A stretch of 33,382 bases of DNA from Candidatus Zhuqueibacterota bacterium (GCA_029262005.1 JAJDAG010000204.1:1-33382), one strand, 5' to 3'. Shown: positions 1 through 33,382, numbered from the stretch's first letter. Notes: a model not told the origin generated them from the sequence alone. A program made the numbers and translations.

Positions 1-13
1 GCCCACAAAGCAG

Positions 14-319
14 TTATCGCATCAAAGTCAGTTTCTTGAACTGAGAGTATTCTCCCGCTTGAATGCGATAGATATAAATTCCGCTTGCAACTCTGGTTCC
101 CGAAGTATTTCGTCCATCCCACTGCGTTGCATAGTGGCTGGCTGTTTGACGCTGCGCGACCAATGTTGCCACCTGTTGGCCCTGCAAATTATAAATGCTC
201 AATTTCACATCCGCGGTTTCAGGCAACTCATACTCGATGGTGGTTCCGGGATTGAATGGATTGGGGTAGTTCTGGTTGAGTGCAAGATTTTGAGCTTCCG
301 CAAAACTGTCCAAATCCAT
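14..319 (-). pseudogene. Headless T9SS-type C-terminal sorting domain (remnant)
   Basis: The 101-residue frame is essentially one C-terminal secretion/sorting domain: a PNPFNPGTTIEYELP motif, a FlgD-like Ig segment (LSIYNLQGQQVATL, WDGRNTSGTRVASGIYIYRI) and a short basic tail (FKKLTLMR). Such domains normally close long exported proteins and direct them to a type IX-like secretion system or the cell surface. Here nothing precedes the domain. The triplet directly before the only ATG (at 319) is an in-frame TAA, so there is no signal peptide and no passenger. It lies head to head with a second such domain on the other strand, overlapping by about 40 bases. It is most likely a 3' gene fragment left by a rearrangement. 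Calling it a small expressed protein is possible but unlikely. Confidence 0.7.
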
Positions 320-573
320 TTAATCCGAAAACGCAAATTCAATTTGCTATTCCGGCGCGTTTGCAGGAAGGCGTCATGACCAATCTCGCTGTTTTCAACC
401 TGCTCGGAGAGCGCGTACGGCTCCTTGTCGATGCACGGAAATTACCCGGGCGCCACGCAATTGAATGGGATGGGAAAAATGCTAACGGCGATGTGGTTTC
501 TACTGGAATTTACATCTTCAGGCTGGAGACGCCTGGCTTTGTTCGTACTAGGCGGATGTTATTTTTGAAGTGA
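280..573 (+). pseudogene. Second headless T9SS-type sorting domain, opposite strand
   Basis: Ninety-seven residues starting from GTG encode another C-terminal sorting domain: FELPQNCPNPFNPKTQIQF, LAVFNLLGERVRLLVD, IEWDGKNANGDVVSTGIYIF, and the tail RTRRMLFLK. The triplet just before the GTG is an in-frame TGA, so the passenger protein is missing here as well. The sequence differs clearly from the minus-strand copy, so the two came from different parent genes rather than from a recent palindromic duplication. It stops seven bases before the last gene of the 20-kb minus-strand array, placing the scar exactly at the array's 3' edge. Confidence 0.68.
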
Positions 574-580
574 GGTGAAT

Positions 581-1318
581 TTATCGCAGGTCTGTGATAG
601 AATTAGGTTCAAAGATTGTGACCGAGCAAATTGAAGTTCTATTAGGAGCAGCGTTGTCAACAACCCGAGGGTCGGGCAAAGGACCGCCCGAGTCGATAGA
701 GTGTGCCAGGTCAGGTGGAAGCGCCACAGCATAGACATCAAATTGATCGCCTGTTGTGCCGCCAAATGAGCAGTTTGCTTTCCAAACACCGTCCTCACCG
801 GGTGGCAAGGCCCGAAAAATGTAGGCGCCGTTGCTGGTCCGCGGTCTGAGCAAAACATAGACGCGCCATGCCGGATTGGTGACGCGTCCTTGCAACGTGG
901 CACTGGTCCCAACCTGATTCGGGCAGTCCAGCGCCACGTCGTGTGGCAACGATTGATCAAGGATGTAGAAATAGCTGAGAGTAACAAAGCTCCCAATAAT
1001 TATTAAGGTAGCCATTTCCTGCGTGGCGGGTAAATTAAGATAGTTCGAAAATCGTTTGGTCGCAACCAGCAACCCCACGGAAATTAGCAGATTGCCGACC
1101 AGCAGAGTGATTTTTGCAGACAAGCTGATTGGCCAGCGATACTGAATAAACGCCAGGGAAAGCACAGCAAAAGCTATTGGCAGAAAACTCCAGACAAAGG
1201 CTTCATTCCATTTCAACTCACCTTTTGGAATTTTGCTTTTTAAAAGGTAATGGGTTGCCAAACCGCTGAGAATGCCGACGACAAAACCTACCAACGCATT
1301 TATGATTATTTCCGTCAA
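581..1318 (-). CDS. 4-TM protein with C-terminal beta domain shared with the preceding lipoprotein
   Basis: This 245-residue protein has four hydrophobic helices (about 5-26, 43-60, 68-88 and 103-120) followed by a soluble C-terminal part. Residues 126-205 resemble residues 50-140 of the neighbouring lipoprotein: a strand pattern with LQGRV, VYVLLRPR, a proline-rich turn, a W, GG and then FDVYAVAL. I know this pattern from exported proteins, where it looks like a small beta-sandwich, but I cannot name the family. The gene starts with TTG three bases after the upstream stop. A GAGGAA sequence at the right spacing supports that start and indicates translational coupling. It is the last gene of the array. 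Function unknown; a membrane partner of the lipoprotein is the simplest idea. Confidence 0.75.
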   Translation of the reverse strand: MTEIIINALVGFVVGILSGLATHYLLKSKIPKGELKWNEAFVWSFLPIAFAVLSLAFIQYRWPISLSAKITLLVGNLLISVGLLVATKRFSNYLNLPATQEMATLIIIGSFVTLSYFYILDQSLPHDVALDCPNQVGTSATLQGRVTNPAWRVYVLLRPRTSNGAYIFRALPPGEDGVWKANCSFGGTTGDQFDVYAVALPPDLAHSIDSGGPLPDPRVVDNAAPNRTSICSVTIFEPNSITDLR

Positions 1319-1321
1319 TAT

Positions 1322-1831
1322 TTAGTTCCTCACTCGTCTAACCGTGAGAATCTCGCTACGCGGTAACTCCATTGGAAAATCCAGTGTTTTGAGTGTCTTC
1401 CCAGCCACGCACAGTGCGCGTTTACTTTCGGCAATGGCGACAACTTCGAAGTCCTCATTCAACCCGAGCTTTTCGGTTCCACAGTAAACCATTGTGCGCC
1501 AGCGCCAGGTATTTTCAATTTTTCCAGGGGGTGATGGCAGATTTTGCACCCACCATGTATCTGCGCTCATGGGGTGAACTAAAACACATGGTACAGCTTT
1601 TGGATCGGAAATTGTACCTTCTACCACAACCTGCCGTCCTACCTCAGGCGTCATTCCAGGTTCAACCGGCAGGTTGTCGATTTGTGTGATAGCCATTTCC
1701 ACCTGGGGTGGCGGTAGCTGGGCTGGTGGTCTTGCTTCTTCCCGGGTGTCTTGTTTGGCCTGGCAGCCGGAGATGAGCAGGGAAAGGGTGAGTACGAGTA
1801 AAGGAACGGAAATGGTTTTTGGGGTTTTCAT
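1322..1831 (-). CDS. Small lipoprotein with the same beta domain
   Basis: A 169-residue lipoprotein: hydrophobic residues 8-22 lead to the lipobox LISGC with lipidated Cys23, then a proline-rich linker (PPAQLPPPQ). The folded part, residues 50-140, carries VVVEGTISDP, VPCVLVHPMS, a W-rich stretch and EDFEVVAIAES. It matches the C-terminal domain of the next gene in order and spacing of motifs. GGAGG five bases before the ATG fixes the start. The protein would sit in the periplasm on the inner or outer membrane. It pairs with the 4-TM protein downstream, with which it is coupled by a three-base gap. No enzymatic motif is visible. Confidence 0.8.
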   Translation of the reverse strand: MKTPKTISVPLLVLTLSLLISGCQAKQDTREEARPPAQLPPPQVEMAITQIDNLPVEPGMTPEVGRQVVVEGTISDPKAVPCVLVHPMSADTWWVQNLPSPPGKIENTWRWRTMVYCGTEKLGLNEDFEVVAIAESKRALCVAGKTLKTLDFPMELPRSEILTVRRVRN

Positions 1832-1889
1832 GGTGTCCTCCGGTTTTGTTAGTTCATAAAGTATGCTCAGTGGATATTTCTCTCAAGTT

Positions 1890-2297
1890 TTATTTTTGAC
1901 CAACGGTGTAAGCAAGTTTGTGCCAATGACTCACTTCATTCTTTTGGTAAGGTAACGGGAAGCCGTTTAACACGAATTCATTGTCCAGAAAATCGATTTC
2001 ACAAGTAACCGAAACCCCAAACAGGTTCCCAATTAACCCCAAGAGGCCACCTTTGAAGTCGATTTTAATTTGGTTTTTTGCTATGAAACTATATAAGCCT
2101 GTTACATTTTTTGCTATGTCATTATTTTTGCTGTAACTAAAAGTACCATTTGGTGCGAAGACTATTTGAGCGCTGCTGTCTTCCACACATATCCATTTTC
2201 CGATAATTTTATCCTGTGTATGCTCCACACATGCGAAGGCCAGGAGGGCAACCACCAACAAGTTAAATAGAATATTAAAACGATTTTTTATTCTCAT
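1890..2297 (-). CDS. Lipocalin-like small lipoprotein
   Basis: This 135-residue protein begins with a signal sequence ending in LLAFAC, which fits a lipobox with lipidated Cys23. The mature part opens with IIGKWICVEDSS and continues with alternating beta strands (IVFAPNGTFSYSKN, GLYSFIAKNQIKIDF). This is the pattern of lipocalin-like single-domain lipoproteins, in which a GxW near the first strand is typical. It would form a small barrel in the periplasm able to bind a hydrophobic ligand or a partner. It lies 26 bases after the 2-TM gene. The assignment rests on the GKW start and strand pattern only. Confidence 0.65.
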   Translation of the reverse strand: MRIKNRFNILFNLLVVALLAFACVEHTQDKIIGKWICVEDSSAQIVFAPNGTFSYSKNNDIAKNVTGLYSFIAKNQIKIDFKGGLLGLIGNLFGVSVTCEIDFLDNEFVLNGFPLPYQKNEVSHWHKLAYTVGQK

Positions 2298-2323
2298 TGC
2301 TCAATCTCTTTTAAGCCTTAGTT

Positions 2324-2755
2324 TCACTTTTGCTTGCGAAATGTCCCCCAATACATGGTTTCAATTATCGTCGTAATTTGTTCTGGTGGCAGACCTTGGG
2401 CGAGCATAAAAGTCGTATCAATAATAGTCTTGGCCTCCCATAATTTACGCAATCCTCTAAGCGTTACAGTGACGGCAATTAACTTTATGAAAAATGTCAA
2501 GATAACTGCATTCGGAGAATTGAGATAGTGGATCACCAAAAGCAACCCAATTATGAAATAAATACAGATACACAAGATGTACACTGTGGCAATTTTTCTG
2601 TTGAATTCTCTTTCCGTGGCTAAGTTTTTATGAAAAGTCAGCAGGTCTTCTTCAGTTGTTTGTTGAGGTTTTCTTTTTTTGTTTCCCAGTGTTTTCGGAT
2701 CTAAGTGATCCATTTTGGTAACAAACGCTTCGAATATTTTTTCTATTCTTTTCAT
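2324..2755 (-). CDS. Small 2-TM membrane protein
   Basis: A 143-residue protein with a polar, positively charged N-terminal half, then two adjacent hydrophobic helices (about 55-76 and 83-99) with a short turn, and a helical C-terminus (LWEAKTIIDTTFMLAQGLPP). It has no signal peptide, so both ends are probably cytoplasmic. Compact 2-TM modules of this kind often sit next to peptidase or signalling genes in bacterial conflict loci, where they can act as membrane anchors or pore formers. The gene begins nine bases after the CHAT-like peptidase stop, so the two are likely co-translated. A peptidase-activated membrane disruptor is a reasonable but unproved reading. Confidence 0.65.
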   Translation of the reverse strand: MKRIEKIFEAFVTKMDHLDPKTLGNKKRKPQQTTEEDLLTFHKNLATEREFNRKIATVYILCICIYFIIGLLLVIHYLNSPNAVILTFFIKLIAVTVTLRGLRKLWEAKTIIDTTFMLAQGLPPEQITTIIETMYWGTFRKQK

Positions 2756-2764
2756 TATGTCGGT

Positions 2765-3361
2765 TCACTTCCCGGTTGTTTCCATGAATGTCACGGCAGT
2801 ATCTTTAAGTGCCTGTGTGTAAGAAATGTTTTCCTGATTCAGATGTCTGAACAGAGTACTATAAAATTTTAACCACAGATAGGGTGTGGCCTCTTTTTTC
2901 TGCACAGAGCGGACAAGGCAGTTCGGACGGTTTTGTTTGAGCTTGTCCTTTAACGGCCCTGATTGACAAACACACAGGTCAATAATCTTGTCTGTCTCTT
3001 TTGGGATGTTTTCAACAATATAAGATGTTTTGGCGAAACCATCAAAAAATTCAACGGAGTCATTTGCCCAATGAGAAAAGAGGATTATGACTTTATAGCG
3101 TTCATTCAGAAAGATTTTTCCAAAACGCTCTAGCGTTAAGTCAAAAACAATGGTTACTTTTAATGCAATGAGCGCAGGTAAAATATTTTGAAGTGGGTTA
3201 ACAAAATCATGCCGGTATTTCAGCCACACGCCGCTCGCAAATCCTTTGTCACCCTCGTGTCGAGATGAGAAGAACGTGTGTTTGGATGTTGGTATTCCAA
3301 AACCCATTACACAGTCGTTCGGTTTGATGATTGTGCTTTCAGCTTGTTCTAAAGGACTCAA
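2765..3361 (-). CDS. Small CHAT-like (caspase-fold) cysteine peptidase
   Basis: This 198-residue protein has the two hallmarks of a CHAT/caspase-like core. A beta strand ends in a His (VIILFSHW, His97). About 35 residues later a second strand ends in a Cys-Gln-Ser-Gly turn (DLCVCQSGPL, Cys132), comparable to the ACQTG motif of CHAT domains. It has no signal peptide and lacks the TPR or repeat regions of larger CHAT proteins, so it is a near-minimal cytoplasmic domain. I chose TTG at 3361 because AGGA sits six bases upstream; an earlier TTG at 3385 has no such site. The start lies inside the end of the DUF1598-like gene (23-base overlap). Sequence similarity is weak, so the call depends on the spacing of the His and Cys motifs. 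Confidence 0.55.
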   Translation of the reverse strand: MSPLEQAESTIIKPNDCVMGFGIPTSKHTFFSSRHEGDKGFASGVWLKYRHDFVNPLQNILPALIALKVTIVFDLTLERFGKIFLNERYKVIILFSHWANDSVEFFDGFAKTSYIVENIPKETDKIIDLCVCQSGPLKDKLKQNRPNCLVRSVQKKEATPYLWLKFYSTLFRHLNQENISYTQALKDTAVTFMETTGK

Positions 3362-5363
3362 TTTTTTTCCTAAAGTTGAGTTCAATGCGCAAGACTATTT
3401 CTATGTTGCCAAACTCATCTATAATGCGAATATCAAGGTCACTGTCTTTTAATTTATATTCTTTTTTTAGCTCTTGTCGAATCCTCAAAATATCATCCAG
3501 AAGATGGTCTGATCCAGGTTGTCTTTGCAACAAACGATTCATAAATATTTCTAAGATTTGTCTGGTTTTAGCAATGATTTCTATTGTGAATTGAAAAATA
3601 CTCTGTTGTGTGCGGGCAATGTATTTCACAATACCTTTGTATCGCTCCACCCCTTTGTTGTCCGTGAAACGCTCAATCCTGGTCCTGGGTTTTCTAACAA
3701 GTTTGAGATCGGAAGAAGTGATGGCATCCTGAATATCAGGGTTGCCGGGAAGTTTTTTTACAGCAATGTTATCTTTCACCCTTGCCTGGTGTATTTGGTA
3801 AGTCGCTACAAATCCTTCCATTTCGCGCAGTGAAAAACCCCTCATTTTTAAGTAAAGAGTCTCTGTTGATTGCATCGTCTGGTTAACCGCATCGGCAAGA
3901 ATTTGCAGGCTGTTCCCCTGATATATTATGTTGTCTTCAGAATCCGAAACTTTGTAATCAGCGCCAGACTTGTCAACCCTTACAATTGAGTAGTTTCTGC
4001 TGCTACTTTTTCCTTTCGGTTTTTTCTTTTTCCTTTTGGCTATTGGCGTATCCGGGCTACGACCTACGGGCCAGGATAAGCTCGTTGGTGCCAGCCTTGA
4101 ATCGAGGATTCTGGTTTTCAAATCTTTGATACGACTTGAGGCCCCTTTCCGGAAATGACGTTCTTTTACTGTGATATCGATGCCAACCCCGCCACAACTC
4201 GGCAACCAGAGCTTGAGGATTTGTTCACTGCCAGATGTTTTTTGCCGATGTGTAAATTCTTTTACCGCAGACCGCCCGGGGAGTTGGCGAGACACCGGAT
4301 TTTCCTGCACAGGGAAATCTTCTAAAAGGTAGCTGAGGTCCAAACCAGCAGTTGTGTGGGCTGATTTGTATTTTATAATCTTTGCCAGAGCCACGAACCG
4401 GAAAAGATTTTCGAGCTCACGATAAATGGGGCGCTGAATGGCAATTTGCTCATAGAGCTCTGAAAAATCTTTGCAGAAACTCTGAGCTGAGGGATCGACA
4501 CTTTTGCCAGAAATATAGCCGCCTTTAGAAGACAGATAGGTTTCCTCTGTCCGAAGTATCACCGGACATTGCTCGATTAAGACCACATCGTCGACCTCGG
4601 TATAAATGTTTTCACCCGGCTTAAACCAAAACCGGTTGAGGCCACCGATCGATACTTTTATGGGTTCGTTATTCCTGACAGACTGCTTAATTTGTTCGAG
4701 CTTTGTTCCCGTAAGGCTCTGAAAACCGGGCACGTTTAGAGAGTCGGTGCCATCGACCAGGCTTTTCATGTCGTAATCGGCTTGCACCATCACCTTGGCA
4801 AATCGGGTGTTGAACGGTATGCCAAGAACCCGGACGCTTTGCTGTTCTTGACAGGTTGTATGCCAGTCGTCTAACGAATTCTCTACCTTGTCAAAAGAAT
4901 CTCCTTTGGATATGTTATTTGCAACTTTATTAAGCCTTTGCATCGTGTTTGGATTGGGATCGATGGAACAGCCGGGATGGGAATAGATATAAGTGTTATT
5001 TTCCAACGGCGCATATTTGAACCAGGCATTGCGCAGTGCGATAACGAAATCTTCCAGGTACAACGGCGGTAGCGACGAGTCAGGATTGCCGAAAATGATT
5101 AGATCGTTGTTTTCCTTGTCAATTATGTATCCCAGTAATCTTTTGATGCCGGCAAGCTCAATTAAGTTGGACGCAATTGATCCTTGGTTGTTTAGTAGCT
5201 GGTTTTGAAGCGCTCGCAGGGATATTGCCTGGATTTCTGCTGTGCTGGATTCGGTTGTTGATTCAGCGAATTGTGGTGCTTCGTAATCTGTGCAGTTTGT
5301 TGTTAGAATAAGCAGGAGTTGGAAGATTATGAAACGGACAGGTTGTGAGTTGGTGCTTTTCAT
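3339..5363 (-). CDS. Large lipoprotein with DUF1598-like domain
   Basis: This 674-residue lipoprotein has a hydrophobic signal ending LTTNC (Cys24; Asn at -1 is unusual). Residues 90-270 carry motifs I associate with DUF1598, known mainly from planctomycetes: FGNPDSSLPPLYLEDFVIAL, PGCSIDPNPNTMQRL, and VRVLGIPFNTRFAKVMVQAD followed by YDMKSL. Residues 280-330 are helical. A basic linker around 440-455 (KRKKKKPKGK) precedes a separate C-terminal region of about 220 residues with no recognised domain. It should be a periplasmic surface protein, perhaps a sensor or scaffold. Its 3' end overlaps the CHAT-like gene, implying that lipoprotein and peptidase are made together although they sit on opposite sides of the membrane. 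Confidence 0.75.
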   Translation of the reverse strand: MKSTNSQPVRFIIFQLLLILTTNCTDYEAPQFAESTTESSTAEIQAISLRALQNQLLNNQGSIASNLIELAGIKRLLGYIIDKENNDLIIFGNPDSSLPPLYLEDFVIALRNAWFKYAPLENNTYIYSHPGCSIDPNPNTMQRLNKVANNISKGDSFDKVENSLDDWHTTCQEQQSVRVLGIPFNTRFAKVMVQADYDMKSLVDGTDSLNVPGFQSLTGTKLEQIKQSVRNNEPIKVSIGGLNRFWFKPGENIYTEVDDVVLIEQCPVILRTEETYLSSKGGYISGKSVDPSAQSFCKDFSELYEQIAIQRPIYRELENLFRFVALAKIIKYKSAHTTAGLDLSYLLEDFPVQENPVSRQLPGRSAVKEFTHRQKTSGSEQILKLWLPSCGGVGIDITVKERHFRKGASSRIKDLKTRILDSRLAPTSLSWPVGRSPDTPIAKRKKKKPKGKSSSRNYSIVRVDKSGADYKVSDSEDNIIYQGNSLQILADAVNQTMQSTETLYLKMRGFSLREMEGFVATYQIHQARVKDNIAVKKLPGNPDIQDAITSSDLKLVRKPRTRIERFTDNKGVERYKGIVKYIARTQQSIFQFTIEIIAKTRQILEIFMNRLLQRQPGSDHLLDDILRIRQELKKEYKLKDSDLDIRIIDEFGNIEIVLRIELNFRKKIESFRTS

Positions 5364-5460
5364 GGTTTTTTCCCCAGAGGCTCAAGTGATTTTCCATTTG
5401 AACTGAAGATGGCCGGAGGTATAGTAAGAGCCCACGTGCGGCCAAGTAAATCTATGCGAG

Positions 5461-6465
5461 TCACTTGTAACTCAACCAAAACTCATACGTGTCGTACTGG
5501 CTAGATGAGTGTAGCTGGCTATATTTATCCGACTCCAGGAATTCGTATAACGCCTCAACTCGCCTTGCTACAAAAGGTGTTGGCGCGGCAAATTCCTGCA
5601 GTTTTAAACTGAAATCATTGAGAGAGTTTCCAGAAGCTTGCTTAACAGTTCGAAGCTGACTTCTGAAAGCCACGACATTGATCTCGCCTTGAAGTCCAGA
5701 TATCATGCGGATAAGCGCACTAGCAGCAATTTCAGGAGAACTAACCAGCATCAGTCCACCGTAGTCTGCGGAGATTTCAGCATCTTCGACCCATTCGTAC
5801 AGAGGCAAGAACAGGCCTTTTATCGTCAAGTCTCTGAGGCCTTTGCTTGGTAGAAAATCAACAGCAAATTTTAGAAATTGCATGAATTCCATAATCATGA
5901 CATGGTTGAATTTAATGTGAGCGAGTTCGTGCCCGACAATGAACAACAGTTCACTTTGATCAAGTAAACCAATTAACGCTGAGTGGATAACCAGGGCTGG
6001 CCTCTGAACATTGACTACATAAGCATCTGGTATGCCATCGAAAACCACAAATACCCCAGGAGGTTTGACTTTCAGAGCTCTTGCCGTTTCAGTTACCATT
6101 TCATACAACCATGGCAGATTGTCCTCGGTCACCTTGACTTTGGTGAGCATGTTGCGGTAGTAGGACTGACGATCTTTCCATTTGCTCTGGAGAGTGCCGA
6201 TCGTGTTTTTAAAGGCGCTGTTTTCTTTGATCGTTCGTATGATGCCGGAGATGCTTTGGTCCGAACCACTCAGGAGCAGCCTGGATTTGCTTTCAAAGTC
6301 GCTCGGAATTTCTACAATATGCCGGTATTGGCGGTTTCCGAATTCATCAACTTTTGTGTTTTTGCAGGAGCAAAAACACAAAAGTTGTCCGAAAAGACAT
6401 AGAAGAACAGTGCAACAAAAAAAGGAACGCTTGGTTTCTTCTGACAAACCTCTACCCGGTAACAT
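5461..6465 (-). CDS. M48-type zinc metallopeptidase, probable lipoprotein
   Basis: The zinc site is clear: HELAH at residues 179-183 within FIVGHELAHIKFNH, and a third-ligand motif EISAD at 230-234. Together with the leading VFDGIPDAYVV strand this fits the M48 (HtpX/BepA/Oma1-like) peptidases. An N-terminal hydrophobic stretch (CCTVLLCLFGQLLCFCSC) ends in a plausible lipobox with Cys34, placing the catalytic domain in the periplasm. The ATG at 6465 gives an ordinary signal sequence; a TTG at 6498 would add eleven residues, and neither has a strong ribosome site. There are no TPR repeats, unlike BepA. Within the array it could process or clear exported partners such as the two vWA proteins. 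Confidence 0.85.
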   Translation of the reverse strand: MLPGRGLSEETKRSFFCCTVLLCLFGQLLCFCSCKNTKVDEFGNRQYRHIVEIPSDFESKSRLLLSGSDQSISGIIRTIKENSAFKNTIGTLQSKWKDRQSYYRNMLTKVKVTEDNLPWLYEMVTETARALKVKPPGVFVVFDGIPDAYVVNVQRPALVIHSALIGLLDQSELLFIVGHELAHIKFNHVMIMEFMQFLKFAVDFLPSKGLRDLTIKGLFLPLYEWVEDAEISADYGGLMLVSSPEIAASALIRMISGLQGEINVVAFRSQLRTVKQASGNSLNDFSLKLQEFAAPTPFVARRVEALYEFLESDKYSQLHSSSQYDTYEFWLSYK

Positions 6466-6546
6466 TATTCTTGGAAAATACCTGTTTGGGGAAGGCAATA
6501 GTAAAGTCTTGACAATTTAAGTCTAAAGTAGTCAGTATAATTGTGT

Positions 6547-7515
6547 TCATTGCTTCAGTACTTGTGCTGAACTTGAGAAACCTGAAAAGACAGAAAATAT
6601 CTTCCAGATAAAGTTTACGAGGCCTTCTGCAGGAGATTTTTTGAGCCTGAAGAGAAGCGACCAAAAAGTAAACGGTAGGAGATATATCTTTGGAAAGGAA
6701 AGAACGGATCCGACCTGCACGCTTTGGTTGAAAACATCAAGATAGTCAGCTATGTTCATTCCAAACCAAATTAAATGACTTATGAGGCCAAATATGAGAA
6801 TCCCATACATTGCTTTCTCTGCTATGCTTATTTTTTCATCATAGAAATCAAGCCGATGTGAAACGAATCTGGCAATGGAATTCGTTGTCTCTAATTTTTT
6901 AAACTTAAAAACAATAGAAAACCACTTGCTCTTGTTTTGCCCGGGTAGTATCGAGTAAAGTTTTGTCAATTTTGTTGAGGACTGGGCAAGCAAATCTTTA
7001 CGTATCAGGTAAAGACCTTTATTCTTTTTATAAGGCTCAAATTTTTTGTGTTTTTTGTCGCGATGCATTAGGTAGACAAGTTTTGTTATGTTGCTTTGCT
7101 CTGATTTTCGATAGATAAAGTCATCTACAAACAGAATCTCTTCTGGGTTTGCTGGAAAGATTTTGACTTTCCATCGACCATACTTGTTGCACAGAGATGA
7201 ATTTCTTTCTGTTGAGATGGTTATCGATTTGTTAAACTTCATGTTGTCTTTAGAAAGAATAGGTGTCTCAATATCTTTTCTACGTGTCTGCTCGTATTCT
7301 GTAATTCTGAAATCCAAGGCCTCAGGTAATGTAAACCACCCCTTCATTCTCCGACCAACAACCAGTAGTAGGAGAACAAGATAGATGACAATGCATGATA
7401 CCGACAAATAGAGAAAAATAATACCTGGCTCTGGTGCAGGTACAACACGACCTTCGGTCGCTTTGTGAATTGCTATACTAAGAAACATATATGTTTCAAC
7501 AAACAAAAGTGGCAT
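6547..7515 (-). CDS. Unknown membrane protein with soluble middle domain
   Basis: A 322-residue protein with one strong helix at 31-53 and two more near 235-258 and 269-287. Between them lies a charged, lysine-rich domain of about 170 residues (for example HRDKKHKKFEPYKKNKG), which by the positive-inside rule should be cytoplasmic. I recognise no family. It starts 14 bases after the secreted vWA gene and is probably co-expressed with it. This part of the array (roughly 6.5-8.7 kb) looks more AT-rich than the tubulin and actin genes, which may reflect a mosaic origin. Confidence 0.65.
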   Translation of the reverse strand: MPLLFVETYMFLSIAIHKATEGRVVPAPEPGIIFLYLSVSCIVIYLVLLLLVVGRRMKGWFTLPEALDFRITEYEQTRRKDIETPILSKDNMKFNKSITISTERNSSLCNKYGRWKVKIFPANPEEILFVDDFIYRKSEQSNITKLVYLMHRDKKHKKFEPYKKNKGLYLIRKDLLAQSSTKLTKLYSILPGQNKSKWFSIVFKFKKLETTNSIARFVSHRLDFYDEKISIAEKAMYGILIFGLISHLIWFGMNIADYLDVFNQSVQVGSVLSFPKIYLLPFTFWSLLFRLKKSPAEGLVNFIWKIFSVFSGFSSSAQVLKQ

Positions 7516-7529
7516 TGTACTTTGCTTCC

Positions 7530-8738
7530 CTAGTGTTTTATTGTGTGCGATTGTGATTCAGGTGGCTCACACTTCAGGTCGCGAAAAAAAACCAAATAGT
7601 CTCTCAGTAATGAGCCACAGGTGTAGCTTGGCGTAATCTTAAAGTCCACATCGACTATTTCTTTATATCTATAAAGTTTTTTCGGCAGCTTGAAATGAGC
7701 TGTAATTGTCTTTCTGCTTAAGCCTCTTATGTTTCGTGTAACCAGGAGCAAATCTTTTTCTCGTTGGGTTAATTGTCCCTGATCGACGGAAATTCTTCCG
7801 CTTATTGAATCGTAAACAGCCGTTAGTTTAATGTTTATATCCATGCTCTGATGTCGTAATTGTGGGGTAATGAACTCTAGTTTACAGTCAAGTCGACCCC
7901 ATTTGTCTAAACTGAGAAAACGTGTTTTTACACAGATTTCTTGAACAAGGATCGAACGCATTTCTATGAAAGCTTCCTTCACAGTTGGCTCAATCAAGTC
8001 AAGGGTCTTGGCTGCAAACCTATAGTTTCCCAATAACGAGTCCCAAGCTGCAGTGTGAGCATAAGTTAGAAAGTTCGGAGACGGACGCTTGTAGGGTAAG
8101 TGAATCATGCATACTTTGGTTTTGAGGAGATTTCTAAATTCAGAAAGTCTGTTGGCGATTTTTCTATACTCAACGATTTGTGCTTCTTCCATGAAAACAT
8201 CTGTTGGCATAAATGGCAAGTCATTGTCCGGATCATTAATCCCATCACTTACGATCAGAACAACTTTAGTCCTCCTTGGTCTAGCTGGTTGAGGCGATAT
8301 GTGATTATCTATTAATTCACGCAATGTTGAATTAAAATCAGAAATCGTTAAGTTGAGACTATCTATGCTTGGAGTGTCTGGTAAAACAAGTATTTCTGTT
8401 AGGATAGCCCAAAGACTATCATTGGCGCCCATGCCATAACCTACATCTATTAGAGAGGTGATTTTCTGCAGTCGATTGGCGAAAAAATAGATTGCAATTC
8501 GATCACCATCCTGGTCAATTGCTCTAAGATTAGCAATAACTTGGTACAGAATTTCTCGCAAAGGCGTTCTGAGTTCTTCAGCATCCTTGGGTTGCCAAAT
8601 GCTGAGAGAGCAGTCGATAAGCAAGTGGAGGTCAAGCCCGCTGCCAATTCGTGTTTGATTTTCTTGCGGAAAAGCCGTGGCCGGTATACAAATAATGACG
8701 GCACACAATACCTTTAGAAGTAATGGAGGTCCATTCAT
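7530..8738 (-). CDS. Secreted von Willebrand factor A (vWA) domain protein
   Basis: A 402-residue protein with an N-terminal signal (PLLLKVLCAVIICIPATAF) and a vWA domain at about 33-260. The MIDAS metal site is complete: DCSLS at 42-46 (DxSxS), a Thr in FNSTL at 138, and Asp165 in LIVSDG. Metal-dependent ligand binding is therefore likely intact. The C-terminal third is beta-rich and unassigned. No lipobox or C-terminal anchor is seen, so it may be free in the periplasm. It follows the ZorB-like gene by 36 bases. It is the second vWA-type protein of the array and may bind the motor's periplasmic part or an outside ligand. Confidence 0.8.
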   Translation of the reverse strand: MNGPPLLLKVLCAVIICIPATAFPQENQTRIGSGLDLHLLIDCSLSIWQPKDAEELRTPLREILYQVIANLRAIDQDGDRIAIYFFANRLQKITSLIDVGYGMGANDSLWAILTEILVLPDTPSIDSLNLTISDFNSTLRELIDNHISPQPARPRRTKVVLIVSDGINDPDNDLPFMPTDVFMEEAQIVEYRKIANRLSEFRNLLKTKVCMIHLPYKRPSPNFLTYAHTAAWDSLLGNYRFAAKTLDLIEPTVKEAFIEMRSILVQEICVKTRFLSLDKWGRLDCKLEFITPQLRHQSMDINIKLTAVYDSISGRISVDQGQLTQREKDLLLVTRNIRGLSRKTITAHFKLPKKLYRYKEIVDVDFKITPSYTCGSLLRDYLVFFRDLKCEPPESQSHTIKH

Positions 8739-8774
8739 AGTCGCACCAAAAGGTGTAAATGTCGAACAAGTCAG

Positions 8775-9470
8775 CTAAAACCGATAAAATAGCAGTAACT
8801 CTATTCGTCTGTTCATGCTTCTCTGTGTATCGTTAAAGTTTTGTGCCAGTATTCTACTCAGTGAGTATGTACTATCTATAACGGAACGTTTGACTGGTTT
8901 GTATTCCCCAAACGACGTGGCGGACATTAGATGTTTTGCAGGATCGATGCCGAGAGAATTTTGAAAAAAACGAAACACTTCGATAGCACGAAGCGATGCT
9001 AAATCAAGATTAGATTTATGCTTTGATGTCGGTACCGGGTCCGCATGCCCCTGAATCTGAATTTCCCGTATCTGGTAGAGTTGCTTTTTTAAGATGACTC
9101 CGAAGTTTCTTAAGACTGCACGGCCACCTGCAGTTAGGTTATATTCGTCTTGTGGAAATAGGATATGGCTGCCGAAACTAAACCTTTGCATCGTTGGTTC
9201 GTTTCGAATGACGAGGTCTCGGTTTTTTTTACGGTTTATGGATATGGCATAGACGTCTTTCCCCAATTCTTCCGGCTTGGCTCCGTAAGTATCTGCCATA
9301 GTCTCAATCATGGTCTGCTGCCGCTTTTGCACATGCCTCAGATTGACCGTGCCCGCGGATAGCACCGAGTAAATGATGAAGATGACAATGATCAAAATGA
9401 GCACAACAGAAAGCATCAAGTCGGCAAAGGATGGCCAGAAATTGAATGGTAAAGCATCTTCCTCATGCAT
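8775..9470 (-). CDS. ZorB-like MotB/OmpA stator protein
   Basis: This 231-residue protein has a single N-terminal helix (about 15-37) preceded by FNFWPSFADLML. Asp17 lies at the membrane entry, as does the proton-carrying Asp of MotB and ZorB. The C-terminal half (about 95-231) is an OmpA-type peptidoglycan-binding domain: ILFPQDEYNLT, IQIQGHADPVP, NLDLASLRAIEVFRFF, and the closing NRRIELLL. With its upstream partner it should form a peptidoglycan-anchored, ion-driven motor in the inner membrane. Its ATG overlaps the end of the ZorA-like gene by eight bases, a typical stator-pair arrangement. TolR/ExbD and flagellar MotB are alternatives; the partner's long tail argues for the Zorya-like class. 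Confidence 0.82.
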   Translation of the reverse strand: MHEEDALPFNFWPSFADLMLSVVLILIIVIFIIYSVLSAGTVNLRHVQKRQQTMIETMADTYGAKPEELGKDVYAISINRKKNRDLVIRNEPTMQRFSFGSHILFPQDEYNLTAGGRAVLRNFGVILKKQLYQIREIQIQGHADPVPTSKHKSNLDLASLRAIEVFRFFQNSLGIDPAKHLMSATSFGEYKPVKRSVIDSTYSLSRILAQNFNDTQRSMNRRIELLLFYRF

Positions 9471-11253
9471 TTTCTTTGTTTCCTATTTCTTGCACTTTTC
9501 CCTTCCTCTGTGGAAAACGTAGTTTAGCAAGCATCTTTAAAATCGTATTACGTTCCTTGTCTTGCGATGATTCCCGACTTGTCGTGAGCTTTCTGTGAGA
9601 GCCGCCTTTTCTTGTTGTTTTATTGTAAACGCGTGCTGCCGCTTTTATTTCACCTCCGAAGCTGCCAAGTGCAGTCGTAAAAGTAGCAAGGCCGTCAGTC
9701 AGAGCAGACAGTTGTTCTCCATGGGTTTGGCTGTTTCGTGAAAGAGAAGTCAATAGATCCACAATTTTAATATTCAAACCCTGGATTGCGTCCACTTGGC
9801 CTTTGCTTTGTGCCGTTTGCTTTCTAAACTGTTCGAGCATTTGCTCTAAGATGACAGTTCGAATTTGCTTGTCAAAGTTTTGAAATGTGCCATCTATCTT
9901 AATAGCGGTTTTGTCAAAAGGTTGGCGGAGCTCGTCAAACTTGTCACGGAGTGCAGTCAACTGCACTCGAAGTGCCACTTCAACATTACCTAAGCCATCT
10001 ACCAGTTGTGTTTTTAATTCCTCGATAAATTCTCTGTTTTTTGTACTCGTGCTCGAGCTAGCCTCAGTGGCTTCATCCAGGAATTTTTTCATTTTATCGT
10101 CTATATTGCTCCGTTCTTTTATATAGGCGTCCTCGTAACTTTTCAAGCTGGACACGATGCTTCCCAAGGAGAGATTTTGTTTGTCAAGGGTTTGGCCATA
10201 TGTATTTCTAAAATCTTCGGAACCTTGTTGCATCAATTCGTAAAGCGCAGTCACCTCATGTTGAAAACTGGTGATCTTCTCCACATTTTCCGTAAATTGT
10301 TTTGAAAATGTCAGCAAGTGCTCTGCAGCGCCATTGACTTGTTCAACTGCATTGTCGTATGATGCCGTTAAGGTGATTGCATTGTCGAGATTATCGTGCA
10401 ATTGCCCTGTTTTGCTTTCAATGTTTTTTGCAAATTTTGCGATTTGTTTAACGCCTTTAACGTTTTGATTTATAAGCTCTGCACTTTTCTCCAATTTTCC
10501 GGTTTCGGCCTGCGAACGCGTTGGGAATAGGCGAGGTATCCAGACAGTCAATGTCAGTCGCTCGAGGGCTTGCTGCACCGGTAGTGCATAGAAACGTATG
10601 TAGGCGCTATGCAGAATAATGCCGACTATGGTAAACATAACGCCCCAGATGCTGGGCGCAAAGGCGCTTTTTAATTCGCCAAGGAGGTTAGCAAGCCCGC
10701 CAATAACAGCTTCGTTGGTATTGTTGCCGGACGTAGCCGAATTTTCCATGATCGGTTCAAGTTCCGCCAGACTATCGGCAAGGCCGAATAGCGTTCCCAA
10801 AAGTCCGATTACAATGAACGTTGCCAGGACTGCCCTCATGAAGTGGTTCCAGCGAAAAAGCTGCTGCGAAGTGTGCCGAAGCAACTCGCCCACTTCCAGG
10901 CGACCCTCGTTCCAACCCGCGGAAAAAATGGTTTTCAGGTGGATGACGATCGGTTTGAGGGGCTTGCGAAGCTTTTCATCAATATAGTTGTCAAAGACTC
11001 CATCTTCATTGGTATCCGACTCATCAGAACCGCTGATGAAATGTTCTTGCCTTTTTTCTACTAACAGCTCAACATCTTTTAAAGAAGATAGTTGCTTTTT
11101 TATCCGTGTGAGCCTGCGCACTACGCCGATCAACCCAATGCCCCATGCTATGCAAGCGAACTGCAGAAACCTGACGATTGCAAGCGCGGCGGGATTTTCT
11201 GGAGTAAGGAATTGCCAGATTTCAGCAAAGTATTTTGTTAGTTCAGGATTCAT
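9463..11253 (-). CDS. ZorA-like MotA/TolQ/ExbB channel with long coiled-coil tail
   Basis: A 596-residue protein with three hydrophobic helices (about 24-45, 137-160 and 203-225). The second contains the TolQ/MotA signature IGLLGTLFGLADSL and the third follows LKSAFAPSIWGVMFTIVG. From about 235 to 540 it is almost entirely predicted coiled coil, ending in a basic tail. A proton-channel core with a long cytoplasmic coiled-coil tail is characteristic of ZorA, in which the tail is thought to carry the signal into the cell. Residues 80-92 (DTNEDGVFDNYID) resemble an EF-hand/type-3 calcium loop. GAAGG before the ATG supports the start. A 183-base gap separates it from the effector gene upstream. 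Confidence 0.82.
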   Translation of the reverse strand: MNPELTKYFAEIWQFLTPENPAALAIVRFLQFACIAWGIGLIGVVRRLTRIKKQLSSLKDVELLVEKRQEHFISGSDESDTNEDGVFDNYIDEKLRKPLKPIVIHLKTIFSAGWNEGRLEVGELLRHTSQQLFRWNHFMRAVLATFIVIGLLGTLFGLADSLAELEPIMENSATSGNNTNEAVIGGLANLLGELKSAFAPSIWGVMFTIVGIILHSAYIRFYALPVQQALERLTLTVWIPRLFPTRSQAETGKLEKSAELINQNVKGVKQIAKFAKNIESKTGQLHDNLDNAITLTASYDNAVEQVNGAAEHLLTFSKQFTENVEKITSFQHEVTALYELMQQGSEDFRNTYGQTLDKQNLSLGSIVSSLKSYEDAYIKERSNIDDKMKKFLDEATEASSSTSTKNREFIEELKTQLVDGLGNVEVALRVQLTALRDKFDELRQPFDKTAIKIDGTFQNFDKQIRTVILEQMLEQFRKQTAQSKGQVDAIQGLNIKIVDLLTSLSRNSQTHGEQLSALTDGLATFTTALGSFGGEIKAAARVYNKTTRKGGSHRKLTTSRESSQDKERNTILKMLAKLRFPQRKGKVQEIGNKENA

Positions 11254-11363
11254 CTTCTACCTTCAAGTGAATTAATAGCTTAGATATCCAGTTGACACCA
11301 AACACCTAATGTATCTGAACTCAAGTCCCAACTAATGACAGGAATAAGCGAATGAGAAATAAT

Positions 11364-11392
11364 ATGTTACGAGACGTTTCCGCAAAAAACAA
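11364..11392 (-). promoter_or_regulatory. Possible internal promoter ahead of the ZorAB-like pair
   Basis: The 183-base gap before the ZorA-like gene is the largest inside the array. On the minus strand it contains TTGTTT (11392-11387), a 17-base spacer and TAACAT (11369-11364). Each hexamer matches the sigma-70 consensus only partly. It could allow separate expression of the motor genes, but the match is weak. Confidence 0.22.
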
Positions 11393-11436
11393 CGGCATAG
11401 TAGTGGTATTCAATATACAGTCATCGGTATTTATCT

Positions 11437-12501
11437 CTAATGTTGATCTTCTTCTGTTCGAACCCCCACGACGTAGTAGCTGTTCTTGGCGCTTTGCTTG
11501 TAGCAACATCCCATTTGAAAGTTGACTATCCAGAGAGTGTCTATCTCAACCATATCTGAGGACCAAATCCAAGTTCTATCTCCCCCAAAGATTTCATTTA
11601 TGTAGAAGCCTGATTTGCTTTGTTTTCGTTCCACTAACGACATCAGTTCTTCAATAGTAGGAAGCCGCCAGTCCTTATGCCCCGCGTATGTGTTCCGGTT
11701 TAACCTTTCCACATACTTTGTGGCACCGGAATAATCCTGAGCTGGAGGCAAGTCTGATTGTTGCCAGCAGAGGCCTGTGTTATGATCGATTACTATTTTT
11801 CTGCCATCACGCTTTTCGATCTTGTAATCATGATAGATACCACGGCCACCAGGATTCCATACAGTATGGTAGAGTTCTTTATCCTCGAGAACTCTCTGCA
11901 AAGTCTTGTCAGACAACTTCTTAAACGGCTTGGAACGGAGTCGCCTTATGAGCGCACGTTTCTGTGAATCTATTTTTCTTTCAAGAGTAGATATCTTTGC
12001 ATCTTTTTGTCGCAACTTTAAATTGAGCGCAGATATCTCTTTTTTTGTAACCATACGTCGAGTTGGCTTAAAATCTTGCACAGGGTTGGTCGCATTTTTG
12101 CTCCAGTTTGTGAAATCACGCAGCGAGTCGATAATTTCTTGCCTTAGACCATCCAACCCTTTTTTCGTCGGGTTGTAGATTATGCATTGATAACTTTGAA
12201 TATCGAAAGGCAAGGGGGTTGCTTTTTGAATTATACAAATGGTTTTGTTTGAGATCGTATGAGCCACACCCATTTCATAGAATACGTTGGGGCTCTTGCC
12301 TGTCATATCAGCTACAACAACGTCACTCTCAAATATCTTTTCAATAATGCTCTTGGTGATGTTGTGTGGTCCCTTGGTTTCATCTGCTCGAATTGGATGA
12401 AAGCCGGATTCTATACATGCTGGCTTTACGGCTTCTTTGTACACACCATCCATTGACCTTTTAAAGGGCATGAGCACAAAACATCTTTTTTCCTTTTTCA
12501 T
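11437..12501 (-). CDS. Nucleoside 2-deoxyribosyltransferase-like domain fused to DUF1566
   Basis: Residues 1-110 of this 354-residue protein have the Rossmann-like pattern of nucleoside 2-deoxyribosyltransferase/TIR-like nucleotide enzymes: CFVLMPFKRSMDGVY, a RADE motif, VVVADMTGKSPNVFYEMG (Glu76 fits the catalytic Glu), then PFDIQSY. Relatives cleave N-glycosidic bonds of nucleotides, and in defence loci some are proposed NAD or nucleotide depleters. Residues 155-185 are a coiled coil. Residues 240-350 form a DUF1566 (Lcl C-terminal) domain with LCWQQ, HKDWRLPTIEEL and WIWSSD. There is no signal peptide, so it is cytoplasmic. A plausible reading is an effector with a sensing or docking tail. 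No clear ribosome site precedes the ATG. Confidence 0.8.
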   Translation of the reverse strand: MKKEKRCFVLMPFKRSMDGVYKEAVKPACIESGFHPIRADETKGPHNITKSIIEKIFESDVVVADMTGKSPNVFYEMGVAHTISNKTICIIQKATPLPFDIQSYQCIIYNPTKKGLDGLRQEIIDSLRDFTNWSKNATNPVQDFKPTRRMVTKKEISALNLKLRQKDAKISTLERKIDSQKRALIRRLRSKPFKKLSDKTLQRVLEDKELYHTVWNPGGRGIYHDYKIEKRDGRKIVIDHNTGLCWQQSDLPPAQDYSGATKYVERLNRNTYAGHKDWRLPTIEELMSLVERKQSKSGFYINEIFGGDRTWIWSSDMVEIDTLWIVNFQMGCCYKQSAKNSYYVVGVRTEEDQH

Positions 12502-12552
12502 GTGGATTTAGTTTTTAACTTTGCATCCTATAAAACATATCGAGACCATCTG

Positions 12553-13704
12553 TCAACCAGCGATACCTATGTCGCCTTTATTCACTAATCGCCAACTCTC
12601 TTTCAGCATATCGGACTCAAAATATGCTGGTTTCTTCAATTTAATGGTGCTGCCCTTCCGACCCTTGTCAAAATCGTCACAGTTAAAAATATATCCCAGT
12701 GTGCCTCGTTTGTACTTTTCTTCAGAAAAGCCAGAAGACAACTTGGGAACCACGGCATAAGCGCCACCTTCATTTTTGACTTGTTCAATAGCTAAAAACT
12801 CCCCGTTCGATGCAGTTCCGAACTCCGGCTTAATGCGGTAGTCATGTGCGCGTGCTTCGGAATTCAGCACACCAATCGTGGTCGTGTGGTAACGCTGCTT
12901 GAATTCTCTACTCGTTGAAATTCGCTCAACCACCGCGTTGTAGGCACCAACGAGACTTTCAAGAGGTGTTTTCTGGGGTGATTTTGGAATCGCCACTGGA
13001 GATTCGGGCGCTCGCTGTGCCTTGTCTTCGTGCCGCCGTTCACGGTCTTTTGGTCCTGACAACTCGCCTATGTCGCCACGGATTTGCTCTAGTACATATC
13101 GCTGGTCATTCAGTTTTTCACTCAGCCACTCCTGCAAATGCCCGGTGCCCCTCCTTGCGGCCAGCTTCTGCAGCCTCCAATATGCCAGACCGCCGGAGCC
13201 GAACAGCAACAAGGAGCAGAGTAAAATCAGATTTTTGATGCCTCTGGTGATGCTGGCAGCATCACCAGGGCTCTTTTTCAGATATTTCTGAAGGCTGGCA
13301 ATTCGATCTTGTAAATCACGTTGATTTATCAACCTGGCTTTGGATTCTACCAACGAGTGCAAATAAATGAACTGGTTTAAGGCTGTCTGAGCTCTTGTTC
13401 GCAATTGATTGATTTGCCAGGGTTTCATACCGTTCGGACTGTGCCAGCTTTCGGAGTCTGGGAATTTCTTATGCAGTTCCCTGATTGCCTCATCGGCCTC
13501 GCGTAGTAGTTTGCGATCATCCTCGGGCGATTCAGACCAATTGTGCTGAATGATCCCCTTTTGGCGCTGATTCAACTCGGCTGAGATGTCCTGAAATCGC
13601 TGTTTGAGTATCTCAAATTCACCTGACGGGCGGACAACTGGCGCGGAGTGAGCAATACAGCAGGAAATGAGAATTACGAAGACAGTGTTGATTTGTGATG
13701 TCAT
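12553..13704 (-). CDS. Bitopic membrane protein with periplasmic helical and cytoplasmic C-terminal domain
   Basis: This 383-residue protein has a signal peptide (about 1-20), a helical periplasmic region (25-150), one membrane helix (158-177) and a cytoplasmic part. After a charged linker (220-245) comes a compact domain (about 255-383) with FLAIEQV, YAVVPKLSSGF, KLKKPAYFES and SWRLVNKGDIG. I have a memory of this pattern (VVP, then KPA, then W.L..KG) closing many cyanobacterial and related signalling proteins, but I cannot name it. AAGGA seven bases before the ATG supports the start. It sits between the actin-like ATPase and the deoxyribosyltransferase-like gene and could link envelope events to either. 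Confidence 0.7.
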   Translation of the reverse strand: MTSQINTVFVILISCCIAHSAPVVRPSGEFEILKQRFQDISAELNQRQKGIIQHNWSESPEDDRKLLREADEAIRELHKKFPDSESWHSPNGMKPWQINQLRTRAQTALNQFIYLHSLVESKARLINQRDLQDRIASLQKYLKKSPGDAASITRGIKNLILLCSLLLFGSGGLAYWRLQKLAARRGTGHLQEWLSEKLNDQRYVLEQIRGDIGELSGPKDRERRHEDKAQRAPESPVAIPKSPQKTPLESLVGAYNAVVERISTSREFKQRYHTTTIGVLNSEARAHDYRIKPEFGTASNGEFLAIEQVKNEGGAYAVVPKLSSGFSEEKYKRGTLGYIFNCDDFDKGRKGSTIKLKKPAYFESDMLKESWRLVNKGDIGIAG

Positions 13705-13739
13705 TGCTTCATCCTTGAGGTTTCGGTTTTACTATTTCT

Positions 13740-16700
13740 TTAAACAGGTTGTTGAGTTTTTGCCCATTCATTTGTCTTAATCCTGATAAGATGTTTCAAT
13801 ATGACAATGAATAAAGGCTCGACATGCACCTCTTCGGTTTCGCTGGCCTTGGCCGCCACCAGGTATTTATCTAAAGCTTGGCTACAAACATTATGAATGC
13901 TGTCGTCAATCCGTATCGGTTTAATGATATCTCTGTAGTCCGGCGATTTGACTCGTTCCTGGAAAGCACGCAAGAACTGGGTGAACTGCGTAAGTTCAAC
14001 TGGTCTTTCAACTCCTTGGTGCAGTCGATCGGCATTAAGTTTTGTGTGCCACTTTTGAGTTTTGTCATTGACGATAAAATCTTCGCCAGAAATGACACCA
14101 CCCGAGTCTAGCTGATCTATCCCGCTGAATTTGGCTCCTGTGCTGACTAAGCCATAGGCGACCTCAGATTTGGGATTCGGGCTGGTGCAAATCTTGAACT
14201 TGGACTCTTCTGTCTTGAATCCGGACCCGGCAAGTAGCATTGCCTTGAAAAGCCGGCTAATTGGTGAATCAGTGTCGTACTTAGTGCTCCCCCCTGCCAG
14301 CCAATCAAACATTCGTGAGCCATTGCCCCCGACAAAAACGTTGGGAAGCACTTGCGGAAATGAAATGTCTTTGTCTCTACTTAGCGCGCCTAATACTTGC
14401 CCCATGTAAAAGGTTATTCCCGAAAGCGAAAGTGCTATGAGTTGCAAAAAACCAATTATCATAGGCTCTGCGGCAGATGAGTGCAGATGTCTTAACCACT
14501 CACCTCCCTGTTCTTTCAACAACACATCCAGATGCGTGTAATAATCTTCTTCAGGCGCGTTTGTTGACAAGCCTTTGTCTTGCACGAATTGTGCAAGCAA
14601 CGCGCGATTTGCATAAAACAGGTTAAGCATAATATCACGTCCGGCAAACCGAATAGACGATTGCCAGCGCAGATTGTAGTCATGCCAAACGGATAGATCC
14701 GAGGTTGCACCACCAATGTCGAGGCAAACTCCAGTGCTGCCAAACGGTGCGACATTTTCAATGGTTGGATTGTCAGCAAAAAACTGACCGGAAGCAACAC
14801 TTTCTGTTTTCGCTATCGGCTTGTCACTACCTAAACCGGTCAACTTCGCACACTCCTCAACTATGATATTCCATGCGCCCTTGAATTGCCGCGTTTCACC
14901 GGCAGAAAACGCAGTTGGAAACGAGTAACGCCATTCGACATCTTTCGCACCTTTTGAAACTGCCTCTGCTGCACATTGCAGACACAATTGAGTCAGGAAT
15001 GCCTCTGTGCGCTTGCGATCTTCACGGGTTTGCCCCCACTTCAGGTTTGTGTGCATGTCGGGATCAGTGACATTAAATTGAGTGATTTTATTTTTAAAAA
15101 AAATGTGCCCCTCAAGAAGGGGCTTCAATGTGTACTCCGTAGGATCTGCAATTTGAAAATCTTGATATAAAGTAAGGAAAGGGGTAACTGCGTTATTACC
15201 GGCCACAAATCGGTAAAGAAATGTATCATCGCGGGCATCGCCTATAGAATTAGTGACCCTGAAGTAGTGCTCATCAAACTGGAAAGGTTTGGGCTTTTGA
15301 TTGCCGTCCTCATAGTAAACATTTGTCCCGGTGGTTCCGAAATCAATGCCAATTTTCCACTCTTCTGTTTGCCGTTTGGAGACGGGCTGCTGCAAAAGAA
15401 TGAGGCCTGCCGTCACTACATCGAACCGGTTTCGTTTGGTATCAGGCTTCTCATAAAAACACTGGAACGCTTCGGGGAAGACACTTAACCTCCTTATATT
15501 TTCCAGCCTCTTGCCTCTATTCGGGGTTTTACATTCGATAAAGACGCCACCGTCCGGCAGTTTGTGCTTAAAGGCGTCCTTATTTTGGGGGTTCTGTGTT
15601 TCCATAGCCGCACCTGGCGTTAACGGGGCAGCGTAGAATGTACTTTCTGTGAACTCACGGGAATAATAGGTGTAGTAGGCTTGCCAATCCGCAGCTTTAA
15701 AGTTCGGCCAGATCTCGAGGACAGGTAAAGATTCCAATTCGTGCAATTCGTTGTCTGCAATGCGGTATTCTTTGGTTAGATCAAAATCTCTGCCGTTACC
15801 TTTCGGTCCGCGCAAGCGCACGCGTAACCGGGCCAGGATGCCGTCATTGGTCTTCTCAAATGAGAAGCGCTTAGCCAAATCATCCAGACTGAGGTAATCC
15901 AAGAGCCACGACTGCACCGGCAGGATTGGCGTAATCAACCTGTTTTCGAAACTGAGATTCTGCATCCCTAGCACTTGCCTAGACCCCGGGAATGCATCTT
16001 CACGATCTGCAAAATAGATCATCTCGGTGAAGAACATATCAGGAGTCACCCACTCGGCGCCTTGCAGTTTTCTATTTCCAAACATGGTTTGGTCTTTGCC
16101 CAGACCGCTGTAAGGAATTGAATTCAGTGTGGTCGAGCCGATCACCACCACATCCTGCTCCACCATGTTCCAGTCCGCAGCGATTTTCTTGTCAATTACA
16201 AGAAGCGCTTTCTCTGGCGCCGGCTTGCGTGACGGTTCCAAGAGCACATGGGAGCCATACGCATCATCATCTGAAGGCCTGATTGGCTTGTCGATATAGG
16301 TGAAAATCCCATGTTTGAGGTGTAGTCCGGAAGTAGATAGTCTGGCCTCATCGACACGTTGACCCCGGCCCAGATCATCCTGATAATTGTCAATGCGTTT
16401 GGTCAGGTCATTTCGCTTTTGCGTTATGTCCTGAACCTGTTTCGGGTCGTTGGTTGTCGGTCTCCCCAAAGAGTTTAGTTCGGTTCGTGCATGTTCCAGC
16501 CATGAAATCAGAGACTGCTTCTCATAATCGTTCAAATAGGGCTTAGGATCACCTAAGAGACGCCCATCAAACCACGGAACGTTACGTATGCGGTTCAAAT
16601 AATTGACAGACGTGCAAACAAGCGTCGTGGGCGATGTCATGCCTATAGGTTGGCCGTCGAACAGCAACACGTATATTTGATACCAGTCGCTTTTCTCGTC

Positions 16701-17138
16701 GATAAAGTGCTGAGGCGCCAGATCGCTCAACGCCTTGAGAAATGGATGTATCTCATCAACCAGTTCCTGTTCATCCTGCACCTCAGTCTTTAGGGGGTTA
16801 GGTATTGTTATGGTCTGCGAATCCATGGGCAGACCTCTGATTTCCTTGAGTGCCAGCATCGCCAGGAGTCCACGCCACTCAGCTATGACTCGACTGTGCA
16901 ACAAATGGGACTCATCGAAAAATGCCATTTCAAACAAGAGTGGTCGCGCCCATATATCCGGAATGGAATCAACCTCAATGAAATCCTGGTCAATGGAATC
17001 TATCTCCAGGCTGTCGCTCAAGTCTGATAGTTCGATGTTACTGCCAACCCGCCACGCTCCACGCTCGTCAAAGCCGGCAAGTTTACGCATTTTTTCAGGG
17101 TCGGTGGTTTCTTTCAGCTTTGGCAGAAATGGATGCAT
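13740..17138 (-). CDS. Large protein with C-terminal actin/Hsp70-superfamily ATPase
   Basis: The protein has 1132 residues. The C-terminal part (about 594-1005) has the ASKHA nucleotide site: phosphate-1 IGIDFGTTGTNVYY (597-610), phosphate-2 VCLDIGGATSDLSVW (804-818) and adenosine motif NVFVGGNGSRMFDWLA (933-948). It should bind ATP and may polymerise or act as an Hsp70-like switch. The 590-residue N-terminal half is unassigned. It contains helical and beta segments, no membrane helix, and a charged coil near 235-265. Size and layout recall the SrfB group of large actin-like proteins, but I cannot prove that relation. GAGGAG eight bases before the ATG fixes the start. It lies 44 bases after the tubulin-like gene. 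Confidence 0.82.
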   Translation of the reverse strand: MHPFLPKLKETTDPEKMRKLAGFDERGAWRVGSNIELSDLSDSLEIDSIDQDFIEVDSIPDIWARPLLFEMAFFDESHLLHSRVIAEWRGLLAMLALKEIRGLPMDSQTITIPNPLKTEVQDEQELVDEIHPFLKALSDLAPQHFIDEKSDWYQIYVLLFDGQPIGMTSPTTLVCTSVNYLNRIRNVPWFDGRLLGDPKPYLNDYEKQSLISWLEHARTELNSLGRPTTNDPKQVQDITQKRNDLTKRIDNYQDDLGRGQRVDEARLSTSGLHLKHGIFTYIDKPIRPSDDDAYGSHVLLEPSRKPAPEKALLVIDKKIAADWNMVEQDVVVIGSTTLNSIPYSGLGKDQTMFGNRKLQGAEWVTPDMFFTEMIYFADREDAFPGSRQVLGMQNLSFENRLITPILPVQSWLLDYLSLDDLAKRFSFEKTNDGILARLRVRLRGPKGNGRDFDLTKEYRIADNELHELESLPVLEIWPNFKAADWQAYYTYYSREFTESTFYAAPLTPGAAMETQNPQNKDAFKHKLPDGGVFIECKTPNRGKRLENIRRLSVFPEAFQCFYEKPDTKRNRFDVVTAGLILLQQPVSKRQTEEWKIGIDFGTTGTNVYYEDGNQKPKPFQFDEHYFRVTNSIGDARDDTFLYRFVAGNNAVTPFLTLYQDFQIADPTEYTLKPLLEGHIFFKNKITQFNVTDPDMHTNLKWGQTREDRKRTEAFLTQLCLQCAAEAVSKGAKDVEWRYSFPTAFSAGETRQFKGAWNIIVEECAKLTGLGSDKPIAKTESVASGQFFADNPTIENVAPFGSTGVCLDIGGATSDLSVWHDYNLRWQSSIRFAGRDIMLNLFYANRALLAQFVQDKGLSTNAPEEDYYTHLDVLLKEQGGEWLRHLHSSAAEPMIIGFLQLIALSLSGITFYMGQVLGALSRDKDISFPQVLPNVFVGGNGSRMFDWLAGGSTKYDTDSPISRLFKAMLLAGSGFKTEESKFKICTSPNPKSEVAYGLVSTGAKFSGIDQLDSGGVISGEDFIVNDKTQKWHTKLNADRLHQGVERPVELTQFTQFLRAFQERVKSPDYRDIIKPIRIDDSIHNVCSQALDKYLVAAKASETEEVHVEPLFIVILKHLIRIKTNEWAKTQQPV

Positions 17139-17182
17139 ATCTGTTTCTCCTCATCAAATTCAAGTGGTGAGCCCCGCAAGGT

Positions 17183-18664
17183 TTACGCGCAGGCGTCATA
17201 TAACGCCCGAAAGAACTTGCCCAATCCCACAGCCTGCACGTCTTTAACTTTGCTACCACACATTATTTCCCAAACTTTACTAATCTCGTTTGGCCTTTCC
17301 TTAGCTTCCGGCAGGATTAAGTTCCCGAACTCATCGTTAACAAAGTCATGAAGCAAATGAACGATATTCATTTCATCTTTCTTTTCTTTGCTAGCAAATG
17401 TAGTGTAATTAACGAGCTCAATATTTTGCCTTTTTGCAGAAATTTCAATCTGCGCCAGCCACAGGAGCAATGAGCGGCAGTAGTCCCTGACTTGTGCGAG
17501 TTCTTTTTGTGTTTCAGCATCCTTGAGATCAATTTTAGCGCGTTTAAAGTAATCAATATACCATGGCGCTCGATAGTTTTTACCCTTTTCACGAATGGAG
17601 ATTAGCGTTTTAAGAAAAACATTCAAGTATGCAAATGCAAAGCGCGTCAAATGCTCAGTCTTGTTCTTTATTTCAGTGCCATTCTTGCCATCCGGCAAAT
17701 CAAGCCATCCAATTTTTTCCTGGTCCTGTCGCGCAATCATGGCATACCCCTTTGGCTCATCCCTTGTATAAAAGTCGCGGGCGGCCAATGCGGCGTAAAA
17801 TTCAATAAAATGGGCATCGTTCTCCTGCTCGGTTGAGCCAATACTAAATGTCACGGGACTTGGCTCGGATTCTCCTAACAGGTAAACAATATCATGTTGC
17901 TTTTGTTGGGTTCGATAGTACTGCAGCGCCATTTGAGTGTTCATAAGAAAGTGATCTGCGGCAGCATGCAGGACATCTTTGTGATTTGACGGGACGAAAG
18001 TAAAATAAGGCAGAATCAAGGCCCCCCCAATTGTCGTGAGATTGGCCTCCTGCGGTCTGAGTCCGTTTCTAATTAACCGCGTAATTGTGGGGAATCCGGA
18101 AGCGCCGGTACCGCCGAAGATAGAGGAGAACAAGAAGATTTTGACTTTATGGCCGGCATTTGTATCCGCTTCAATTTTTTTTCTGAAGGTTAACCATGGT
18201 TCTTCTTCACCTAGATTAACAGTTCGCGCCAAGATAGCCGCACCGATGGAAGGGTGCCCGCGAAACCCCATATCAAGGCTAGTTTTCTTCTCATCTTCGC
18301 TGTAAAGCACATCGAATAAATGAGCCGCCGCTGGGCACTTTGCCCTGAGAGAACTGTACTCAAAGAAATCTGCGAGTTCAGGGCGTTGTTTCGACATAAA
18401 AGGCGACCAGACATGTGGATCGCCCACTGCGATATCAGTTCCAAACATATCGACCTTGCTGGGGTCACCTATCTTTAGTTTTTGGCAGGCCTGATATTGC
18501 CTGAGTGTAATAGTAGCGCGTTCCAGGCTGCCATTTGCCCGGTCCGGATCTACAAACAAGCAGTATAGATCCTGTTTTGGCAGCATTCCCATGCCGCAGA
18601 GATGGGTCAGTGCCTCAATGCATTTAGCGCCGGTGCCACCGATGCCTATAGCGTAGTAGCTCAT
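17183..18664 (-). CDS. Tubulin/FtsZ-superfamily GTPase
   Basis: A 493-residue protein whose N-terminus reads YYAIGIGGTGAKCIEAL, a Rossmann start of the FtsZ/tubulin kind. Residues 177-192 (FLFSSIFGGTGASGFP) form the tubulin signature loop (GGTGxSG) that contacts GTP phosphates. Additional sequence (about 200-493) lacks recognisable FtsZ C-terminal motifs, so this is a divergent, non-division member resembling the Pfam 'tubulin-like' family. GGAGGA upstream best fits ATG at 18664; a GTG lies one codon earlier. It is immediately followed by the actin-like ATPase, giving two cytoskeletal NTPases in tandem. Whether it forms filaments or works as a GTP switch is unknown. Confidence 0.82.
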   Translation of the reverse strand: MSYYAIGIGGTGAKCIEALTHLCGMGMLPKQDLYCLFVDPDRANGSLERATITLRQYQACQKLKIGDPSKVDMFGTDIAVGDPHVWSPFMSKQRPELADFFEYSSLRAKCPAAAHLFDVLYSEDEKKTSLDMGFRGHPSIGAAILARTVNLGEEEPWLTFRKKIEADTNAGHKVKIFLFSSIFGGTGASGFPTITRLIRNGLRPQEANLTTIGGALILPYFTFVPSNHKDVLHAAADHFLMNTQMALQYYRTQQKQHDIVYLLGESEPSPVTFSIGSTEQENDAHFIEFYAALAARDFYTRDEPKGYAMIARQDQEKIGWLDLPDGKNGTEIKNKTEHLTRFAFAYLNVFLKTLISIREKGKNYRAPWYIDYFKRAKIDLKDAETQKELAQVRDYCRSLLLWLAQIEISAKRQNIELVNYTTFASKEKKDEMNIVHLLHDFVNDEFGNLILPEAKERPNEISKVWEIMCGSKVKDVQAVGLGKFFRALYDACA

Positions 18665-18697
18665 CACTTCCTCCGGATAGTTACAATGGTGCGAATT

Positions 18698-19168
18698 TTA
18701 CCAGCCGACCCTTATCAAACTTGCTAAAGGCGGGGCGTATTTATAAGAAGGCGGGGAGAAAAGCAAAGTTGAAATATAGTAGCATAGCAAGGCATTTACA
18801 GCGTGTAAAGTGTAAGCCGCCCACATGCCTACCTGTGCCTGGCGGGTAAATATTATGGCTGCGGCGTTGGCAGCGATTGGTAAGAAAACAAAAAGAAACC
18901 ACGTACCTCTCTTGCCTGAATCAGACAGATTGTTTACACGCAAAATCCATTGGCCTAAAATATACCAAAGAATCGAGGCCGAAACAGCCGTTGCGACACC
19001 TATACCCGCCCAGTAGCGAAAGCTGTTGAGCCATTGATCAAATCGTACCCCAGCCAGCGGTATAATTGCTTGCGGTAGTATATACTGTTCCTCCAATATT
19101 GAAACAATCACAAAATAAAAGAGAAAAGCAACCGAGATCATTCCAAACAGGTTTAGTGCGTGTTTCAT
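18698..19168 (-). CDS. Small 4-TM membrane protein
   Basis: A 156-residue protein with helices near 7-25, 54-75, 90-107 and 115-136 and no sizeable soluble domain. I chose ATG at 19168 because AGGAAG lies five bases before it; an upstream TTG would add ten residues with no such site. It is placed between the vWA-like lipoprotein and the tubulin-like GTPase, with gaps of 26 and 33 bases. No family is recognised. A membrane anchor or channel subunit of the array's machine is a guess. Confidence 0.65.
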   Translation of the reverse strand: MKHALNLFGMISVAFLFYFVIVSILEEQYILPQAIIPLAGVRFDQWLNSFRYWAGIGVATAVSASILWYILGQWILRVNNLSDSGKRGTWFLFVFLPIAANAAAIIFTRQAQVGMWAAYTLHAVNALLCYYISTLLFSPPSYKYAPPLASLIRVGW

Positions 19169-19194
19169 GGCGTCTTCCTTGTATTTAGTTGTTC

Positions 19195-20520
19195 TCAACT
19201 TTTTTCAAAATAAAAATAGAGCGTTGCTAATCTTGGTTTATGAACTACAAGATTGCTCCGCCATAGATCAACTAGCAATCGATGCAGATTTAGCGTGGTT
19301 GGACCAACAGATACCTTCTTTTTCCCGGAGCCGTTGCTTATTGATTTCTCCATGTCCCATTCATTGATCCAGACCGGGAATTGATATGCCATTGGTTTGG
19401 GTCGAATCACGACTTCATAATAAAATAAGCCATCACCTGGCAATAAAGTTGGTCTGAGTTCTGCTCTGACAGCTATTTTGTCTTCAGAGATTTGCAAGTC
19501 TGGAAACGTTAACGCTTTCGCTGCCTGAGAATTGGAGAAAAAAGTATCCGGCAAACATTGTGTAGCCGAAATTTCAAAATCGATTGATTTGTGGTCGAAT
19601 TGCAAGGAAAATTCAGCCGGGCTGTAAGAAAATGTAGAGACGAAAGTTGCGACTTCCGGGTCACCATTGAGCCGAAACTGCTTCACTCTAGGATCAAAAT
19701 AAATGAACGGGATTAGATTCCGGGCCTCACTTAAGTGGTCAGTGGAGTCAACCATGGCATCAGCGAAAGTGACAGGCTGGTTGGTCAGATATGGCGAATA
19801 AACAAGGAATTCATCGACATCAAAGTCCAAACCGGAAGTCTTGAATTGCTCATAGAAATGGATCACATCTACGTACTTTCCCATCATGATGATATAAAAC
19901 GGCCGGAATGTGCTCTCATCACTTTTGCTTCGATAAGGTGCTGATGGGCGATTGGGTCCAAGATCATAAATGTAGCCATTGAATTCACTGCGTATGCCAA
20001 GGATACCAAAAGTGAGGTTCTCAAGGAAGCATTTTTCTTTCAATTTTTTGGTCAGTAAATTCACATCGGATTTATTCTGAAACAAATCAGTCAGAACCAG
20101 GCTGATATCTGAGGTTTTTATTCTGTCGATGACTTGCTGAATCCTGGTTATTCTGTTGATCTTGCTGTCGCTATAGAAATTTGGTTCCTTTGCTCGAATG
20201 TACTCCCTGCCCTCTAATGGAAGTATCTCATCGCCAAATTTAAAAAATTCCACGTCAGCATGAGCCCAACCACTAATCACGGTGCCTTCTAGCGCTTCGA
20301 TGGTCTTGCAATATCTTGTATTCGGCCCGGGTTTGACGAAGCCTATCATCGAAAGGGTAGCATCGACATAGATGTGTGCATCGACCTTGGAGGTGAATAC
20401 TTCCATTGCCATTATTGGAGGCAGAGGAGGTGTCTTTGAGTATTCAGTGCACGAAGTAACAAAAAAACAAAATCCAAGCAAGCTACCTATTATAAACATT
20501 TTTTGTTCGTAGTTTTTCAA
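19195..20520 (-). CDS. vWA-like lipoprotein, first gene of the array
   Basis: This 441-residue protein starts with a signal ending FVTSC (lipidated Cys24), followed by a proline-rich linker. The vWA-like part begins at AHIYVDATLSMIGF, where Asp53-x-Thr55-x-Ser57 is a DxSxS-type MIDAS motif, and continues to SLVLTDLFQN with Asp145, the position of the second metal-site Asp. The C-terminal half is beta-rich (RAELRPTLLPGDG, YYEVVIRPKP). It would face the periplasm. Translation can begin at TTG 20520, preceded by AAGGG at seven bases; an ATG at 20499 is the alternative. As the first gene of the array it probably sits just behind the main promoter. Confidence 0.75.
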   Translation of the reverse strand: MKNYEQKMFIIGSLLGFCFFVTSCTEYSKTPPLPPIMAMEVFTSKVDAHIYVDATLSMIGFVKPGPNTRYCKTIEALEGTVISGWAHADVEFFKFGDEILPLEGREYIRAKEPNFYSDSKINRITRIQQVIDRIKTSDISLVLTDLFQNKSDVNLLTKKLKEKCFLENLTFGILGIRSEFNGYIYDLGPNRPSAPYRSKSDESTFRPFYIIMMGKYVDVIHFYEQFKTSGLDFDVDEFLVYSPYLTNQPVTFADAMVDSTDHLSEARNLIPFIYFDPRVKQFRLNGDPEVATFVSTFSYSPAEFSLQFDHKSIDFEISATQCLPDTFFSNSQAAKALTFPDLQISEDKIAVRAELRPTLLPGDGLFYYEVVIRPKPMAYQFPVWINEWDMEKSISNGSGKKKVSVGPTTLNLHRLLVDLWRSNLVVHKPRLATLYFYFEKS

Positions 20521-20698
20521 GACCTAACCCTTATGTTATAGGTTCAGTTGATGTCGTCAGGAGGCACTGTCATTGCACAAAGGCGTGCCGCAAATAATGA
20601 AATATTTCTTAGGTTGATAATTCACTGTTTGTGAAAAGACGCTACTCATGAAAATCATCGACAATAAATTATCTCTCTAAATCTGGCTTTACACTGCT

Positions 20699-20717
20699 TT
20701 ATTTGCATTGCAAATAA
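20699..20717. promoter_or_regulatory. Perfect 19-base palindrome, candidate operator of the array
   Basis: The sequence TTATTTGC-ATT-GCAAATAA has eight-base arms that match perfectly around a three-base centre. It lies about 180 bases upstream of the first gene of the 20-kb minus-strand array. Symmetry and length fit a dimeric regulator's operator. No regulator gene is found in the array itself. Confidence 0.4.
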
Positions 20718-20838
20718 CCACAACATCGGCGCACGTTATTCATGGGCACCATGTTATGTTAGTCAACCTGACACATACAGCCGTTCCCCTAAATGGGATA
20801 CCAGTTTTCTGTGAAATTGTAAAAGACTATGAGAAAAT

Positions 20839-20858
20839 AACTACCGTTGCCGGTAGTT
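20839..20858 (-). repeat. Short stable hairpin with GNRA loop on minus strand
   Basis: Arms AACTACCG and CGGTAGTT (8 bp, perfect) enclose a four-base loop, which reads GCAA on the minus strand. GCAA is a GNRA tetraloop. A loose T-rich tail (ATTTTC) follows on that strand. It could be a weak terminator for transcripts coming from the 21.3-22.2 kb genes. Confidence 0.35.
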
Positions 20859-21143
20859 TAGTGTTCTTACGATTGTGGAGTCACCCTGCTCGTCATCATT
20901 CGGAGTTCGCAAGAATAGTCGGTAGCAAATTGGGAGCTCTTGGTGACCATGACAATATAAGACAGTGAGGTAATAAAAGCAAGGGAAATTGTTGCGGGAC
21001 TCTGGTTTGTGCAATTAATTGAGCGTTGACCTTATTTGAATCAGAGTTGGCTTTATGAATGAGTGAGCATTGTTTGATTTCGTATTTGCTTCGGACGCGG
21101 TAAGCTTGAAGAATGCAAGGTCGCATCCATAAAATGAAGGGGG

Positions 21144-21159
21144 CCACAAGTGCTTGTGG
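21144..21159. repeat. Perfect 16-base palindrome
   Basis: CCACAAG-TG-CTTGTGG has seven-base arms around two bases. It lies in the intergenic stretch downstream of the small helical protein gene. It is not followed by a T-run, so an operator or processing site fits better than a terminator. Confidence 0.35.
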
Positions 21160-21321
21160 GAAAGCTTGACCAGGAAAATTACCATATAGTCAGTTTTTTT
21201 GTAAAAGCGATAAAAGTGTGTGGAAAAATTAATCTGTGCTTTGATTGTGGGGGATCACATGGAAGGACGTTTTGACTTGTTTGGGTAAAGCCTAAGCCTT
21301 GCGATATTGGCCATTGTTGTC

Positions 21322-21621
21322 TTAAACAAACTCCTCATCCGGCAATTCGGCTATTTTCTCGGCAAGTTCTACGATGAAAGTTGCTTTGTAGTCCATCATT
21401 TCTTCGCCAAAATCTTTGACCAAAAATGAGGCGGCCAATTTTGCCAGATATTGCCGCATCTCTGATTTGGATTCTGCTTCGGGCAGGTCGATGACGATTC
21501 TTACCGCCGTGTATACATCAGCGAGATCGTGCGCCACTTGAATGAGGCGAATGGAGGTTCGCAGATTATCTCGCAATTTGTCGTTGTTCGACTGGTCTGA
21601 GTTCTTGATGCCCAAGTCCAT
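21322..21621 (-). CDS. Small all-helical protein of unknown function
   Basis: Ninety-nine residues with a strongly helical pattern: a polar N-terminus, then two or three amphipathic helices (IRLIQVAHDLADVYTAVRIV, MRQYLAKLAASFLVKDFGEE, TFIVELAEKIAELPDEE). No signal peptide, membrane helix or catalytic motif is seen. ATG at 21621 is preferred over a TTG at 21636; a GGGA lies at acceptable distance. An inverted repeat overlaps the region just upstream. I recognise no family. It may be a small dimeric helix-bundle protein. Confidence 0.5.
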   Translation of the reverse strand: MDLGIKNSDQSNNDKLRDNLRTSIRLIQVAHDLADVYTAVRIVIDLPEAESKSEMRQYLAKLAASFLVKDFGEEMMDYKATFIVELAEKIAELPDEEFV

Positions 21622-21634
21622 GTTGTGGTTTCCC

Positions 21635-21672
21635 AATAGCCAGTAATAGGTTTCTTGTGTTCACTGGCTATT
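21635..21672. repeat. Inverted repeat at the 5' end of the small helical gene
   Basis: Ten-base arms AATAGCCAGT and ACTGGCTATT match perfectly around an 18-base loop. On the minus strand the element lies just ahead of the ATG at 21621, so it would form a leader hairpin in that mRNA or serve as an operator. Confidence 0.4.
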
Positions 21673-21774
21673 AGATCGGGTCGAGGAATCGGAAACTTGA
21701 GCGCCTTGGGGTAGGTGAGTAGCATGTATGTAAATGATTTAACATAGTGTTATGTTGCAATAACTTCGGCGCTG

Positions 21775-22194
21775 CTATTCTCCAATAATTTTTACCAGCA
21801 CCCGTTTTTGCCGCCGTCCGTCAAATTCCGCGTAGAAAATTTGTTCCCATGGTCCGAAATCAAGCTTGCCGGCACTAATTGCCACAACCACCTCGCGACC
21901 CATGATTTGACGTTTAAGGTGGGCGTCACCATTATCTTCACCTGTGCGATTGTGGCGGTAATGTGAAATAGGTTCGTGTGGCGCCAGTTTTTCGAGCCAG
22001 TCATCGTAATCTTCAATCAAACCACTTTCATCGTCGTTTATGTAAACACTGGCGGTGATGTGCATGGCGTTGACCAGGCAAAGACCTTCCTGAACGCCGC
22101 TTTCAATTACCAGTGCCACAATTTCAGAGGTTATGTTGAGATATCCTCTTCGCTCTGGAATGTTGAAGCTTAAATGTTGGGTTAGCGACTTCAT
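21775..22194 (-). CDS. yjbQ: YjbQ-family (UPF0047) protein
   Basis: A 139-residue protein that matches the YjbQ/UPF0047 family over its full length. The family core is visible: [37 protein letters not shown], then [16 protein letters not shown] and a basic VLVKIIGE end. Conserved His residues (in MHIT, HN and AHLK) fit the known metal-binding site. Family members have been reported with weak thiamine-phosphate synthase activity, but their true role is unsettled. It is a soluble cytoplasmic protein. It starts nine bases after the Omp85-like gene, so the two are probably co-transcribed although no functional link is obvious. Confidence 0.92.
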
Positions 22195-22203
22195 AATTCT
22201 CCT

Positions 22204-23544
22204 TTAAAAAGATGTATTTAACCTGAAGTAGGGCGTAACACCCTCTGGAGAACGACCAACATCCAGGCGGACGACGAAATTGTTTCGCCAGTTGAGCCAG
22301 ACGCCAAGGCCGTATGTGGAATGAAGGTTTTTAAACGCAAGCTCGGACCAGTCGTGCCACACGCGACCATTGTCAAGAAATGCGGTGAATATGAGGTCGA
22401 ACTTGTGCGTCAAATAGCGAAATTGCCGGTACTTGAATCGTAACTCCGTTAACGTTATGAGCTTGAGTTTGTCCTGAAATCTGCGACTTTCGAAGCCGCG
22501 CAAGGATTGGCTGCCACCAAGCCCGCGGGTCAAACTGCTGCCTGCGAATTCACCCAAAGCATAAAATGGGGCTGAGCCGGTAATAGATTCAAAAACCGCG
22601 CGGTTGGCAAAAATAAGCCGGCCTTGCATCAGGGGTAGAAATTGTGCATTTGAAATCGTAAACCGCTGGAAAGTTACACCGCGACGAAATCCTTGAGGGT
22701 CGGCGCCTTCGGTCTCAACTTTAACGTTGGTCCAATTTGGTTCGTAGGAGACCTCACTCAGAGTGCCGCTTGTTGGAAAAATGAGCTGATTTCGTGTGTC
22801 CCGCACCAGGCGTAAACTCAAATGAATGCCGGAACCGCCCAAATGGCCAAAGGGACGCGCCAGACCAAGAAATGATTTTTCCTGTCCGTGTTTGAATTGT
22901 GGCTGAACAAATTCAAAACCGAGGCCAAACCAGAAAGCAATATCGTTAAATATAGTGCCGATGCCATGCACCGTCATTCTGGGCCGCTTCAAATTATAAA
23001 TGTAATACTCTTCATCAATAAAATTTTGGCTGTCTTTATCCAGAATTTCTTCTTCGCGTTGACTGTCATTGCCAGGGCCGAAATAATGTGCCTCGAGGTC
23101 GCGTTCCCATTCTGCCCGCACCCTGATTCCGAAGCCTGAAGTGGCAAGATTTGGGTAGTGGAAAATCAATTTGTGTTTGTGGCTGCCAAGATGAGACGCG
23201 ATCATCTGCAGATCCAACCGGTAGCGATACGGACGATGATCGCTCGCCTTGACCACGGCATGGAACCCAAAATTCATGCCGGTCCGGAAGTCCAGATAGC
23301 CCAATGGTACCACCTGGACGGAATGCGGTTTGCCGAAAATATGCTTATCATGGTGATTGAGTATGGTCCTGGCAGCTCGCCGAAGCAGTCCTTCTTTTTT
23401 AGTCTCTTCACCCTTTTCCTGCAGAATTGCTGATTTAGTTGCCGGGAAAACAGGTTGACCGCCAGAGCAAAGCAGGCACAAAAGAAGAGCGCAAAGTACA
23501 AATATATTTTTTCGCATAATTGTGTTCTCTTTTTGTTCGTTCAT
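22204..23544 (-). CDS. Omp85/D15-type outer-membrane barrel protein
   Basis: This 446-residue protein has a signal peptide (IFVLCALLLCLLCSG) and a beta-rich body ending in an aromatic residue (RLNTSF), as outer-membrane barrels do. The segment LGGSQSLRGFESRRF carries the RGF-type motif of the Omp85 family's L6 loop. LIFPTSGTLSEVSYEP is the usual preceding strand of the bacterial surface antigen domain. At this length there is no room for five POTRA domains, so it is a TamA- or patatin-type barrel rather than BamA. The ATG at 23544 overlaps the upstream stop as ATGA, which supports coupling; ATG 23517 would give a shorter signal peptide. Confidence 0.85.
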   Translation of the reverse strand: MNEQKENTIMRKNIFVLCALLLCLLCSGGQPVFPATKSAILQEKGEETKKEGLLRRAARTILNHHDKHIFGKPHSVQVVPLGYLDFRTGMNFGFHAVVKASDHRPYRYRLDLQMIASHLGSHKHKLIFHYPNLATSGFGIRVRAEWERDLEAHYFGPGNDSQREEEILDKDSQNFIDEEYYIYNLKRPRMTVHGIGTIFNDIAFWFGLGFEFVQPQFKHGQEKSFLGLARPFGHLGGSGIHLSLRLVRDTRNQLIFPTSGTLSEVSYEPNWTNVKVETEGADPQGFRRGVTFQRFTISNAQFLPLMQGRLIFANRAVFESITGSAPFYALGEFAGSSLTRGLGGSQSLRGFESRRFQDKLKLITLTELRFKYRQFRYLTHKFDLIFTAFLDNGRVWHDWSELAFKNLHSTYGLGVWLNWRNNFVVRLDVGRSPEGVTPYFRLNTSF

Positions 23545-23900
23545 GTCATCCTTGGTTTGGCTTTTCTGTTAAGGCCGGCTAAGAAGACTTCATTGCCTGC
23601 CGGCAGACTGCCGAATTTGGTTTGAAATCGGTGCATTTGTTTTTTGAAAACCGCCTCAGTGTTGTCGGTCACCATCCAGCGTAATAGCAATGGCGAGGTG
23701 GTCTGCAATTGCGGTAAAATGTTTTGTTCGAATTGCAGTATCCCGGTTTGAAGGTTGGTCGCATAGCCATAGTAAAACATAGCGCTTCTTCCTTTTGGGT
23801 ATTTTAGCAGACATTGTGCTACCCTGAGCTGGAAAAGACCCGCTTCTTTTGGGATTGTGAGTTCTTTGCTGCCTGCTTCAATCCAATTTCCATAACGCAT
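23541..23900 (-). CDS. Hypothetical cytoplasmic protein
   Basis: A 119-residue protein without signal or membrane segments. The central part (GLFQLRVAQC, then KGRSAMFYYGYATNLQTGI) loosely recalls the two-strand start of GIY-YIG domains, and the end (MHRFQTKFGSLPAGNE) is helical and basic. The catalytic Arg and Glu of a nuclease cannot be assigned, so I do not claim a function. Its stop overlaps the start of the Omp85-like gene. Confidence 0.6.
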   Translation of the reverse strand: MRYGNWIEAGSKELTIPKEAGLFQLRVAQCLLKYPKGRSAMFYYGYATNLQTGILQFEQNILPQLQTTSPLLLRWMVTDNTEAVFKKQMHRFQTKFGSLPAGNEVFLAGLNRKAKPRMT

Positions 23901-24567
23901 AATCAGTCCATCAATTATCTGGTTCTAGTGGGTACAATTAGCATCGATCATGCGCAAGATAACGATTCGTCAAGGATAATACACAGATTTTTGCTAACAT
24001 GATTTGCAAAATTTCGTGAAATAGAATTTAACTTACTAACCTGAATAATTCACAGCACCCTTATCATTCAGCAGAAATTTGGTTAATTTACAGTAGTTTA
24101 CCAAGCTAACAAGACGCCTCCTGAGTGACAATCCGGTGCATGACGTTTGACCTTAAATTGTGAATTTAGGAATTAATCGGTCTATTAAACAAAACGTTTG
24201 AAATCACCTTCTTCTTTGCTGAAATTACTTTTTGATTTTGGGTTCTAATTCTCCTGTGCAGAAAGCTTGTGACACCTTTCTTGGGGCGCGTGCTGATTAT
24301 TGTTTGCCCAGGTGAATACTGTTAAAATAGGTGGATGACCCGAAAAATCCAAGCAGTTCTTTACAAATCAATAGGTTAATTTTTTATAATCTCATACATA
24401 GGAGGAACAAAATACCGATTAGATCGATTAGAGAAAATAGTGAATGAGATTCAGAAGAACATGTAACAACATTGAAACACTTTTTGGCAAAAAGTGAAAC
24501 TGACATCTACACTACAATTAATACCTAGTTCCTGTCCTTGTGTTTACCTGGAAGAAGCGAGTTTACA
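23901..24567. other. Divergent intergenic region (about 670 bases)
   Basis: This AT-rich stretch between oppositely oriented genes contains no gene I can support. It should hold the promoters of both the minus-strand 23.9-kb gene and the plus-strand tail protease. A plus-strand promoter-like pair is listed separately. An orphan AGGAGG at 24400-24405 is followed by no usable start codon. Confidence 0.5.
24360..24390 (+). promoter_or_regulatory. Promoter-like pair upstream of the tail-specific protease
   Basis: TTTACA at 24360-24365 and a perfect TATAAT at 24385-24390 are separated by 19 bases, two more than ideal. It would give a leader of about 170 bases before the ATG at 24568. Confidence 0.35.
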
Positions 24568-26760
24568 ATGAAGAAGAAATTTATGTCCCGGAGTTTGAGC
24601 CGTATTACCATTTTTGTTTTTATTTCTGCCCTCATTATCCCATTCATGCCTGTGCATGCCGAGGGCGTCGATGCGCTAAAACCAGAGGCGAAACACGCAC
24701 TCTCCGGACGGGTCGTCGCAAAGCTGCTGCGGCAATTCCATTATAACCACCAACAAATGAGTGACGAAATTTCTTCTGAGATGCTGGATCTTTATGTCGA
24801 GCAGTATGATCCGAACCGTCTTTACTTTCTGGCCTCTGATATCGAGAAGTTTGAGCAATTCAGGTTTACTCTTGATGATGATATTCGCGATGGCAACGTT
24901 GATGCTGCCTATATCATTTTTAATACACTTACCTCGAGAATTGAGCAACGCTTGTTTTTTGTGAAAAACAGATTAAAGAAAGAATTTTATTATACAATAA
25001 ACGAGACATATCAATTGGATCGCACCGAACAGCCCTGGGCTCAGTCTGTTAAAGAACTTGATGACCTCTGGCGAAAAAAACTCAAAAATGAGGCGTTGAA
25101 TCTGAGACTGGCCGGCAAGGACTGGCCCGGTGCACAGACAACATTGAATAAGCGCTACGAAAATCTCGAACGCAGGATTGCTCAGTACAAGTCAGAAGAT
25201 GTTTTTCAGAATTTCATGAATGCGTTGTCGGAAACGTATGATCCACACACGAGTTATTTTTCACCAATTTCGTCTGAGAATTTTGGCATTGATATGAGCC
25301 TGTCGCTAGAAGGTATCGGTGCCCAACTTAGTGCGGATGGTGATTACACGAAAGTGGTCAGAATTATTGTTGGTGGGCCGGCTGATAGAAGTAAGGAGTT
25401 GCAGGCAAATGATAAGATAATCGGGGTCGCTCAGGGGTTGGAAGAAAAAATGGTCGATGTCATCGGGATGCGCCTGGACGATGTCGTGCAGAAAATCCGT
25501 GGGCCAAAAAATTCAATTGTTCGCCTCGAAGTAATTCCAGCAGACGTTCCCGCTGGTGGGCCGACCAAAGAAATTATTCTGGTTCGCGACAAAGTGGTTC
25601 TCGAAGAGCGAGCCGCGCAAAGCGATACGGTTGAAATTGAGCAAGATGGCAATCTTTTCAAGTTGGGAGTCATCACGCTGCCTTCATTTTATGTTGATCT
25701 GGAAGCCCAGCGTCGACATGATCCAGATTTTAAAAGTACGACTCGCGATGTACGTCGATTAATTGGTGAATTAGAAGAGGCCGGAATAGATGGACTGATT
25801 ATCGACTTGCGGCGAAATGGCGGTGGTTCATTACAGGAGGCCATTGAGTTGACCGGACTTTTTATCGAGGATGGCCCGGTTGTTCAGGTCAAGAGTTACG
25901 TTGGTTCCAAGAAGGTTGAATCCGACCCGGATCCATCAATCACCTATTCCGGACCGCTGGCAGTCCTCGTTGGCAGGTTCAGCGCATCGGCTTCAGAGAT
26001 CTTTTCTTCGGCCATTCAGGATTACGGCCGGGGTCTTGTTGTTGGCAACCAAACTTACGGCAAAGGCACCGTACAAAATCTTCTTGGCCTGAATCGGTTC
26101 ATCAAGTCGAATGATGAGAAGTATGGTCAATTGAAGGTTACTGTGGCCAAGTTTTATCGAATTACAGGTAGTTCCACGCAACATCGAGGCGTTATTCCGG
26201 ATATCAGCTTCCCCTCGATTTACAATGAAATGGACTTCGGTGAGGACAAGCAGATACATGCTTTGCCATGGGACGAAATTTCGCCTGCAATGAGCTGGAA
26301 ACAGGGTTTGGGCGCAAGGGAATACGATCAAGTTTCGATGTTTCTGTCGAAGCTGAGGTTAAACTCAAAAAAACGGACAGCGAAGAATCGAGAGTTTAAA
26401 TATATCCAGGAGGATATTGACGAGTATATTCTGGAAAAAGATCGCAATGCCATTTTTTTGAAAGAATCGGTGCGTAAGGCAAAGCGTGATGAGACTGAAA
26501 AACGCCGTTTTCTTAGAGCTGATAAAAGGCGTGCGGACAAGGGTTTTGCGCCTCTAAAAGAGGGTGAGAAGATACCGGCTGAGGACAAGGCGCCTGATGC
26601 AATTCTTAACGAAAGTAAGCGTATCCTGTCTGACTTGATTTTCCTTTCGAACCCGGATAAAGCCGCGTACATTGCAAAGACCGGTAAAAAGACCAATCTT
26701 GAGAATGAGGGTAAATCCACAACCGTACGAACCGATTCAGAAAAGAAAAACCGAAAATAG
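24568..26760 (+). CDS. prc: Tail-specific (C-terminal processing) protease, S41A family
   Basis: This 730-residue protein has a signal peptide (about 1-31), then the Tsp N-terminal helical domain (about 40-230, with YDPNRLYFLASDIEKF and ETYDPHTSYFSP), a PDZ domain (about 240-325), the S41 peptidase domain and a charged C-terminal extension (about 555-710) as in Escherichia coli Tsp. The catalytic Ser-Asp-Lys set is intact: Ser474 in RFSASASEIF, Asp485 in IQDYG and Lys499 in TYGKGTVQ, with the same 11 and 25 spacings as in Tsp. It degrades periplasmic proteins with exposed nonpolar C-termini and trims envelope lipoproteins. The ATG is preferred over an upstream TTG at 24538 because the signal peptide begins at MKKK. 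Confidence 0.95.
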   Translation: MKKKFMSRSLSRITIFVFISALIIPFMPVHAEGVDALKPEAKHALSGRVVAKLLRQFHYNHQQMSDEISSEMLDLYVEQYDPNRLYFLASDIEKFEQFRFTLDDDIRDGNVDAAYIIFNTLTSRIEQRLFFVKNRLKKEFYYTINETYQLDRTEQPWAQSVKELDDLWRKKLKNEALNLRLAGKDWPGAQTTLNKRYENLERRIAQYKSEDVFQNFMNALSETYDPHTSYFSPISSENFGIDMSLSLEGIGAQLSADGDYTKVVRIIVGGPADRSKELQANDKIIGVAQGLEEKMVDVIGMRLDDVVQKIRGPKNSIVRLEVIPADVPAGGPTKEIILVRDKVVLEERAAQSDTVEIEQDGNLFKLGVITLPSFYVDLEAQRRHDPDFKSTTRDVRRLIGELEEAGIDGLIIDLRRNGGGSLQEAIELTGLFIEDGPVVQVKSYVGSKKVESDPDPSITYSGPLAVLVGRFSASASEIFSSAIQDYGRGLVVGNQTYGKGTVQNLLGLNRFIKSNDEKYGQLKVTVAKFYRITGSSTQHRGVIPDISFPSIYNEMDFGEDKQIHALPWDEISPAMSWKQGLGAREYDQVSMFLSKLRLNSKKRTAKNREFKYIQEDIDEYILEKDRNAIFLKESVRKAKRDETEKRRFLRADKRRADKGFAPLKEGEKIPAEDKAPDAILNESKRILSDLIFLSNPDKAAYIAKTGKKTNLENEGKSTTVRTDSEKKNRK

Positions 26761-26764
26761 CATT

Positions 26765-26804
26765 GTGTTGGGAAGAGCCAAGAGTTTCAGGCTTTTCCCA
26801 ACAC
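26765..26804 (+). terminator. Strong hairpin just after the tail-specific protease
   Basis: Arms of 15 bases (GTGTTGGGAAGAGCC and GGCTTTTCCCAACAC) pair with a single G-T wobble around a ten-base loop, starting four bases after the stop codon. The following bases are TTCCTGCC rather than a T-run, so it is an imperfect intrinsic terminator or an mRNA-stabilising hairpin. Confidence 0.65.
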
Positions 26805-26853
26805 TTCCTGCCTTCTGAGATGTCCTTGCCTTACCTGTGTCTCTCGATTTTTC

Positions 26854-26882
26854 TTGACATCGCAATGATTATTGCATAACTT
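26854..26882 (+). promoter_or_regulatory. Sigma-70 promoter of the Memo-AMMECR1-dGTPase run
   Basis: A perfect TTGACA (26854-26859), a 17-base spacer and TAACTT (26877-26882) sit about 40 bases before the Memo start. The spacer contains a dyad GCAAT-GATT-ATTGC (26862-26875) that could be an operator. Confidence 0.7.
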
Positions 26883-26922
26883 TGATGGCTGCTTTTTTTA
26901 AGCGAACTAATTGGCCTTAGTC

Positions 26923-27780
26923 ATGCATACAGTCAGCAAACATGAGGTTCGGCCTCTTTCCGCAGCCGGTTTGTTTTATCCGGCAGACCCTGTCAAGCTC
27001 TCCAGGCAAATTGATACATTTTTGGAACGAGCTGATACCGAAAAACCGGCAGGGACAATTAGAGGGATTATCTCTCCGCATGCGGGTTATGCATACTCAG
27101 GTCAAGTTGCGGCAGCGGGTTACAGTTGCCTGCAAGGTCTGCACTTCGATGTAATTCTGGTTATTTCCCCCAGTCATAACGAAAGTTTTCCTGGTGTCTC
27201 CGTTTTTACAGGAAAGGGATATGAATCGCCAGGTGGGTTGGTGCCGATTGAGGCTGAATTCTCAAACGCGCTGGTGAAAAGTTGCCCACTCATTCATTCT
27301 TCCTGGCAAGGCCATCGGAACGAACATGCTTTGGAGGTGCAATTGCCTTTTCTTAAAAAAACGCTTGACTATTTTGAGCTTGTCCCTATCGTAATGGGAG
27401 AACAGAACCTGGATACTGCAGTTGCTCTTGGTCAGGCACTTGCAGAAGTGTTGGAAGGCGTTTCCGCCCTTATTGTTGCCAGTTCCGATCTTTCACACCG
27501 GTTTCCATATCCGGTTGCGTGTGCCTTGGATCATACTGCTGCAGAAATCATTGAAGCATGTGATGAAAATAGATTTGTGGAGGCTTTGGAAAAAGGAGAA
27601 TGCCAGGCATGTGGTTGGGGCCCGATTATTTCAGCACTGGTTGCATGTAAATATGAGGGCGCTGATTCTGTCAGGGTATGTCAGTACCAAAATTCTGGGG
27701 ATGTAACCGGTGACCACTCGAGCGTTGTCGGGTACCTTTCAGCTTTGCTCTATAATGATAGAATTGAGCACAGGAGGTAA
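26923..27780 (+). CDS. Memo-family protein (AmmeMemoRadiSam system protein B)
   Basis: A 285-residue protein matching the MEMO1 family over its whole length. The family metal-site segments are visible: GIISPHAGYAYSG (with His53), VISPSHNESFPG, HALEVQLPF, and ASSDLSHRFPY. Members resemble class III dioxygenases, and human MEMO1 binds metal; the bacterial role is unproved. It commonly occurs with an AMMECR1 homologue and a radical SAM enzyme. Here the AMMECR1 gene follows after five bases, but no radical SAM gene lies in the window. ATG at 26923 is chosen over an upstream TTG because the conserved N-terminus (HEVRPLSAAGLFYPAD) begins there. Confidence 0.92.
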   Translation: MHTVSKHEVRPLSAAGLFYPADPVKLSRQIDTFLERADTEKPAGTIRGIISPHAGYAYSGQVAAAGYSCLQGLHFDVILVISPSHNESFPGVSVFTGKGYESPGGLVPIEAEFSNALVKSCPLIHSSWQGHRNEHALEVQLPFLKKTLDYFELVPIVMGEQNLDTAVALGQALAEVLEGVSALIVASSDLSHRFPYPVACALDHTAAEIIEACDENRFVEALEKGECQACGWGPIISALVACKYEGADSVRVCQYQNSGDVTGDHSSVVGYLSALLYNDRIEHRR

Positions 27781-27785
27781 TTCTC

Positions 27786-28355
27786 TTGGCGGATTTTGAT
27801 CTCGGCTATGAACTGCAACTGAATGAGCAAGCGCGGTTGCTCGAATTTGCCAGAAACAGCATTGAGGCGAAACTGCACAAGGTTGCTTTGCCTGTTTTTT
27901 CATCCGATTCAGCAAGACTGCAGGTTAAGTGTGGCACTTTTGTAACCTTGACCAAATGTAGAAATTTACGTGGGTGCATTGGGGGTGTTAAAGCGGTAAA
28001 ACCTATGTGTCTTGCTGTCCAGGCGGCCGCACTCTCTGCCGCCTTTGAAGATCCGCGTTTCCCGCCTTTGGAATTGAGCGAACTGCCCGCAGTGGTCATT
28101 GAAGTATCTGTGATCACATTGTTACAGACAATTGAATCTATTCTACAAATCAAAGTTCGGGAGCATGGCCTTTTCGTGAAGCTTGGTAAAACCCATGCGG
28201 TGTTATTGCCGCAAGTCGCCGTTAGAAACGATTGGAGCAGGGATACATTTCTGGAGCAAGTGTGTTTAAAGGCGGGCTTGACCGGGAGCGCATGGCACGA
28301 TCCGGATATGAAAATCATGACTTTTGAGGCACAGGTATTTCGCGAGACCGGGTGA
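27786..28355 (+). CDS. AMMECR1-family protein (AmmeMemoRadiSam system protein A)
   Basis: A 189-residue protein with the AMMECR1 hallmark LRGCIG (NLRGCIGGVKAV) and the downstream AAFEDPRFPPLELSEL and IEVSVITL segments typical of the family. Length is normal for a bacterial member. The start is TTG, supported by AGGAGG eight bases upstream, in the tail of the Memo gene. The family's reaction is unknown. Association with Memo is conserved in many bacteria and archaea. Confidence 0.93.
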   Translation: MADFDLGYELQLNEQARLLEFARNSIEAKLHKVALPVFSSDSARLQVKCGTFVTLTKCRNLRGCIGGVKAVKPMCLAVQAAALSAAFEDPRFPPLELSELPAVVIEVSVITLLQTIESILQIKVREHGLFVKLGKTHAVLLPQVAVRNDWSRDTFLEQVCLKAGLTGSAWHDPDMKIMTFEAQVFRETG

Positions 28356-28401
28356 ACAATGAAAGGTAACGATTACTCTGAAAAAGCGGGATGACACGAT
28401 T

Positions 28402-29682
28402 GTGCAACTCAGAACGCGCATTGAAGTCGAGGAGCTTGAAGAGCAAATGCTCGCGCCACATGCGCGCAAAAGCCGTGATGCACACACAACACGACGCCAC
28501 GATGAAGAGGAGCATAATTATCGCACCAGTTTTCAGCGTGACCGTGATCGTATTATTCACTCACGTTCTTTTCGCCGTCTCAAACATAAGCGCCAGGTTT
28601 TTCTTACCTCAGAAAGCGACCATCACCGGACCCGGCTCACCCATACTCTTGAAGTTTCACAGTTATCGCGGACCATGGGCAGAGTGTTGGCTTTAAACGA
28701 AGATTTGATCGAAGCAATCGCATTGGCACATGATCTTGGACACACGCCTTTTGGGCACTTGGGTGAAGTAATTCTCAACGACATCATGACCGGAGCAAAA
28801 ATGTTTGTTGGTCAGGGCAAAGCCATTAATGCTGGTGGGTTTAAACATAATTACCAAAGCGTCCGTGTTGTAGATAAACTGGAAACAAAGTATGCTTTCG
28901 AAGGGCTCAACCTCACAGCACCGGTTCGCGAAGGCATATTAAAGCATACCGCCCTGAAGCGTGGTCAGTTTGAATACCCGGATTTTGAATACCAAGGCCT
29001 TTGTTTTGACTGGGATGCTGCTTTAACCCTTGAGGGTCAAGTTGTGGCTATTTGTGATGAAATCGCCCAGAGAACCCATGATCTGGAGGATGGGATCCGT
29101 GCCGGTCTTGTTGAGATCGGTGCAGTTCGTCAGCTTGACATTGTTGAACGAGTCGAAAAGAATTTTGATCTGGCTGATTGTCCTGATAAGAATAGTATTC
29201 ATTATGCAGGCTTGCTGGTTCGGGGGCTTATTAATTTTTTAGTAAATGACGTTCTCCAGGTTACCGCCCAAAATATTGGTAAATACCAGTCAGAAGTTGG
29301 GCGTTTGTGCGAGTTTGATCGGGAACTTGTTAAATTCAGCCCGAAAATGGATACCCTGCAAAAACAACTCAACAAGTTTATTTATAAAGAAATTATTCAC
29401 TATTCACGTGTGCGGTGGTCAGATGAACTGGGCAAGGAATTGCTTTTCAGGCTATTCGAGGCATATTTTTTGGATTATCGACTTTTGCCCGAATATCTCT
29501 TGCAGGAAGGTTTGGAATCAGACGTAGCTCAAATGCAAGAAGCCACTACATTTTTTCGTACCGTGTGTGATTATGTTGCCGGAATGACCGACCACTTTGC
29601 AGTCCGTGAAGCCAGGCGTCTTGCTCAGTTAGGAAAGTTAAAAATTGACGATTTGAATATCGAGTCTGCGCTTGGAATTTAA
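28402..29682 (+). CDS. dgt: dGTPase-like HD-domain triphosphohydrolase
   Basis: This 426-residue protein belongs to the deoxyguanosinetriphosphate triphosphohydrolase-like family. The N-terminus (NYRTSFQRDRDRIIHSRSFR) is diagnostic, followed by the HD metal site: HHRTRLTHTLEV with His81, AHDLGHTPFGH with His110-Asp111, and CDEIAQRTHDLEDG. It hydrolyses dNTPs to deoxynucleosides and triphosphate, and so tunes nucleotide pools; relatives limit phages. The C-terminal half carries the usual helices. The start is GTG 28402, 46 bases after the AMMECR1 stop, with only a weak ribosome site. Confidence 0.93.
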   Translation: MQLRTRIEVEELEEQMLAPHARKSRDAHTTRRHDEEEHNYRTSFQRDRDRIIHSRSFRRLKHKRQVFLTSESDHHRTRLTHTLEVSQLSRTMGRVLALNEDLIEAIALAHDLGHTPFGHLGEVILNDIMTGAKMFVGQGKAINAGGFKHNYQSVRVVDKLETKYAFEGLNLTAPVREGILKHTALKRGQFEYPDFEYQGLCFDWDAALTLEGQVVAICDEIAQRTHDLEDGIRAGLVEIGAVRQLDIVERVEKNFDLADCPDKNSIHYAGLLVRGLINFLVNDVLQVTAQNIGKYQSEVGRLCEFDRELVKFSPKMDTLQKQLNKFIYKEIIHYSRVRWSDELGKELLFRLFEAYFLDYRLLPEYLLQEGLESDVAQMQEATTFFRTVCDYVAGMTDHFAVREARRLAQLGKLKIDDLNIESALGI

Positions 29683-30568
29683 CCATTTTCACCTGCCTTT
29701 GAATATCAAAATAGAGAATCTGAGTTTCCGATACAACAGACATAGCGAGATCGGTACTGCCGTTCTTGAGGATATAAATCTGAGCGTTCGAGCAGGTGAG
29801 CTGGTGGCAATTATTGGCTTGTCCGGTTCCGGGAAAACAACCCTGTTGCAGCACATGACCGGTCTTTTGCAACCGGATTCCGGTCGAGTTCTGGTTGATG
29901 GAAAGGATATTCACAGCAAAAACGTATCTTTAAGTCAGCTTCGCCGGCGCCTTGGTCTGGTTTTTCAATTTCCGGAAACACAGCTTTTTGCTGAAACTGT
30001 TTTTGATGATATTGCCTTTGGCCCACAGAATCTCGGCCTTGATGCCTCGCAAGTGGCATCCCGCGTTAACGCTGCATTGCTGACCGTTGCACTGAACCCG
30101 CCGGATTTTATTGATCGCTCACCGTTTCAATTGAGTAGTGGTGAAAAACGTAGAGTCGCCATTGCAGGTGTGCTTGCAATGAATCCGGAATGTCTGGCTC
30201 TTGATGAACCGACCGCCGCACTTGATTCTACCGGAATATTGGCTATTTCCCATTTTCTGAAAGCGTTTCATGCCTCGGGAAAAACGGTTATTCTCGTTTC
30301 ACATAATATTGACCTTATCGCGAGATTGGCAACGCGTGTGGTGGTCTTACGTGCGGGGCAACTTTGTTACGATGGCGATGTTGAAACCTTATTATGCCAC
30401 CAGGATATTCTACAACAGGCCGGCTTTGCGTTGCCTCGGGCACGTTGTGTGGTTAATTATCTTGTTGAACTCGGTTTGGCCAACAAGCGCAACCTCATTT
30501 CTGTGGAGCAAATCAAACTTCACCTGACAGAAATTGCAACGACTGTTTCAAAACAATCCATTGGATGA
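29672..30568 (+). CDS. EcfA/CbiO-type ABC transporter ATPase
   Basis: A complete ABC ATPase of about 298 residues: Walker A GLSGSGKTT (49-57), Q-loop in LVFQFPETQLF, signature LSSGEKRRVAIAG, Walker B CLALDEPTAAL, and H-loop VSHN. The PETQLFAETVFDDIAFGP segment is characteristic of the energy-coupling-factor (vitamin and metal uptake) ATPases. No EcfT or S component is adjacent, so it probably works with subunits encoded elsewhere. The TTG start at 29672 overlaps the dGTPase stop; TTG 29699 would give a more typical N-terminus (NIKIENLSFRY). Neither has a strong ribosome site. Confidence 0.88.
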   Translation: MEFNHFHLPLNIKIENLSFRYNRHSEIGTAVLEDINLSVRAGELVAIIGLSGSGKTTLLQHMTGLLQPDSGRVLVDGKDIHSKNVSLSQLRRRLGLVFQFPETQLFAETVFDDIAFGPQNLGLDASQVASRVNAALLTVALNPPDFIDRSPFQLSSGEKRRVAIAGVLAMNPECLALDEPTAALDSTGILAISHFLKAFHASGKTVILVSHNIDLIARLATRVVVLRAGQLCYDGDVETLLCHQDILQQAGFALPRARCVVNYLVELGLANKRNLISVEQIKLHLTEIATTVSKQSIG

Positions 30569-30664
30569 TAACTTACCATTTTCCTTCTTTCGGTTTCTCT
30601 GGCATCATCTGCAACACAATCGTTTACTTTTTTCCTATAAAATACCCGACTTTTTAGGCCGCTA

Positions 30665-30692
30665 CGCTAATATTTACCTGTAGATAGTAAAT
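30665..30692 (+). promoter_or_regulatory. Candidate upstream activator site (first promoter)
   Basis: The box CGCTAATATTTA (30665-30676) overlaps a dyad ATTTAC-N9-GTAAAT (30672-30692). It is about 70-95 bases upstream of the -24 element, where sigma-54 activators usually bind. Eleven of twelve bases of the box recur upstream of the second sigma-54 promoter at 32143-32154. Confidence 0.4.
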
Positions 30693-30758
30693 GATTCTGC
30701 CTGAGTAAAACTGGCGGAAATTTAGTTGTGAAAGTTTGTTATTAGGCAACTCCTTGTG

Positions 30759-30775
30759 CTGGCACAAAAATTGCT
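30759..30775 (+). promoter_or_regulatory. Sigma-54 (-24/-12) promoter of the activator gene
   Basis: CTGGCAC, five A bases and TTGCT give GG at 30761-30762 and GC at 30773-30774 with exactly ten bases between. That is the canonical RpoN spacing and a full match to TGGCAC-N5-TTGC. Confidence 0.85.
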
Positions 30776-30904
30776 AGTTCGCCACGAGATTCATCACCAA
30801 ATCCGTAAAAAAAAAGACAAGTCATAATGGAGCTAATATATTAGTTGCTCGTTTGTGGTTTAATTGTCAATATTCATCACGTACAACATGGGATTCATTT
30901 TAAG

Positions 30905-32035
30905 ATGTCAGCAACTTTGGTCGATAATTACGTGGGTAAGATTTCGAATACTGATGTAATGGAAGAAATTAGAAGACTTATAATGAATGGCGACAATGGC
31001 ACTCCGGCCTCAAACGGGTGGGAAGGCAAAAAGTTCGGATTTGATTTTCACTATCCATTGGTGAGTCGAAGCCCCGAAATTAAGGGAATTTTCAGTGTTA
31101 TCAAAAAGGTGGCAAAAAGTAATGCGACCATTCTGATTCACGGTGAAACCGGAACAGGAAAGGAGCTGATTGCCAGCCTCGTCCAGTTTATCAGTGACAG
31201 AGGGGACAAACCATTTGTCACAGTTAATTGCGCTGCTTTACCGGAAAATTTACTGGAATCGGAATTGTTTGGGCATGAGAAAGGGGCATTTACCGGCGCC
31301 TATCAGTCCCGAATTGGCAAATTCGAGCAGGCGAACGGCGGCACGCTCTTTCTTGATGAAATAGGCGACATGCACATTGCTACCCAGGCAAAAATTTTAC
31401 GTGTGATGCAAGAGCAGGTGTTTAGTCGTGTTGGCGGTAACAAGGATATTGAAGTTGATGTTCGTGTTATTGCTGCGACAAACAAGAATCTTGTTGAGGC
31501 AATGGAAGAAGGCAGTTTTCGCGCCGATCTTTATTACCGCCTGAATGTCGTGACGCTAGACATTCCACCTCTCCGTGAACGTAAAGAAGATATTCAACTC
31601 ATAGCTGATTTTTTCGTACGAAAATTCTCTCAAGAAATCCGCAAAGAAGTTGCAGGATTTCAAGAGGAGACCAAGGCGCTGATTCAGAACCATTCTTGGC
31701 CTGGAAATATTCGGGAATTGAAAAATCTGATTGAACGCGCAGTCTTGGTTGCAGATGAAGGGGAAGAGATTACCCCGGAAGATCTGGCAATGTTAGGCAA
31801 AGACTATTTTGCCGCCGGTGGCCGGGATCGTCGTCGCGGCTCTGATAGTGATTTGGTCAGCTTCAGTACATTGAATCTGGAAACAATTGAGAAGGAAACA
31901 ATTCTCAAGGCGCTGCAGATGAGCGAATGGGTGCAAAAAGATGCTGCCGGTCTTCTTGGTATCTCACCCAGGGCACTAAACTACAAAATAAATCAGCACG
32001 ATATTACCCACCCATCCTGGAAGAAAAACAATTAG
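30905..32035 (+). CDS. Sigma-54-dependent transcriptional activator without receiver domain
   Basis: This 376-residue bacterial enhancer-binding protein has a short N-terminal arm (about 45 residues), a AAA+ domain and a Fis-type helix-turn-helix. Walker A is GETGTGKE (80-87), the sigma-54 contact loop GAFTGA is at 127-132, and Walker B is LFLDEIGD. The sequence LRERKEDI and the SWPGNIREL motif follow, then the HTH near 335-372 (AAGLLGISPRALNYKI). With no receiver, PAS or GAF domain it resembles PspF, which is controlled by a partner protein or constitutively active. Its own RpoN promoter suggests autoregulation. ATG 30905 is chosen over an upstream TTG at 30845; no good ribosome site is seen. 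Confidence 0.93.
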   Translation: MSATLVDNYVGKISNTDVMEEIRRLIMNGDNGTPASNGWEGKKFGFDFHYPLVSRSPEIKGIFSVIKKVAKSNATILIHGETGTGKELIASLVQFISDRGDKPFVTVNCAALPENLLESELFGHEKGAFTGAYQSRIGKFEQANGGTLFLDEIGDMHIATQAKILRVMQEQVFSRVGGNKDIEVDVRVIAATNKNLVEAMEEGSFRADLYYRLNVVTLDIPPLRERKEDIQLIADFFVRKFSQEIRKEVAGFQEETKALIQNHSWPGNIRELKNLIERAVLVADEGEEITPEDLAMLGKDYFAAGGRDRRRGSDSDLVSFSTLNLETIEKETILKALQMSEWVQKDAAGLLGISPRALNYKINQHDITHPSWKKNN

Positions 32036-32056
32036 TTTTTCTTTATAGACCAATGA

Positions 32057-32086
32057 AAAGGCCAGCCGGTGTGCTGGCCTTTTTTG
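32057..32086 (+). terminator. Intrinsic terminator after the sigma-54 activator
   Basis: AAGGCCAGC, a six-base loop (CGGTGT) and GCTGGCCTT form a perfect nine-pair GC-rich stem followed directly by a run of T. This is a textbook Rho-independent terminator isolating the activator gene from the surface-protein gene. Confidence 0.93.
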
Positions 32087-32142
32087 TTTCCCAAAACCTA
32101 TTACTTAACTGAAATACCTTCATGTAATCCAGTTGGAACAAC

Positions 32143-32154
32143 CGCTGATATTTA
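32143..32154 (+). promoter_or_regulatory. Candidate upstream activator site (second promoter)
   Basis: CGCTGATATTTA differs by one base from the box at 30665-30676. It lies about 60 bases before the -24 element. A GTAAAT half-site (32182-32187), also present at the first promoter, follows it. Confidence 0.38.
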
Positions 32155-32175
32155 AGTATTTCTTATTAGCATAAG

Positions 32176-32189
32176 TTATTTGTAAATAA
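32176..32189. repeat. Perfect AT-rich palindrome near the second sigma-54 promoter
   Basis: TTATTT-GT-AAATAA is a perfect 14-base palindrome 26 bases upstream of the -24 GG. It could be a bending or IHF-like region, or part of an activator site. AT-rich composition makes chance symmetry more likely. Confidence 0.3.
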
Positions 32190-32212
32190 TAGTTTGTGAT
32201 GAATGTTTTGCT

Positions 32213-32229
32213 GTGGCACAACCTTTGCT
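32213..32229 (+). promoter_or_regulatory. Sigma-54 (-24/-12) promoter of the Ig-like surface protein
   Basis: TGTGGCAC, AACCT and TTGCT place GG at 32215-32216 and GC at 32227-32228, with ten bases between, matching the RpoN consensus exactly. It lies about 50 bases before the ATG of the secreted repeat protein. Confidence 0.87.
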
Positions 32230-32277
32230 TAATGCCTGAATCGCTGAAGGTGATTTGGAATTCAAAGGAGAAATAGA

Positions 32278-33382
32278 ATGGCAACGAATGCTTCAAAAGT
32301 TATGGCAGCTTCCTTCGCACTGATGATATTGCTGTTGGCGTTTTCAGCGTCTTTTGCAAGTACTGTCACGGTATCGTGGGACGCGAACACCGAAAGTGAC
32401 TTGGCTGGATATAATATATATGTTGGTGAGTCCTCCGGCACTTATACCGGTGTTGTTGATGTTGGCAGTGCTACCCAGTTTTCCTGGAGTAGTTTGGAAA
32501 GTGGCAAGACATTTTATTTTGCGGTAACTGCATACGACTTTTCCGGCAATGAGAGTGGTTTTTCAGTGGAAGTGAATGCGACGCCAGGTGGCTCCGGTGG
32601 TAACCCTCCCGAGTTGGTCAGCATTACTGTGCGTGGTGAAACACAGTTGGATGTTGTTTTTTCGGAACCGTTGAACAGGGATTCAGCCCAGAAAACCGGG
32701 AATTATTCAATCAGTAATGGTATAAACGTTCTGGGTGCTGTAATCGACGGCAACCAGACAATGGTGCATCTGGTTACAGCCGCACACCAACATGGACAAT
32801 CGTATGTGCTTTCTGTGAGTGGTGTTGCTGATCTTGATGGCGTTGAGATTCTTTCCGGCAGTTCGAAGAGTTACACAATTCCTAACCCGGGTGGGGATGC
32901 CACGCCACCGCAGATAAACAATGTTGTGGTGGTAGATGCAAATCACCTGGATGTCGTATTCAGTGAGGCTGTTAGCCAACAGCACGCTGAAAACAAAAGT
33001 AATTTCGACATTAATAAGGGCGTTAATGTTTTGCAGGCTTCGCGTATATCAAATCAATCGGTTGTACGCTTGACTACTTCGGCTCACCAGAATGGTGAGA
33101 CTTATCGATTGACGATTAACAACATTCGTGATTTGGCGGATAATGCCATCGTTTCAAATAGCTCGTTTAGTTACGATGTAAGTATTAGCACGGTTGATAA
33201 CACCGCGCCACAATTGCTGTCTGTCGTGGTCAATGGCGGGACACAAGTTGATGCGAATTATAGCGAGCCTGTTGAAAAAAGCTCTGCGGAACGAAAAACA
33301 AATTATGTAATTTCACCGAGTGTTGAAGTGCTTGGTGCAATTCTTGATGACAATCAAACCACAGTTCATCTGATTACGGCCA
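32278..33382 (+). CDS. Secreted FN3/Ig-like repeat protein (3' end outside window)
   Basis: The reading frame is open from ATG 32278 to the window end (368 codons). AAGGAG seven bases before the ATG and the sigma-54 promoter confirm the start. A signal peptide (about 1-27, ending SASFA) is followed by a fibronectin type III domain (about 28-102, VTVSWDANTESDLAGYNIYV). Then come at least three related Ig-like repeats (about 110-205, 210-308 and 310 onward), each opening PP/AP-x-(L/I), then LDVVFSEP and NY-type turns and ending near VHL.TAAHQHG. These resemble the SwmB/Big-type domains of large surface adhesins. A sorting domain of the kind seen at 14-573 would be expected at the missing C-terminus. 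Confidence 0.9.
   Translation, partial: MATNASKVMAASFALMILLLAFSASFASTVTVSWDANTESDLAGYNIYVGESSGTYTGVVDVGSATQFSWSSLESGKTFYFAVTAYDFSGNESGFSVEVNATPGGSGGNPPELVSITVRGETQLDVVFSEPLNRDSAQKTGNYSISNGINVLGAVIDGNQTMVHLVTAAHQHGQSYVLSVSGVADLDGVEILSGSSKSYTIPNPGGDATPPQINNVVVVDANHLDVVFSEAVSQQHAENKSNFDINKGVNVLQASRISNQSVVRLTTSAHQNGETYRLTINNIRDLADNAIVSNSSFSYDVSISTVDNTAPQLLSVVVNGGTQVDANYSEPVEKSSAERKTNYVISPSVEVLGAILDDNQTTVHLITA

Follow-up and report, generated by a model that had tools for sequence, protein, structure and literature searches.

A tubulin-like protein and an actin/Hsp70-fold ATPase form a co-inherited gene pair in a bacterial envelope cassette

Introduction

What use might a bacterium that has FtsZ have for a further tubulin-like protein, encoded next to an actin-like ATPase? 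The question is posed by the window, that is, the whole 33,382-nucleotide stretch of DNA analysed here (GCA_029262005.1, JAJDAG010000204.1:1-33382), which is an entire contig (G000:C118) of the 205-contig, 5.77-Mb genome of a Candidatus Zhuqueibacterota bacterium. An earlier note, made from the sequence alone, had placed two such open reading frames 44 bases apart, and this was confirmed: both lie on the minus strand, as do all the features described below. The same note held that the two folds are rarely encoded side by side, which is wrong as stated, since it overlooked ftsA-ftsZ. In most bacteria the dcw cluster places ftsA, whose product has the actin fold, next to ftsZ, whose product has the tubulin fold, and in the window's phylum, too, FtsA-type matches adjoin FtsZ matches (for example G008:C46, G021:C57 and G013:C1). 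The unusual feature is an additional, unrelated tubulin–actin pair with envelope partners. The window's genome encodes FtsZ on G000:C3 and C125 and also has a separate MreB/FtsA-type gene, in agreement with the note's remark that neither protein is a normal FtsZ or MreB/FtsA.

The tubulin-like protein

The tubulin-superfamily GTPase-like protein (494 aa; 17183..18667) was recognised through Pfam, AlphaFold2 and Foldseek. Its reading frame opens with a GTG at 18667, and the following codon is an ATG at 18664, the boundary given in the earlier note and the probable start of the protein. The Pfam Tubulin_2 model PF13809 is matched with 33.1 bits (cut-off 27; E 4.6e-8), although only in part (147–233 of 356). 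PF13809 is also matched, at E≤0.1, by each of the 42 homologues aligned, and PF00091 by 31 of them, the best at 1.7e-6. The AlphaFold2 model (pLDDT 86.9, pTM 0.91) finds FtsZ, tubulin and TubZ among the PDB matches listed by Foldseek, with a best E of 1.3e-4. In addition, both signature loops are conserved in the 42 sequences: the T1 loop GIGGTG (residues 8–13; 18629..18646), in which G10, G11 and G13 are invariant, and the T4 loop GGTGASG (residues 185–191; 18095..18115), in which G185, G186, G188, A189 and G191 are invariant. The protein therefore shows the GTPase fold, the T1 GGxG and the T4 GGTGSG-type loop of the tubulin superfamily, and the proposed tubulin-type GTP site is upheld by both the modelled fold and the conserved nucleotide motifs.

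In the alignment, the stretches YLLGNQN..., N.PHF.ELYAALAA and W.DLP, the last with a conserved aspartate, resemble T6, H7 and T7, respectively, and may correspond to them. T6 and T7 were assigned by motif resemblance only, and the T6, H7 and T7 assignments are inferences because a profile comparison with FtsZ (hhalign, 0.1%) gives them no statistical support. Superfamily membership consequently rests on the Pfam matches and the structure match.

The actin-like protein

The actin-like protein (1132 aa; 13740..17138) consists of a novel N-terminal part of about 590 residues followed by an actin/Hsp70-fold ATPase (about 592–1130). This is the arrangement that had been read from the sequence, with the ATPase beginning at about residue 592. 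The N-terminal part is matched by no Pfam model, and appears as a separate region mostly modelled with confidence. A direct sequence search with the protein returned weak FtsA matches only, while its family profile matched MreB (4e-6) and FtsA (2e-4) in the PDB. The predicted structure (pLDDT 84.7, pTM 0.75) has BeeR, Hsp70 and MreB as top Foldseek matches (best E 5.7e-8). Structure prediction thus confirmed both folds of the pair, pointing to FtsZ and TubZ for one protein and to MreB for the other.

Across the homologues listed, the phosphate-1, connect-1, TES/NEPTAAA-like helix, phosphate-2, adenosine and connect-2 motifs are all kept. In 46 sequences D599, F600 and G601 are invariant in the phosphate-1 motif DFGTTGT (residues 599–605; 15324..15344), as are D807, G809 and D814 in the phosphate-2 motif DIGGATSD (residues 807–814; 14697..14720), and G937 and G938 in the adenosine motif GGNGSR (residues 937–942; 14313..14330). 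The phosphate-1, phosphate-2, adenosine and connect motifs on an actin fold are those of the actin/Hsp70 ATPase superfamily, and the complete nucleotide site claimed for this protein is borne out by model, Foldseek and conserved motifs. Membership of narrower families was rejected. FtsA is matched only as a fragment and below cut-off (13.7 versus 31.8 bits), so that there is no full-length match to the FtsA/MreB families, and the comparison with SrfB suggested by the earlier note led nowhere: the protein has no match to SrfB (PF07520) at E≤1. SrfB was not found in the window's genome either, in a search which returned no control match.

An almost obligate gene pair within an envelope cassette

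From 20520 down to 581 all predicted genes are on the minus strand, with mostly short gaps. The run opens with a vWA-like lipoprotein (441 aa; 19195..20520), the first cassette gene, carrying a lipobox VTSC and a MIDAS-like DATLSM and having no Pfam match. It is followed by a small inner-membrane protein (166 aa, 3–4 predicted TM helices; 18698..19198), the tubulin-like and actin-like genes, a membrane adaptor, and a protein with a TIR-like/deoxyribosyltransferase-like N-terminus and an Lcl_C domain (11437..12501; Lcl_C 1e-22, PADLOC 'Effector TIR' 3.2e-13). Downstream come a ZorA/MotA-like gene, a ZorB/OmpA-like gene, a second vWA gene (7530..8738; VWA PF00092 at cut-off), and more membrane and peptidase genes. 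Relatives of the TIR-like/Lcl_C protein and of the second vWA protein were sought in other cassettes and none were found; we regard the former as an optional accessory.

A single-sequence scan of the genome contigs gave no relatives of the pair; a search with a five-sequence alignment found 112 loci. Of these, 80 belong to Cyanobacteriota, Selenomonadaceae, Poribacteria, Acidobacteriota and one Euryarchaeota-labelled MAG. Once genes had been called and searched with profiles, most loci long enough to hold the cassette showed the order vWA lipoprotein–TM protein–tubulin–actin–adaptor, and in many cyanobacteria the vWA gene is divergent and adjoins the rest of the cassette. The vWA-like lipoprotein family was seen at 44 loci, with a lipobox-like match in 38 and D[AGS][ST].[ST]M.G in nearly all; the small multi-TM protein, present at 54 loci, stands as a rule directly ahead of the tubulin gene.

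At the 55 loci that have both proteins, the two NTPase genes always share a strand; the median gap between them is 42 bp (≤100 bp in 45 of the 55), and the distance matrices of the two proteins are correlated (0.96), also within the cyanobacteria. In a sample of 244 cyanobacterial genomes, 21 have the tubulin, 22 the actin and 21 both (Fisher 2e-29, a value inflated by relatedness); in the one actin-only exception (G156) the actin fragments sit at contig ends. Independent searches with each protein of a plasmid collection of 72,556 records retrieved the same six records, one of which, from Prevotella, is chromosome-sized. Therefore, the tubulin-like protein and the actin/Hsp70-fold ATPase are shown by computation to be an almost obligate, co-inherited gene pair in an envelope cassette.

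Within the window's phylum the cassette is present in one of 82 genomes, the window's own. The actin profile also matches MreB/FtsA-type genes in 69 of the 82, which are not cassettes. In the tubulin tree, the window's protein lies nearest to Acidobacteriota and Poribacteria sequences, and the main phyla are separated. Patchiness and plasmid copies suggest horizontal spread, though the tree holds the main phyla apart. Diverged cassettes with the same order occur in Prevotella sp. oral taxon 299 (L009), in four IMG/VR contigs (L122–L125) and in two more genomes (L130 and L131), and the arrangement is therefore old, since distant versions share it. The four IMG/VR contigs, host or viral, carry distant whole cassettes. 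As to a phage origin, no match was found in 50,697 phage records or PHROGs.

The membrane adaptor and its D domain

The adaptor (383 aa; 12553..13704) has a signal peptide, a further TM helix (156–174), a coiled coil and a C-terminal domain of about 120 aa, here called the D domain (residues 249–379; 12568..12960), for which no Pfam match was obtained in the members scanned. A domain-only profile was used to search for it, because a profile of the whole adaptor also drew in coiled coils. This profile found the D domain in 134 proteins from 74 loci. It is C-terminal in 98 of the 134, 56 of them with the domain after a TM helix, and N-terminal in 12, where a coiled coil follows and, in some, WD40 propellers or an FGE-sulfatase domain. 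The cyanobacterial fusions involve WD40, propeller or FGE-sulfatase modules, and at L012 the domain is coupled to regulator propellers (Reg_prop). In addition, 22 actin-family proteins, nearly all from Selenomonadaceae, contain the D domain themselves; no other single observation points as clearly as this fusion with the ATPase to cooperation between the adaptor and the actin-like protein.

A ZorAB-like motor beside some cassettes

The ZorA/MotA-like protein (596 aa; 9463..11253) has three TM helices with a long helical tail; it matches MotA_ExbB below cut-off (E 0.0011) and the PADLOC model ZorA1 at 8.3e-8. Its partner, the ZorB/MotB-like protein (231 aa; 8775..9470), combines a TM helix bearing the WPSFADLM aspartate with an OmpA peptidoglycan domain (1.1e-12; PADLOC ZorB1 2.8e-15). 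Both genes follow the cassette in the window, at L010 (Acidobacteriota), in Poribacteria loci, in Snowella (L079) and at L130. At L064 (Poribacteria) ZorA is found alone, at a contig end. L124/125 contain a ZorB-like gene, and such a gene also lies next to each of two Microcystis cassettes. Where the N-terminus of ZorB is complete, the cassettes retain its TM aspartate. Most of the cyanobacterial and Selenomonadaceae cassettes seen are without the motor, which is thus an add-on and cannot be the essential power source. The earlier suggestion of a paired GTP/ATP switch linked to a membrane motor accordingly stands in part: the paired sites are there, a ZorAB-like motor lies in the run and recurs in several lineages, and the link to it is optional.

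Zorya defence needs ZorAB ion flow, peptidoglycan binding and the ZorA tail (PMC11890865). A MotA-like protein with a long tail and a MotB-like protein with an OmpA domain are common to Zorya and the window, but here the motor is optional and the scores fall far below the NCBIfam cut-offs (ZorA 10.9 of 500 bits, ZorB1 24.1 of 400 bits), the PADLOC matches being distant. None of the ten window proteins scanned, from the core and its neighbourhood, matched ZorC/ZorD or ZorE. With ZorA and ZorB under the family thresholds and the effectors missing, membership of Zorya was rejected.

Discussion

The nearest descriptions are the FtsZl1-vWA-OmpA operons (2010) and the DO-GTPase/tubulin/HSP70 conflict systems (2020), and neither covers the pair; no description of it was found in the literature searched, which was mainly freely accessible journal papers. 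The former are operons of FtsZl1 (Tubulin_2), vWA, OmpA and GTPase genes (Makarova and Koonin 2010, PMC2875224), and they resemble our cassette in the divergent tubulin-like protein, the vWA and OmpA-type neighbours, the membrane setting and the patchy occurrence in bacteria. However, FtsZl1 proteins have about 1090 aa and match PF13809 over its full length (E ~1e-110), whereas the tubulins of the pair have about 495 aa and reach about 1e-4 to 1e-12; hhalign relates the two families over the T4–T6 region only (96.7%). No actin-like partner is described for those operons, and T6–H7 could not be placed in FtsZl1 (PMC2875224), while T6/H7-like motifs can be proposed here. With its 494 aa and partial PF13809 match, the window's protein was rejected as a true Tubulin_2 member. 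FtsZl2, set apart by its published description only, has an FtsZ-like domain and an alpha/beta C-terminus of about 300 aa, and occurs in Proteobacteria with no linked genes, unlike the strict gene linkage and the taxonomy of the pair.

The DO-GTPase/GAP1-N2 conflict systems with tubulin or HSP70 (Kaur et al. 2020, PMC7159879) share tubulin, Hsp70-fold, vWA, peptidoglycan-binding and TM modules with the cassette, as well as variable effectors attached through adaptor domains. In those systems tubulin and HSP70 belong to non-overlapping themes, with DO-GTPase, GAP1 and FNIII proteins (PMC7159879), whereas here tubulin and actin are nearly obligate partners. DO-GTPase and GAP1 were absent among the 20 window proteins scanned with Pfam.

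The anatomy of the cassette can be regarded as nearly certain. What it does is best explained, in a tentative reading to which we give somewhat less than an even chance, as an envelope-anchored, NTP-switched trans-envelope machine in sensing or conflict response. The D domain would lie on the cytosolic side and dock adaptors onto the actin-like ATPase, which may co-assemble with the tubulin-like GTPase at the inner membrane, as FtsA does with FtsZ. Periplasmic modules, the vWA lipoprotein among them, would report an envelope event, as would the motor in cassettes that have one, and so flip the nucleotide state, and the flipped assembly could recruit or drive the variable modules attached through D domains. 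A use in sensing/response or conflict (defence-like), rather than in cell division or DNA partition, is the likeliest. In its favour count the vWA lipoprotein, the membrane adaptors, the swappable D-domain modules and the Zorya-like motor, together with the TIR-like gene, the McrB-like AAA gene near the Prevotella copy of the cassette, and genes inserted between tubulin and actin: iSTAND, MoxR-like and vWA-CoxE genes at L024, MoxR-like and vWA genes at L032. A weak DO-GTPase2 match lies beside L023. By analogy, the Zorya precedent (PMC11890865) and the related tubulin/HSP70 systems read as conflict systems (PMC7159879) may also be counted in support. Against this use count the absence of ZorC/D/E among the proteins scanned, a motor that is missing from most of the cyanobacterial and Selenomonadaceae cassettes seen, the absence of any PADLOC model covering the tubulin, the actin, the vWA lipoprotein or the adaptor, and the housekeeping genes that make up most of the cyanobacterial flanks inspected, so that no defence-island signal is seen in cyanobacteria.

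These same flanks, and a core that includes membrane adaptors and a TM protein, fit a cytoskeleton which remodels membranes or organises the envelope, derived from or analogous to FtsA–FtsZ and with no immune role. The actin-like protein and the D-domain adaptors would tether tubulin-like polymers to the inner membrane, shaping or transporting something, much as FtsA tethers FtsZ. Neighbouring actin-fold and tubulin-fold genes are the FtsA–FtsZ layout, and membrane remodelling has been predicted for the related FtsZl1-vWA-OmpA operons (PMC2875224). FtsA–FtsZ itself differs from the pair in the order of its genes, the sizes and sequence families of its proteins and its companions, and FtsZ is encoded separately in the window's genome. 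Against a cytoskeleton of this kind count the fold of the actin part, which is nearest to BeeR, Hsp70 and MreB, not FtsA, a patchy distribution (9% of sampled cyanobacteria, one genome of the window's phylum), plasmid copies, variable D-domain modules and conflict-type companions, and we consider this explanation rather unlikely. About as probable is a two-cytoskeleton device, immune or mechanical, in which the tubulin-like GTPase and the actin-like ATPase would co-assemble on the inner membrane via D-domain adaptors and an envelope-spanning, ion-powered motor would drive or gate them.

The presence of Hsp70 among the best fold matches of the actin-like model raises yet another explanation, in which an Hsp70-type ATPase would act on client complexes and the tubulin-like protein would serve as a GTP switch. 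No filaments would be formed, and peptides or metal would be bound by the vWA protein. Tubulin and HSP70 have been proposed as NTP-dependent assembly devices (Kaur et al. 2020, PMC7159879). Nevertheless, no DnaJ or GrpE is seen in the cassette, and the extra part of the ATPase is N-terminal, unlike the C-terminal peptide-binding domain of Hsp70, which makes such a chaperone-like assembly switch improbable. Finally, a ParM/TubZ-like device for plasmid or chromosome partition is very improbable, even though actin-like and tubulin-like cytomotive proteins segregate plasmids and some cassettes are on plasmids, because most copies found lie in chromosomal assemblies, the plasmids of Gloeothece and NIES-970 already have ParA genes of their own, and the core partners are envelope proteins.

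In conclusion, the pair has the appearance of a machine, undescribed in the literature searched, that is linked to the envelope and powered by nucleotides. Outside FtsA–FtsZ, we know of no case in which actin-fold and tubulin-fold proteins are tied so tightly, and the linkage extends over four or more named phyla. With a small, defined set of genes, present in cultured cyanobacteria and on plasmids, it becomes possible to ask whether two cytoskeletal NTPases act as one switch, what role the D-domain adaptors have, and why a Zorya-like motor is associated with the cassette in several lineages. Were this an immune system, the predicted tubulin/Hsp70 conflict systems would become directly testable; were the two-cytoskeleton device true, it would be a new kind of bacterial machine using both NTPs and ion flow.

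Further genes in and near the cassettes

In the window, the gene at 11437-12501, located between the membrane adaptor and ZorA, encodes a single protein that combines a TIR-like/nucleoside deoxyribosyltransferase-like N-terminus with an Lcl_C domain, and for which no counterpart was found in the other cassettes. A DUF1598 protein is encoded at 3339-5363; a relative of it, a 1710-aa ORF, was observed between the TM and tubulin genes of the nearest cassette (Acidobacteriota, L010).

In two other loci, L024 and L032, MoxR-like and vWA-CoxE genes are inserted between the tubulin and actin genes, and in L024 this gap additionally harbours an iSTAND gene. Behind the motor, ZorB is immediately followed by a staphylococcal-nuclease-type lipoprotein in a distant cassette (L130:4987-5742); in Poribacteria the next gene encodes a transglutaminase-like protein, as judged by a weak Pfam match (L011:17443-18399 and other Poribacteria loci).

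Individual loci and related genes

The L089 cassette derives from a 0.9-Mb MAG labelled Euryarchaeota and clusters among cyanobacterial sequences, possibly owing to mis-binning. The Prevotella replicon carrying L009 (NC_022111.1) has a chromosome-like size of 1.77 Mb and is entered as a plasmid in PLSDB; a McrB-like AAA gene lies close to its cassette. One cyanobacterial tubulin copy (L109, G169:C1:1717414-1718910) contains an in-frame TGA.

Two canonical FtsZ-type genes, with frames of 412 and 586 aa, are present in the window's own genome (G000:C3:2367 and G000:C125:17274), and the search, which covered 25 genomes, found two in the majority of them.

Orphan actin-family proteins of about 1230 aa, with no adjoining tubulin gene, were observed in L035, L040, L045 and other Selenomonadaceae loci. 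At their C-terminus they bear the D domain, which is also the C-terminal domain of the membrane adaptor, and a tubulin is present elsewhere in all three genomes checked.
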